A DNA stretch of 64,000 nt from Yersinia frederiksenii ATCC 33641. GTDB taxonomy: Bacteria; Pseudomonadota; Gammaproteobacteria; Enterobacterales; Enterobacteriaceae. The notes under the pieces were generated by a model, which was given only the letters and a program-made list of their open reading frames with translations, did not search any database and was not told where the DNA came from. The DNA lies in the NCBI RefSeq assembly GCF_000754805.1, contig NZ_KN150731.1:2281886-2345885 (forward strand), given 5' to 3'. The position numbers and the translations under genes are program-made. Shown here one piece after another: positions 1-64,000 of the stretch. How positions within the stretch are numbered: position 1 is the first letter of the stretch; every line of letters starts with the position of its first letter.

Positions 1-802
1 TAATAAAGGCGATAGCCAGAGTCCCTAATACGAAAATAAGCACCGTTCCCACGGCTGATAACATAATGGCGAGCGGGTAATTTCTGTTGGGATTATCCAC
101 GTCCTTAACATGGATGGCATTCATCTCCATACCGGCATAGAACAAGAAAATACTGGCTGCCAGTACCACGTTATCGAAATTGGTAAAATCCGGTATGACC
201 TGACCCCAGCTCAATTCAATTTGTGGTGCTCCACCGCCAAATAGATATGCAAATCCTAATACAATCAAAATGATCGCCGGAATAATAGTCCCTATAATAC
301 CGCCCCATTTTGAAACTTTGGCGAATGTCTCCACCCCTTTAAAGGCAATAAAGGTGGCTAACCAATAAATAAATAGCACTATTCCTAACACAAAGAATTT
401 ATTGGCAGATAGGGCCTCATCCCAGCGTTGTTCAGGGCCAATAAAAGCCAGTGAGACTGCGGCAAATGTCAGTGCGGTAGGGAACCAAACGGTGACCTCA
501 ATCCACAACATAAACATGGCAAGAAAGGCCAGACGTGGACCAAAGGCCTCGCCAACCCAGCGAAACACCCCACCTTTTTCAGGCCAACCAGTGGCCAATT
601 CCGCCGCAACCAACGACACCGGAATTAAGAAAAATACCGCAGCAAAAAGGTAGTAGAAGATTGAACTCAAGCCATATTCAGCCTCAGCGGGTAATCCCCT
701 GAGGCTAACGACAGCCACGATATTCATAATCGCCAATGTTGCGATACCTAGTTTTTTTACCGGGACGGCTTTCTTGGCGGTACTTGAGGCAGTATTTGAC
801 AT
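1..802 (-). CDS. gadC: Glutamate:GABA antiporter GadC, partial (C-terminal part beyond window)
   Basis: The reading frame starts at an ATG at 802 (MSNTASSTAKKAVPVKKLG) and runs off the left edge, so only about 267 N-terminal residues are visible. They form a series of hydrophobic segments of the APC amino-acid permease type, including the stretches RGLPAEAEYGLSS and ATGWPEKGGVFRW typical of GadC. GadC imports glutamate and exports GABA across the inner membrane, so decarboxylation by GadB consumes cytoplasmic protons. The gene lies 74 bp downstream of gadB on the same strand, which suggests a gadBC operon. The C-terminal pH plug of GadC cannot be checked here. Confidence 0.93.
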   Translation of the reverse strand, partial: MSNTASSTAKKAVPVKKLGIATLAIMNIVAVVSLRGLPAEAEYGLSSIFYYLFAAVFFLIPVSLVAAELATGWPEKGGVFRWVGEAFGPRLAFLAMFMLWIEVTVWFPTALTFAAVSLAFIGPEQRWDEALSANKFFVLGIVLFIYWLATFIAFKGVETFAKVSKWGGIIGTIIPAIILIVLGFAYLFGGGAPQIELSWGQVIPDFTNFDNVVLAASIFLFYAGMEMNAIHVKDVDNPNRNYPLAIMLSAVGTVLIFVLGTLAIAFI

Positions 803-876
803 AGTTTATCCACCTTATTCACGGCATGACGCCGCCTTGTTTTAAAGGCTCATAATCAGAATAAGAAACAACCGTC

Positions 877-2277
877 TTAGGTATGACTAAAACTATTCTG
901 GCTAGCCTCGCCGCCAAGGGATGGATGTTCACTGAGGTATTTCAGTGATGATTTAAAATCGTCTAATAACAGTGCGGCAAAGTCCATTTCGAATCCACGA
1001 CGGCACATAATGCGCATAACCACCACATCGGACATGCCACCACTCAGGGTAAATGCCGGGACTTGCCAGCCACGTAGTCTTAAACGTTCAGAAAGGTCAT
1101 AGAGGGTATAGCCCGTTTTTGCGCCCTCTTTAACACGGAAACATATTGCAGGAATTCCCTCATAGGGGCCGCCACTACAATAAAACTCATATGGCCCCAG
1201 CGGAGCAATTTCTTTTGCCAGAAATTCCGCCACTTGATAACAGGCACTTTGTACCTTGGTATAACCTTCACGGCCTAGGCGAATAAATTCGTAATATTGG
1301 GAGATAACCTGCCCCGCCGGACGCGAGAAGTTAATAGCAAAGGTGCCGACCTGGCCGCCGAGATAATCAACATTAAATATCAATTCTTCAGGCAAAGCCG
1401 CAGCATCACGCCAAATAACCCAACCGCAACCTAAGGGGGCTAAACCGAATTTGTGTCCAGACGAACTGATTGATTTCACACGTGGTAAACGGAAATCCCA
1501 CTCGATATCAGGCGCAACAAAGGGGGCTAAGAAGCCGCCACTCGCCGCATCGATATGCATATCGATATCAAGGCCTTTTTCTTTGTGCAACTTATCCAAT
1601 GCATCATGCAGCGGTTTAGGGAACTCATAGTTGCCGGTATAAGTCACACCGAAAGTGGGCACTACGCCAATAGTGTTTTCGTCACAGGCATCCACCATAC
1701 GCTGCGGATCCATAAATAATTGCCCTGGAGCCATTGGGATTTCGCGCATTTCTACATCCCAGTAACGAGCAAATTTATGCCAACAGACTTGTACCGGTCC
1801 ACAGACAAAATTAGGCTTATTTGTCGGTTTTCCCGCCGCTTCCATTTTCTTGCGCCAGCGCCATTTCATGGCCATGCCGCCCAGCATGCAAGCTTCAGAA
1901 GAACCTATGGTATTCGTTCCAACTCCTCGTCCATCCTTTGACTTAGGTGCATTCCAGAGATCCGCCATCATGTTTACGCAGCGCAAATCTATCGCCGCCG
2001 ACTGTGGATATTCCTCTTTATCAATCCAGTTTTTATTTATCGAAAGGTCCATCAGTTTGTGGACGTTATCGTCATCCCACGTCTGACAAAATGTCGCGAG
2101 GTTTTGTCGCGCATTACCATCGAGAAATAGCTCGTCACTGATGATTTGAAAAGCAATATCTTCGCGCATCTCTTCTTTAGGAAATTTTTTATCTTCCGTC
2201 ATATTACGAATCGCTTGGGAACCAAAACGAGAATCCAGTAACGCCGAACGGTATTCATCCACAGATTTTCTAGTCAT
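877..2277 (-). CDS. gadB: Glutamate decarboxylase GadB
   Basis: This 466-residue protein has the same length as E. coli GadB and matches it along its whole length. It converts glutamate to GABA and CO2 with a PLP cofactor, consuming a proton. The PLP-lysine motif SSSGHKFG is present at about residue 276, and the substrate region [14 protein letters not shown] is intact. The C-terminus ends in SFSHT, so the penultimate His465 that blocks the E. coli active site at neutral pH is kept. The N-terminal segment that becomes helical at low pH and binds the membrane is also present. The gene is upstream of gadC in an apparent operon. The ATG at 2277 follows a GGGG stretch at a suitable distance. Confidence 0.97.
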
Positions 2278-2672
2278 TTCCAGCCCCTATCCTAATTGAG
2301 GAAAAAATTTCAATTAAAAGTCAGTGAAATCAAATAACTATAAAAGGTAAGATTATTATTGAATTAATTTAGCCATTTAAAAAAAATGCCGGCACAGAAC
2401 CATTATGATTTCACGTGATAATAAAAAGTTAGCACTGATAAGAAATTGTGCCACCATAAATATAAATATATCTTTTTTATAGACAGATGTTTTTCATATT
2501 ATTTACTACCAAAGTCCATTTATTCGTCGCTGTATAACCAATAATTTTCGTTCAATCATTGACTAGTCATTTTCACTTGAGTGATTGTATTAATTGGAGA
2601 GATTATTAATATAAGTGACTGTGATCAAATACGTTATCCGTCGAAAACGTATTCAGAAAAGAGGGAATAATC
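2278..2672. other. Intergenic region upstream of gadB
   Basis: This stretch of about 395 bp is very AT-rich and has no credible reading frame. It must carry the gadB promoter on the minus strand. I looked for a clear GadE box and did not find one I would defend. The AT-richness would suit silencing by H-NS, but that is inference only. Confidence 0.6.
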
Positions 2673-3011
2673 TCACTGACTTTGCCTTAAAGCATCAATA
2701 GTGGCTGTCGGCATAGATATCACCGATTTTAGGCTATTTTCAATCCGTTCAATGATGGCCATTCTCGGCCCAGAAAGCCATCCATCGCAGCTGTAAAAAC
2801 GCGCCTCAGCATTTGCCAGTGCCTCTTGGTTATCAAAGGCGCGCATCAGGTAATAAGCATCTGGATCATGGAGCGAATTTCCATAAGCAACAACGTCAAT
2901 CCCCTCCCTGGCATGTAAGGGAATACTAATTTCTCGCATGATTTGATGAAATTCAGCGCCACTCCCCGGTTTCAACGTATATTGCAGGATTTCCAGTACA
3001 CGGCAGTCCAT
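2673..3011 (-). CDS. NIPSNAP-like small protein
   Basis: The protein has 112 residues and begins MDCRVLEILQYTLKPGSG. Openings of the type LEIxQYTLxPG, followed by HAREGIDVVAY and DPDAYYLMRAFDN, are characteristic of NIPSNAP or dimeric alpha-beta barrel (ferredoxin-like) proteins. No catalytic residues can be assigned. The ATG at 3011 follows a good GGGGAAA ribosome-binding site. The gene lies between gadB and hdeD, transcribed in the gadB direction, so it may belong to the acid-stress locus, but its substrate is unknown. The family call is fairly good; the function is open. Confidence 0.72.
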   Translation of the reverse strand: MDCRVLEILQYTLKPGSGAEFHQIMREISIPLHAREGIDVVAYGNSLHDPDAYYLMRAFDNQEALANAEARFYSCDGWLSGPRMAIIERIENSLKSVISMPTATIDALRQSQ

Positions 3012-3217
3012 TTCATTTCCCCTATAATTCCGCTTTTATTGGCATTTTAATAAAAATTTATCATCCCATTACCATGCTGTGTTTCCACCTCATGTACAAG
3101 AAATATTCCACTGTCTAATCATTTGAATATCATAAATTTTATTTATATATTAATGATGCAACCTATACTCATGAGAGTTATCGATAATTGAGTTCAGACA
3201 ATACAGGAGTCATCGTC

Positions 3218-3790
3218 ATGCTGAATATAGATCGGAAATACCTTATGGGCCTTGATGAAGGAACCTTAAAAAAACAACGACTTATTATGCAAGTCATTGC
3301 TATTTTACTGCTATTAGGTGGGATTTTTTGCCTGATTAACCCGCTGGCATCCGGTGCGGCCTTGAGCATGATCATCGGTATTCTACTGCTACTTAGCGGT
3401 ATTGCGATGATAGTCGGGATGATAAGTAACCGTTCTCATAATCTCTGGCCAATGGCCACCGGTATTTTGCTGGGTGTGGCATATATAGTGATGGGATATG
3501 TATTCATTAGCAATCCTACTGTTGGGATGATAAGTCTAGCTATTGTGCTTGGTGTCCTGTTTGCCTTTGGTGGGGTGATGCGGCTAATCACCGGTTTTAG
3601 AACTTGGGGATTGCCTGGCGCATGGCTGCAAATTTTGCTGGGCGTGCTTGATCTGGTCATCACCTATTTGCTAGTTAGTGCTGGGCCATTAATGTCAATC
3701 ACGATGGTAACGACATTGGTCGGAATTGAAATGTTATTCAGTTCATTTAGCTGCTTTATGGTCGCGAGCTTATATAAACGTAATTCATAA
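3218..3790 (+). CDS. hdeD: Acid-resistance membrane protein HdeD
   Basis: The protein has 190 residues if translation starts at the ATG at 3218, which has AGGAG 8 bases upstream; an upstream TTG at 3188 lacks such a site. It has about six hydrophobic segments and carries blocks shared with E. coli HdeD: LLSGIAMIVGMISNRSHN, GAWLQILLGVLDLVI and TLVGIEMLFSS. HdeD is an inner-membrane protein needed for acid resistance at high cell density; its mechanism is not settled. In E. coli it sits in the acid-fitness island with gad genes, and here it also lies close to gadBC, diverging from them. Confidence 0.92.
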   Translation: MLNIDRKYLMGLDEGTLKKQRLIMQVIAILLLLGGIFCLINPLASGAALSMIIGILLLLSGIAMIVGMISNRSHNLWPMATGILLGVAYIVMGYVFISNPTVGMISLAIVLGVLFAFGGVMRLITGFRTWGLPGAWLQILLGVLDLVITYLLVSAGPLMSITMVTTLVGIEMLFSSFSCFMVASLYKRNS

Positions 3791-4289
3791 CTCCCTACCC
3801 TGAGCGGTATCTCTGTTCACGGTACCGCTTACATGTAAATACTTTCATGTTATAACCCATTATTAACACTCACTCCGCCAACAATCACTGTGTTCTCAGA
3901 ATAATGCTCTCATTTATTCTCTAAAAATAGCGATGGGCTATGTTAAATTCAGTCATGGTTATTAAAAAACCGATACTAAATAGTCGATTTAATTTATATT
4001 CCTATCAAACCTACTTCCGCTAATTTTGTTATTTACACTGAGCTATCGATTAATGGTGCTAGCAGATTTATAAAACTGCCGACTTAATTTAATACTACCA
4101 TTCAGTTCTTTGTTATATTTCCGGCTTAGCTTAATACTATATTCTCCTATTGGTTTGGAATTCTTATGCCATGCTAGGTTCAGAGAAGGTATTTCCAGCA
4201 ACAGAGAAAAAAGCCAGTAGCTCTTTAGCCCCTGCAATTTCAAGCATGAAGAGTATATAGTCAGGTTTTATCCTTCGATGAGATACGTT
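3791..4289. other. Intergenic region between hdeD and the WYL regulator
   Basis: This 499-bp AT-rich stretch holds the weak hairpin just after hdeD and otherwise no recognisable gene or RNA. A 66-codon minus-strand frame at 4043-4243 has no features of a real protein. Two similar blocks containing cttaattt/cttagctt followed by aatacta occur near 4083 and 4127. Their meaning is unknown. Confidence 0.5.
3803..3829 (+). terminator. hdeD: Possible hdeD terminator hairpin
   Basis: The inverted repeat agcggta / taccgct begins 12 bases after the hdeD stop. It has no strong T-run after it, so it is a weak intrinsic terminator at best. Confidence 0.35.
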
Positions 4290-4985
4290 ATGTCCCGTAG
4301 TCAACGCCTGCTTGATTTGATTCAAATTCTACGCCGCCATCGTTATCCGGTTACCGGCGCAGCGTTGGCGGATGAACTGGCTATCAGTGTGCGGACACTT
4401 TATCGCGATATTGCAACTCTACAGCAACAAGGGGCTGATATTACAGGTGAACCTGGATTGGGGTATGTGCTGCGCCCTGGCTTTATGCTACCGCCATTGA
4501 TGTTTTCCGAAGAGGAGATTGAAGCTCTGGTTCTAGGATCACGCTGGGTCAGCCATCGTGGTGACTCACAGTTAAGTGCAGCGGCACATAATGCTTTGGC
4601 CAAAATTGCCGCAGTGTTACCTGCAGATTTACGCGATGAACTCGATGCCTCGACACTATTGATAGGCCCAGTGGGGCATATGCCTGATAGTGAGCTGGCA
4701 CTGCCAACATTGCGCCGCGCCATCCGCAGCGAGCGGAAGGTTGATATTAGTTATCGGGATCTGAAAGGTGTTGAATCTAGCCGCCGTATCTGGCCATTTG
4801 CCATTGGTTTTTTTGAACAAGTGCGCGTGGTGATCGCCTGGTGTGAACTGCGCCAAACCATCCGTAATTTTCGTGCAGACCGCATCAGTGCCATCACTCT
4901 GACTGAACTGCGCTATCCCCAGCGCCGGCACTTGTTATTAAAACAGTGGCGTGAAGCCGAGGGTATAGAGGATCAATCGCTGTAG
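4290..4985 (+). CDS. YafY-family HTH/WYL transcriptional regulator
   Basis: The protein has 231 residues from the ATG at 4290 (MSRSQRLLDLIQILRRHRYP); an in-frame ATG at 4278 would add four residues. I prefer 4290 because the family usually begins MSRSxRLL. Residues 1-60 form a winged helix-turn-helix (ALADELAISVRTLYRDIATL), and the C-terminal half is a WYL domain (VDISYRDLKG, then RRIWPFAIGFFEQVRVVIAWCELR). WYL domains sense ligands, often nucleic acid or small molecules. The VOC gene starts 180 bp downstream, and a perfect palindrome in the gap suggests this regulator controls it. That link is inference. Confidence 0.88.
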   Translation: MSRSQRLLDLIQILRRHRYPVTGAALADELAISVRTLYRDIATLQQQGADITGEPGLGYVLRPGFMLPPLMFSEEEIEALVLGSRWVSHRGDSQLSAAAHNALAKIAAVLPADLRDELDASTLLIGPVGHMPDSELALPTLRRAIRSERKVDISYRDLKGVESSRRIWPFAIGFFEQVRVVIAWCELRQTIRNFRADRISAITLTELRYPQRRHLLLKQWREAEGIEDQSL

Positions 4986-5063
4986 CTCGCATCACCAAAA
5001 CTATCTCAATCTTAAAATCTATCGACATCTTAAAAACAAAAAATTTTAATCTCTCACCAATCA

Positions 5064-5086
5064 CTACTGACAGAAACTGTCAGTAG
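5064..5086. promoter_or_regulatory. Perfect palindrome, candidate operator for the WYL regulator
   Basis: The arms ctactgacag (5064-5073) and ctgtcagtag (5077-5086) are perfect inverted repeats around aaa. The site lies 79 bp before the VOC gene start and just after the WYL regulator gene. With a centre of only three bases it looks like a protein-binding dyad more than a terminator. Confidence 0.6.
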
Positions 5087-5165
5087 GCCCCGTTAGGATA
5101 GAACTCAGCTAAGCAATATTAAGCGAACACACTGAGTATCCATCTGATTATATTGGGGTAAAACT

Positions 5166-5528
5166 ATGACAGATCCAAATTTCATCATCTTATACGTTGA
5201 TAGTCCGACCAAAAGTGCTGCATTTTATGGTGACCTCCTCGCCAAAGAACCGGTGGAGTTACACCCCACTTTTGCCATGTTTGCTCTGGATTCCGGCGTA
5301 ATGCTGGGGCTCTGGTCCAAACATACCGTCGAACCGGCCGCGACAGCCAGCGGTGGGGGTGCTGAAGTGGCTTTTGCCTTGGCAGACAAAGCGGCGGTGC
5401 AATCTTTATATGATGACTGGCAACAGCGCGGGTTACCTATCCTACAAAGACCTTTACAGATGGATTTTGGCTATACCTTTGTGGCGTTAGACCCTGATGG
5501 CCACCGCCTGCGGGTATTTGGTGATTAA
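5166..5528 (+). CDS. VOC-family (glyoxalase/bleomycin-resistance fold) protein
   Basis: The protein has 120 residues. It begins NFIILYVDSPTKSAAFYGDLL and ends FGYTFVALDPDGHRLRVF, the two halves of a vicinal-oxygen-chelate fold. The pattern FYxDLL and ALDPDGHxLRV is typical of small VOC proteins that are often annotated as glyoxalases. The usual metal ligands cannot be assigned with certainty, so a binding or resistance role is as likely as an enzyme role. The ATG follows TTGGGG at a good distance. Its neighbour is a WYL regulator of the kind often paired with VOC genes. Confidence 0.82.
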   Translation: MTDPNFIILYVDSPTKSAAFYGDLLAKEPVELHPTFAMFALDSGVMLGLWSKHTVEPAATASGGGAEVAFALADKAAVQSLYDDWQQRGLPILQRPLQMDFGYTFVALDPDGHRLRVFGD

Positions 5529-5696
5529 TAGCCCATCATTCTGATAAACGGAGGGAATATGTCCTGCATAGATATTCTCTTCGTTCAATACTGCAAAATC
5601 TCTCTCCCTCTGCTCATGTCATATTCATGACGGCTATCACAATCAGCACATTGTGATTTCCCAAGCTGCACTGCAGCGTCTAAATTTGAATAAAAA

Positions 5697-5713
5697 ATCT
5701 CATCCGACCACTT
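5697..5713 (+). promoter_or_regulatory. Candidate FadR operator upstream of fadH
   Basis: The 17-mer atctcatccgaccactt matches the E. coli fadB FadR operator at 12 of 17 positions, including the CGACCA core. It lies 49 bp before the fadH start, where a repressor would overlap the promoter. I recall the consensus from literature; binding is inferred. Confidence 0.45.
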
Positions 5714-5720
5714 GGCTTAA

Positions 5721-7784
<2,064 letters not shown>

Positions 7785-7798
7785 TTGATGATGGGAGA

Positions 7799-7827
7799 GA
7801 CAGGGCTGGCAGAAACCACGCCCTGTC
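7799..7827. terminator. Hairpin between convergent fadH and rlmG
   Basis: The perfect 8-bp stem gacagggc (7799-7806) / gccctgtc (7820-7827) sits 14 bases after the fadH stop. The T-run is poor on both strands, so termination would be weak or Rho-assisted. Confidence 0.45.
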
Positions 7828-7892
7828 ATTCATTGGGATTGCAGCAAGGTAGCAAGCTCTAACACCGCGGCAACCCCAAAGAGAAAGGATAA

Positions 7893-9080
7893 TTAGAAAT
7901 CGCTGTACGACATATCCAAACTCCCCGAACCACCCCCCTCAGAGCGAGATGACGCGGTTTTAACCGCTTTCAGCACCATAAACTTCTGGTTGGAATCGAG
8001 CGTCTCGCAGTTGCCAAACAGACGTTTGAGCTTATGGAAGTAGTCCAAATGGCGGTTCCCGACAATCATCAGTTCACCACCCACTTTCAGGCAGCGCTTG
8101 GCATCACAGAACATTTGCCAAGCCACATGGTCACTGACCGCATGCTGTTGATGGAATGGCGGGTTACATAGCACCAATTGCAGACTCTCACGTTCAACAC
8201 CCGCCAGACCATGACTCACCATGAACTCACAGCGCGACAAATCTTGTGGGCGGTTATAAGTGATATTCAGCTCACTAGATGCTACTGCCATATATGACTC
8301 ATCGACAAACAGCATTTCTGCCAGTGGGTTTTGCTCCAGCGCAATTAAACCCACCACACCATTACCGCAGCCCAAATCGGCTATTTTACCGGTCACATCA
8401 TAGGGCAGGATTTCCATAAAGAAACGCGCGCCGATATCCAGATTATTACGCGAAAATACATTCGCGTGGTTATGGATAACATACTCGGTATTGGCCAGTG
8501 GCCAGTCAGTGGTTTGCGGGGCCTCTGTTGCTGGGATATCGGCCACTTCACAGTGAATCAGGCGCGCTTTTTTCCATGCCAGTGTGGTTTTGGTCGGCCC
8601 CAAAATTTTTTCAAACAATTGCAGAGTCGAATTATGCACATCACGGGATTTTGCACCGGCAATAATCACAGTGTCGGGTGCAACGACCCGGCGCAAAGCA
8701 TGTAATTGATGCTCTAACAGTGCTAAGGCTTTAGGGATCTTAATCACCACCAGCTTAGGTGCTTGCGGCAAGGCATCCATACTGCTTAGCAATGTCACGG
8801 CGTCTTCATCCAGATGGTTTAAACGCAAATTGTGCGCCGTGGCCAATTGGCTCATATAGGAGTCACTGACACTAAATGGACGATGAGCGTGTAACGCACA
8901 AGCCAGCGTACCAAACTGATCATTAAATACCAGCACCGGACGGCCGTCGATTTCGCTTAAGTCAATGTTTTGTAGCAGATATTCATCTGCTGCTTCCCAT
9001 GCCTGTAAGGTATTGGAATTTTCTTGAGGGGGAAAACGCTCAAGCTCAAGGCTTTGTGTCCCCAGTAAGAGTTGGCTCAT
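7893..9080 (-). CDS. rlmG: 23S rRNA (guanine(1835)-N(2))-methyltransferase RlmG
   Basis: The protein has 395 residues from the ATG at 9080. A GTG at 9083 is too close to the AGGAG site. RlmG methylates G1835 of 23S rRNA with S-adenosylmethionine. The C-terminal half has the class I methyltransferase glycine motif ([16 protein letters not shown]) and the catalytic NPPF motif ([15 protein letters not shown]). The N-terminal half ([14 protein letters not shown] and [13 protein letters not shown]) matches the degenerate methyltransferase domain of the family. It is convergent with fadH, as in E. coli. The C-terminus ([18 protein letters not shown]) is longer than in E. coli and looks disordered. 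Confidence 0.96.
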
Positions 9081-9565
9081 CACCGCTCCTGAATAATAAA
9101 TTTGGGCTGTTTATCCCCTAAAACGGGCGCTCAGTAAAATGTTTTTTTACTTAAAATGCCGTTTTATCGAAACCAAGGCAGATAAAAGGCGAGAAATGCT
9201 TGGAGTATGACAGGGAGAACGACCAGACAAACCGCTTAGGCATGTTTCATGAATTGCTTCTTTTCTCCCGGCACCAATCATTACCAAGCCTTATTTTCAT
9301 GCTAACTCATTACTAATAATCTCTATTTTTGTTATCTCAACATAGAATAACTCGCTAGATAAATCTCGGTATTCGTTAATTCTTTATTATTACTTATTCG
9401 CAAAACAAATTAAATAACAAACCGTTTGTTATTTATATTTTGCTCCGGAATGTCAAAGCCACCAATATATTATCTTGATATCAAGTCTGCATTTTATAGC
9501 TGGAAGTAATAATAATCCGTAATTATAAAAACTTAGATATCAATTACCAGGAAGGTAAACCAAGA
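9081..9565. other. AT-rich intergenic region upstream of the autotransporter
   Basis: These 485 bp contain no convincing gene. Runs of A and T dominate from 9300 on. The notable element is a perfect 25-bp dyad at 9411-9435, listed separately. E. coli has ygjP right after rlmG, so this region and the autotransporter gene are extra here. Confidence 0.6.
9411..9435. promoter_or_regulatory. Perfect 12-bp inverted repeat, candidate operator
   Basis: The arms taaataacaaac (9411-9422) and gtttgttattta (9424-9435) are exact inverted repeats around one C. The absence of a loop argues against an RNA hairpin and for binding by a dimeric repressor. It lies about 130 bp before the autotransporter start. 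Confidence 0.5.
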
Positions 9566-11704
9566 ATGTCTATATCAAATCTTATACAACACTCTATTGA
9601 CTCTCCCTCATTGCCTTATCGCCTGGCACCTTGCGCCAAAGCTATCAGTGTATTGTTATTGGTATTAAGCAGCCCTGCAGCATGGGCAAAGACTGATAAC
9701 CAAAACCAACAAATACAGGAACAACAACCAAGACCATATGACGGTAGTTGGTATGAAATGGATCTAAGTAAGGCACCAGAAGAGCCGTTTATACGAGAAG
9801 AACATGATAGACCGCAACAACAACGACTGAAATCAACAGAGAAAAACACTAACCATTTGGCAGATATTCATGACAACGACCGACAAGAAGTGGGATATCC
9901 AAGCCCACCTCCAAGCCCATATCTACATGAAAGGCTCGCTCAGCCAGATTTGTCTGAAGCACAGGATCACGTTGAGCATGCAGAGACACTGCGACAGGCA
10001 CTGGCACGGGTAGAGGAAGATAAATTGGTAAGTGGGGAACAGAAACGGGAATGGACTCAGAGAGTACAGAGGGAACGGGAATGGGCACAAAAGGAAAAAG
10101 AAAAGGCACAAAGGGAACGAGAAAAGACACAGGAAGGTGCACAGAAAGAGGCACGGAAACCGGGATGGCTATGGGCAGGGGCACAGGAAGAGATAGATGC
10201 GCCGAAAGAAGCAGAAGTAGGTAATGTACTCTATGCTGCGCCTGAGAGTGCCGCAGAGACGGTACGATCGGAGCGGGATAGCCTTGAACATGCACAGACA
10301 CAACGACTGAAATCAACAGAGAAAAACACTAAACGTTTTGCAGATATGATTAAAGATGTATTCGATGGCAAACCATCTAAAGATGCATCAATGTTACTAA
10401 CCGCTTTAAGCAATGATCTTGTACTAAGTACCACTAATGAAAAAGTCGACGATAAAGAAGATGCTTTACTCACTGGGCTAAATAGTCTTGTTACCGAAAT
10501 TACTGATGTATCTAACTTAGCCTACCCCATAGTGGGTAATCTGTTCGCTGCTGAACCTGAGAGTACCGCAGAGGCAGCGGTTGAACCCAAAGCGGTTGAA
10601 AAAGCGCCTATCAGCTCTCAAAAAATAGCTCAGCCGCCGGCCCCTAGATTAGCCCCGCCCCCTAAACCCGCACCCATCATTAGCCATCATCCGCAAGCGG
10701 GTAACTATATTGCCAACCAACTCGCCACTCAGCAGATGTTTATGACTGATGACTTGCAATACCGTCTGGGTGAAAGGCTCTATACCGATCCCATCACCGG
10801 CGAAACCGACATCAGTAGCCTGTGGCTCAATACTACCGGTTCAAAAAACCGCTTTAGCTCGGGTCATGGTCAGTTGCATACAAAAAGTAGCCGCTATGCA
10901 GTCCAACTCGGAGGCACATTAAACAAATGGAGTAGCGGTGGTAATGATCAGGGGCTTTTGGGGCTGACTGCGGGTGTAGGTAAAGCCACAAACCATAGCC
11001 ACTCCACATCATCTCATCATCAGGCGAATGGTTCAGTTGATGGTTATAACCTTGGTTTATATAGCATCTGGTATGCCGATAACCACAATAAAACCGGGCC
11101 TTATATTGACTTACTAGCACAATACAGCTGGTTCAATAACCACATTCAAGCCGCAAAAATCGCCACGGGTGCGAATTATAGGTCTTATCTGTTTACCACA
11201 GCATTGGAAACAGGCTACAAAGTTCAGTTGATCGAAACAGCAGATACTCGGTTCTTTATCCAACCTAAGGCAAAGGTGTCGTGGCAGCGCACTAGCGGGC
11301 TCCAGCATAATGAATCTGAAACCCAGGCTAGAGTTGACGAGAATAGCGCGGTGACAACCAAGTTGGGTATGCGTACAGCATGGGAGTTTGATATTGAAAC
11401 CTTATCATCGACCAGAACCCTGCAAGTCAGCCCCTCATTTGAGGCTAACTGGATTTATAATCGTATGAATCCAGGGGTACAATTATCAAATATCTATATC
11501 ACCCCAGAAAAGCTACAAAACAAAACAGAATTAGCGAGTGTCCATATTGCACCGCAAGGAACGCGTAATATTGCTGACCTCAAAGTGGGTATAGAAGCTA
11601 ACATCAATAAAAATCTACTGGTGTGGACTCATATAGGCCATCAATTTGGCGGCCACAGCTACCGCGATACGCAAGCCACTCTAGGGGCTAATTATCGTTT
11701 CTAA
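9566..11704 (+). CDS. Type Va autotransporter with highly charged, repeated passenger
   Basis: The protein has 712 residues. Residues 1-41 form an extended signal peptide ending SSPAAWA. Residues of about 42-350 form a passenger rich in Glu, Lys, Arg and Gln (for example QKEKEKAQREREKTQEGAQ) with heptad-like character, and not the usual beta-helix. A Pro-rich linker (PPAPRLAPPPKPAP) near residue 360 leads into an autotransporter beta-barrel (GNYIANQLATQQMFMTDDL, then LGERLYTDPITGETD) that ends LGANYRF with the expected terminal Phe. The phrase QRLKSTEKNT occurs twice, 160 residues apart. The protein should be at the cell surface; adhesion or aggregation is a guess. It interrupts the rlmG-ygjP order of E. 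coli, so it was probably acquired or lost differentially. Confidence 0.85.
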   Translation: MSISNLIQHSIDSPSLPYRLAPCAKAISVLLLVLSSPAAWAKTDNQNQQIQEQQPRPYDGSWYEMDLSKAPEEPFIREEHDRPQQQRLKSTEKNTNHLADIHDNDRQEVGYPSPPPSPYLHERLAQPDLSEAQDHVEHAETLRQALARVEEDKLVSGEQKREWTQRVQREREWAQKEKEKAQREREKTQEGAQKEARKPGWLWAGAQEEIDAPKEAEVGNVLYAAPESAAETVRSERDSLEHAQTQRLKSTEKNTKRFADMIKDVFDGKPSKDASMLLTALSNDLVLSTTNEKVDDKEDALLTGLNSLVTEITDVSNLAYPIVGNLFAAEPESTAEAAVEPKAVEKAPISSQKIAQPPAPRLAPPPKPAPIISHHPQAGNYIANQLATQQMFMTDDLQYRLGERLYTDPITGETDISSLWLNTTGSKNRFSSGHGQLHTKSSRYAVQLGGTLNKWSSGGNDQGLLGLTAGVGKATNHSHSTSSHHQANGSVDGYNLGLYSIWYADNHNKTGPYIDLLAQYSWFNNHIQAAKIATGANYRSYLFTTALETGYKVQLIETADTRFFIQPKAKVSWQRTSGLQHNESETQARVDENSAVTTKLGMRTAWEFDIETLSSTRTLQVSPSFEANWIYNRMNPGVQLSNIYITPEKLQNKTELASVHIAPQGTRNIADLKVGIEANINKNLLVWTHIGHQFGGHSYRDTQATLGANYRF
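9820..9852 (+). repeat. 33-bp direct repeat, copy 1 (autotransporter passenger)
   Basis: This is identical to 10300-10332. It encodes QRLKSTEKNT and sits exactly 480 bp before the second copy, so both are in the same frame. Confidence 0.9.
10300..10332 (+). repeat. 33-bp direct repeat, copy 2 (autotransporter passenger)
   Basis: This is identical to 9820-9852. Similarity continues weakly downstream: the first copy reads HLADIHD and the second RFADMIKD. That suggests duplication of a longer passenger module that has since diverged. Confidence 0.9.
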
Positions 11705-11742
11705 ACCAGCCATGACTGCGGTTACCCTCCTGCATTAAATCA

Positions 11743-11785
11743 AAACCCCCGATGTCAGTAGCAATGCTGACATTAGGGGTTTGTT
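11743..11785 (+). terminator. Terminator after the autotransporter
   Basis: A long stem pairs aaacccc and gatgtcag with ctgacat and ggggttt, with a short internal mismatch, and is followed by a T-rich stretch (tttgttt). It begins about 40 bases after the stop codon. Confidence 0.75.
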
Positions 11786-11839
11786 TGAATCACCTGATAT
11801 CTTCAAGTACGATAATGATTTTACCTAGAGCAAATACCC

Positions 11840-12343
11840 ATGCCGGAACTGACCTATCTACAAGGTTATCCCGAACACTTACAGTCTCAAGTACAGCAAC
11901 TGATTACCGAACAGCGGCTCGGGAATGTATTGCGCCAGCGCTATCCACAACCCCATGATTACAATACAGATAAAATGCTGTACCAATATACGGTTGATCT
12001 GAAGAATCAGTATCTGCGCAATGCTCAGCCACTCAGTAAAGTAGCCTATGACAGCAAAATCCAAGTGATGAAACATGCACTCGGCCTGCACACTGCGATT
12101 TCCAGAGTGCAGGGCGGAAAATTGAAAGCCAAAGCAGAAATTCGAGTCGCTACGGTATTTAAAAATGCACCCGAAGCTTTTTTAAAAATGATTGTGGTGC
12201 ATGAATTGGCGCATTTGAAAGAGAAAGATCACAACAAAGCATTCTACAGTTTGTGCTGTCATATGGAGCCGCAATATCATCAGCTAGAGTTTGATACACG
12301 CCTCTATCTGACACACTTGGATCTGTTTGGCACCATTTACTAG
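11840..12343 (+). CDS. ygjP: YgjP-like zinc metallopeptidase-fold protein
   Basis: The protein has 167 residues and belongs to the YgjP/DUF45 family related to M48 metallopeptidases. The zinc-binding motif HELAHLKEKDH is at about residue 117, preceded by FLKMIVV and followed by FYSLCCHMEP. Physiological substrates are not known. The ATG at 11840 is chosen because MPELTYLQGYP matches the family N-terminus. Its position between rlmG and ygjR fits the E. coli order, except that the autotransporter has been inserted upstream and ygjQ is absent. Confidence 0.9.
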   Translation: MPELTYLQGYPEHLQSQVQQLITEQRLGNVLRQRYPQPHDYNTDKMLYQYTVDLKNQYLRNAQPLSKVAYDSKIQVMKHALGLHTAISRVQGGKLKAKAEIRVATVFKNAPEAFLKMIVVHELAHLKEKDHNKAFYSLCCHMEPQYHQLEFDTRLYLTHLDLFGTIY

Positions 12344-12528
12344 CATCCAGCTTGTCTGCCCAATAGATTTCATCTTGCAGTAAGGCGACAAACAAGAAAG
12401 TCCCGATAAACCTGTTTAAGTGCGTGATTCGGGTCACCAATCTGCCGGGTAAGAAATCAATCCATGGCTCTGCGCGGCGTGATAATCTGGTAGTCCAACG
12501 TGTTTTTCTTCTGGGAATGGAGTTCACT

Positions 12529-13530
12529 ATGATTCGCTTCGCTGTCATTGGCACCAATTGGATCACCGCGCGCTTTGTCGATGCTGCCCACGAAAGTGGC
12601 AAAATGAAACTGGTGGCTGTTTACTCTCGCAAATTGGAGCAAGCTGAACAGTTTGGCGAGGATTATAACGTTACTGAATGCTTTGATAATCTTGAAGCAA
12701 TGGCAGCAAGTGATCAGATTGATGCGGTGTATATCGCCAGCCCGAACTCCTTACATTATCCCCAAGCTAAGCTGTTCCTCAGTCACAAAAAACACGTTAT
12801 TTGCGAAAAATCGTTAGCTTCCAACTTGGCAGAGGTCGAAGCCTTGGTTGCCTGCGCCCGTGAACACCAAGTAGTGTTGTTCGAAGCCTTTAAAACAGCC
12901 TACCTGCCTAATTTTATGCAAATAAAGCAGTCACTGCCGCGAGTGGGTAAATTACGCAAAGCCTTTATCAACTTCTGTCAGTATTCTTCGCGTTATCAGC
13001 GCTATCTGAATGGTGAAAATCCCAATACGTTTAATCCGGCATTTTCTAATGGCTCGATAATGGATATCGGTTACTACTGTCTGGCCAGCGCCCTGGCTTT
13101 ATGGGGGGAGCCAAAGTCCGTACTCGCGAGCGCGAGCTTACTGCCGAGTGGTGTTGACGCACATGGTACGGTTTGTCTGAATTATGGCGATTTTGATGTC
13201 GTTATCATCCACTCAAAAGTCAGTCAGTCCGATATTCCCAGTGAAATTCAGGGAGAGGATGGCTCACTGGTTATTGAAAGCATCTCTGAATGCCTCTCCG
13301 TGGCCTTCACACCACGCGGTAGTCATTCACAAGACCTGACGCAACCTCAGCATATTAATACTATGCTGTATGAAGCTGAGGTTTTTGCCAATCTGGTGGA
13401 CAATAAACAGGTGGAACACGATGGTTTACAGCTCTCGTTGCTGACATCGCGTATTCAGACGGATATTCGTCGCCAGACCGGTGTTATTTTCCCGGCTGAT
13501 ACCCAGCCACTGGCTATATACCCAAAGTAA
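12529..13530 (+). CDS. ygjR: Gfo/Idh/MocA-type oxidoreductase YgjR
   Basis: The protein has 333 residues from the ATG at 12529, which has GGAG six bases upstream; an earlier ATG at 12424 is not supported. The N-terminal Rossmann motif (RFAVIGTNWIT) binds NAD(P), and the motif CEKSLASNLAEVE matches the EKP-type motif, with Ser in place of the usual Pro of EKPLA. The C-terminal dehydrogenase fold contains NPAFSNGSIMDIGYY. The substrate is unknown. The C-terminus is unusual: the last residues (IYPK) and the TAA stop are encoded by the terminal sequence of an ERIC-like element that begins at 13517. Confidence 0.93.
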   Translation: MIRFAVIGTNWITARFVDAAHESGKMKLVAVYSRKLEQAEQFGEDYNVTECFDNLEAMAASDQIDAVYIASPNSLHYPQAKLFLSHKKHVICEKSLASNLAEVEALVACAREHQVVLFEAFKTAYLPNFMQIKQSLPRVGKLRKAFINFCQYSSRYQRYLNGENPNTFNPAFSNGSIMDIGYYCLASALALWGEPKSVLASASLLPSGVDAHGTVCLNYGDFDVVIIHSKVSQSDIPSEIQGEDGSLVIESISECLSVAFTPRGSHSQDLTQPQHINTMLYEAEVFANLVDNKQVEHDGLQLSLLTSRIQTDIRRQTGVIFPADTQPLAIYPK

Positions 13531-13625
13531 TTGGCGTTGCAAGTCGGTAGCAAGTGAGCAAATCCTGATCAGCCAACCCAATTAAATGATTGAGTGACGA
13601 GTCTAACCGGGAGCAAATCTGAACA
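13517..13625. repeat. Degenerate ERIC-like element overlapping the ygjR 3' end
   Basis: The left end (tatacccaaagtaattgg, then cgttgcaagtcggtagcaa) matches the left ends of the other ERIC copies in this window. The central part and right end are diverged, so the right boundary is approximate. Confidence 0.55.
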
Positions 13626-13709
13626 CAGCTAATCCTCTGTATGGCTTTAAGTTAGAGAGGATAGTTAATATTTTGTTTCAGTGATTGACCCGCAGGCCGT
13701 TTTCAATTA

Positions 13710-13925
13710 TTTTTGCGCGGCAAAGGGGAGTAACTTCATTGCCGGTTTGCCGTCATTACGGTGCGAAAGCACCCGGTTACCGGGCAACCTCATTAATGTT
13801 TCAGCACCTAATTTGGGCTTTTACATTAATAGAGTTGTAAGTGAGACCTTGCCGGAAGGCGAGGTTTGCTTGCAGCTCAATCATAGCGGCTGGCGTCTTC
13901 CGACGTTGGCCGTTTTGTTTTTATG
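13710..13925 (+). ncRNA. yybP-ykoY (manganese/pH-responsive) riboswitch leader of alx
   Basis: The leader carries the yybP-ykoY hallmarks: the aaaggggagtaact box near 13720 and the paired gagaccttgcc / ggcgaggttt segment near 13849-13866. It ends in an 11-bp stem (13887-13897 / 13902-13912) followed by ttttgttttta, an intrinsic-terminator-like structure ending about 17 bases before alx. In E. coli the equivalent element (PRE, SraF) turns on alx at high pH and responds to manganese. An 81-codon open frame across this region is not treated as a gene. Confidence 0.85.
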
Positions 13926-13938
13926 AGGTTCCTTAATG

Positions 13939-14922
13939 ATGAATACCGTGGGTACTCCCTTACTGTGGGGTAGTTTTGCTGTAGTGGTGACGATTATGCT
14001 CGCCATCGACTTACTGTTGCAGGGGCGCCGTGGCTCACAAACCATGACACTGCGTCAAGCCGCCTGTTGGTCACTGGTGTGGGTAAGCTTGTCTTTGCTG
14101 TTTAACGCCGGTTTCTGGTGGTATCTGGCCGAAACTGTCGGACGTGAAATTGCCGACAAACAAGCACTGGCCTTCCTTACCGGCTACCTAATTGAGAAAG
14201 CACTCGCTGTCGATAACGTCTTCGTCTGGTTGATGCTATTTAGCTACTTTGCTGTTCCTGCCAACTTGCAGCGCCGGGTGCTGATTTACGGTGTACTGGG
14301 TGCAATTGTACTGCGTACCATTATGATTTTTGCCGGCAGCTGGTTGGTGTCCCAATTTAGCTGGATCCTATACCTGTTTGGTGCCTTCCTCCTGTTTACC
14401 GGTATCAAAATGGCAATGGCAAAAGAGGACAATACGCCGATTGGCGACAAGCCGCTGGTACGTTGGATCCGCAATCATCTGCGCATGACCGACGAGTTGC
14501 ATGGCGACCGCTTTACGGTACGCAAGAATGGCCTCCTCTATGCCACTCCGCTGGTATTAGTATTAATTTTGGTTGAATTGAGCGACGTGATTTTTGCCGT
14601 TGATAGTATTCCGGCCATCTTCGCGGTAACGACCGATCCGTTTATCGTTTTGACCTCTAACCTGTTTGCTATTTTAGGTCTGCGAGCCATGTATTTCCTA
14701 TTAGCAAATGTCGCTGAGCGCTTCTCAATGTTGAAGTACGGTCTATCCGTTATTTTGGTCTTTATTGGTATCAAAATGATGATTATCGATCTATTCCATA
14801 TCCCTATTGGTATTTCATTAGGAGTGGTGGCAGGTATTTTGGCTCTGACATTGATCATTAATGTCTGGGCAAATCATCGAGCGGACCGTCGTTTAGCAGC
14901 AGATAAGACTGCCAATAAATAG
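13939..14922 (+). CDS. alx: TerC-family membrane protein Alx (manganese exporter)
   Basis: The protein has 327 residues from the second of two adjacent ATG codons (13936 and 13939), matching the E. coli start [10 protein letters not shown]. It has about nine membrane segments and the TerC signature acidic motifs ([19 protein letters not shown] and [19 protein letters not shown]). Alx is induced at alkaline pH and by manganese and is reported to help export Mn2+. The riboswitch directly upstream supports this. GAGG upstream gives the ribosome-binding site. Confidence 0.95.
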
Positions 14923-15154
14923 TTAGGTTAGCGGGACAATATAGTCTACGGGGTAGCCATTACCCCGTATTTATCTCGTCATACTTGCTATCAGCCAAAT
15001 GTTATTACGATCACATAAATGTAAACAAAATGTTATGTAAATTTGATCTGCATTGTATTTTGCTGATTGCCTCTTTCCTGCTCAATAGATTCCCTTATAC
15101 TGTCAAAGCAAACACACACAGTTACAAATAATATCAAGAGATTATCCAGTAGGC

Positions 15155-15285
15155 GTAATTGTTGTGGTCAGTTTGAACACGGACAGCGCGCAAGAACCGG
15201 AGCGTACACGTAGTACGTGAGGATTCTGAGCACTGCCCAAGTTCAAAATGGCAAATAAAATAGCCTTAATGGGTAAGCTCTTAGT
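15155..15285. repeat. Structured intergenic element upstream of sstT, probable dispersed repeat
   Basis: A long imperfect stem can form between ttgaac at about 15172 and gttcaa at about 15242, capped by gtacacgtagtacgtg. I recall very similar intergenic sequence in other Yersinia and Serratia genomes, so a dispersed repeat is likely, but I cannot name it. It is followed by a second weak dyad before sstT. Confidence 0.45.
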
Positions 15286-15384
15286 TACAGGTGTGAGACA
15301 CACACTGAGCCACGTTCCGGCTCATGCATTGATCAACTAAAAATAAAACAAGTTTAACTTGGGAAGAGGCGTCACTAGAAAACT

Positions 15385-16641
15385 ATGGAAAAGACACAAT
15401 CTGGTTTTATCGGATTTATTATCCGCGGCAGTTTGGTTAAACAGATCCTGGTCGGCTTGATTGCCGGGATTATTTTAGCCTTGGTCTCAACCCAAGCGGC
15501 ACTGGCTGTCGGCTTGCTAGGCTCGTTATTCGTTGGCGCATTAAAAGCCGTTGCACCCGTTCTGGTTTTGATGTTGGTGATGTCCTCGATTGCCAACCAT
15601 AGACAAGGCCAAAAAACCAGTATCCGCCCTATTTTGTTCTTGTATCTGTTGGGGACATTCTCTGCAGCACTGGTTGCCGTTGTGGTCAGCTTTATGTTTC
15701 CATCAACCTTGGTATTAGCCACCCTCAATGCGGATATCTCTCCGCCAACAGGGATTGTTGAAGTATTAAAAGGCTTGCTGAACAGTGTGATAGCGAACCC
15801 GATTAATGCACTACTTAATGCCAACTATATCGGGATTTTAGCTTGGGCTGTGGGGCTGGGTATTGCCTTGCGTCATGCCGCAGACACGACCAAATCCTTA
15901 ATTACTGATATGTCAGATGCCGTTACCAAAGTGGTTCGCGTGGTCATCCGCTTCGCGCCACTGGGTATTTTCGGTCTGGTATCCTCCACCATGGCAGAAA
16001 CTGGCTTTAGTGTATTGCTGGGCTATGTGCAACTGCTGGTGGTTCTGATTGGCTGTATGTTATTAGTCGCATTAGTGGTTAACCCACTGATTGTTTTCTG
16101 GAAAATTCGTCGTAACCCTTATCCGTTGGTGTTTGCCTGCTTGCGTGAAAGCGGCGTTACTGCCTTCTTTACCCGCAGTTCAGCAGCTAACATTCCGGTT
16201 AATATGGAAATGTGCAAGAAAATGAACTTGCACGAAGATACTTACTCAGTTTCTATTCCGTTGGGTGCCACCATTAACATGGCCGGTGCCGCGATAACCA
16301 TTACCGTGCTGACACTGGCGGCGGTTCATACCTTAGGTATTGCTGTGGATCTGCCAACCGCCTTGCTGTTAAGTGTGGTTGCAGCAGTTTGTGCCTGTGG
16401 GGCATCTGGGGTTGCTGGTGGTTCGCTGCTGTTGATTCCGCTGGCTTGCGGCATGTTTGGTATTCCAAACGAAGTGGCAATGCAGGTGGTCGCTGTTGGT
16501 TTCATTATTGGCGTGTTGCAGGATTCTGCTGAAACTGCGCTGAACTCCTCAACTGACGTGCTCTTTACTGCCGCAGCCTGCCAGGCCGACGATGCCCGAC
16601 TGGCAAATCCTGATCCGCTGGCGAACCGCAAAAACGCCTAA
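15385..16641 (+). CDS. sstT: Sodium:serine/threonine symporter SstT
   Basis: The protein has 418 residues and matches E. coli SstT along its length. It is a dicarboxylate/amino acid:cation symporter that imports serine and threonine with Na+. The signature segments are present: [14 protein letters not shown] (the Ser-rich hairpin loop), [20 protein letters not shown] (substrate and Na+ binding) and [22 protein letters not shown]. About eight membrane segments and two re-entrant loops are expected. The gene follows alx, as in E. coli. A strong terminator lies 23 bp after the stop. Confidence 0.97.
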
Positions 16642-16663
16642 AGTTAATGGTCAGTCCAACTTG

Positions 16664-16687
16664 CGGGGGCTTCTGGCCCCCGTTTTT
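16664..16687 (+). terminator. sstT: Intrinsic terminator of sstT
   Basis: The stem cgggggc (16664-16670) / gcccccg (16676-16682) is followed by five Ts. It overlaps the last codon of the convergent ygjV gene. Confidence 0.88.
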
Positions 16688-17237
16688 ATTGGTTAACGTC
16701 TTCTTTCGCGACTTTCTTTTCGACCCTGAAAGGGTCTATCCCTTTTAATTGCAGGCGGCGGAAGCGGATAATATTAAAACCATTGAGTAGCAAGAAACTG
16801 CCCTCAATCAATGAACCCCCAATAGACCCCAACCAAACGTTATGGATAACCCAGCATACGGTGGATATCCACATCACACAGCGAGTTGTCAGCCCGGTGG
16901 TGCGAAACAGTGCCCAGGTACTGATTACCGTGCCAAAAATCGGCAATATTTCTACTGCGTGTTGCATGCGCCAGATCCCAAAACCCAGCGTCAGAATGAT
17001 AAACACCATCATTGCAATATTACTGCGGGTTTTGGAGGCCACCAGATTACGCAGCGCATTAAGCATGGCACTGCTACCGGCGGCACTGGCTCCCATGAGA
17101 AAGAAATGGCAACCAATAATGGCGCTGTAGGCAGAAAGTTGAAGTCTAAAACGACGCTCATCACGGTTGAAGAACATGGTGATACCGACAAAAAATGCCA
17201 ATACACCAATAGATTGAGCAAACCAATAGAAAGTCAT
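16686..17237 (-). CDS. ygjV: YgjV-family inner membrane protein
   Basis: The protein has 183 residues, the same as E. coli YgjV, with five or six hydrophobic segments (FAQSIGVLAFFVGITMFF, SAYSAIIGCHFFLMG, MMVFIILTLGFGIW, VCWVIHNVWLGSIGGSLIEG). The family (also called IMPA/YgjV) has no established function. The gene lies downstream of uxaA on the same strand, 104 bp away, with a long AT-rich hairpin in between, so it may be separately expressed. Confidence 0.9.
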   Translation of the reverse strand: MTFYWFAQSIGVLAFFVGITMFFNRDERRFRLQLSAYSAIIGCHFFLMGASAAGSSAMLNALRNLVASKTRSNIAMMVFIILTLGFGIWRMQHAVEILPIFGTVISTWALFRTTGLTTRCVMWISTVCWVIHNVWLGSIGGSLIEGSFLLLNGFNIIRFRRLQLKGIDPFRVEKKVAKEDVNQ

Positions 17238-17280
17238 GGTGGGTCCTGGTACGCACTGAGTCTTATATGATTAATAACAC

Positions 17281-17317
17281 AAACGGCGCTTTATTCATAA
17301 AAAATAAAACACCGTTT
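17281..17317 (-). terminator. Hairpin between uxaA and ygjV
   Basis: On the minus strand the arms aaacggtgttttatt and aataaagcgccgttt pair over 15 positions with two G-U pairs. The T-run after it is poor, so it may be an attenuator or RNA-stability hairpin at the end of uxaA. Confidence 0.5.
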
Positions 17318-17341
17318 CATATTAATCAAAAAACGTGACTT

Positions 17342-18832
17342 TTACAAGGTTACGCCACTTTTAAAGATCGCCAGCTCGCGGAAGTCATTCACTTCATTGC
17401 GTGCCGGTTTACCATTTGCAATCTCGACGATCAGCTCAACAAACTCCGTCAGCAGCGCGTCCATTGACGTGCCGTGAATCAGTTTGCCAGCATCGAAATC
17501 GATCCAATGGGGCTTTTTAGCGGCCAGTTCACTGTTAGTTGCCAGTTTCACTGTTGGTACAAAGCCGCCATAAGGTGTGCCGCGGCCAGTACTGAACAGC
17601 ACCATATGGCAACCGGCACCGGCTAGAGCACTGGTTGCCACGGCATCATTACCTGGAGCACTGAGTAAATTCAGGCCGGGTCGTTGCAAGCGCTCACCAT
17701 ATTTCAGCACATCGACCACTTGGCTCTGACCCGCTTTTTGGGTACAGCCCAAAGATTTCTCTTCCAGCGTGGTGATACCACCCGCTTTATTGCCCGGTGA
17801 GGGGTTTTCATAAATCGGCTGATTGTGCGCAATAAAGTACTGTTTGAAATCATTGACCATACTAACGGTCTTTTCAAAGGTCGCTTCATCACGACAGCGG
17901 CTCATCAGGATCCTTTCTGCGCCGAACATTTCTGGTACTTCCGTCAGAACAGACGTCCCGCCATTGGCAATAACATAGTCGGAGAAACGCCCCAGTAGCG
18001 GATTAGCGGTAATACCTGATAAACCATCAGAGCCGCCACATTCCAGACCAAACTTCAACTCACTCAATTTGCCTGGAACTCGCTTGTCATTGCGCATCGT
18101 CTGATACAGAGCACGCAGATGCTCCAGACCCGCTTCAACTTCATCATCCTGCTGCTGACAGACCATAAAGTGCACGCGATCTTCATCTACTTTGCCCAAC
18201 GTGGTCTGGAAAACGTCAACCTGATTGTTTTCACATCCCAGCCCGATCACCAGCACCGCGCCGGCATTAGGGTGGCGCACCATATTTTGCAGCATAGTGC
18301 GGGTATTTTCATGATCCTGACCCAGCTGTGAACAGCCAAATGGATGGCTGAACAGATAGACGCCATCAATGCCTTCAGCATCTTGTGTTTCTTTCAGGAA
18401 ACGCTGCTGGATCTGCCGGGCAATACCATTGACGCAACCGACAGTCGGAATGATCCACAACTCATTGCGGATCCCAACGTCACCATTAGCGCGACGGTAG
18501 ATTTGAACTTCACGATCAGCCATTTGCGGCGGCAAATCGCTAAACTCCGGCTGATACTGATACTCATCCAGATCGCTAAGATTGGTTTTGGCATTTTGCG
18601 AATGAATATGTTCGCCTGGCTGGATCAGAGTTAATGCATGGCCGATCGGCAAACCATACTTAACGATCATTTGCCCTGGTTCGATAGCCGTTAACGCAAA
18701 TTTATGACCACGCACCACGGGCTGAGCCAACTTAACGCTAGACTCGCCGATTTCCAGAACTTCATCAGCGGCCAGGTCTTGCAGTGCGACAGCGACATTA
18801 TCCAACGGGTGAATTTTTATAATACTTTGCAT
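17342..18832 (-). CDS. uxaA: Altronate dehydratase UxaA
   Basis: The protein has 496 residues and dehydrates D-altronate to 2-keto-3-deoxygluconate in galacturonate catabolism. The N-terminal SAF-type domain (IHPLDNVAVALQDL) and the catalytic domain with LKFGLECGGSDGLSGITANP, VLTEVPEMFGAE and AGCHMVLFSTGRGTPYGG match the family. The enzyme needs an iron-type metal. The gene starts 10 bp after uxaB ends and is the last gene of uxaCBA. Downstream enzymes KdgK and Eda are outside this window. Confidence 0.97.
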   Translation of the reverse strand: MQSIIKIHPLDNVAVALQDLAADEVLEIGESSVKLAQPVVRGHKFALTAIEPGQMIVKYGLPIGHALTLIQPGEHIHSQNAKTNLSDLDEYQYQPEFSDLPPQMADREVQIYRRANGDVGIRNELWIIPTVGCVNGIARQIQQRFLKETQDAEGIDGVYLFSHPFGCSQLGQDHENTRTMLQNMVRHPNAGAVLVIGLGCENNQVDVFQTTLGKVDEDRVHFMVCQQQDDEVEAGLEHLRALYQTMRNDKRVPGKLSELKFGLECGGSDGLSGITANPLLGRFSDYVIANGGTSVLTEVPEMFGAERILMSRCRDEATFEKTVSMVNDFKQYFIAHNQPIYENPSPGNKAGGITTLEEKSLGCTQKAGQSQVVDVLKYGERLQRPGLNLLSAPGNDAVATSALAGAGCHMVLFSTGRGTPYGGFVPTVKLATNSELAAKKPHWIDFDAGKLIHGTSMDALLTEFVELIVEIANGKPARNEVNDFRELAIFKSGVTL

Positions 18833-18842
18833 AGTTAAACCT

Positions 18843-20294
18843 TTAGCTGTATGTCGCGACGGCAGCTCTCATACCGCGATCAATGATAGTTTGCAGTTGC
18901 TCTGTTACTTGATTTGCCAGTTGCGGCACTGCGGTCAGATCCTGCCCCCAATGACCTGCATCAGACAGTACGCTGTTAACCAACTCAGCCAGCGCGATAT
19001 CACCGTGTTTTACACCACTCCATAGTGTTGAAAAACGCTCCAGCCAATGGGCATCATCCTGCAGTGGATAGGTTTGACCATCACGCTCACCACGATAAAA
19101 GGCGATAAGTGCAGCCAGTGCAAAGGTCAGACGCGGTGGCAACTTGCCTTGCTGCTGCTGATAAGTCAGCAACTGAGGCAAAATACGAGTACGGAATTTT
19201 GTCATGCCATTCAAAGCAATAGATAACAACTGATGCTGAATAAACGGGTTGCGGAAGCGACTTAATACTGCCTGAGAGAATGACAACAGCTCGTCTTCAG
19301 GTAAATCCAAAACGGGAACAATCTCTTCAGTAATGGTTTTTTCTACAAAGCTGCTGATTTGTGCGTCGTCCATGGTCTGGCCGACAGTATCTAATCCAGA
19401 TAGATAAGCGACCGGCACCAGTGCGGTGTGCGCGCCATTCAGAATGGCAACTTTACGTTCTTTATAGGGTTTGATGTCATCAACGATACGGACATTCAGA
19501 TCTAATTTATCCAGACGAAGCTCTTGTGCCAGCTCTTTTGGCCCTTGAATAACAAACAGATAGAAATATTCGGCGGTATCCAGGAAGCTGTCTTGATAAC
19601 CCAGTTCAGTTTGTAGCGCAGCAACTTCATCACGTGGGTAGCCCGTCACAATGCGGTCGACCAAGGTTGAACAGAAGGTGTTGTTTTCAGTCAACCACTG
19701 AGTGAATGCCGCTGGCAGTTGCCAATGGCTGGCATAACGCAGCACCAGTTCACGCAGTGCTTCGCCGTTATAATCGATCAGTTCACACGGCAGCAGCACC
19801 CAGCCTTTATCCGCAGCACCGTTAAAATGCTCAAAGCGTTCGAACAGCAACCGCGTCAATTTGGCCGGGAAAGAGCTTGGCGGCGCATCATTGAATTGGT
19901 CCGCTTCATTCCAAGCAATCCCCGCTTCAGTGGTGTTTGAGAACATAAAGCGAATATTGGCATCACGTGCCAGCGCCAGATATTCATCAAACTGGCGGTA
20001 GATATTAATTTCACGGTTCACAGAGCGGATCAGGCGGGATTCACGCACCGCTTCACCCTGCTCATTCAAACCACGGATCACCGCAGTATACAGACCATCC
20101 TGAGTACTGAGTGAAGGAGGGAAATCAGTATCGATCGGACGGATCACCACGATCCCGGCATTCAGGTCGGTATGCTCATTGAGTAAATCAATCTGCCAGT
20201 CGACAAAAGCACGCAGGAAGTTGCCTTCACCAAATTGAATGATTTTGTCAGGGTGGCTACAGCCAGGAAAGTCACGACGGTTCAGGGTTTGCAT
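18843..20294 (-). CDS. uxaB: Tagaturonate reductase (altronate oxidoreductase) UxaB
   Basis: The protein has 483 residues from the ATG at 20294. A TTG just upstream is rejected because AGGTG sits 7 bases from the ATG. It reduces D-tagaturonate to D-altronate with NADH. The family signatures are clear: [19 protein letters not shown] for nucleotide binding, [10 protein letters not shown], and the catalytic Lys segment [19 protein letters not shown]. The protein is a mannitol-dehydrogenase-type enzyme. The gene is in the order uxaC-uxaB-uxaA; in E. coli uxaB is elsewhere, so the three-gene operon is a notable difference from E. coli. Confidence 0.97.
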
Positions 20295-20494
20295 CAAGGT
20301 TCACCTCATAACGCATGCAGCCGTGGACCCATCATTACTGACAGTCCGTGCTTTGCAGACAATCCTTTCTTCGCAGAGAGGGCTTTACCGCAGCGCAGCC
20401 AAGCGTTAATTAAACAATAAGTTAAAGTTAAACAGAGCCGGTAACCGGCCCCGTTATTCGTTCTTTGGACATATCGCTAAATCGCTTTGGGCGA
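20295..20494 (-). promoter_or_regulatory. uxaC-uxaB intergenic spacer with hairpin
   Basis: This 200-bp spacer contains a small dyad gccgg/ccggc at 20437-20449 on the uxaC side and no gene. It is long for an operon spacer, so an internal promoter for uxaBA or a processing site is possible. Confidence 0.4.
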
Positions 20495-21904
20495 TTACAG
20501 CTCGATGGCGAAATACTGCTTGGCATTATCAAAGCAGATGTTTTTCACCATGGATCCCAGCAACTCAATATCTGCCGGAGCCTCGCCGTCTTCGACCCAG
20601 CGACCAATCATCTGGCATAGAATGCGACGGAAGTATTCATGGCGGGTATAAGATAAGAAACTGCGGCTATCAGTCAGCATGCCGACAAAGCGGCTCAATA
20701 AGCCAAGCTGTGCCAACTGGGTCATTTGACGTTGCATGCCATCTTTTTGGTCGTTGAACCACCAGCCAGAACCAAACTGCATTTTCCCAGCAGCACCTTC
20801 GCCCTGGAAGTTACCGACCATGGTGCCGATCACTTCGTTATCACGTGGATTCAAGCAGTAAAGAATGGTTTTTGGCAGAGCATTACGCAGACCCTGAGCA
20901 TCCAGTAGACGAGACAGAGGTTGTGCCAGCGGCTGGTCATTAATAGAGTCAAAGCCGATATCCGGCCCCACCAGATTGAACATGCGGCTGTTGTTGTTCC
21001 GCAGTGCACCGATGTGATACTGCTGCACCCATTCACGGCGGTGATATTCACCTGACAGGAAGAGCAACACTGCGGTTTTAAACTGAGCGGTCTCTTCAGC
21101 GCTTGGCTGATTACCAGCCAGACGACGCGCCAGAATAGCATCCAGAGTGGCTTCGTCGGCTTCACCGTAAACCACCACATCCAATGCGTGGTCAGAAACT
21201 TTACAACCGTGGGTGGCAAAGTGATCCATACGTTTGTTCAGGGCAGTACAGAGATCAGCAAAGCGGCTGATGGAGGTATCGGCGGCAGCTTCCAAACGTT
21301 GCATATAGTCGTTGAAACCCGCAGCTTCAATGTTGAAAGCTTTGTCCGGGCGCCAGCTTGGCAATACTTTAATATTGAAGCTACCGTCAGCAGCAATGGC
21401 TTTGTGATGGCGCAGGTCATCAATAGGATCGTCAGTGGTACCGACCATTTTGACATTCATCTGCTGCATGATGCCGCGCGCGGAGAAGTTGTCCTGAGCC
21501 AGCAATTCGTTACCGCGCTGCCAGATTTCTTCTGACGTTGCAGGGGATAGCAGCTTACCTGTAATACCAAATGGGCGACGCAGTTCAAGATGTGTCCAGT
21601 GATACAGCGGGTTGCCGATAGTATGAGGAACCGTGGCTGCCCAAGCTTCAAACTTTTCGCGGTCACTGGCATCCCCCGTACACAGACGCTCTGCAACACC
21701 ATTAGTCCGCATAGCACGCCATTTGTAATGGTCACCTTTCAGCCAGATGTCATACAAGTTCTTAAAGCGGTAATTTTCTGCGATCTGTTCAGGGGGTAAA
21801 TGGCAGTGATAATCATAGATCGGCTGATCTTTTGCATAGTCATGATACAGACGACGGGCGAATTCGGTGTCGAGTAAAAAGTCTTCGGTCAAAAACTGCG
21901 CCAT
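20495..21904 (-). CDS. uxaC: Uronate isomerase UxaC
   Basis: The protein has 469 residues from the ATG at 21904, which has GAGGAA at a good distance. An upstream start at 21928 has no such support. UxaC isomerises D-glucuronate and D-galacturonate to fructuronate and tagaturonate. It is an amidohydrolase-fold enzyme; the HCH metal motif appears in [16 protein letters not shown], and [11 protein letters not shown] and [18 protein letters not shown] are family hallmarks. It is the first gene of uxaCBA and diverges from the transporter gene exuT. A candidate ExuR operator lies 52 bp upstream. Confidence 0.97.
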
Positions 21905-21955
21905 ATTGGGTTCCTCACTTGAGTACATCTTAGAGTACTGCTTTCTGTTATCGCG

Positions 21956-21973
21956 AAGTTATCACACCAATTT
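21956..21973. promoter_or_regulatory. Candidate ExuR operator for uxaCBA
   Basis: The 18-mer aagttatcacaccaattt matches the recalled ExuR/UxuR consensus (aaattggtataccaattt) at 13 of 18 positions, with a perfect right half. It lies just upstream of uxaC. Confidence 0.45.
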
Positions 21974-22459
21974 CATCTATCGTCCAGCATTTTTTTATAG
22001 ATGGATATCGCAAAAATCTAACAAAAAGAACAAATACTCAACATTTATAGTCTATTTAGCCCCTTTCGGCACTAAGTCTGTCGGGTTCTATTATTCCCTA
22101 ATTGAAAAGTGGTTTTTGTGATGTCACTCAACTTTTAAATCTGTATGACAAGTTATTGTTGCGTCGCCATCAGTCATCTCACCCGCAATGTTTAAACAAA
22201 TGCGCTAATTTGGCTCAAATGGGATATCAAAGTGAGGCCGTACCAGCACTGCGGCCTCAAATAGCAAGGGCAAGGTCGTCGCTGATGGAACACATCGACA
22301 AATATCACTTACTACACACGGCTTAAGACCGAAGTGATATCGGGAGCAACAGCATTCTGAATACCCATCTCAGGGAGACAGGCTGTTGCGCCACTCGACC
22401 CAAAAAGGAGCATCAGGTACCACCGCATGCACAGCAATGTCGGATTGGACCAAATTGCG

Positions 22460-22492
22460 CCATGAAACGTGACGACAGGCTACGTTTCATGG
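22460..22492 (+). promoter_or_regulatory. Perfect 11-bp inverted repeat in the exuT leader
   Basis: The arms ccatgaaacgt (22460-22470) and acgtttcatgg (22482-22492) are exact inverted repeats with an 11-base loop, ending 30 bases before the exuT ATG. The halves resemble KdgR half-sites (tgaaac and gtttca), but the spacing is too wide for a normal KdgR box, so an RNA hairpin is equally possible. Confidence 0.5.
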
Positions 22493-22522
22493 CAGTAATC
22501 TTAGACTGGGAGAAAGTTATAA

Positions 22523-23827
22523 ATGATGCGTAAAATTAAAGGCTTACGCTGGTACATGATCGCTTTGGTCACCGTCGGCACTATATTAGGTTACTTAACA
22601 CGTAACGCTATTGCTGTTGCTGCACCAACGTTGCAAGAACAGTTACATATCACCACACAGCAATACTCTTACATTATTGCCGCTTATTCTGCTGCTTACA
22701 CCATCATGCAACCGGTAGCCGGTTATGTTCTGGATGTCATGGGCACAAAAGTGGGCTATGCCATGTTTGCCATTATGTGGGCCATATTCTGTATGAGCAC
22801 TGCATTGGCCAGTAGCTGGGGTGGTCTCGCTATCGCCCGTGGTGCGGTAGGTATGGCAGAGGCTGCTATGATCCCTGCGGGCCTGAAAGCCAGTAGTGAA
22901 TGGTTCCCTGCGAAAGAGCGTTCCATTGCCGTTGGTTACTTCAACGTTGGTTCCTCTATCGGCGGCATGATTGCTCCACCATTGGTGGTATGGGCTATCG
23001 TGATGCACAGTTGGCAGATGGCATTTATCATCACTGGTGTGCTTAGCCTGATTTGGGCAATTGCCTGGTTAATCCTTTACAAACACCCGAAAGACCAGAA
23101 AAAACTGACTGATGAAGAACGTGAATACATCCTCAGTGGTCAAGAAGCACAGCACTCCACCGCTAACGCTAAAAAGATGTCTGCAATGCAGATTATCCGT
23201 AACCGTCAGTTCTGGGGGATTGCAATCCCACGTTTCCTGGCCGAGCCTGCCTGGGGGACATTCAACGCCTGGATCCCACTGTTCATGTTTAAAGCTTATG
23301 GCTTTAACCTGAAAGAGATCGCCATGTTTGCCTGGATGCCAATGCTGTTTGCCGACTTAGGCTGCATCTTGGGTGGTTATCTGCCACCGTTATTCCAGAA
23401 ATACTTCAAAGTTAATCTGATTGTTTCCCGTAAGTTAGTGGTAACTATGGGTGGTCTGTTGATGATTGCACCTGGGACCATTGGTCTGTTCACCAGCCCT
23501 TATGCCGCTATCGCACTGCTTTGTGTTGGTGGCTTTGCGCACCAATCACTGTCTGGGGCACTGATTACCTTATCATCCGACGTTTTTGGTCGTAACGAAG
23601 TGGCAACAGCCAACGGCTTGACCGGTATGGCGGCCTGGACCGCCAGTACCATGTTCGCCCTAGTGGTCGGTGCTTTGGCAGATACCATGGGCTTCAGCCC
23701 GCTGTTCGCAGCACTGGCTGTATTTGACGTGTTGGCCGTCGTGGTCATCTGGACTGTTCTACAAAACCGCCCAGCCGTAGAACCGGTTATCAACCCGATT
23801 CAACAATCTCCGGCCGGACAGAATTAA
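22523..23827 (+). CDS. exuT: Hexuronate transporter ExuT
   Basis: The protein has 434 residues and belongs to the anion:cation symporter branch of the major facilitator superfamily. It imports galacturonate and glucuronate. Twelve hydrophobic segments are visible, along with the RNAIAVAAPTLQE opening and the segment FLAEPAWGTFNAWIPLF that are typical of ExuT. Two consecutive ATG codons (22523 and 22526) follow GGGAGAAAG. It diverges from uxaCBA and is followed by exuR, so transport, catabolism and regulation are grouped. Confidence 0.96.
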   Translation: MMRKIKGLRWYMIALVTVGTILGYLTRNAIAVAAPTLQEQLHITTQQYSYIIAAYSAAYTIMQPVAGYVLDVMGTKVGYAMFAIMWAIFCMSTALASSWGGLAIARGAVGMAEAAMIPAGLKASSEWFPAKERSIAVGYFNVGSSIGGMIAPPLVVWAIVMHSWQMAFIITGVLSLIWAIAWLILYKHPKDQKKLTDEEREYILSGQEAQHSTANAKKMSAMQIIRNRQFWGIAIPRFLAEPAWGTFNAWIPLFMFKAYGFNLKEIAMFAWMPMLFADLGCILGGYLPPLFQKYFKVNLIVSRKLVVTMGGLLMIAPGTIGLFTSPYAAIALLCVGGFAHQSLSGALITLSSDVFGRNEVATANGLTGMAAWTASTMFALVVGALADTMGFSPLFAALAVFDVLAVVVIWTVLQNRPAVEPVINPIQQSPAGQN

Positions 23828-23852
23828 TCTGAATAGCCATTATTAACTCATC

Positions 23853-23883
23853 AGCCCGGTAATGATTTGCCGGGCTTTTTTTA
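23853..23883 (+). terminator. exuT: Intrinsic terminator of exuT
   Basis: The stem agcccgg / ccgggct has a 10-base loop and is followed by eight Ts. Confidence 0.9.
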
Positions 23884-23959
23884 TCCATCCTCTTTGCACC
23901 TTATTTACCGCATTTTTTCCATCATAACTGTGATAGCAATGACTAGAACCCAATAGGGA

Positions 23960-23977
23960 TAAGTGGTATAACAAGTC
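23960..23977. promoter_or_regulatory. Candidate ExuR autoregulation site
   Basis: The 18-mer taagtggtataacaagtc matches the ExuR consensus centre (tggtata) and 13 of 18 positions overall. It lies 87 bp before the exuR start. This is inference from a recalled consensus. Confidence 0.42.
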
Positions 23978-24064
23978 CAATTGTATCTCCTTCGGGATAT
24001 CATGCCTTCCAGACAAAATGAGTCGCTAAATCTGCGACCTCAATTGATCCCAAGAGCCTTAATC

Positions 24065-24889
24065 ATGGAATTCACAGAAACCAGACGGTTGTACCAGCAG
24101 TTAGCCGCAGAGTTAAAGCAGCGCATCGAAGCGGGTGTTTACCCGGTAGGCGATAAATTGCCTGCAGAACGCTACATTTCCGAAGAAATGAATGTCAGCC
24201 GAACCGTGGTCCGTGAAGCGATTATCATGTTGGAAGTGGAAGGTTACGTAGAAGTGCGCAAAGGATCCGGCATCCATGTGATGTCGAATAAGCAAAAGCA
24301 CCTGGTGATGCCCAACCACGGCATTGAGTTCGCTACCGCGGGTCCTTTTGAGCTATTACAAGCGCGTCAGTTGATCGAGAGTAATATTGCTGAATTTGCT
24401 GCTACACAAGTGACTCGGCAGGATATTGTGCAATTAATTGAGATCCAAAAACATGCACGGCAAGAAGATCGTTTCCGCGACTCGCAGTGGGATCTGAAAT
24501 TTCATGTGCAAGTTGCTTTAGCAACTCAAAATACCGCCATGGCCACGGTTGTCGAAAAGATGTGGAGCCAGCGGGTACATAACCCTTACTGGATCAAACT
24601 GCACGAACATATCGATGATATGTCGATCGAGAGCTGGTGCGAAGACCACGACAGGATCCTTGAAGCGCTGATGCGTAAAGATCCTTACGCCAGTAAACTT
24701 GCCATGTGGCAACATCTGGAAAACACCAAACAGATGCTATTCCGTGCCACTACAGATGATTTTGAGTTTAATGTGGACCGCTACCTATTCACTGAAAACC
24801 CGGTTGTTCATCTCGATATCCCCAGCGTAGCAAACAGACAGCAGGCGGACGAGGACACTAAGACGGACCCTTACCCTCTACAGCGATAA
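24065..24889 (+). CDS. exuR: GntR/FadR-type hexuronate regulator ExuR
   Basis: The protein has 274 residues from the ATG at 24065 ([20 protein letters not shown]), matching the E. coli N-terminus. An earlier in-frame ATG at 23981 would add 28 unrelated residues. Residues 1-75 hold a GntR winged helix ([20 protein letters not shown], then [13 protein letters not shown]). The C-terminal FCD domain ([31 protein letters not shown], and [10 protein letters not shown]) binds the inducer, galacturonate- or glucuronate-derived. It represses uxaCBA and exuT. The C-terminal tail is slightly longer than in E. coli. Confidence 0.96.
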
Positions 24890-24893
24890 TTCA

Positions 24894-24931
24894 CAGGGAA
24901 GAGAAACCAGCGCTATTCTTTCTCTTCCCTG
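24894..24931 (+). terminator. exuR: exuR 3' hairpin
   Basis: A perfect 13-bp stem (cagggaagagaaa / tttctcttccctg) starts five bases after the stop. The following bases are only moderately T-rich. Confidence 0.6.
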
Positions 24932-25120
24932 CAAGTTTATGCCGCTTTGTGGTCAGTAAATGTTGGGTTCTGTCAGCAAATGTCAGCATTAGGCCTTTTT
25001 TTAAACTAGCGCTTAAAAAACACTCAACTAGCCTCTATATTTCCCTGTTTCATATCTCGCTATTTTGCTAAAGTGGCAGCACTTTTTTATTCTGGTGATT
25101 GGGGAGCGAAACGCAAATAC

Positions 25121-25618
25121 ATGCGCTGGTTGTTTGCTCTGTTTATTGCAGTGTCGTGTTGGGTCGGTTCCGTTTCCGGCAGCCTACTATCGCCTATGCA
25201 TTCACCCTCACCGGTCACCTTATTTGCACTTGACTGCCACTATTCCAGCCACACATCTTCATCCGTAAATGGGTTTTCGTCCTACCTGTATCTACAAAAG
25301 AAAAGTCTCTATTCGCAATTACGTTTGATGGGTGTCCCGGTCAAAAAAACTGCCATAAAGAATCGACTGGGTGCGACTAACTTTAGTGGATCGGTAAATC
25401 CTTCCTTGGCCAATAACAACTGGCTTAGCAACCCCTATCTGGCAATGTCTCGCAGTAGTAGGGCAGATGAAATCTACAAACAGCCGCGGCAATCACTGCC
25501 ACTGCTGAAGTACTCCAACTGGATATTCCATGTATCGACACAGCAAAATCGTGTGGGTGGCTGGAAAGAGAGCAATACTCAATACAGCGGGATGCTTACC
25601 TACCACAATTTGGCGTGA
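25121..25618 (+). CDS. Exported hypothetical protein
   Basis: I do not recognise this gene. From the ATG at 25121 it encodes 165 residues with a likely signal peptide (MRWLFALFIAVSCWVGSVSG), followed by a Ser- and Asn-rich region with no motif I can name. The phrases TNFSGSVNPSLANNNWLSNP and NRVGGWKESNTQYSG give no family. A gggag lies 14 bases upstream, which is too far to be an ideal ribosome-binding site, so the start is uncertain. It lies between exuR and yqjA, where E. coli has no gene. It is probably periplasmic if real. Confidence 0.5.
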   Translation: MRWLFALFIAVSCWVGSVSGSLLSPMHSPSPVTLFALDCHYSSHTSSSVNGFSSYLYLQKKSLYSQLRLMGVPVKKTAIKNRLGATNFSGSVNPSLANNNWLSNPYLAMSRSSRADEIYKQPRQSLPLLKYSNWIFHVSTQQNRVGGWKESNTQYSGMLTYHNLA

Positions 25619-25823
25619 TAACGTCTTTGTTGAGTCATTGTCGAAGTCACTCAACAAGAAGTAAATTTACGGCTAGATATCAGCGAATTGGTTTGTTCTA
25701 CGTGCCTTTTGGTACCTTTATCGAAACCATCGCTTAAACACGAAAAACCACCAGATACCGTTATTATCGTGTTTATATCCATAACGATGCATACAACAAA
25801 CAATGACGTTTTAGGAATACCAG

Positions 25824-26513
25824 ATGGATATCATTAAAGAACTCTTACATGCTCTATGGGCACAAGACTATGAGACGTTGGCGAACCCATCTCTAGTCTG
25901 GGCCATTTACATTCTACTGTTTGTGATACTTTTTCTGGAGAATGGTTTACTTCCAGCAGCCTTCTTACCTGGCGATAGTTTGCTGATTTTAGTCGGCGTA
26001 TTGATTGCAAAAGGGGCGATGAGTTTCCCAGTAACACTGGTGGTATTAACGACCGCGGCCAGCCTTGGTTGCTGGGTCAGCTATATTCAGGGGCGATGGC
26101 TAGGGAATACAAAAATCGTGCAAGGATGGCTATCCCATCTACCAGCTCATTACCACCAACGTGCCCATAACTTGTTCCACCGTCACGGGCTATCCGCTTT
26201 GTTGGTTGGCCGTTTCCTGGCATTCGTACGCACATTGTTACCCACAATTGCCGGTCTTTCTGGCCTGAACAATGCTCGTTTTCAGTTTTTCAACTGGATG
26301 AGTGGCCTGCTTTGGGTCTTGATCCTGACCACTATGGGCTTTGCCTTTGGTAAGACCCCCGTATTCTTGAAATACGAAGATGAAGTTATGTTCGTCCTGA
26401 TGTTGCTGCCGTTGGCACTCTTGGTGATTGGCCTGTTTGGTTCTTTATATGTGCTTTGGCGCAAAAAAAACGCGTCTCCCGTTGAAGATAAAAACAAAGG
26501 TAAACCAGAGTGA
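25824..26513 (+). CDS. yqjA: DedA-family membrane protein YqjA
   Basis: The protein has 229 residues with several hydrophobic segments and the DedA/SNARE-associated signature: [20 protein letters not shown] and [17 protein letters not shown]. DedA proteins such as YqjA support proton-dependent transport and lipid translocation and are needed for alkaline tolerance and resistance to some drugs in E. coli. The last four bases overlap the start of mzrA (GTGA), so both are probably co-translated, as in E. coli. Confidence 0.96.
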
Positions 26514-26899
26514 TCAACCTCAGGGGCCGTTTTGGCCGCCCGGTCTGGCACTATCTTATTCTGCCAGTGACGGTTTTATTGCTGGCAGCGTTGCTGTTTA
26601 CGCCTATCATCATGCGTACGGAGAGTGCGTTGAAAATTCGGCCTAATCAGCAAGGGCTGTCTTTACCCGATGGATTTTATCTCTACCAACATCTCGACCA
26701 GCGTGGGATTCGTATCAAAAGCATCACCCCAGAGAATGATAGCCTGGTGGTGAGCCTGGAATCACCAGAACAACAAACAGAAGCCATTGAAGTTTTGCAG
26801 GATATTCTGCCAAGTGGCTATGTGATTGTCTCGAGTGAGTCAAAAAAACGTCAGCGCTTATTGCCCGCGTTCAGAAATAACCTACAAAATGTAGGGTAA
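26510..26899 (+). CDS. mzrA: EnvZ/OmpR modulator MzrA
   Basis: The protein has 129 residues and begins at a GTG at 26510 that overlaps the yqjA stop. It has one membrane segment ([21 protein letters not shown]) and a periplasmic domain ([17 protein letters not shown]). MzrA links CpxAR and EnvZ/OmpR signalling by binding EnvZ. The overlap with yqjA is the E. coli arrangement. The non-ATG start matches the tight coupling. Confidence 0.92.
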
Positions 26900-27083
26900 T
26901 CTCCTCTGCGGGGAGTTATCTTCCCGCACTCATCCTTTCTTTATTACCCTTTTATTCTGCTGATATATGATTAATCTATAAAAAATCCCGTAGTAAACTT
27001 GGGTATCACATCATTCAGCGCTATGCTTAGTCATTCACGGCAGCCTATTTCCCCTGATTCTTGCTGTAAAAGGAAGCAATACT

Positions 27084-27452
27084 ATGTTGTTACGTCGCTC
27101 TCTCCTGTTGGTGTTACCTATTATCGCTTTTTGTGGCGTCGCCCAAGCAAATGAATGCGACACCAAAGCTAAAGAAATCCAACAGCAGATTGATTATGCC
27201 AAACAGCATGGCAATACCCGCCGCGCCGCAGGTCTGGAAACCGCATTGAAAGAAGTGAAAAACAATTGCACCGTTGAAAGCCTGAAAGCTGAGCGGCAGG
27301 AAAAAATCAAAGAAAAGCAGCACAAAGTCACTGAGCGGAAACAAGAGCTAAAAGAAGCTCAGCAAAAAGGTGACGCTGACAAAATTACCAAGCAACAGAA
27401 AAAGTTAACGCAAGCACAAGCTGAGTTAAAACAAGCTCAGGCACAAAAGTAG
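27084..27452 (+). CDS. yqjC: Periplasmic DUF1090 protein YqjC
   Basis: The protein has 122 residues with a signal peptide ending CGVAQA. The mature part is a charged helical coiled coil rich in Lys, Glu and Gln (KEKQHKVTERKQELKEAQQK). The two Cys residues in NECDTK and KNNCTV may form a disulfide. The family DUF1090 is periplasmic with no assigned function. It precedes yqjDEK, as in E. coli. Confidence 0.92.
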   Translation: MLLRRSLLLVLPIIAFCGVAQANECDTKAKEIQQQIDYAKQHGNTRRAAGLETALKEVKNNCTVESLKAERQEKIKEKQHKVTERKQELKEAQQKGDADKITKQQKKLTQAQAELKQAQAQK

Positions 27453-27586
27453 CGACTCCCTATTTAAATACAGTTAAATACACAAACAGTGGATGATTTG
27501 GAATTTATTAGGATTATTAACCTATCAACTGCCAGAGAAATTCACTAGATTAGGTATTCACCTCAGTTATGTTAAGGAGCTATTAC

Positions 27587-27892
27587 ATGCCACAAGATAA
27601 AACCTCTGAACATTTGCGCGCTGAACTTAAGTCATTGGCTGATACTTTGGAAGAAGTACTGCAATCTTCGACCGATAAGCCGAAAGCTGAGCTAGATAAG
27701 CTACGAGCTAAGGCTGAAAGCGCGTTGAAAGACACACGCGAGCGTCTGAGTGAAACTAGCGATAGAATCGCTGCCCAAACCAAAGAGATTGCTGATAAAG
27801 CTGACACTTATGTCCATGATAACCCATGGCATGGCGTTGGTATCGGTGCCGCTATCGGCGTGGTGTTAGGCGTTCTGTTGTCTCGCCGCTAA
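27587..27892 (+). CDS. yqjD: ElaB/YqjD-type ribosome-associated membrane protein
   Basis: The protein has 101 residues from the ATG at 27587, with AAGGAG upstream. The N-terminal part is a charged helix (LRAELKSLADTLEEVLQ), and the C-terminal segment (DNPWHGVGIGAAIGVVLGVLLSRR) is the conserved membrane anchor of the DUF883 family. E. coli YqjD anchors ribosomes to the membrane in stationary phase under RpoS. It is followed by yqjE after two bases. Confidence 0.94.
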   Translation: MPQDKTSEHLRAELKSLADTLEEVLQSSTDKPKAELDKLRAKAESALKDTRERLSETSDRIAAQTKEIADKADTYVHDNPWHGVGIGAAIGVVLGVLLSRR

Positions 27893-27894
27893 TT

Positions 27895-28290
27895 ATGGCA
27901 GAACTCCCTCAAACTCAGGGCCCCGGTAAAGGGGTCCTCGATACGGTTCACCGCATCGCTACCATTGTCGTTGGCATGGTTGAAACCCGTGTCCGTCTGG
28001 CTGCGATTGAGCTGGAAGAAGAAAAAGCAACACTGATTCAGTTGCTGATGATGGCAGGGATCACTCTGCTGTTGACCGCTTTCGGTTTAATGAGCCTGTT
28101 GGTATTGGTGATATGGGCTATTGATCCTGCCTATCGTTTAATGGCGTTAGGATCGACAACGGCAGTGCTATTAGCACTGGCAATAATTGGTGTTATCTGG
28201 ACTCTCACCAAAGCGCGCCGCTCCACTCTGCTAGGTTCAACCCGTAAGCAGTTGGAAACGGATCGCGAATTATTGGAGAAAGAGCGTTGA
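27895..28290 (+). CDS. yqjE: YqjE-family inner membrane protein
   Basis: The protein has 131 residues from the ATG at 27895; an upstream frame start overlapping yqjD is rejected. It has two membrane segments (MMAGITLLLTAFGLMSLLVL and ALGSTTAVLLALAIIGVIW) flanked by charged helices, typical of the YqjE/phage-holin-like family (PF07332). No function is established. It lies two bases after yqjD and its last bases overlap the start of yqjK. Confidence 0.92.
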   Translation: MAELPQTQGPGKGVLDTVHRIATIVVGMVETRVRLAAIELEEEKATLIQLLMMAGITLLLTAFGLMSLLVLVIWAIDPAYRLMALGSTTAVLLALAIIGVIWTLTKARRSTLLGSTRKQLETDRELLEKER

Positions 28291-28571
28291 GCCGCCGTCA
28301 ATTAGCACAGGAGAAAGCCGCATTGTTACGGGAGATCCAGCAGCAACGTCTGGATCTCGCTAACAGTGCTGCGCATTGGATTGAAGTCACCGCACCTTAT
28401 GATCGTGGCTGGGCGAAAATCGTCGGTATGCGAAAATATTTGATGGTTGGCTCAAGCATTGTGGCGTTATATGGCATCCGCCACCCCAGTAAGTTAATCC
28501 GCTGGTCGCGTAGAGCGGTCAGTGTATGGGGCACTATCCAATTGTTTAAAAAAACTTTTTTACTACGTTAA
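28287..28571 (+). CDS. yqjK: YqjK-family protein
   Basis: The protein has 94 residues and begins at a TTG at 28287 that overlaps the yqjE stop. It shows the family layout: a charged N-terminal helix (EKAALLREIQQQRLDLANS), then a segment around YLMVGSSIVALYGIRHPSKL, then RWSRRAVSVWGTIQLFKK. The weak TTG start and overlap suggest translational coupling. Function is unknown. Confidence 0.85.
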   Translation: MSRRQLAQEKAALLREIQQQRLDLANSAAHWIEVTAPYDRGWAKIVGMRKYLMVGSSIVALYGIRHPSKLIRWSRRAVSVWGTIQLFKKTFLLR

Positions 28572-28636
28572 TGCCCACCAAGACTGTTCCGGTCACCGCT
28601 ATAAACTGATAGTTAATACCGCCAGAATCTCACTCA

Positions 28637-28674
28637 GCCTGCTCTCTGCGGGTTCCCGCCATAAGCAGGCTTTT
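28637..28674 (+). terminator. Terminator after yqjCDEK
   Basis: The stem gcctgct / agcaggc encloses an inner gcggg/ccgc hairpin and is followed by tttta. Confidence 0.8.
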
Positions 28675-28879
28675 ATCTTCTGTCACTTCAGTTTTTTTGA
28701 TGAAAAACGACAGTTTTACTTGCTAACAACTTCTCAACTTCTCGACTAACATTCTCTCATCAACTCAGGATGTTTGCGGAAAAAATCTCCACAGACAACT
28801 ACATACAGATATTTTTATATCCCATTAACGCCCGCAGATGCCAGGCATTAATACAAACAACTTTTTGGAGAAGTCGTCG

Positions 28880-29275
28880 ATGAACAAATTACAAGATACT
28901 GGCCTGTTGGTAGCACGCATTCTGATGCCAATTCTGTTTATTGTTGCCGGTTACGGCAAAATGGGTGATGCCTATGCCGGTACCCAACAATATATGCAAG
29001 CCATGGGTGTCCCAGGCTTCTTCCTGCCACTGACTATTTTGTTGGAATTTGGCGGTGGTTTGGCAATTCTATTAGGTTTCCTGACCCGGACTACCGCGCT
29101 GTTCACTGCCGGTTTCACCATTTTGACCGCGTTGATCTTCCACACTAACTTTGCGGAAGGCGTTAACCAACTGATGTTCATGAAAAATCTGACCATCGCG
29201 GGCGGTTTCATTGTACTGGCTGTCGCAGGCCCAGGTGGTTTCAGTATCGACCGTCTGCTGGGTAAAAAGTGGTAA
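28880..29275 (+). CDS. yqjF: DoxX-family membrane protein YqjF
   Basis: The protein has 131 residues from the ATG at 28880. The first segment (LLVARILMPILFIVAGYGKM) and the later GGGLAILLGFLTRTTALFTA are typical of the DoxX family (four membrane segments). E. coli YqjF is reported to respond to aromatic or nitroaromatic compounds under YhaJ control. An ERIC element separates it from yqjG. Confidence 0.93.
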   Translation: MNKLQDTGLLVARILMPILFIVAGYGKMGDAYAGTQQYMQAMGVPGFFLPLTILLEFGGGLAILLGFLTRTTALFTAGFTILTALIFHTNFAEGVNQLMFMKNLTIAGGFIVLAVAGPGGFSIDRLLGKKW

Positions 29276-29296
29276 GTCTTTTTATATCTACTATAA

Positions 29297-29423
29297 ATAC
29301 TCAAAGTAAGTAGGGTGAGCCTCAAGGATGGGGCTCATTCATCCCGATGAGCTGACTCAGGTCAGTGACTCGGGTCAATGAGAGCTGCTAACAACGCTGC
29401 AGCTTCAAGTACGAAGGGGGTTT
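29297..29423. repeat. ERIC element between yqjF and yqjG
   Basis: A 127-bp element with the ERIC core (atcccgatgagctgactcag, then gtcagtgactcggg). It ends one base before the yqjG ATG, and its terminal cgaaggggg provides the only ribosome-binding site. Confidence 0.85.
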
Positions 29424-29424
29424 T

Positions 29425-30411
29425 ATGGGACAACTCGTTGACGGCATCTGGAAAGACACTTGGTATGACACAAAATCTACCGGTGGTCATTTCAAGCGCA
29501 GTACCTCACAGTTCCGCAATTGGATAACTGCTGATGGTCAGGCTGGCCCACAGGGCAAAGCGGGTTTTAAAGCCGAGGCCCATCGTTACCATTTATATGT
29601 TTCTTTGGCCTGTCCATGGGCGCACCGCACTTTGCTTATGCGCACGCTGAAAGGTCTGGAATCACTGATCTCAGTTTCTGTCGTGCATCCACTGATGTTG
29701 GAAAATGGCTGGACGTTCGGTCATGATTTCCCTGCCGCCACTGGCGATTCGCTCTATCACCTCGATTATCTTTATCAGCTTTATCTCCGTGCTGATCCTC
29801 ACTATAGCGGGCGCGTGACTGTTCCTGTGTTATGGGATAAACAGCAGCAAACTGTTGTAAGCAATGAGTCAGCCGACATCATTCGTATGTTCAATAGTGC
29901 TTTTGATGGTGTGGGGGCCAAAGCTGGCGATTATTATCCACCGGCATTGCGCCATGAAATTGATGATATCAATGGGTGGGTTTACGATCAGGTCAATAAT
30001 GGTGTGTATAAAGCCGGTTTTGCCACCACACAAGCAGCCTATGACGAAGCCGTCACTATTTTGTTTGATGCCTTGGCTAACCTGGAACAGATTCTGGGTA
30101 CACAGCGCTATCTGACCGGCAACCAACTGACAGAAGCTGATTTGCGTTTATGGACCACGCTGGTACGTTTTGATCCGGTGTATGTGACGCATTTCAAATG
30201 TGATAAGCGCCGTATCAGCGACTATCTCAATTTAACGGGTTTTCTGCGGGATATTTATCAGATGCCGGGTATTGCCGAGACGGTGGATTTCACTCATATC
30301 CGCCATCATTACTACCGCAGCCACGGCACGATCAATCCTTATGGGATTATCTCCATCGGCCCACAGCAAGACCTGCTGGAGCCGCATGGCAGAGATATCC
30401 GCTTTGCTTAA
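29425..30411 (+). CDS. yqjG: Glutathionyl-hydroquinone reductase YqjG
   Basis: The protein has 328 residues and matches E. coli YqjG closely. It is a Xi-class glutathione transferase that reduces glutathionyl-hydroquinones. The catalytic Cys is in SLACPWAHRT at about residue 63, the GSH-site motif is VSNESADIIRMFN, and the helical C-terminal domain ends NPYGIISIGPQQDLLEPHGR. Its start codon directly follows an ERIC element, so its translation signals are unlike those of its relatives. Confidence 0.96.
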   Translation: MGQLVDGIWKDTWYDTKSTGGHFKRSTSQFRNWITADGQAGPQGKAGFKAEAHRYHLYVSLACPWAHRTLLMRTLKGLESLISVSVVHPLMLENGWTFGHDFPAATGDSLYHLDYLYQLYLRADPHYSGRVTVPVLWDKQQQTVVSNESADIIRMFNSAFDGVGAKAGDYYPPALRHEIDDINGWVYDQVNNGVYKAGFATTQAAYDEAVTILFDALANLEQILGTQRYLTGNQLTEADLRLWTTLVRFDPVYVTHFKCDKRRISDYLNLTGFLRDIYQMPGIAETVDFTHIRHHYYRSHGTINPYGIISIGPQQDLLEPHGRDIRFA

Positions 30412-30442
30412 TTAGGTTCCCAAACTAAGGCGCAGTAGCCGA

Positions 30443-31348
30443 TCACTTATTCATATTGGCAAATAGCTTAGGAATTTCGCGTAAACACCACGATTTTGCC
30501 TCTCCCATACTGTCGCGACGCCACGCCATAATAATATCGGCTTCGCGACTGTATTCCGGCCCGACAACCCGCAAACGCCCGGCTTCAATGTCTTTCTCGA
30601 CCATCTCATAAGGCATCGTCGCCACACCTAAACCGGCCAATAGCGCCCGCCGTTTGTCTTCGATGGTGCTGACAGTTAACCGCTGCTGTTTATCCAATAA
30701 TTGCACTGTTAATACTGGCCGCTCACGGGCAGTATCGGCAACGGCAACACCACGGTATTTAACACGGGTTAGCTCCGAAAGAGGCTCTGGCTCCAAATGA
30801 ATTGGGTGGTCGGGGCTGGCAACATAGACGCTGGTGACTTTGTACAGTTTACGGCTGTTAATCTCCGAAGATGCACGAAAATGCATATCTGGCGCAATCA
30901 CGATATCCGCCCGCCCCTGTTCCAGCCTCTCCCATGCTCCGGCCAAAACTTCAGTAAAAATAGAAACCTGCGTATTCGCTTTCAATGCCAGCTTATCAAC
31001 CAGAGGGAACAATTTCCAGGCTGGAGACAAGGCTTCACTGACGATGGTGATATGGGTTTCCCAGCCGCGGGCTAAAGCCTCGGCATCGGTGGTCAGCTTA
31101 TCTGCGGCCTCCAGCAACACCCGCCCGCGATCCAATAGCATGCGGCCGACATTGGTAAACTTGGTGCGGTGCCCGGAACGATCGAATAGCACCACGTCCA
31201 GCTCTTCTTCAAGCTTTTGCATGGTGTAACTCAATGCCGAAGGTACCCGCCCTAATTCATCGGCTGCCGCCGCAAAACTGCCACGACGATCAATGGCATC
31301 CATCACTCTCAATGCTTCTAACGTTAGCGCCCGATCTTTACCCATCAT
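30443..31348 (-). CDS. yhaJ: LysR-type regulator YhaJ
   Basis: The protein has 301 residues. Its N-terminal helix-turn-helix (LEALRVMDAIDRRGSFAAAA, then LGRVPSALSYTMQKLEEEL) is nearly identical to E. coli YhaJ, and the effector domain carries RADIVIAPDMHFRASSEINS and MAWRRDSMGEAKSWCLREIP. YhaJ activates yqjF in response to aromatic compounds and affects virulence genes in some E. coli. It is convergent with yqjG and diverges from yhaK across an ERIC element. Confidence 0.96.
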   Translation of the reverse strand: MMGKDRALTLEALRVMDAIDRRGSFAAAADELGRVPSALSYTMQKLEEELDVVLFDRSGHRTKFTNVGRMLLDRGRVLLEAADKLTTDAEALARGWETHITIVSEALSPAWKLFPLVDKLALKANTQVSIFTEVLAGAWERLEQGRADIVIAPDMHFRASSEINSRKLYKVTSVYVASPDHPIHLEPEPLSELTRVKYRGVAVADTARERPVLTVQLLDKQQRLTVSTIEDKRRALLAGLGVATMPYEMVEKDIEAGRLRVVGPEYSREADIIMAWRRDSMGEAKSWCLREIPKLFANMNK

Positions 31349-31433
31349 GTTCTCAATCAGGAAATTTGAATATAGCGACCAGATTAACTGGCTAACAATC
31401 TGGCGTCCAGACGCTTACCATTTGTTTACACAT

Positions 31434-31560
31434 TATACTCGTCATACTTCAAGCCGTAGGGGCGTTGGCTGCGCGTTCTCACCCCAGTCACTTACTCGAG
31501 TAAGTTCCAGGGGATTCGCACTCTTGCCGCCTACCTGCAACTCGAATTATTTAGAGTATA
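31434..31560. repeat. ERIC element between yhaJ and yhaK
   Basis: Exactly 127 bp with terminal repeats tatactc and gagtata, and the core acttactcgagtaagt. The reverse complement reads close to the published ERIC core (aagtaagtgactggggtgag). It fills the divergent promoter region. Confidence 0.92.
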
Positions 31561-31611
31561 TATCCACTAATTATGTACCCGATAGATTTCGGGTTGCAGG
31601 AAACCATTGTC

Positions 31612-32316
31612 ATGATCACATGCAGAACAGCAAAACAGTGCGGGCAAGCTGACTTTGGTTGGCTTCAGGCGCGCTATACTTTTTCATTCGGCCACTATTT
31701 TGACCCGAAATTATTAGGCTACGCCTCGCTGCGCGTGTTAAATCAGGAAGTGCTGGCCCCCGGAGCATCATTCCAGCCACGCACTTACCCGCGGGTTGAT
31801 ATCTTGAACCTGATTTTACAAGGTGAAGCGGAGTATCGAGACAGCCAAGGTAACCATGTGCGCGGTAAAACCGGCGATGTGTTGCTATTTTCAACCCAAT
31901 CTGGGGTCAGCTATAGCGAGCATAATCTGAGTACCGATAAGCCATTAACTCGCATTCAGCTATGGCTCAATGCCTGCCCTGAACAGGAAAGCCAACCTGC
32001 CCAGCGCATGTCACTGTGTACCCAGCCATTAAGGCTATTAGCATCCCCTGACGGTGAACAGGGCAGCTTGAAGTTGCGCCAGCAAGTGTGGATACATCAT
32101 CTGGATTTAGCGGCGGGTGAGCAGTATACGATTGATTTGCATGGCCCAAGGGCTTATCTGCAATCTATTCACGGGACTGTCGCAGTGGAAGGCCCACAGG
32201 ACAGTAACGCTCAGCGCCTAACCTGCGGTGATGGCGCTTTTGTGCAAGAAGAGCGGCATTTAGTGATTAAAGCTGAAACTCCACTGCGAGCATTACTGAT
32301 TGATTTGCCTGCTTGA
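31612..32316 (+). CDS. yhaK: Pirin-family bicupin YhaK
   Basis: The protein has 234 residues from the ATG at 31612; an upstream in-frame ATG at 31573 would add 13 residues partly from the ERIC edge. It matches E. coli YhaK (TARQCGQADFGW-like opening, then YTFSFGHYFDPKLLGYASLR). It is a two-cupin pirin-type protein that in E. coli is a redox-sensitive marker and lacks quercetinase activity. The conserved segments FQPRTYPRVDILNLIL and HGPRAYLQSIHG are present. Confidence 0.94.
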   Translation: MITCRTAKQCGQADFGWLQARYTFSFGHYFDPKLLGYASLRVLNQEVLAPGASFQPRTYPRVDILNLILQGEAEYRDSQGNHVRGKTGDVLLFSTQSGVSYSEHNLSTDKPLTRIQLWLNACPEQESQPAQRMSLCTQPLRLLASPDGEQGSLKLRQQVWIHHLDLAAGEQYTIDLHGPRAYLQSIHGTVAVEGPQDSNAQRLTCGDGAFVQEERHLVIKAETPLRALLIDLPA

Positions 32317-32368
32317 TGAAATTCAGGGAGTATAAATTTTTATCTCCCTGATTAATATCATATTTTTA

Positions 32369-33421
32369 CTATTTCAGTGACGCCATATCAATCACAAAGC
32401 GATATTTCACATCGCTTTTCAGCATCCGCTTATAAGCCTCTTCAATATCCTGAATATTAATCATTTCGATATCTGAAGCAATGCCGTGTTTAGCGCAGAA
32501 ATCTAGCATTTCCTGTGTTTCAGCAATGCCACCGATACAGGAACCTGCCACCGAACGCCGCGCCAGAATCAGTGGCATGGTATTGATCATCGGGCTAAGA
32601 TCCCCCAGATAACCGACAAACACCAGTGTGCCATCCACATTTAAGGTCGGCATATATGGATTAATATCATGTACATAAGGCACGGTATCGATAATCAAAT
32701 CGAATTGCCCTTGCACTGCATCCATTTGCGCACTTTCGGTGGATAGCACAATGTGATGAGCGCCTAGACGACGAGCATCAGCTTCTTTACTGGGTGAGCG
32801 GGTAAAGAGCGTGACTTCAGCCCCCAGCGCATTCGCCAGCTTCAATGCCATATGGCCCAAGCCCCCCAGCCCGACTACCGCAACTTTGCTCCCTTTGCCC
32901 ACTTTCCAGTGGCGCAGCGGTGACCAAGTGGTAATACCGGCACACAGCAGCGGCGCGGCAGCTTTGAGATCCAACCCAGCAGGCATTTTCAGCACAAAAT
33001 CTTGTGATGCTACAATAGCTTGTGAATAGCCACCAAAGGTTGGCGTATGATCATGGCGGTCTACACCATTGTAGGTCTGCACATTACCTTCTTCGCAATA
33101 CTGCTCCAGACCCCGTTGACAGGGTTGACACACGCGACAGGAATCCACCATGCAGCCAATCCCGGCGAAATCACCCACTTTGAATTTCGTGACATCTTTG
33201 CCAACAGCCGTGACTCGCCCCACCACTTCATGGCCGGGAACCAGCGGATAAGTGCTGAACCCCCAATCATTTCGCGCCTGATGTAAGTCAGAATGGCAAA
33301 CACCACAATAGAGCACCTCCATCACCACATCATCCGGACGCGGGTCACGACGGGTAAATTCGAGTGGCGCGAGGGGAACTTGTGCTGACTTGGCAGCATA
33401 ACCGAGAACTTTCATTGTCAT
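32369..33421 (-). CDS. Zinc-dependent alcohol dehydrogenase, YahK/CAD type
   Basis: The protein has 350 residues. The catalytic zinc motif GVCHSDLH and GHEVVGRV, the four structural-zinc Cys in DSCRVCQPCQRGLEQYC, and the Rossmann motif VAVVGLGGLGHMALKLA are all intact. The pattern GGIAETQEMLDFCAKHGI matches YahK-like NADPH-dependent aldehyde reductases that act on a broad range of aldehydes. The start ATG at 33421 has GGAG 7 bases upstream. It lies downstream of an SDR remnant and an exported cupin, in an accessory redox cluster. Confidence 0.92.
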   Translation of the reverse strand: MTMKVLGYAAKSAQVPLAPLEFTRRDPRPDDVVMEVLYCGVCHSDLHQARNDWGFSTYPLVPGHEVVGRVTAVGKDVTKFKVGDFAGIGCMVDSCRVCQPCQRGLEQYCEEGNVQTYNGVDRHDHTPTFGGYSQAIVASQDFVLKMPAGLDLKAAAPLLCAGITTWSPLRHWKVGKGSKVAVVGLGGLGHMALKLANALGAEVTLFTRSPSKEADARRLGAHHIVLSTESAQMDAVQGQFDLIIDTVPYVHDINPYMPTLNVDGTLVFVGYLGDLSPMINTMPLILARRSVAGSCIGGIAETQEMLDFCAKHGIASDIEMINIQDIEEAYKRMLKSDVKYRFVIDMASLK

Positions 33422-33510
33422 GTTGTATCTCCGGTATTAGGACATTAAACCCAATAAATCTTAATGGTCAGATTGAATCTTCAAAATAGAGAGGGCAATT
33501 TGCTGGAACA

Positions 33511-33690
33511 TCAAAGCTCTTGTTTAGTCGGACGGAATAATACTTCATTGATATCCATATCCTCTGGCTGACTGATGGCAAAGCCATTGAGGACGTATTA
33601 ATAATATGCCCACTTTTCTGATCTTTCATATAAGGAAGTGCCGCAGTAATACCATAGAGAACCCTTTCGTTATTACTTCTGATACTGCTC
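33511..33690 (-). pseudogene. Remnant of a short-chain dehydrogenase/reductase gene
   Basis: The minus strand encodes NERVLYGITAALPYMKDQK and SGHIINTSS, the central strand and catalytic-Ser approach of classical SDR enzymes. It is then joined out of frame to AISQPEDMDINEVLFRPTKQ with a stop at 33511, the usual SDR C-terminus. The NAD-binding N-terminus and the YxxxK active site are missing. So an internal deletion with loss of frame has destroyed the gene. It abuts the cupin gene directly. Confidence 0.8.
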
Positions 33691-34143
33691 ATCGCTGACC
33701 TTTTCCATCCACTCAACCGGGCTGCCGTTGATAGATTCGGCGATAGCAATGTGCGTCATCGCAGTATCCGGTGTTGCACCATGCCAGTGCTTAACCCCCT
33801 CTGGGATCCAGATGATATCGCCTTGATTCATCTCTTTAATCTCGCTGCCCCACTCCTGAATCCAGCCGCGCCCTTGGGTAATCATCAAGGTCTGCCCCAA
33901 TGGGTGGGTGTGCCAGGCGGTACGAGCGCCAGGCTCAAATGTCACCGTAGCCCCCCCGACACGGGCAGGCGGTATTGCCTGAAATGGCGCATCAATACGT
34001 ACTTGACCAGTAAAGTAATTTTCGGGGCCTGGTTGAGAAGGTTGAGAGCCACTTTGGATAATTTTCACTTTGTCCTCCACATTGGCGAAAACCGCCGGAC
34101 TTAACATGGACAAGATAACTGTAGACGCTGCGAGTAATTTCAT
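33673..34143 (-). CDS. Exported cupin-domain protein
   Basis: The protein has 156 residues from the ATG at 34143, with AGGA six bases upstream. A signal peptide ([20 protein letters not shown]) is followed by a single cupin domain with metal-ligand motifs [20 protein letters not shown] and [17 protein letters not shown] periplasmic location is expected. Such cupins are often paired with carboxymuconolactone-decarboxylase-like proteins, and here the double-CMD gene ends 13 bp upstream. The reaction is unknown. Confidence 0.87.
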
Positions 34144-34156
34144 CGTCATTCCTGCG

Positions 34157-34960
34157 CTAGGATTGGGCGGGAGCATCAGTATTTCGCTGGGCAAAAACGG
34201 CTTTAACCACTGGCACAGCAGACATGGCATTAGGCCAGCCCACATAAAAGGCCAGATGAGTCACCACCTCTGCGGCCTGCTGTTGGGTTAAACCATTGTC
34301 CATCGCTTTATTCAGATGGAAGGTCACTTGTGCCACCTGCCCCGTGGCAATCAATGCGCTAATGGTGATTAAGCTGCGATCCCGTGGTGCCAGTGCCGGG
34401 CGTAACCAAAGATCACGGAACAGCACATCAGTGGTATACATCACTAGCCCAGGGAACTGCTGGCTACCTACCGACTGCTCAACCGCATTGAGGCGCAACT
34501 GCTCGGCCGCTTGGTTAAGTGGCAGCAACTCAGCTTGCGCCGTTGGCAAAGAGGTTGTCGTAATATCCCGCTGTTGGAAGATATTCTGGGCGACAGTCAC
34601 GGCTGACATGGCATTCCCCCAGCCGGAATAAAACGCCAGATGGGTAATAATTTCCGACAACTCACTGGCTTTCACGCCGTTATCCAATGCCAGATTGAAT
34701 TGCTCGGCCATTAATGCCGTCTGATTACGGGCAATGATAGCCGCGACGGTAACCATGCTGCGATCGCGCGGTGAGAGCGCGGGCCGTTGCCAGAGATCCT
34801 CTTGCAATCGTTGGCGTTGATAGTTGGCTAATGCCGGAGAAACGCGGCTCAGCACCTCTGTGGTAGCAGCTTCGCCAGAACGGCCATTACCCGGTTCAGC
34901 CATTGCCGCGCCAGAAATTGCCATCGATAAAGAAAGTGCCGTCGTTGCTAAACATTTCAT
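34157..34960 (-). CDS. Exported double carboxymuconolactone-decarboxylase-like protein
   Basis: The protein has 267 residues with a signal peptide ending SGAAMA. It contains two copies of the CMD domain: the first around [19 protein letters not shown] and [16 protein letters not shown], the second around [19 protein letters not shown] and [16 protein letters not shown]. Typical AhpD-type Cys pairs are absent, so it is not a peroxidase of that kind. CMD-family proteins that are exported are uncommon. It is followed 13 bp later by the exported cupin and is probably co-transcribed with it. Confidence 0.88.
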
Positions 34961-35170
34961 TGTTTTCCCCTCACGATAAATCTCGACTGAGTTTCGATGG
35001 GAAAAGTTACCGCCATTGCGTAGCGCGGACTAGATAGCAAAATACGAAAGGAGCTATGAGTAAAATTCATTAATCCAGCAACAGGGAGTGCGTGCTTATG
35101 ACCAAACCAAGCAAAAAGCAGGTACCGTAATCTGGTGATGAAAACGGTATCTGCATAGAGCCGAGACAGA

Positions 35171-36280
<1,110 letters not shown>

Positions 36281-36292
36281 TTAAACTCATAA

Positions 36293-37237
<945 letters not shown>

Positions 37238-37298
37238 AGCTATCCACAAGATGTGGTTAAGGATAGGGTTAAAGCTAGCTGTAGGAGGCATTAAAAGC

Positions 37299-37439
37299 TT
37301 AATAATGACGTCTTAATCGTTCATGTTCCTGCTGAATAAAGCGGCTATCCGATAAACGAAAGTCGAGGTAGAAAATACCATTGCGGTGAAGCGTATACGG
37401 GAGAGAACAAAAGTTGATGTATCCCATCATGTATCCCAC
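37299..37439 (-). pseudogene. N-terminal remnant of a tyrosine-integrase gene (left copy)
   Basis: From a GTG at 37439 the minus strand encodes 46 residues whose first 34 (MGYMMGYINFCSLPYTLHR, then NGIFYLDFRLSDSRF) match the start of the larger integrase remnant at 40597-41496 with one change. It then diverges and stops. So it is the start of a second, almost entirely lost, integrase gene. Confidence 0.75.
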
Positions 37440-37507
37440 TTAACGTGAAATGCAGACGGGATACACCAACTCGTTGTTTTTAAAGAAGAGTGGAGTTGAC
37501 CGGTAAG
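37338..37507. repeat. 170-bp direct repeat, left copy, with rnpB-like att end
   Basis: It matches 41395-41564 with six mismatches and no gaps. Its right end repeats the last 20 bases of rnpB (agtggagttgaccggtaag), the probable integration site core. The rest is integrase 5' sequence plus att arm. It contains two tgtatccca repeats and one cgggataca. Confidence 0.92.
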
Positions 37508-37617
37508 GCAACTAGCCAAAAGAAAGGCCGTTTTCCGCTGCATTTACACGTAATTAAAGGTTAGCGTGTATCTCAGTTTGTATCCCATCATAGCAAGCTA
37601 ATTGCTTAGATATACAT

Positions 37618-37651
37618 AAAAAAATACCCTGCCAGCATAGCGCTCACAGGG
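37618..37651 (-). terminator. Terminator at the end of the immunity gene unit
   Basis: On the minus strand ccctg and caggg pair and are followed, after ta, by seven Ts. It lies about 80 bp beyond the end of the immunity gene. Confidence 0.65.
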
Positions 37652-37729
37652 GGCTGTTTGTACTCTTAGGTAACAGAGTCTTCGCTCCTACCGTTGGGGC
37701 TAATTTCTTTAGAAGTCTTAACTGTAATT

Positions 37730-38812
37730 TTAGCGCTTATACCGTAATGAGTTCACTAGCCTATCCCAAATTTCAATCATCTGAGCTTCACTATAACTCG
37801 TTTTTATATCATCATTACTTATCCCAATGGTTAACCATGGCTTGTTCGATGTCGCCCCGGCCTCATTGGCATAGAAAGTAAAGTCATAGGCAGGAATAAC
37901 TTCATCCTCTCTGGTCACTGTATCTTCAAATTTTTGTTTACCACGAGATAACCATTCCTGTGATGGTATTCCGTCAGGCGATAGTTCGCCTTTTTTAATA
38001 GTGAACTGATTAGAGACCTTCATCGCCTCATCAATCTGAGCGCTTCGATTCAAAAGCGTGTCACTTGACCCAGAAAAAGTATTGTTGGTATATAACCCCA
38101 AAATAAAGTCATCATTCTTATAACTAAATGATACTTTTTCGCTATGCTTACTGCCATCATCCTTAATAAACCCATTCGGAATACACACACCGTTCCCTGT
38201 CGGAATATAATCATCCTTTCTACCGCTTAATCTTGATATCAGAGATTGCATTGCGGAAAGTTTAGCCTGTCTTGTATCGGTTTTAGCTTCGGTAAAGCCA
38301 GCTTCTAAATAGGATTTTTTTTCTTTTGCATATTTAGGTGATGACAAATCTAAAATATCGGTAGTGATGATAAATGCGACGTGATCTACATAAATATGAG
38401 CCTCTAACCTTCTAAAAGAATCTTGTGATCCTGGGCGATTGCTATCAAAAATAACGCCTTTTTCATCAGAGAGTCGAATCACTTCCTTTAGAACCGGTGA
38501 GTTTTCAGCGCTTGTATTCTGCTCTCGTAAAGCTTTCTCTCGCAATACAATTCGTTGCTTGAAGGCGGGAAAATAGAGCAATTTACTTTCGATTTTAAAG
38601 TCATCAATAAAAATCATGTTATGGAGCTGGTTATCAAATGATTGAGGAACATCAATCACATAACGGCCAATACATTGCGGTTTGGTTTGAGAAAATAAGC
38701 TGTCTATCACTGGATTGTCCTTATGAGAGAATGTCGATGCCATGACCGGAGAAAAATGAATCATGCCCATAATAATGAGAGGTAACACCGTAAGCTGTCG
38801 GGAGTTTTTCAT
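37730..38812 (-). CDS. T6SS immunity protein, Tli4 family
   Basis: The protein has 360 residues with a signal peptide (MKNSRQLTVLPLIIMGMIHF, cleaved after SPVMA). The opening of the mature part, PQCIGRYVIDVPQSFD, is the hallmark of Tli4-type immunity proteins, and the C-terminal part (PAYDFTFYANEAGATSNKP) fits the same family. These proteins bind Tle4-type lipase effectors in the periplasm and protect the producing cell. The gene overlaps the lipase gene upstream by four bases (ATGA), so the pair is translationally coupled. Confidence 0.88.
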   Translation of the reverse strand: MKNSRQLTVLPLIIMGMIHFSPVMASTFSHKDNPVIDSLFSQTKPQCIGRYVIDVPQSFDNQLHNMIFIDDFKIESKLLYFPAFKQRIVLREKALREQNTSAENSPVLKEVIRLSDEKGVIFDSNRPGSQDSFRRLEAHIYVDHVAFIITTDILDLSSPKYAKEKKSYLEAGFTEAKTDTRQAKLSAMQSLISRLSGRKDDYIPTGNGVCIPNGFIKDDGSKHSEKVSFSYKNDDFILGLYTNNTFSGSSDTLLNRSAQIDEAMKVSNQFTIKKGELSPDGIPSQEWLSRGKQKFEDTVTREDEVIPAYDFTFYANEAGATSNKPWLTIGISNDDIKTSYSEAQMIEIWDRLVNSLRYKR

Positions 38813-40512
38813 GGGAAGGCTACCTCTTGCACCATTTTAACAATTGCTCTAAGGGTAAACTGAATCGCAGGTTTAGAATGTATGTCCTTTAAATTACTGA
38901 CGTTATAGGCGCCCTGATGGTCAACATTGGTCGCAAGGACACTCTTGATACCGTTATAGTGGCGTATAATACTCAATGACTCTACAGGAACCGTGCCATC
39001 CCCCGGCGTCTTTGAAGAAATAAGCCGATAGACCTGAGAACGATTAAATTGCAACGGAATATCTCGATAATCATTCGGCAGTTTTTTATCACTCTCACGT
39101 ATATCCTTAGGATATGTGACTGATGTTTTTCGCCATATTAACAAGCCGTCTGATTCAATTTTATTACCATAAAAGGCGTAGGTGTTGCGGTGATATCTTC
39201 CTTTTTCTAAGGTGGAGGTAAAAGGCTGGACTGTATCTTTTATCAGGGAAAAATACTCTTCCCAACGCACCTCACTAATAGCGTTATCTTTATCAATAAT
39301 ATTTGATTCATACAAACGCCACCATAGGGTTTTATTCAGGTAGATTTCAGTGAAGGGATCTTGATTTTTTGGTAGTTTTAAATCGCTGCCATCCACGTTA
39401 CCGCTTTTAATGGTTAACCAGGGGGCACCGGAGATATATTTTTCTGAGGGCAGCAATTGGAGGGGAGCGGGTGCACGAGCTAATACCGGCATAAGTTCTT
39501 CAGCGGACTTTCCTAGCACAATACCCGCCATCCCTTCCTGTTTTGCCCCAATTTTCATTCGTCGATACGCAGCCGGAGAACCGAGGTCAGGAATAACCCC
39601 ATGCACGATGCCCAATACTTTATTTTCACACCCATGAAAAGTTGCTTCTTCGGGCGGGTTCATCGCATACCGTGCAACCAGTCCCCCCATTGAGTGCGTC
39701 ACGATAATGACTTTTTCTTGCCCCTCGGGAAATGGCATTCCGTGGCCGTGGTGATATCTATAGGTGTTAATGACTTTATCAATATATGTAACCAGCTCTC
39801 CAGCAGACGTTTTATTATCCTGAAGCCAGTTATAACCAAAGACATGAACCGGAAATAAAAACTTTTTAAAATGACTTAATTCGTCATCTGTCATCACTGA
39901 TTCATTGGTGATCTCTGCACCTTTATCGTCAGCTAAACGTTTGTTCCTCAATTCACTTAATACACCATTTTTGCCATCGGTCTGTTTTGCCGCATTCATC
40001 ATGACCTGCTGCCAATCATCCATCAGTGCGCCCTGAAAGACACTTAAAAACTCACCGTAGCTAAATGATAAAACTTCGCCCCAACCTCGTTCTTGCCGAG
40101 ATTGAAACATTTTGCCATTAGCCGATTTTCCATCATCTGAATACTTAGAATAGATTTTTTTACTGACATTACCGCGGTTATCAACATTCGTCGTCTCTGG
40201 ATTGAGCAGTTCTCGACGTTGATTACCATCTTTTCTAGCCCATTCTGCATACACACCGACTTCACTATCACCGCGCCAAATAGCTTTATCTTTTCCCTCT
40301 TGGCTAGACTTCAGATTTGACCCCATTACACCAGGGATAAATATGACGGGAATGACCTTAGTCGGCGGTTTGATAAAAATAGCTTTGGCATTCAATGAGC
40401 TATCCTGGCACAACACTTCATCCCAATATACTTTCCCATTATCGTCCCATTTAGGGAGGTGATAGGAAGTATGTTGGCACTCACCTGAGGCTAACGTTTT
40501 TTCATCTGACAT
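38809..40512 (-). CDS. Type VI lipase effector, Tle4-like
   Basis: The protein has 567 residues from the ATG at 40512, which has AAGGA 7 bases upstream; a TTG at 40548 is rejected. It has an alpha/beta-hydrolase fold of the LCAT/PGAP1 type: VIPVIFIPGVMGSNLKSS at residues 53-70 (oxyanion region), the nucleophile Ser274 in VTHSMGGLVARY, Asp505 in TPGDGTVPVES and His532 in NVDHQGAYN, a plausible triad. It has no signal peptide, as expected for a type VI cargo. It is followed by a Tli4-family immunity gene. No VgrG, Hcp or PAAR gene is nearby, so it would use a secretion system encoded elsewhere. Confidence 0.85.
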   Translation of the reverse strand: MSDEKTLASGECQHTSYHLPKWDDNGKVYWDEVLCQDSSLNAKAIFIKPPTKVIPVIFIPGVMGSNLKSSQEGKDKAIWRGDSEVGVYAEWARKDGNQRRELLNPETTNVDNRGNVSKKIYSKYSDDGKSANGKMFQSRQERGWGEVLSFSYGEFLSVFQGALMDDWQQVMMNAAKQTDGKNGVLSELRNKRLADDKGAEITNESVMTDDELSHFKKFLFPVHVFGYNWLQDNKTSAGELVTYIDKVINTYRYHHGHGMPFPEGQEKVIIVTHSMGGLVARYAMNPPEEATFHGCENKVLGIVHGVIPDLGSPAAYRRMKIGAKQEGMAGIVLGKSAEELMPVLARAPAPLQLLPSEKYISGAPWLTIKSGNVDGSDLKLPKNQDPFTEIYLNKTLWWRLYESNIIDKDNAISEVRWEEYFSLIKDTVQPFTSTLEKGRYHRNTYAFYGNKIESDGLLIWRKTSVTYPKDIRESDKKLPNDYRDIPLQFNRSQVYRLISSKTPGDGTVPVESLSIIRHYNGIKSVLATNVDHQGAYNVSNLKDIHSKPAIQFTLRAIVKMVQEVAFP

Positions 40513-40596
40513 CACGACATCCTTATCTCGGGTTATCCATAAGCCCAATAATTTAACGCAATTTACGACATGTTACTGTCCAGAAGACTCAAAAGC

Positions 40597-41496
40597 CTAT
40601 TTGACGACGTTATCCAGCATATCTTTTATATTTCCCTTAGTAATTGATATCACCCGCGTTTTTTCGCCAAGTGCAAATTTTATAAATTTAAAATTCGCCT
40701 CATTATCTTTTTGCGTTTTAAGAGTCCATTTCTTTTTCTTAGCAGTAAATGCTACGAAATCACGCCAAGCCTCAACCAAAGTAAGTTGACTCTCGCTGTT
40801 GGAATCGTCAGCCGTTGGTACAGTAATATAAATAGGAACACTAGGTGTTAAAGGTGTTAAAGGTGTTAAAGGTGTTAAAGGTTTTAAAGACTGAACAATA
40901 GCGTCATAGTCTTTTAGGTTCTTGCTGAAGAAAGCGGTTCTGGCATCCTGCCACTGTTTGAGGAAATAATCATATTGTACAGAAGCTTCCATAAGCTGAT
41001 TTGTCATCCCAGTAACATCAAATTGAGCACTGAAATAATCGGTTATATGATCATTGGTAAATGGCTTAGCTCCATTGTAAAAAGCACTCTCTAGGTGCTC
41101 TCCTGCGAACTCTGAGAATCCTTTAGCTAAATCTACAGGTATTGGCATATCTCCAGAGATAGACGCTTCCCTTGCCTCAAATTTAGTCCTACGGGCTTCT
41201 TCATAGATTTCAGTTTGAACTTCGAGTAGATATTCATCGATATCACTTTGTGTTAACTGTCTCATTTTTCTCACAATCGTCTGTAGCTGGCTATTTTCTA
41301 TCCTACCAAGTTTCAGCAATGAAATGAAAAACATCTGTCTGGAAGTGAGAAATCTCGCCCTTTTTATCTCAGTACATGCCAAAGATGACTTAAAAAAGCG
41401 GCTATCCGATAAACGAAAGTAGAGGTAGAAAATACCATTGCGGTGAAGCGTATAAGGAAGAGAACAAAAGTTGATGTATCCCATCATGTATCCCAC
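40597..41496 (-). pseudogene. Truncated tyrosine-type integrase
   Basis: The frame runs from a GTG at 41496 (or ATG at 41487) for 299 residues. It begins with the phage-integrase N-terminal module (NGIFYLYFRLSDSRF), continues with a helical region, and ends in a SAM-like core-binding domain (LVEAWRDFVAFTAKKKKWT, then TRVISITKGNIKDMLDN). It stops at VVK*, before the catalytic domain with R-H-R-Y. So it cannot be an active recombinase. A (LTP)n tract in the middle is encoded by 9-bp tandem repeats. It lies next to rnpB, its probable target. Confidence 0.83.
40844..40888. repeat. 9-bp tandem repeat in the integrase remnant
   Basis: Four perfect units of ggtgttaaa and one variant ggttttaaa. On the coding strand they give the (Leu-Thr-Pro)n tract. 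Length variation by slippage would keep the frame. Confidence 0.92.
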
Positions 41497-41544
41497 TTAA
41501 CGTGAAATGCAGACGGGACACACCAACTCATTGTTTTTAAAGAG

Positions 41545-41564
<20 letters not shown>
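41395..41564. repeat. 170-bp direct repeat, right copy, overlapping rnpB 3' end
   Basis: Second copy of the 37338-37507 repeat. Its right end is the 3' end of rnpB, and its left part is the start of the truncated integrase gene. The two copies differ at six positions. Confidence 0.92.
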
Positions 41565-41923
<359 letters not shown>

Positions 41924-41930
41924 GCGGCGG

Positions 41931-41959
41931 ATTATAGTCACATTACGGTTAAATGTCAT
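41931..41959 (-). promoter_or_regulatory. rnpB: rnpB promoter
   Basis: On the minus strand a perfect TATAAT (41936-41931) lies 7 bases before the RNA start and a -35 ATGACA (41959-41954) lies 17 bases further upstream. Both match sigma-70 spacing. Confidence 0.85.
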
Positions 41960-42166
41960 CTTTCACCGACAACAAATATTTATCTCGGTGAATAATTGAT
42001 TTTCACTTCAATACGCTGTGAGAATGTGAAGTTGATTACAGATAAGTTTAAAAAAATTATTTTAAGTCATATATATAGATAAGATTAATTAGCTAGCATT
42101 AAAGATAATGAGTGGCGCTATCGTGAAGGGTATCATTGGGGCGGGCACTATTGCGGCTGATAACAT

Positions 42167-42196
42167 CACCTGAGGCTGGCTATCCGGCCTCAGGTG
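42167..42196 (-). terminator. rsmI: rsmI 3' hairpin
   Basis: A perfect 10-bp stem (cacctgaggc / gcctcaggtg) with a 10-base loop, starting 8 bases after the rsmI stop. There is no T-run, so termination is uncertain. Confidence 0.55.
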
Positions 42197-42204
42197 TTAG
42201 GGGC

Positions 42205-43092
42205 TTACTCTTCGTCGTCGCTCTGCTGTTGAAGGTCTTGTTCCAAAGCATACTTATAGAGTGCGTTCTTTTTCACACCATGGATTTCGGCAGCCAGTGC
42301 AGCCGCCTTTTTCAGCGGCAACTCTTTTTGCAGCAGGGCTAAAGTACGCAGTGCGGCGGCTGGTAATGCATCATCAGCCTGCACTTTGTGCCCTTCGACA
42401 ATTAATACCATTTCACCACGGCGGCGGGTTTCTACTTCTTGAACCCAAGCCAGTAACTCACCCACTGGCGCACCGTGAATAGACTCCCAGGTTTTGGTTA
42501 GCTCTCTGGCCAGTACTACATAGCGTTGTGGGCCAAGTACGGTTACCATGTCCTTTAAACTTTCCAACAAGCGATGGGTTGATTCGTAGAAGATCAGTGT
42601 TCGAGGTTCCTCAATCAGCGCTTGCAGAGTATCCTTACGTCCTTTGGTTTTCGCAGGCAGAAAGCCTTCGTAGCAAAAACGATCTGAGGCAATACCGGCG
42701 GCAGACAGTGCAGTAATCGCCGCACAAGCGCCCGGTAATGGCACCACTCTGATGCCAGCTTCACGGCAACGGCGCACTAGATGGTAGCCCGGATCATTGA
42801 TAAGGGGTGTTCCTGCATCTGAAACCAGTGCAATACTCTGGCCTTCTTGCAGTTTCGCCAGCAAATGATCGGCTTTTTGTTGTTCGTTATGGTCATGAAG
42901 TGCAAACAGGCGGGCGTTGATCGCAAAATGTTGTAACAGCAACCCTGTATGACGTGTATCTTCTGCCGCAATCAAATCAACGCCTTTCAGTACCTCTAAC
43001 GCCCGGTGGGTAATATCCCCTAAATTGCCAATTGGGGTAGGTACCACATAAAGCGTAGATGCAGAAATCACTGCTCGATCTGGTTGATTCAT
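42205..43092 (-). CDS. rsmI: 16S rRNA (cytidine(1402)-2'-O)-methyltransferase RsmI
   Basis: The protein has 295 residues of the tetrapyrrole-methylase-like family. It 2'-O-methylates C1402 of 16S rRNA near the P site. Signatures are [56 protein letters not shown] and [20 protein letters not shown]. It diverges from lpoA, as in E. coli (yraL-yraM). Confidence 0.97.
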
Positions 43093-43154
43093 TGTTTCAT
43101 CCGAATTACCGATTTAATATTGAGCATCTTGAAAAAAACATCACTGGATACAGT

Positions 43155-45125
43155 ATGCTTTCCTCAACATTCGTTCGTTCCAAAGCAGGGTTTATCCCTG
43201 TTGTTCTAGCTGCGTTGATACTGGCAGCTTGTTCAGGCAGAGATCCGCAGACGCCGCCACCGGTAAATATACAGGAAGAGGCAAGCGCTAACTCTGACTA
43301 TTATCTACAACAGTTGCAACAGAGTGGTGATGATAACAAGGCTGACTGGCAATTACTTGCCATTCGTGCACTGTTACGTGAAGGGAAAATCCCTCAGGCA
43401 GCAGAACAGCTCGGCACACTACCAGCGAATCTAAGTGACGCCCAGCGCCAGGAACAGCAATTACTGACCGCTGAGCTGTTGGTGGCACAGAAAAATAACC
43501 CCGCCGCTGCCGATATTCTGGGTAAGCTGGACGCCACTCAGCTTTCAGCCAACCAACAGGTTCGTTTCTATCAGGCACAGATTGCTGCCAATCAGGGTAA
43601 AGCAACCTTGCCACTGATTCGCGCATTTATTGCTCAAGAGCCATTACTGAAAGATAAAGCACATCAAGATAATATTGATGGCACCTGGCAAGCCCTCGCC
43701 CAGCTCACACCACAAGAATTGAATAACATAGTGATTAATGCGGACGAAAATGTCCTGCAAGGCTGGCTGGATTTGCTGCATGTGTATCAAGATAACAAGC
43801 AAGATCCTGACCTACTGAAAGCCGGTATTAAAGATTGGCAAAATCGTTATCCGCAAAACCCGGCGGCCAAAAACCTGCCAACAGCATTAACTCAAATCAG
43901 TAACTTCAGCCAAGCCTCTACCGCGAAAATTGCTCTGCTGCTGCCATTGAGTGGCCCAGCAAAAGTGTTTGCCGATGCTATCCAGCAAGGCTTTATTGCG
44001 GCGCAAAATGGCCTTCCGGTGACACCAACTGCACCTGTGATACCTGATGCAACGGCAAGTACGGCTACCGATGGCAATGCCGCCCCAGTGACAGATGTTG
44101 CTCCAGTTGCAACCCCTGCACCTGTTGCAACCAGTCATGCACAGGTGAAAGTCTACGACACCACCAACCAACCGGTGGCAGCATTGTTGGCTCAAGCCCA
44201 GCAAGATGGTGCCACACTGGTGGTTGGCCCGCTGTTGAAGCCTGAGGTCGAGCAACTGAGTTCCACACCAAGCACCCTGAATATCCTGGCGCTGAATCAG
44301 CCAGAAGTCAGTAGCAACAGCCCAAATATCTGTTACTTCGCCCTGTCACCAGAAGATGAAGCCCGCGATGCTGCGCATCATTTGTGGAGTCAGGAAAAAA
44401 GAATGCCGCTGTTGCTGACACCGCGCGGTGCTTTTGGTGACCGCATCGCCAAGGCCTTTGCTGAAGAGTGGCAAAAGCAAGGCGGGCAAACAGTATTGCA
44501 GCAAAACTTCGGTTCAACGGCTGAGTTGAAACAAGCCATCAACAGTGGTGCAGGCATCCGCTTAACGGGTCAGCCTGTGGCTGTTTCGAGTGCTCCGGCT
44601 GCGGCACCGGCATCTGTGACTATCGCGGGCCTGACCATTCCAGCACCGCCAGTTGATGCGCCAGTCGTTTCAACCTCTGCCGGTGGTAACATTGATGCGG
44701 TGTATATCATTGCCACACCCGCTGAGCTGACACTAATTAAACCGATGATTGATATGGCCACCAGCACTCGCAGCAAACCGGCGCTGTTTGCCAGCTCACG
44801 GAGCTATCAAGCAGGTGCTGGCCCGGATTATCGCCTGGAGATGGAAGGCATTCAGTTTAGTGATATTCCATTGATGGCAGGGTCGAATCCAGCCCTGATG
44901 CAGCAAGCTGCGGCCAAATATGCCAACGACTATTCGCTGGTGCGTTTGTACGCCATGGGTATTGATGCTTGGGCGTTATCGAATCATTTTGCTGAAATGC
45001 GCCAAATTCCTGGTTTCCAGGTAAGCGGCACCACTGGCGACTTAACCGCATCGGCTGATTGTGTTATCACCCGTAAATTACCTTGGCTGCAATATCGTCA
45101 GGGTATGGTGGTACCGGCGGCGTAA
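43155..45125 (+). CDS. lpoA: Outer-membrane lipoprotein LpoA, activator of PBP1a
   Basis: The protein has 656 residues from the ATG at 43155. A lipoprotein signal ([12 protein letters not shown]) places the lipidated Cys near residue 27. LpoA spans from the outer membrane to stimulate the transpeptidase of PBP1a. The N-terminal TPR-like domain is followed by two periplasmic-binding-type lobes ([20 protein letters not shown], then [17 protein letters not shown]). Two Pro/Ala/Val-rich inserts (around [16 protein letters not shown] and [16 protein letters not shown]) are longer than in E. coli and probably flexible. It heads the lpoA-yraN-diaA-dolP unit. Confidence 0.95.
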
Positions 45126-45132
45126 AGTGATT

Positions 45133-45165
45133 AGGGTGATAGCCCTGCAAATTCAAAGATGAAGG
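45133..45165. repeat. Partial ERIC end in tandem with a full copy
   Basis: The stretch agccctgcaaattcaaagat followed by gaaggga is the right end of an ERIC element (compare 45264-45292). It is directly followed by the left end of a complete copy. Confidence 0.65.
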
Positions 45166-45292
45166 GAATTTTCAAAGTCATTGGAGTTGCAGGTAGGCAG
45201 CAAATGAACACATCCCGATGAGCTTACTCAGGTAAGTGATTCGGGTGAGTGAATGTAGCTAACAACCCTGCAAATTCAAGGACGAAGGGAAT
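45166..45292. repeat. ERIC element between lpoA and yraN
   Basis: A 127-bp copy with the core atcccgatgagcttactcag and gtaagtgattcgggtgagtg. It ends at the base before the yraN ATG and its terminal gacgaaggga supplies the ribosome-binding site. Confidence 0.85.
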
Positions 45293-45646
45293 ATGAGCCA
45301 AAGGAACATTGGCACACACTATGAAAATCAGGCCCGCCGTTATCTTGAGCAGGCAGGTTTAATATTTCAGGCGGCCAATGTCACCTATCAAAGTGGTGAA
45401 ATTGACCTTATTATGCGCGATGGTGCCACCTGGGTGTTTGTTGAGGTTCGCTTTCGGCGCAATGCCCTATTTGGAGGCGCTGCCGCCAGTGTCACCTACA
45501 GCAAGCAACAACGGTTACTCCGAGCTGCCGCTCTTTGGCTGGCACAGCGAGATGCCTGTTTTGCCACAACACCGTGCCGTTTTGATGTTTTTGCCATTAC
45601 TGGCAGCCAGTTAGAATGGTTGCCGAACGCCTTCAATGCGGATTGA
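45293..45646 (+). CDS. yraN: YraN-family (UPF0102) nuclease-fold protein
   Basis: The protein has 117 residues. The segment [22 protein letters not shown] is the restriction-endonuclease-like active-site block (E-x-D ... E-V-K/R) of the UPF0102 family. The function is not established, although the fold suggests nucleic-acid processing. The start codon directly abuts an ERIC element, so expression may depend on it. In the lpoA-yraN-diaA-dolP order. Confidence 0.92.
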
Positions 45647-45697
45647 TGATTTTTTTCCGGTTTAATACCGGGTTATTACTGAGTGGGTTAAATCAAC

Positions 45698-46288
45698 GTG
45701 CTGGATAGAATCAAAGGTTGCTTTACAGAAAGTATTCAAACCCAGATTGCCGCGGCTGAGGCTCTGCCCGACGCCATATCCCGTGCAGCAATGACATTGG
45801 TTCAGTCACTGCTCAACGGCAATAAAATTCTCTGCTGCGGTAATGGGACTTCTGCGGCTAACGCGCAACACTTTGCTGCCAGTATGATAAACCGTTTCGA
45901 AACAGAACGGCCTAGTCTGCCCGCCATTGCTTTGAATGCTGATAATGTCGTACTCACCGCCATTGCTAATGACCGTTTGCATGATGAGGTCTATGCCAAA
46001 CAGGTGCGTGCACTCGGTCATGCTGGCGATGTTTTGCTCGCTATTTCCACTCGTGGCAATAGCCGTGATATTGTGAAAGCGGTCGAAGCAGCAGTCACCC
46101 GCGATATGACCATTGTTGCCCTTACTGGCTACGATGGCGGTGAACTGGCTGGCTTGTTAGGTCAGCAGGATGTCGAAATCCGGATACCTTCGCACCGTAG
46201 CGCCCGGGTTCAAGAATTACACATGCTCACAGTGAATTGCTTGTGTGACTTAATTGATAACACTCTATTTCCTCATCAGGACGATTAA
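45698..46288 (+). CDS. diaA: DnaA initiator-associating protein DiaA
   Basis: The protein has 196 residues and starts at GTG. It is a SIS-domain homotetramer that binds DnaA and promotes its assembly at oriC. The sequence is nearly the same as E. coli Dia[41 protein letters not shown] and [10 protein letters not shown]. It follows yraN and precedes dolP by 10 bases. Confidence 0.97.
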
Positions 46289-46298
46289 AGGAGCACGA

Positions 46299-46874
46299 AT
46301 GAAGGTTGGTTATATTGTTGCCATGCTATTTAGCGCCCTGCTATTACAAGGCTGTGTTGGTGCCGTCGTTGTCGGCAGCGCGGCAGTCGCCACTAAATCC
46401 GCTACAGACCCACGCTCTGTTGGCACTCAGGTAGACGATGGCACACTCGAGGCCAGAGTCGTCAATGCACTGAGCAAAGATCAGCAGATAAAAAGCCAAA
46501 CACGTTTTGTGGTCACCGCATATCAAGGGAAAGTTTTGCTGACTGGGCAATCGCCAACTGCTGAACTGTCTAACCGCGCCAAGCAAATTGCTGCGGGGGT
46601 TGATGGCGCCACGGAAGTGTATAACGAGATGCGCCTGGGTAAACCCGTCGATCTAGCAACCGCATCGATGGATACCTGGATCACCACCAAAGTCCGCTCA
46701 CAGTTACTGACTGCAGACTCGGTGAAATCCTCCAATGTGAAAGTGACCACCGAGAATGGCGAAGTCTTCCTCTTGGGGCTAGTCACTCAGCAGGAAGGTC
46801 AATCTGCCGCGCAGATTGCCAGCCAGGTGAGTGGCGTGAAACACGTGACGACCGCATTTACTATCGTGAAATAA
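46299..46874 (+). CDS. dolP: Outer-membrane lipoprotein DolP (YraP), double BON domain
   Basis: The protein has 191 residues from the ATG at 46299, with a strong AAAGGAG. A lipobox (ALLLQGC) gives the lipidated Cys at about residue 19. Two BON domains follow (LEARVVNALSKDQQIKSQTR and DTWITTKVRSQLLTADSVKS). DolP binds anionic phospholipids at the division site and supports outer-membrane integrity, partly under sigma-E. The sequence up to HVTTAFTIVK is complete. Confidence 0.96.
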   Translation: MKVGYIVAMLFSALLLQGCVGAVVVGSAAVATKSATDPRSVGTQVDDGTLEARVVNALSKDQQIKSQTRFVVTAYQGKVLLTGQSPTAELSNRAKQIAAGVDGATEVYNEMRLGKPVDLATASMDTWITTKVRSQLLTADSVKSSNVKVTTENGEVFLLGLVTQQEGQSAAQIASQVSGVKHVTTAFTIVK

Positions 46875-46922
46875 ACTGACCGTAAAAATCGGCCAGTTTA
46901 TGTGGATAGCATCAGATTTATT

Positions 46923-46952
46923 AAGGGATTAGAGCAATCTAAGCCCTTTTTT
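46923..46952 (+). terminator. dolP: dolP terminator
   Basis: The stem aaggg-ttaga / tctaa-ccctt with one mismatch is followed by six Ts. It overlaps the stop of the convergent mtgA gene. Confidence 0.8.
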
Positions 46953-47676
46953 AATCGAGGGAATTCTCCTGAATGAACTCCTTTCCACCTAATTGGCGCA
47001 TCTGGCGCAAAATCCACTGCTGGCGAGAAATAACATAATTTGACGGGGCATTAACCTTGAAACGATGTGGATTGGGCAGCACCGCAGCCAATAAAGCCGC
47101 TTCTGATGAACTCAATTTGCTGGCTGGTTTATTGAAGAAATGGCGAGATGCCGCCTCCACACCAAAAATACCGTCACCAAACTCGGCAATATTCAGATAA
47201 ACCGTCAGGATACGCCGCTTGGTCCATACCAACTCAATACCGGCAGTCAAGCCCACTTCCAGTCCTTTACGTATCCAGCTTCGCCCGTCCCAAAGAAATA
47301 GATTCTTTGCCGTTTGTTGCGACAGCGTCGACGCACCGCGAATACGATTTTGATTGCGCTGATTATGAGATAATGCCGACTCAATGGCCCCCACATCAAA
47401 TCCCCAATGCTCCGGGAACTTTTGATCTTCCGCCGCCATCACCGCCAGTGCCATATAAGGTGAAATTTCATCCATTGGCACCCAATCAGAATGTGCAATA
47501 TAGGAGAAATCACCTGTCAGCCAGGCCCCAAGTTGCCTTTCAAGCATGACCATGGAAAACGGAACCGGTAGAAAAGCAAAAATCAAAATACCGGCCAACC
47601 AGAAAGCCACAATGCCAAGAACACCGCGTTTTCCCCAATACCAAAGCCAACCTAATCCACGCCTGACTGAAATCAT
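46951..47676 (-). CDS. mtgA: Monofunctional biosynthetic peptidoglycan transglycosylase MtgA
   Basis: The protein has 241 residues with an N-terminal membrane anchor ([20 protein letters not shown]) and a GT51 domain. It polymerises lipid II into glycan chains. The catalytic Glu is in [15 protein letters not shown], and the conserved motifs [17 protein letters not shown] and [20 protein letters not shown] are intact. The start overlaps the elbB stop by four bases, so the two are coupled. Confidence 0.96.
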
Positions 47677-48326
47677 TCGGTTAAATCCAGTACCTTCGCC
47701 ACAAGTTTATCAATGCCTTTAGCGGCTTCAGAAATGGAACCAGCCAACATATAAGCAGGTGTAGTGACCACTTTATTTTCCTCATCAACCACCACATCAT
47801 CGGCTGGACAAATCACATGTTCTCCACCCATAACTTCAATCGCATCAATGGTATCGGGATCGTTACCAATAGTCAGGCGAATTGGTTTGCCTAACAACTT
47901 AGGCAGCATCACTGGAGAAATACACATAAAACCAATTGGTTTACCAGACTTATGCATTGCTTGAGTTAACTGAGTTAAATCTGGATCTATCGTGCATTCA
48001 GAACCCTTAATTGCGAAATCACTGAGGTTCTTTGCCGCGCCGAAACCACCAGGGACAATAAGGGCATCCAACAGATCTGAATTAGCTGAAGAAAGAGGTT
48101 TTACCCACCCACGAGCAATACGCGCAGACTCAACTAAAACATTACGCTGTTCGGTTAATTCCTCACCAGTAAAATGATTAATAACATGCAGTTGCGGCTT
48201 GTCTGGTGCGAAGAATAAAACACGTGCTCCAGCACGATCCAATGCCAGCATTGTTAAGACAGACTCATGTATTTCTGTACCATCAAAAACACCACATCCA
48301 CTTAGCACGACGCCCACAGTTTTCAT
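47673..48326 (-). CDS. elbB: Glyoxalase ElbB (DJ-1/PfpI family)
   Basis: The protein has 217 residues from the ATG at 48326; a GTG directly before it is less likely given the spacing from GGAGAGG. Motifs are [38 protein letters not shown] and [19 protein letters not shown]. coli ElbB (SCRP-27A) has weak glyoxalase activity and is linked to isoprenoid synthesis by old genetic work. It lies upstream of mtgA, with a four-base overlap. Confidence 0.95.
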
Positions 48327-48461
48327 CACACCTCTCCTTTGCCGACTCTGTCAATCGCTTAACCTGTTCTAGTGACAAAGACGTATCTCTATCACAAATT
48401 TTAATGAATCTTGTAACAAGAGCGCTTACATTTGCTATGTTGTTGCTTGTATGATGTATGG

Positions 48462-48701
48462 CAGAATCCTTAAAACCTGCGATTCCATTCGAAATCGAAA
48501 TAATAGGCCCTAAGTAATTCGAGTTACACGAAGGCGGCAACTGAGCGAATCCCCAAAAACTTACATTGGTAAGTGACTGGGGTGAACGAATGAAGCCAAC
48601 GAACATGCAACTTGAAACATGACGGGTATCGCAGGTTAACGATTTCCCTGGTGTTGGCGCAGTATTAGCGCACCCCGGCCTCGGTCGGGGTTATTTTTTT
48701 T
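48462..48701 (+). ncRNA. arcZ: ArcZ small RNA, interrupted by an ERIC element
   Basis: The 3' part at 48641-48701 matches E. coli ArcZ almost base for base: gatttccctggtgttggcgc, then agtatt-agcgcaccccgg and a terminator with eight Ts. This 3' fragment is the processed regulatory form that pairs with rpoS and other mRNAs with Hfq. It is convergent with arcB, as in E. coli. The 5' half differs: an ERIC element occupies 48503-48629. A promoter-like TATGAT at 48450-48455 with TTACAT 18 bp upstream would start transcription near 48462, giving 240 bases, or about 113 without the ERIC, close to the 121 of E. coli ArcZ. The 5' boundary is inferred. Confidence 0.82.
48503..48629. repeat. ERIC element inside arcZ
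   Basis: A 127-bp copy with the core gcgaatccccaaaaacttac and taagtgactggggtgaacga, ending gacgggtat. It lies between the putative arcZ promoter and the conserved arcZ 3' domain, inside a 10-bp inverted repeat (48474-48483 / 48628-48637). Confidence 0.87.
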
Positions 48702-51027
48702 CAGCTTCCGCAGCCCACTCACGTAGCACCTGAACATCATTACGCCATTCTGATTTTAATTCATCGACCCAATCTTGCACGTTGTCCCACCAAGCTGGCA
48801 GTGTCGGTGTCTGAATTTGCTGTGCAAGCTGTTGGATATGACGCAAACCAACCGAACCCGCGGCCCCTTTAATCTTATGCGCCTCTTCAGTAATGCCCTT
48901 TTGATCCCGCGCAGTCATATTTGAATCCAATACCGCCAAATAACCCGGCATCATTTGTTCAAACATTTCCAGGCTTTGATGAATCAATTGTGGGCCAACC
49001 AAATCGATATATTGTTCCAGCATCGCAGTATCAAGTAACGATTCATGGGTTTGCATCACTTTATGTTCCTGTTTTTTAGCGGAGGAAGAGGGCTTCTGAT
49101 CCCAGAATTGCTTAATCATGGCCGTGAGTGCAGGCACAGACAACGGCTTGCTCAGCACGTCATCCATCCCAGCATCTAAATATTCTTTTTTGTCCTTAAG
49201 GACGTTGGCGGTCAGTGCCACCAATGGCGGCAGTGATTGATTATCGTAGTTCGCCCGAATCTGGCGGGCGATATCCAAGCCGCTCATATCGGGTAACTGA
49301 ATATCCAGCAGCACTAAATCAAAATCATCGGGCTTGAACATCGCCAGAGCATCGTGGCCATTCATTGCCACCTCAACACTGTTACCCAGTTTCTCCAACA
49401 CAGAGCGCGCCACGATGACGTTCAACTCGATATCTTCCACCAGCAAAACATGAAGGGCGGGCAGTGGCATGTCGTCGCCTGATGGCGTGGTAGAAACCGC
49501 ATGCACGGCTGGCGCCTTGATGGTCAGGGTAAAGCATGAACCCGCCCCTTGGGTGCTTTTCACCGTGATATCCCCCCCCATACTTTGGGCCAAACGCTTA
49601 GACACTGCCAGACCAATACCGGTCCCCGTTGCCGGACGCCCACCGTTGCTGTCTTTAACCTGATAATACATGGCAAAAATCTTGTCCTGCTCATCTTCAG
49701 GAATCCCCATACCAGAGTCTTCCACTTCAAAAATCAGGCGGTCACTTCCTTCACGTCGCACCCGCACCACAATTTTACCTTGCTGAGTAAATTTCACCGC
49801 GTTGCCGATCAAATTCCACAGAATCTGGCGCAAGCGGGTGCCATCAGTAATAATCTTCTCTGGCAATGGCAACTGGGGCTCCATAATAAACTTCAGCCCT
49901 TTTGGCTGGACCAGCAAGCCAGAGAGGTTTTCCAGATCTGCCATAAAACCTGTAAAATCAATCGGTTGATTATCCAACTGAACTTTACGACGTTCTAGCT
50001 TATCCATCTCAATGATATCGTTAAAAATATTCCCAAGGGTGATGGCACTGACGTGAATGGTTTTCAGGTATTTCAGTTGTTCGCTGTCTAATTCAGTGTC
50101 TAACAGGATGCGGCTTAGGCCTACAATGCCATTAAGTGGCGTACGCAACTCGTGGCTGATTGTTGAGATGAAAGTGGTCTTATCCCTACTGGCATTCTCC
50201 AGCGCGTCCTGATAGCGCTTACGCTCGGTTATATCGCGGCCAAACCCCATCAAACCATGCCGCTTGCCGACGCGATCATAAAACGGCACTTTGCGCAGTT
50301 CAAAACAGGCTTTCCGGCCATCGGGATAAACCAGCCACTGTTCATAGGTCAGAGAAACGTTGTGGCGGAAAACTTTTTCATCCGTCTCCATGACTTTTTC
50401 AGCAATATCAGGTGCATAGACATCTTTCGGGGTCAGCCCGACCAACTGTTTCTCACTTTTACCAGTCAACAACTCCATTGCTCGGTTGCAGCCAGAAAAC
50501 TCATTGGCTTCATTACGGTAATAAACCAGATCCGGGGAAGCATCCAAAAAAGATCGTAATAAGGCGGACTGCTGCCCTAGCTCTACCTGAGCCTGCTCAC
50601 GGTGACCCATTTCTTCTTTTAGCTTGTCGACCACTTGCAGGTGAGCTTTCTCCGCTTTCTCACGTTCAACAATTTCCTGATTAAGTTGAGCAATATTTTC
50701 AGTCAGTTGATTATTCAGCTCCAAATCGCGATGACGCATGACTTCAAGTTTATCAACCAAGCGCGACAAGCGCTGACGCGACTCTTCCAACTGCTCAACC
50801 ACGACCGACAAGAAATACACGGCCCACGGAGTTATCAGAAGACCGAAGAAAATTGAGCGCACTAAATCGAGAGTTTCAACCGAGCCACTCAAGACGAATG
50901 TCACCGCCATCTGAACCACCATGGCCAGCAACACCAGCACAGACGCCAATAGCAGTGAGAAGCGAACCAGCCCTAACTTAACCATTAAATCAACGTAATA
51001 CTGGGCTAATACCCTGATTTGCTTCAT
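48691..51027 (-). CDS. arcB: Anaerobic sensor hybrid histidine kinase ArcB
   Basis: The protein has 778 residues, the same as E. coli ArcB. It senses the redox state of quinones and phosphorylates ArcA. In order: two membrane segments near residues 22-46 and 58-78, a coiled-coil linker with leucines, a PAS domain (LDASPDLVYYRNEANEFSG), HisKA with STISHELRTPLNG (His292 equivalent), HATPase (DTGMGIPEDEQDK-like EDSGMGIPEDEQDKIF), receiver LVLLDIQLPDMSG (Asp576 equivalent) and Hpt EEAHKIKGAAGSVG (His717 equivalent). Its 3' end overlaps the convergent arcZ gene by about ten bases. Confidence 0.97.
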   Translation of the reverse strand: MKQIRVLAQYYVDLMVKLGLVRFSLLLASVLVLLAMVVQMAVTFVLSGSVETLDLVRSIFFGLLITPWAVYFLSVVVEQLEESRQRLSRLVDKLEVMRHRDLELNNQLTENIAQLNQEIVEREKAEKAHLQVVDKLKEEMGHREQAQVELGQQSALLRSFLDASPDLVYYRNEANEFSGCNRAMELLTGKSEKQLVGLTPKDVYAPDIAEKVMETDEKVFRHNVSLTYEQWLVYPDGRKACFELRKVPFYDRVGKRHGLMGFGRDITERKRYQDALENASRDKTTFISTISHELRTPLNGIVGLSRILLDTELDSEQLKYLKTIHVSAITLGNIFNDIIEMDKLERRKVQLDNQPIDFTGFMADLENLSGLLVQPKGLKFIMEPQLPLPEKIITDGTRLRQILWNLIGNAVKFTQQGKIVVRVRREGSDRLIFEVEDSGMGIPEDEQDKIFAMYYQVKDSNGGRPATGTGIGLAVSKRLAQSMGGDITVKSTQGAGSCFTLTIKAPAVHAVSTTPSGDDMPLPALHVLLVEDIELNVIVARSVLEKLGNSVEVAMNGHDALAMFKPDDFDLVLLDIQLPDMSGLDIARQIRANYDNQSLPPLVALTANVLKDKKEYLDAGMDDVLSKPLSVPALTAMIKQFWDQKPSSSAKKQEHKVMQTHESLLDTAMLEQYIDLVGPQLIHQSLEMFEQMMPGYLAVLDSNMTARDQKGITEEAHKIKGAAGSVGLRHIQQLAQQIQTPTLPAWWDNVQDWVDELKSEWRNDVQVLREWAAEAEKK

Positions 51028-51052
51028 AGCAACCCCTGTCTGTGTTTCCGGA

Positions 51053-51111
51053 TATACCCAAAGTAGTTGAAGTTGCAGCTACCCCCCGTAATTTCAAGTA
51101 CGAAGGATATA
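51053..51111. repeat. Internally deleted ERIC element
   Basis: It has both ERIC ends (tatacccaaagtagttgaag and tttcaagtacgaaggatata) but lacks the roughly 70-bp core, leaving 59 bp upstream of arcB. Confidence 0.72.
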
Positions 51112-51202
51112 AATCATACCGTAAAACCAGAAAGAGATAAGGCGAGTTACCAAGAAGTGTGGAAAAGATTGCAAATCAAATAGTTTTAGAAGAATAAGTG
51201 CT

Positions 51203-52132
51203 CTATTGAGGTTGATAGTGATAGATATCCCCAATGGCAGACCCCTGTACTCCATATTTGAGTAAGTAATCATTCAGCTTATTCATGCCAGTCCATCGAT
51301 TTTCACACCATAGTGGCGCAAGCAACGTTGGCCGACGGGCACTTGCCGAGATGCGGTGATAAACAATGTCAGCGGGCGTGTGGCGAATCATTTCACCGGC
51401 AGTGACGACATACTCCTCCAGCGCCAGCTCTGGTAAACGTCCGGCCCGCCAGGCTTTTGCCATGGTACTGCCCTCAACGATATGCAATGGGTGCAGTTTT
51501 AGGCCGTCAACACCGGTCGCGACAACTTTCTCCAACGTTTCCATGCCCTGCGCCTGATCTTCTCCAGGTAGCCCGACAATTAAATGGCAGCAGACTTTCA
51601 AGCCCCTGGCGCGCGCCCGGCGTGCTGTCTGTTGATAGCAAGCAAAGTCATGGCCACGATTAATACGTTTGAGGGTTTTATCATTCGCGGTCTGTAGCCC
51701 CAGCTCAAGCCAAACTTCATAACCTTGCTGATGATAGCCACTGAGTAAATCCAGCACAGCATCCGGCACACAATCAGGCCGGGTTCCAACACATAAACCC
51801 ACAATGTCGGCTTCGGCCAAAGCCTGCTCATACATTACCGCCAAGGCATTCACTTCTGCATAAGTACTGGTATAGGCCTGAAAGTAAGCCAGGTAGCGTT
51901 TGGCTCGATTGGTTTTCTTGGCCTGCGCAGCGAGTTGCTGAGCAATACTCTGCTGCTGCATCTGTTCATCAGCAAAAGAGGCCACCTGACAAAAAGTACA
52001 ACCGCCACGCCCCAGTGTTCCATCACGGTTAGGGCAGCTAAACCCGCCGTGTAGCGTGAGCTTATGAATTTTTTCACCGTAGCGGTGCTGTAAATCCGCA
52101 CCAAACATATTGACTAATTGCTGCAACTGCAT
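51203..52132 (-). CDS. yhcC: Radical SAM protein YhcC
   Basis: The protein has 309 residues from the ATG at 52132 (MQLQQLVNMFG), matching the E. coli start; a TTG at 52153 is less likely. The radical-SAM cluster motif is CPNRDGTLGRGGCTFC (C-x11-C-x2-C, a family variant), followed by the conserved VGTRPDCVPDAVLDLL and VWLELGLQTANDKTL segments. The family is related to TrmI/ELP3-like and TIGR01212 proteins; the substrate is unknown. It lies beside arcB and diverges from gltB, as in E. coli. Confidence 0.94.
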   Translation of the reverse strand: MQLQQLVNMFGADLQHRYGEKIHKLTLHGGFSCPNRDGTLGRGGCTFCQVASFADEQMQQQSIAQQLAAQAKKTNRAKRYLAYFQAYTSTYAEVNALAVMYEQALAEADIVGLCVGTRPDCVPDAVLDLLSGYHQQGYEVWLELGLQTANDKTLKRINRGHDFACYQQTARRARARGLKVCCHLIVGLPGEDQAQGMETLEKVVATGVDGLKLHPLHIVEGSTMAKAWRAGRLPELALEEYVVTAGEMIRHTPADIVYHRISASARRPTLLAPLWCENRWTGMNKLNDYLLKYGVQGSAIGDIYHYQPQ

Positions 52133-52165
52133 AATCTTATCGCTGCCTGTCAAAAAAATATTTAT

Positions 52166-52280
52166 TACCCAAAGTCGTTGGAGTTACAGCAAACGAGCAA
52201 ATACCGCTGAGCTGACTTAAGTCAGTGATTCGGGTGAGTAAGAGCCGCTAACACCGCTGTAGCTTCAAGAAAGAAGGGTA
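52166..52280. repeat. Short ERIC element upstream of yhcC
   Basis: A 115-bp copy with the ends taccc and gggta and the core cgctgagctgacttaagtca, then gtgattcgggtgag. About 11 bases after the left end are missing compared with the 127-bp copies. Confidence 0.8.
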
Positions 52281-52940
52281 AGCCTACCCGCCAATGATGT
52301 TATGCGCGATGACAGAGATCAACTCCCATGCCCTTGGGTGCAACTTCGCATAACCATTCATTATAAATGCAAATAAAATCACTTGACCGATGATTAAATT
52401 TTCTTATTTCCACCAACCTATTAGCGCTTCTATTACAATTCAGTGAAAAATAGTTTTAAACACCAATAAATATAATAAACCCAGCACATAACTCTAACAT
52501 CCCCGTCAGCGCTAGCATGGTGCAGAGATTTGTCGATTGCACCATAGTGAGACAGCTCACATTTTAGCGTCTATCCTATGAAGTATCTAATAGGGCAAAA
52601 ATGCCGATAAAATTATATATTTCATAATGATAGGCATCATTATTAGCTTAAGGATCGTTCTTAAGCCTATATTTGACCTGAGTATTCTTTCTCGCTAAGT
52701 TGGAGGTCCGCTGGAAGCTTTCTAGACGGGCAAACGTCTAGTCATAATTATGCAGTTATTTAAGACACCCTCTTAAAACAAGTCATATACCACTTGTGAG
52801 ACCCGTCACGAGAGGTCATTGGCGGAGGGCGGAAAAGCAGATTTGCCGCGAAATACGCGCCTGTCAGCCCACCCGTCACCGTGAATTGTCCCTCGCAGTA
52901 GGTTGTGAGAGTCACGCAGAGCCTGGGGAGGTTCACTGAT
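52281..52940 (+). promoter_or_regulatory. gltBD leader/promoter region with several hairpins
   Basis: This 660-bp stretch has no gene. It carries at least three perfect dyads: atggtgca / tgcaccat at 52517-52545, gcttaag / cttaagc at 52646-52666, and ctagacg / cgtctag at 52722-52741. A fourth weaker dyad acaagt / acttgt is at 52778-52797. The last ones probably lie in a long gltB leader RNA. Lrp control of gltBD is known in E. coli, but no Lrp site is claimed here. Confidence 0.55.
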
Positions 52941-55900
52941 ATGTTGTACGATAAATCCCAAGAGAAGGACAATTGCGGTTTTGGCCTCATCGCCCACATA
53001 GAAGGCGAACCAAGCCATAAAGTCGTGCGTACCGCAATACACGCACTGGCCCGCATGCAGCACCGTGGAGCAATACTCGCCGATGGTAAAACCGGCGATG
53101 GTTGTGGCCTGCTGTTACAAAAACCGGATCGCTTTTTCCGGATGGTCGCTGAAGAACGCGGATGGCGTTTGGCCAAAAACTATGCCGTCGGCATGATGTT
53201 TCTCAGTCAGGATGAAGAACTCGCCAAGGCAAGCCGCCGCATTGTAGAAGAAGAGTTGCAAAACGAAACGCTGTCGATCATCGGCTGGCGTGAAGTGCCG
53301 ACGAACCCTGATGTTCTTGGTGAAATCGCTCTCTCCTCCCTGCCCCGGATTGAACAAATTTTTGTGAATGCCCCTGCGGGCTGGCGTCCACGCGATATGG
53401 AACGCCGCCTATTTGTGGCGCGTCGCCGTATCGAGAAGCGGATTGCAAACGACAAGGATTTCTACGTTTGTAGCTTCTCTAATCTGGTTACGATCTATAA
53501 AGGCTTATGTATGCCTGCGGATCTGCCACGCTTTTATCTCGATTTGGCTGACCTGCGCCTTGAATCGGCAATCTGCCTGTTCCACCAGCGCTTCTCAACC
53601 AACACCGTGCCACGCTGGCCACTGGCTCAGCCGTTCCGCTATTTGGCACATAACGGCGAAATCAATACCATCGCCGGTAACCGTCAATGGGCGCGGGCAC
53701 GTGCTTACAAATTCAAAACACCATTAATCCCCGATTTGCAGGATGCGGCCCCTTTCGTCAATGAAACCGGCTCTGACTCTAGTTCACTGGATAACATGCT
53801 GGAACTGTTCCTCAGCGGCGGTATGGACCTGATTCGTGCCATGCGTCTGTTAGTGCCACCGGCCTGGCAGAACAACCCGGATATGGACACCGACCTGCGC
53901 GCTTTCTTCGACTTCAATTCCATGCATATGGAGCCCTGGGATGGCCCTGCTGGGATCGTGATGTCAGATGGCCGTTATGCTGCCTGTAATCTTGACCGTA
54001 ATGGCCTACGCCCTGCGCGCTACGTTATCACCAAAGATAAGCTGATTACCTGCGCCTCTGAAGTCGGTATCTGGGATTACCAGCCCGATGAAGTGGTAGA
54101 AAAAGGCCGTGTCGGGCCGGGCGAGCTGATGGTGATTGATACCCGCAGCGGCAAAATCCTGCACTCAGCCGAAACTGATAACGATTTGAAAAGCCGCCAC
54201 CCTTATAAAGAGTGGATGGAGAAGAACGTTAAGCGTTTGGTGCCGTTTGAAGATTTGCCAGAAGATCAGGTGGGTAGCCGCCAGCTAGATGATTCTCAGT
54301 TGGAAACCTATCAGAAACAGTTCGGTTACAGCAGTGAAGAGCTGGATCAAGTCATCCGCGTATTGGGTGAGATTGGTCAGGAGGCAACAGGCTCAATGGG
54401 TGATGATACCCCGTTCGCCGTGCTCTCCAGCGGCCCGCGCATTATTTACGATTACTTCCGCCAGCAGTTTGCGCAGGTGACTAACCCGCCAATCGATCCG
54501 CTGCGTGAAGCGCATGTCATGTCACTGGCGACCAGTATTGGCCGTGAAATGAACGTGTTTTGTGAAGCTGAAGGTCAAGCGCACCGTCTGAGCTTTAAAT
54601 CGCCAATTTTGCTGTTCTCTGACTTCCAACAGTTAACCACTCTGGAAGGTGAACACTACCGCGCAGATCGGTTGGATCTGACTTTTGATCCGGCTGAAAT
54701 TGACTTGGAGCAGGCGGTGCTGGCCCTGTGTGACGAAGCTGAGCGCAAAGTGCGTGATGGCGCCGTGATGCTGGTGCTGTCAGACCGTGCTATCGCGCCA
54801 AACCGCCTGCCAGTTCCAGCACCAATGGCAGTCGGTGCCGTGCAGACCCGTCTAGTAGAAAAAAATCTGCGTTGCGACGCCAACATCATTGTTGAAACCG
54901 CCAGCGCCCGTGACCCGCACCATTTCGCCGTATTGCTCGGTTTTGGTGCCACCGCAATTTACCCTTATTTAGCTTATGAATCATTGGCTAAATTGGTTGA
55001 TAGCCAAGCGATTGATAAAAAGTATCGCGATGTGATGCTGAACTATCGTAACGGCATCAATAAAGGGCTGTACAAGATTATGTCCAAAATGGGCATCTCG
55101 ACCGTGGCCTCATACCGTTGCGCCAAACTGTTTGAAGCCGTTGGCCTGCATCGTGATCTGTCCAACCTCTGCTTCCAAGGGGTTGTCAGCCGTATTGGTG
55201 GGGCGAGTTTCAGTGATTTCCAACAGGATTTACAGAATCTATCCAAACGTGCCTGGCTGAAACGTAAACCACTGGATCAAGGCGGGTTACTGAAATTTGT
55301 CCATAACGGCGAATACCATGCGTATAACCCTGATGTGGTCAGCAGCTTGCAAACTGCGGTTCACAGCGGCGAATACAGTGATTATCAAGCCTATGCCAAA
55401 CTGGTTAATGAGCGCCCGGTAGCCACTCTGCGTGACTTGCTGGCCATTAAACCACAAGGCACCCCGATCCCTGTGGACCAGGTCGAGCCAGCGGAATCGC
55501 TGTTCACACGCTTTGATACCGCCGCGATGTCTATTGGTGCATTGAGCCCTGAAGCTCACGAATCCCTAGCTATCGCGATGAACAGCCTCGGTGGGTTCTC
55601 AAACTCCGGTGAAGGCGGCGAAGATCCTGCGCGTTACGGCACCAATAAGGTTTCCCGTATCAAGCAAGTTGCTTCTGGCCGTTTCGGTGTGACACCAGCG
55701 TATCTGGTAAATGCCGATGTCATCCAGATTAAAGTCGCTCAAGGTGCGAAGCCCGGCGAAGGGGGTCAATTACCGGGTGATAAAGTCACGCCGTATATTG
55801 CCAAACTGCGCTATTCCGTGCCGGGTGTGACCTTGATTTCCCCGCCACCGCACCATGATATTTACTCAATCGAAGACTTGGCACAGCTTATTTTCGACTT

Positions 55901-57401
55901 GAAACAGGTTAACCCGAAGGCATTGATTTCGGTAAAACTGGTTTCTGAGCCGGGTGTTGGCACCATTGCCACCGGTGTAGCGAAAGCTTACGCCGACCTG
56001 ATTACCATTGCCGGTTATGACGGTGGGACCGGTGCCAGCCCACTCTCTTCGGTGAAATATGCCGGTTGTCCGTGGGAACTGGGGCTAGTTGAAACGCAAC
56101 AAGCACTGGTTGCCAATGGCCTGCGCCATAAAATCCGCCTGCAAGTGGACGGCGGCCTGAAAACCGGCGTCGATATTGTTAAAGCAGCCATTCTGGGAGC
56201 TGAAAGCTTTGGTTTTGGCACTGGCCCTATGGTAGCGCTGGGTTGTAAATATCTGCGTATTTGCCACCTGAATAACTGTGCTACCGGTGTGGCAACTCAA
56301 GATGAAAAACTGCGTCGCGACCATTATCACGGCCTACCTGAGCGTGTGGTGAACTACTTCCAGTTTATCGCCCGTGAAACTCGTGAAATCATGGCTGAGC
56401 TGGGTGTTAGCCAACTGGTTGATTTGATTGGCCGTACTGACATGCTCCTTGAGCTTGACGGGATCTCTGCCAAACAGAATAAACTGGACTTGTCGCCAAT
56501 GCTGAAAACAGCCACGCCACATCCAGGTAAAGCGCTCTATTGTACCGAAAGTAACCCTCCGTTCGATAAAGGCTTATTGAACAAAGAGTTGCTGGCACAA
56601 GCTGAACCACATATTGAAGCTAAACACAGCAAGACATTTTACTTCGATATTCGTAACACCGACCGCTCAGTGGGTGCAGCATTATCCGGTGCGATTGCCA
56701 CTAAACATGGTGATCAAGGCCTGGCAACGGATCCTATCAAAGCTTACTTCTCCGGTACTGCCGGTCAGAGCTTTGGGGTCTGGAATGCTGGAGGGGTCGA
56801 ACTGACACTGACCGGTGATGCTAACGATTACGTCGGCAAAGGTATGGCCGGTGGCCGCATCGCGGTACGCCCTCCTGTAGGGTCTAACTTCCGCAGCCAC
56901 GAGGCCAGCATTGTCGGTAACACCTGCCTGTATGGTGCCACTGGCGGTAAATTGTTTGCCGCAGGCCGTGCCGGTGAGCGTTTCGCCGTACGTAACTCCG
57001 GTGCTATCACGGTAGTTGAAGGTATCGGCGATAACGGCTGTGAATATATGACTGGCGGGATTGTGTGCGTATTGGGCCGCACCGGGATTAACTTCGGTGC
57101 CGGTATGACCGGTGGCTTCGCTTACGTCCTTGATGAAGATGGCGAATTCCGTAAACGTGTTAACCCTGAGCTGGTAGAGGTCTTGGATGTCGATCAACTG
57201 GCAATCCATGAAGAACATCTGCGTGGGCTGATCACTGAGCATGTTCAGTTGACAGGTTCTAGCCGTGGCGAAGAAATTCTGGCTAACTGGCCAGAGTGGG
57301 TGACCAAGTTTGCTTTGGTTAAACCGAAATCCAGCGATGTGAAAGCACTGTTGGGCCACCGTAGCCGTTCCGCAGCTGAGCTGCGGGTTCAAGCGCAGTA
57401 A
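52941..57401 (+). CDS. gltB: Glutamate synthase (NADPH) large subunit GltB
   Basis: The protein has 1486 residues from the ATG at 52941, with GGGGAGG upstream; a GTG at 52905 is less likely. It converts glutamine and 2-oxoglutarate to two glutamates with GltD. An 11-residue propeptide (MLYDKSQEKDN) precedes the catalytic Cys12 of the amidotransferase domain (CGFGLIAHIEG). Further domains are a central region, the FMN synthase domain (GEGGEDPARYG, GAKPGEGGQLPGDKVTPYIA and GGTGASPLSSVKYAG), the 3Fe-4S Cys motif (CKYLRICHLNNCATGVATQD) and the C-terminal GXGXG helix (GNTCLYGATGGKLFAAGRAG). It is 9 bp upstream of gltD. The N-terminus is shorter than in E. coli, where the propeptide is 42 residues. 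Confidence 0.98.
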   Translation: MLYDKSQEKDNCGFGLIAHIEGEPSHKVVRTAIHALARMQHRGAILADGKTGDGCGLLLQKPDRFFRMVAEERGWRLAKNYAVGMMFLSQDEELAKASRRIVEEELQNETLSIIGWREVPTNPDVLGEIALSSLPRIEQIFVNAPAGWRPRDMERRLFVARRRIEKRIANDKDFYVCSFSNLVTIYKGLCMPADLPRFYLDLADLRLESAICLFHQRFSTNTVPRWPLAQPFRYLAHNGEINTIAGNRQWARARAYKFKTPLIPDLQDAAPFVNETGSDSSSLDNMLELFLSGGMDLIRAMRLLVPPAWQNNPDMDTDLRAFFDFNSMHMEPWDGPAGIVMSDGRYAACNLDRNGLRPARYVITKDKLITCASEVGIWDYQPDEVVEKGRVGPGELMVIDTRSGKILHSAETDNDLKSRHPYKEWMEKNVKRLVPFEDLPEDQVGSRQLDDSQLETYQKQFGYSSEELDQVIRVLGEIGQEATGSMGDDTPFAVLSSGPRIIYDYFRQQFAQVTNPPIDPLREAHVMSLATSIGREMNVFCEAEGQAHRLSFKSPILLFSDFQQLTTLEGEHYRADRLDLTFDPAEIDLEQAVLALCDEAERKVRDGAVMLVLSDRAIAPNRLPVPAPMAVGAVQTRLVEKNLRCDANIIVETASARDPHHFAVLLGFGATAIYPYLAYESLAKLVDSQAIDKKYRDVMLNYRNGINKGLYKIMSKMGISTVASYRCAKLFEAVGLHRDLSNLCFQGVVSRIGGASFSDFQQDLQNLSKRAWLKRKPLDQGGLLKFVHNGEYHAYNPDVVSSLQTAVHSGEYSDYQAYAKLVNERPVATLRDLLAIKPQGTPIPVDQVEPAESLFTRFDTAAMSIGALSPEAHESLAIAMNSLGGFSNSGEGGEDPARYGTNKVSRIKQVASGRFGVTPAYLVNADVIQIKVAQGAKPGEGGQLPGDKVTPYIAKLRYSVPGVTLISPPPHHDIYSIEDLAQLIFDLKQVNPKALISVKLVSEPGVGTIATGVAKAYADLITIAGYDGGTGASPLSSVKYAGCPWELGLVETQQALVANGLRHKIRLQVDGGLKTGVDIVKAAILGAESFGFGTGPMVALGCKYLRICHLNNCATGVATQDEKLRRDHYHGLPERVVNYFQFIARETREIMAELGVSQLVDLIGRTDMLLELDGISAKQNKLDLSPMLKTATPHPGKALYCTESNPPFDKGLLNKELLAQAEPHIEAKHSKTFYFDIRNTDRSVGAALSGAIATKHGDQGLATDPIKAYFSGTAGQSFGVWNAGGVELTLTGDANDYVGKGMAGGRIAVRPPVGSNFRSHEASIVGNTCLYGATGGKLFAAGRAGERFAVRNSGAITVVEGIGDNGCEYMTGGIVCVLGRTGINFGAGMTGGFAYVLDEDGEFRKRVNPELVEVLDVDQLAIHEEHLRGLITEHVQLTGSSRGEEILANWPEWVTKFALVKPKSSDVKALLGHRSRSAAELRVQAQ

Positions 57402-58829
<1,428 letters not shown>

Positions 58830-58861
58830 AAACCAGATTCTGGGAAAGACGCAAAATAACC

Positions 58862-58886
58862 AAGGGCTGGCTATCCAGCCCTTTTT
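58862..58886 (+). terminator. Intrinsic terminator of gltBD
   Basis: A perfect 9-bp stem (aagggctgg / ccagccctt) with a 4-base loop is followed by five Ts. Confidence 0.9.
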
Positions 58887-59091
58887 ACTACTTTTTTCCC
58901 CCGCATCACTACTCCCACTCAAGATTTTGTAACAATCTCAATCTGCCTTAATTGCAGCATTTTATGCGTGAGGCGCTATAGTAAAGCCCGAGTTCATGTT
59001 CACTGATGTTTTTGGGCCTACTTATCTGGCCCCACACAGCTATTTTCTTGTCCATTTTTTACGCCTTGTTTTAAAGAAAGGATCATCTGTT

Positions 59092-59577
59092 ATGAAATCT
59101 CACTTACTTTTCATGGCTGGCGGCTTGCTGGCTATTAGTAGCAGCGCATTTGCTATGTCTCTTAATTATCAAGAAGTTGGTTACAATATTGAAGCGCGTG
59201 GCGCACGTGCAGTGGTTGCAGAACTGGCTCGGGCCGGGCAACTGCCCGCAGTAGAGAATAATATTAAGCTGGGTGATGATAACTGGATTGCTATGGCCCC
59301 TAAACTGGCCGATGGTGGAAATGCGAATTTCACTGCTGGCATAAAATCGGCCCTCTCTTCCGCGCTGATTTATAACCCAGCCGCAGTACTCAAAGCAGTA
59401 AGTGATAGTAAGACACTGACACTGTCAGAAATTTGTACCGCGCCAGCCGATGCCAAAGACAGTGCAGCCAAAGCCAGTTTCCAGCAACGCGCGTCTCATA
59501 CCTTATCGACTATCAGAAATAGCGACATGATGAGCCAACGTGATAGCTGCCTGGCAGAATTGAAAAAGATTGGTTGA
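59092..59577 (+). CDS. Exported hypothetical protein
   Basis: I do not recognise a family. From the ATG at 59092 it encodes 161 residues with a clear signal peptide (MKSHLLFMAGGLLAISSSAFA). The mature part contains helical stretches such as YNIEARGARAVVAELARAGQ and SALSSALIYNPAAVLKAVSD, and two Cys (EICTAP and DSCLAEL) that may form a disulfide. AAAGAAAGGA lies upstream as a ribosome-binding site. It lies between gltD and sspB, where E. coli has other genes. A small periplasmic protein is likely. Confidence 0.7.
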   Translation: MKSHLLFMAGGLLAISSSAFAMSLNYQEVGYNIEARGARAVVAELARAGQLPAVENNIKLGDDNWIAMAPKLADGGNANFTAGIKSALSSALIYNPAAVLKAVSDSKTLTLSEICTAPADAKDSAAKASFQQRASHTLSTIRNSDMMSQRDSCLAELKKIG

Positions 59578-59601
59578 GATAACGAGTTAGATAGAAATGA
59601 T

Positions 59602-59623
59602 AAGGGCGGCTAATGCCGCCCTT
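59602..59623. terminator. Hairpin between the exported protein and sspB
   Basis: A perfect 9-bp stem (aagggcggc / gccgccctt) with loop taat lies between the convergent genes; it could serve both directions, though T-runs are short. Confidence 0.6.
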
Positions 59624-59657
59624 TAAATATCTCATTTTTGCCCGAAAGCACAGGCGA

Positions 59658-60173
59658 TTACTTCACCACCCGTAATGCCGGACGGCCACCACTGCGTGGC
59701 GGTTGCGGTGGTTCATCATCAGGTGAATGCCCACCACCTTCAGGTGCCTGAGTATCATCCGTTACCAATGTCAGGCTTTCAGTCGACGCAGTTTCGATGC
59801 CTTCCTCTTCGATGCCGACAAAATTGCCATCAGCATCAGAATCGTAAGCTTCTTCAGGCTCAAACATCGTGCCCGAGCCGTTCTCGCGTGCGTAGATTGC
59901 CATCACCGCCCCCATAGGTACGGTGACCTGACGAGGGACACCACCAAAACGGGCATTGAAGCTCACGCCATCGTTGCCCAGCTCTAGATTACCCACAGCA
60001 CGCGGTGCCACATTCAATACAATTTGCCCATCACGAGCAAACTCCATCGGCACCGAGACACCTGGCCGGGTAACATCCACAACCAGATGCGGAGTCAGTT
60101 GATTATCAATCAACCACTCATAAAATGCGCGCAACAGGTAGGGACGGCGCGGAGACATATCAGACATCTCCAT
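59658..60173 (-). CDS. sspB: ClpXP adaptor / stringent starvation protein SspB
   Basis: The protein has 171 residues. It binds ssrA-tagged proteins and RseA and delivers them to ClpXP. The N-terminal folded part (PRRPYLLRAFYEWLIDNQLT and FNARFGGVPRQVTVPMGAV) is followed by an acidic disordered linker and the ClpX-binding tail RPALRVVK. It is 5 bp downstream of sspA. Confidence 0.97.
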   Translation of the reverse strand: MEMSDMSPRRPYLLRAFYEWLIDNQLTPHLVVDVTRPGVSVPMEFARDGQIVLNVAPRAVGNLELGNDGVSFNARFGGVPRQVTVPMGAVMAIYARENGSGTMFEPEEAYDSDADGNFVGIEEEGIETASTESLTLVTDDTQAPEGGGHSPDDEPPQPPRSGGRPALRVVK

Positions 60174-60178
60174 AACAA

Positions 60179-60820
60179 TTAACCTCGAGTTTTCAGATGC
60201 ATTTCACGCTCAGCTTCAGTCAAAGAAGCCAAGAATGCATCACGCTCAAACACACGGGTCATATAGCCTTTCAACTCTTTAGAACCCGCGCCAATGAACT
60301 CGATACCTAGCACCGGCAAACGCCACAGCAGCGGAGCCAGGTAGCAATCAACCAGGCTGAACTCTTCGCTCATGAAGTAAGGTGTTTCATTGAACACTGG
60401 AGCGATAGACAGCAGCTCTTCACGCAACTGCTTACGTGCTGATTCTGCTTCCTGAGCATTGCCTTGCTCGATTTTATGCAGCAGAGAATACCAATCATGC
60501 TCAATGCGGTGCATCATCAAACGGCTGCTACCACGCGCAACAGGGTATACCGGCATCAATGGCGGGTGAGGGAAACGCTCATCCAAATATTCCATGATGA
60601 TGCGGGATTCATACAGCGTCAGCTCACGATCAACCAAAGTAGGGACGGTACGGTAGGGATTGAGGTCAATCAGGTCCTGCGGCAGATTATCAGCTTCAAC
60701 CTGCTCAATCTCAACACTGACACCTTTTTCCGCCAGTACGATACGCACTTGATGGCTAAAGATGTCGGTCGGGCCGGAAAACAGCGTCATTACCGAACGT
60801 TTGTTGGCAGCGACAGCCAT
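60179..60820 (-). CDS. sspA: Stringent starvation protein SspA
   Basis: The protein has 213 residues from the ATG at 60820, with GGAGG five bases upstream; a start at 60832 is not supported. It has a glutathione-transferase fold without the catalytic residue and binds RNA polymerase. In Yersinia it also affects virulence genes. Motifs are MTLFSGPTDIFSHQVRIVLA, NPYRTVPTLVDRELTLYESR and PYFMSEEFSLVDCYLAPLLW. Confidence 0.97.
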   Translation of the reverse strand: MAVAANKRSVMTLFSGPTDIFSHQVRIVLAEKGVSVEIEQVEADNLPQDLIDLNPYRTVPTLVDRELTLYESRIIMEYLDERFPHPPLMPVYPVARGSSRLMMHRIEHDWYSLLHKIEQGNAQEAESARKQLREELLSIAPVFNETPYFMSEEFSLVDCYLAPLLWRLPVLGIEFIGAGSKELKGYMTRVFERDAFLASLTEAEREMHLKTRG

Positions 60821-61134
60821 GAAAACCTCCAAGATTATCTAGAAAACAATGCGAATAGCCCACGGTTACGTTGCTATCCTGAGTCGTTTTACCGCCGGTT
60901 CGCAATCTCGACAGCTGCTGCCGTAAATAAGCCTTGGTCGAGAGAATAATTCAGCCAGGGAGATACACGGACGCCAACAGTTCGCCGAACAGGCACAAAA
61001 GTGGATGATAGTTTACCAGATTTTGCATGTTTTGTGGGGATGGCGCTGCGATTTCGTGATCAATTGTCTATCAGACAACAGTTTAGCGATAAAAATAGTG
61101 TGTATAAAATGGTGGAAAGCTATTTTTCAGACAT

Positions 61135-61163
61135 AAAAAAACCCGGTGAAACACCGGGTTTTT
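61135..61163 (-). terminator. rpsI: Terminator of rplM-rpsI
   Basis: The 8-bp stem acccggtg / caccgggt with an aaa loop has A-runs on the left and T-runs on the right, so it can work in both directions. It is the minus-strand terminator after rpsI. Confidence 0.92.
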
Positions 61164-61194
61164 ACCATTAATCTGATGCCATAAAGGCAAAAAA

Positions 61195-62348
<1,154 letters not shown>

Positions 62349-63476
62349 TTACGGCAAATGCGGTAAAGAGAGATATTCTTCACTCTGCATCTCTTGTAGC
62401 CTCGATAAACAGCGCTGATATTCAAATTTAAGACGTTCACCGCAATAGATCTCAAACATGGATGTTTCAGCAGCAATAATCAGTTTTACCCGCCGCTCAT
62501 AAAACTCATCGACTAACGCCAGAAAACGTCGCGCGGTATTCTCATCTTTTGTCGCCATCCGGTGAACATTGTGCAGCAATACCGTGTGATAGAGCTTGGA
62601 GAGCGCAATATAATCCAGCTGGCTGCGCGCCTCTTCACATAAAGTATGAAAATCTACCGCCAGAACCCCTTGTGCCGAGCAAATCGCCGGTAAGGAACGG
62701 TGATTAACCTCAAGTACGGGGGCTTGTTCCCCTTCTTTACCAGCCAATTTGACGAAAATGTCCTTCATGGCTTGCTCGGTTTGCGAACTCAACGGAGTCA
62801 GATAGAGATTGGCTTGAGTCAAGGTGCGTAAGCGGTAATCGATTCCCGCATCAACATTCATTACATCACAATATTGCTTAATGAGTGCGATGGCGGGCAG
62901 AAAACGAGCTCGCTGCAAACCGTTATGGTACAGATCATCTGGCGGAATATTAGATGTAGCCACTAGTGTGATACCACGGGCAAAGAGTGCTTCCAACAGT
63001 GTTGCCAGCAACATGGCGTCAGTGATGTCTGAAACAAAAAACTCATCAAAACACAGCACATCAGTCTGTTCCTTGAAGCCATCCGCAATAATTTCTAATG
63101 GATCTTCATGCCCCTGCAACACCATCAACTCTTGCTGTACCCGCAACATAAAGCGGTGAAAATGCAGACGAAGTTTGCGCTCACCTGGCAAACTGTGGAA
63201 AAACATATCCATCAGCCAGGTTTTACCGCGCCCAACGCCGCCCCACATATATAAACCCTGAGCCGGGTGAATTAATGTTCGCGGGGTCGAACGGCCTAGC
63301 AAACGCCCCAAACGTCTGCGCAAACCAGCGCGGGCCGGTGGCGTATTCTGGCGTTGATTCAGCTCCTGATATAGGGTGTCGAGCCGTGTTACAGTGCGCC
63401 GCTGCACATCATCGGGTTGGTAATCACCGGCATCAAGTGCCTGCTGGTAAAGTGCTATAGGTGAACTCGGTTGCAT
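62349..63476 (-). CDS. zapE: Cell-division ATPase ZapE
   Basis: The protein has 375 residues from the ATG at 63476; a TTG at 63488 is unlikely. It is an AFG1-like P-loop ATPase that acts on the Z ring under stress. Walker A is MWGGVGRGKTWLMDMF and Walker B is TDVLCFDEFFVSDITDA; the sensor region is VATSNIPPDDLYHNGLQRAR. It diverges from zapG, as in E. coli (yhcM-yhcB). Confidence 0.96.
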   Translation of the reverse strand: MQPSSPIALYQQALDAGDYQPDDVQRRTVTRLDTLYQELNQRQNTPPARAGLRRRLGRLLGRSTPRTLIHPAQGLYMWGGVGRGKTWLMDMFFHSLPGERKLRLHFHRFMLRVQQELMVLQGHEDPLEIIADGFKEQTDVLCFDEFFVSDITDAMLLATLLEALFARGITLVATSNIPPDDLYHNGLQRARFLPAIALIKQYCDVMNVDAGIDYRLRTLTQANLYLTPLSSQTEQAMKDIFVKLAGKEGEQAPVLEVNHRSLPAICSAQGVLAVDFHTLCEEARSQLDYIALSKLYHTVLLHNVHRMATKDENTARRFLALVDEFYERRVKLIIAAETSMFEIYCGERLKFEYQRCLSRLQEMQSEEYLSLPHLP

Positions 63477-63699
63477 GTTTATCAACAATCCCTGATAAAA
63501 TAGTTATCTACTTTTTGCGGTACTTTCTTGCTGATTTATCGGACAATCGCAGCATTTACCGACGCTGATATTGCGGAAAAAGCCTGATAACCATAGGCAA
63601 AGTTGCATCAGGATTCCACTCGGACAAGGTTAACGGTTATAGTGGGTATTATTAAGTGAAAAAGTCCTGCTGAACAATGAAGTCAAAAAAGGAGTCATC

Positions 63700-64000
63700 A
63701 TGACCTGGGAGTATGCGCTTATTGGGTTAGTTGTTGGTGTTGTGATTGGCGCGGTAGCTATGCGCTTTGGCAACCGCAAATTGCGTCAGCAGCAAGTGCT
63801 GCAAAATGAGCTGGAGAAGAGCAAAACAGATCTGGAAGAGTACCGTCAGGAACTGGTTGGGCACTTTGCCCGCAGTGCTGAGCTGTTGGATAACATGGCT
63901 CGTGACTATCGCCAGCTTTATCAGCATATGGCGAAAAGCTCTAATAACTTACTGCCGGACTTGCCGTTGCAGGATAATCCATTCCGCTATCGTCTGACAG
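63700..64000 (+). CDS. zapG: Z-ring associated protein ZapG (YhcB), partial
   Basis: The frame starts at an ATG at 63700, with AAAAGGAG upstream, and runs off the right edge after 100 residues. A membrane segment (WEYALIGLVVGVVIGAVAMR) is followed by a coiled coil (QNELEKSKTDLEEYRQELVG, then HFARSAELLDNMARDYRQLY), the DUF1043 pattern. YhcB/ZapG links envelope growth and division. The C-terminal part is beyond the window. Confidence 0.95.
   Translation, partial: MTWEYALIGLVVGVVIGAVAMRFGNRKLRQQQVLQNELEKSKTDLEEYRQELVGHFARSAELLDNMARDYRQLYQHMAKSSNNLLPDLPLQDNPFRYRLT

Follow-up and report, generated by a model that had tools for sequence, protein, structure and literature searches.

Regulation of ArcZ targets in Salmonella and E. 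coli is carried out by the processed 3' form of this small RNA only, as described in PMC5222698 and PMC11331407. Processing relies on a single RNase E cut, directed by Hfq and mapped in Salmonella at GA/UUU (PMC5222698, in part). In Y. pestis, Northern blots revealed two ArcZ isoforms, and the structure was called strikingly different from that of E. coli (PMC6635623, in part). A review of ArcZ aligns the Y. enterocolitica gene, and its text does not contain the word 'insertion' (PMC11331407); no report of an ERIC inside arcZ was recognised among the matches listed in our literature searches. As excerpted, the same review presents a long 5' ArcZ in Pantoea ananatis, which shares with the locus reported here a precursor enlarged on its 5' side, but is not described there as an ERIC. 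The best precedents, as far as the excerpts of PMC2229807 go, appear to be the palindromic elements that Rickettsia carries in its genes for tmRNA and RNase P RNA (Ogata 2002, cited therein). These are likewise mobile palindromes tolerated inside a conserved RNA gene, although they belong to another element family, sit in other RNA genes and occur in unrelated bacteria.

In this study we focus on the arcZ locus of Yersinia frederiksenii ATCC 33641, within a 64,000-nucleotide stretch of DNA (the window). Genes are ordered mtgA-elbB-arcZ-arcB, as in E. coli; arcB occupies 48691-51027 on the minus strand, and arcZ is convergent with it, its 3' end near 48700 overlapping the end of arcB. The conserved 3' region, with its RNase E site, seed CCCUGGUGUUGGCGC and Rho-independent terminator, identifies the gene as ArcZ (SraH/RyhA, RF00081), with which it shares the location beside arcB, the promoter block, the GA/UUU site, the seed and the terminator. 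It differs from the family by a 127-bp insert in the 5' half and by an Rfam score under the gathering cut-off: the match at 48584-48685 reaches 58.8 bits (E 8.1e-12) for a gathering score of 66 bits, and the 5' half of the model was aligned onto the end of the inserted element. The native stem sequence of Yersinia ArcZ also differs from that of E. coli ArcZ. On the plus strand, the putative maturation site lies at 48641-48645, with the cut expected between 48642 and 48643 from the sequence and the Salmonella mapping (PMC5222698, in part). Rfam alignment and a terminator scan place the seed and the terminator (stem 48672-48691) within a processed ArcZ spanning 48643-48700. The presence of the site predicts maturation by RNase E and Hfq to a 55-60 nt form, and all 3' features needed for processed ArcZ are intact in this genome.

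The insert, at 48503-48629 (plus strand), is an ERIC with terminal TA-type ends. A search of the genome with the 341-bp arcZ region returned at least 31 matches, namely the locus itself and 30 over parts of the ERIC segment; the element is thus multicopy, about 127 bp long, and resembles dispersed copies. It folds as a long RNA hairpin (z -2.83, with 1 of 200 shuffles as good). In its 127 bp, TA-type ends, palindromic hairpin and many genomic copies it agrees with the ERIC/IRU/RU-1 MITEs of enterobacteria, and differs from them in lying inside a conserved small RNA gene and in a right TA duplication that lacks its A.

The ERIC is flanked by a left arm, AACCTGCGAT (48474-48483, plus strand), and a right arm, ATCGCAGGTT (48628-48637, plus strand), which are exact reverse complements over 10 bp. 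Around random 127-bp stretches of the window, arms of at least 10 bp in comparable geometry occurred in 46 of 20000 draws. The original prediction of an ERIC copy inside arcZ between perfect 10-bp arms is thus borne out by the exact complementarity, the Rfam match and the multicopy matches; its reading of the arms as a perfect 10-bp ArcZ stem holds for the pairing, but only eight of the ten pairs are native (AACCTGCG/CGCAGGTT, as in most empty-site species). Indeed, the first two bases of the right arm, 48628-48629, are the end of the ERIC and form the two innermost pairs, the last of which also needs a left-arm T found in this genome alone among 25 Yersinia species.

We found arcZ in all 25 of these species, and their alignment revealed 13 full ERICs, two internally deleted remnants and ten empty sites. 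All 15 ERICs and remnants lie at the same TA, on the 3' side of the stem's loop, in one orientation. Three of the 13 full copies carry a further internal stretch of about 17 nt, and the remnants, in Y. aleksiciae (G002, L042) and in G015 (L041), are about 22 bp long, with about 100 bp of the hairpin missing between deletion ends that are identical in the alignment. In the empty alleles, a loop of about 20 nt is enclosed by AACCTGCG and CGCAGGTT, some alleles showing single changes in these arms; read from the alignment, these arms and short loop are the native ArcZ stem. The site of Y. similis is empty. Only nine of the 25 species score over the Rfam cut-off: the ten with empty sites minus the terminator-truncated Y. 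similis, and none with an ERIC or a remnant. A search relying on this cut-off would not call arcZ in the others, which serves as a warning. Y. similis (G022, L055) lacks about 15 bp of arcZ, including the 5' half of the terminator stem.

Outside Yersinia, a BLAST search with Yersinia ERIC copies (E 1e-4) found no ERIC upstream of arcZ in 88 loci with a recognisable seed; 91 loci were taken, three without an exact seed were dropped, and L289 (no seed) and a weak match in G318 were left out. Two loci, L330 (G247) and L343 (G338), have arcZ 5' regions of about 230-240 nt from a -10-like box to the seed, where about 80 is usual, and contain no ERIC; the box was called by pattern and may be wrong for L343.

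Whether the ERIC forms part of the RNA depends on where transcription starts. Upstream of it, the promoter block ATCACAnATTTTAATGAATCTTGTAACAAGAGCGCTTACATTTGCTATGTT (48391-48441, plus strand), with TGTAACAA at 48412-48419, TTTGCTAT at 48431-48438 and a probable -10 TATGTT at 48436-48441, varies hardly at all across the 25 Yersinia species. It corresponds to the E. coli arcZ promoter TGTAACAA-N10-TTTGCTATCTT, with the same arrangement, TGTAACAA-N10-TTTGCTATsTT. By homology with the E. coli start, transcription would begin near 48448. An alternative -10, TATGAT (48450-48455, plus strand), would set the start at 48462. Homology favours the 48448-type start, and the ERIC lies downstream of both positions. 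No promoter-like site was detected in 48330-48760 by a simple sigma-70 consensus scan, so that the upstream start rests on homology.

The arms also bear on this question. The left arm is kept in the 25 Yersinia species save for single substitutions, and the seven native stem pairs counted in the consensus structure are broken in none of the 13 filled species, where the arms stand about 140-165 nt apart. In the related filled genomes G007 and G018, one native pair reads A-U instead of G-C, with both sides changed; the empty-site G005, which branches elsewhere on the tree, shows the same double change. Against this, that pair, the innermost native one, is disrupted in two of the ten empty species (G004 and G019) and is G-U in one. 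Retention of the left arm would be unexpected in an RNA starting after the ERIC, and argues against such a start. Transcription beginning inside or directly after the element, which would leave it outside the RNA, is therefore very improbable in our view: its one point of support is that the sigma-70 scan leaves an upstream start unconfirmed, and the same scan gives no support to a start inside the ERIC, whereas the upstream block is kept in 25 of 25 Yersinia species and common to E. coli, and the left arm is kept across the ERIC with a co-varying pair. The same two features, block and arm, disfavour both a start between 48629 and 48641 and a conserved arcZ 5' half lying elsewhere, which the original prediction had named as findings that would overturn it. 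Given the conserved upstream block and the continued pairing of the distant arms, the transcribed ArcZ precursor very probably includes the ERIC; this precursor is predicted from promoter homology and the terminator to span 48448-48700 on the plus strand (or from 48462).

Subtracting the 127 bp leaves a precursor of about 113 nt from the 48462 start, as originally proposed, and about 126 nt from 48448. Precursors of empty-site species measure 112-117 nt with a 48462-type start (101 nt in the terminator-truncated G022) and 130-131 nt with a 48448-type start (three species).

We consider it fairly likely, from the sequence comparisons, that the ERIC is a MITE tolerated, not adopted, in the disposable 5' hairpin of a global small RNA. 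A Yersinia ERIC, a non-autonomous MITE, would have integrated at a TA within the small loop of the arcZ 5' hairpin. Transcription would start upstream, lengthening the precursor from about 115-130 nt to some 240-253 nt. Within it, the ERIC would fold into a long hairpin on top of the native stem. Cleavage by RNase E, with Hfq, would still take place at GA/UUU, 13 nt after the end of the ERIC, and release an unchanged processed ArcZ of about 58 nt, and the ERIC-bearing 5' part would be discarded. The insertion would be tolerated because it enlarges a loop in the discarded part and leaves the stem, the cleavage site, the seed and the terminator intact. The ERIC is probably either without effect or tunes maturation mildly.

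Folding was compared between 13 filled and nine empty species (the two remnants and the terminator-truncated G022 being left out) with both types of start; in the predicted fold the native stem forms and the ERIC hairpin stacks on top of it. Mean predicted stem probability in filled versus empty species was 0.94 versus 0.86 with one start and 0.73 versus 0.79 with the other. The stem is weakly predicted in the filled G023 (0.51 or 0.04, depending on the start), and in its empty sister G019 (0.09 with the second start). Predicted accessibility of the seed was similar in filled and empty species, at 0.66 versus 0.62 with the 48462-type start (p 1.0) and 0.49 versus 0.48 with the 48448-type start (p 0.64), so the models indicate no effect of the ERIC on the seed with either start. 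For the RNase E site, predicted accessibility was 0.20 in filled versus 0.45 in empty species with the 48462-type start (p 0.23), and 0.36 versus 0.47 with the 48448-type start (p 0.033). With the latter, a large drop was seen in two of four filled/empty sister pairs, namely this genome and Y. alsatica (G000/G003, 0.11 versus 0.48) and G018/G004 (0.16 versus 0.50); there was none in G006/G010 (0.47 versus 0.46), and the order was reversed in G023/G019 (0.25 versus 0.03). The models thus suggest a possible effect on the cleavage site that depends on start and species; this, like the weak stems of G023 and G019, counts against the tolerated-insertion reading.

These predictions bear on a second reading, in which the transcribed ERIC noticeably tunes ArcZ without having been selected as a module, by altering access to the site or Hfq loading, by exposing the long hairpin to RNase III, or by yielding a 5' by-product that lives longer. 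The long predicted hairpin, a precursor about doubled in length and the lower predicted site accessibility in two of the four sister pairs with the 48448-type start are consistent with it, as is the RNase III processing of Correia MITE transcripts reported in the excerpted review PMC10969869; against it, predicted seed accessibility is similar in filled and empty species with both starts. We regard noticeable tuning as rather unlikely, and retain a tolerated insertion as the preferred explanation.

The original prediction had gone further, proposing that the ERIC became the 5' processing module of ArcZ, selected for changing maturation by RNase E. Several observations are in line with adoption. 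The hairpin is kept in 13 species, where 96.7% of cells are paired across the whole precursor structure, native stem and terminator included. Five pairs show double changes, a number reached by 6 of 500 shuffles; this count again includes native stem and terminator, and ERIC hairpins generally may show the same. Moreover, 13 nt separate the end of the ERIC from the expected cut, one of the two starts gives a lower predicted site accessibility (p 0.033), and reviews, as excerpted, describe ERIC effects on Yersinia mRNA levels via an RNase E site (PMC2229807, PMC10969869). Against adoption, no difference is predicted at the site with the other start (p 0.23), and the ERIC is absent from close sisters. 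This genome carries it and Y. alsatica does not, and the same holds for Y. proxima versus Y. artesiana and for Y. thracica versus G019. Y. alsatica (G003) is the nearest genome compared, with 93%, 93% and 96% identity in three genes. Local trees (elbB, arcB) and species trees agree on these close sisters, the latter being built from genes that we take, from their translated starts and gene order, to be maeB and nqrA, with or without gltB. On the species tree, ERIC presence requires seven equal-cost changes, for a shuffle mean of 8.0, and 30% of label shuffles are as low; presence is therefore scattered.

Sequence divergence also fails to set the arcZ copy apart. In four filled sister pairs, the arcZ ERICs differ at 27 of 507 sites, about a third of the divergence at arcB fourfold sites in the same pairs (133 of 779); ERICs as sampled thus look conserved, which counts against the tolerated-insertion reading. 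Fourteen dispersed orthologous ERIC pairs (1, 8 and 5 from three of these species pairs) have a mean divergence of 4.3% (range 0-10.6%), a value biased low by their choice for similarity to the arcZ ERIC, in a comparison that recovered only one arcZ pair itself. The arcZ copy has thus diverged at roughly the rate of other ERICs, with no measurable extra constraint. With presence scattered, sisters with and without the ERIC keeping stem, site and seed, no constraint beyond that of other ERICs and mixed folding results (seed unchanged, site lower with one start), the processing-module proposal is not upheld, and we hold adoption to be quite improbable. A tolerated insertion remains the reading that we favour. 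A mobile palindrome in a conserved global small RNA gene, with natural filled and empty sister alleles, offers a ready test of whether inserted repeats alter small RNA maturation.

The origin of the arcZ ERIC was addressed with a maximum-likelihood tree of the 13 arcZ copies and 58 dispersed copies, of which 40 came from listed matches, the most similar ones for the most part, and 18 from this genome. Twelve of the 13 arcZ copies grouped with two dispersed copies, with a support of 15, and G006 was placed elsewhere; the pairs G008 and G011, G013 and G014, and G012 and G023 each had a support of 100. In AU tests with fuller searches, neither monophyly of all 13 arcZ ERICs (p 0.369) nor that of the 12 (p 0.525) was rejected. 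In an earlier AU test on fast trees, p was 0.060 for the 13 together and 0.021 for the 12; this test was set aside as unfair, the unconstrained fast tree itself being excluded (0.036). Furthermore, none of the 15 arcZ copies has the A of the right TA duplication, insertion at TA being judged against the empty sites; among dispersed ERICs, a crude pattern found TA at the right flank in 39 of 58, TAT without the A in six and other sequences in 13. The same missing A in all 15 copies, together with monophyly that is not rejected, favours a single insertion.

With remnants scored as present, a single gain requires six losses, a scheme without loss 12 gains, and equal costs seven changes. A single insertion combined with the scattered distribution thus requires repeated loss. 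The alignment of the 25 Yersinia species revealed no obvious excision scar at the empty sites, and clean loss by simple deletion therefore looks unlikely. We can only guess that the ERIC was lost through replacement by recombination with an empty allele, the simplest route to repeated loss. In a comparison chosen after inspection of the data, leader and loop differ at 19 of 184 positions between empty sisters and filled (three pairs) or remnant (one pair) ones, and at 5 of 185 between filled sisters (four pairs; Fisher p 0.003); the higher difference fits such replacement. The flanking-gene trees (elbB, arcB) showed no swap among these sisters. More speculatively, arcZ in Yersinia could be an on/off structural allele, with the ERIC spreading and being replaced from species to species at a single TA, the filled precursor maturing differently (with a less open site) or giving a stable ERIC-tipped 5' RNA, and a MITE tuning a global stress small RNA; we consider this unlikely.

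Other ERIC copies were noted in the course of this work. Near-identical copies of one ERIC with similar flanks are found at L160, L162, L164, L165, L166 and L371, in four further species and G007 (L165), and are far more conserved than the arcZ ERIC. The G007 copy, the one whose surroundings were read, lies between genes that we take to be dapF and a DUF484-like gene. ERICs are also matched by the Rfam family V_AS5 (RF02818, 'Vibrio RNA AS5'), at 48503-48626 of the window and at 1009-1132 of L371; the scores, 32 and 46 bits, fall short of the family's cut-off of 96, and isrH also weakly matches at L371. V_AS5 may be an ERIC-type repeat.
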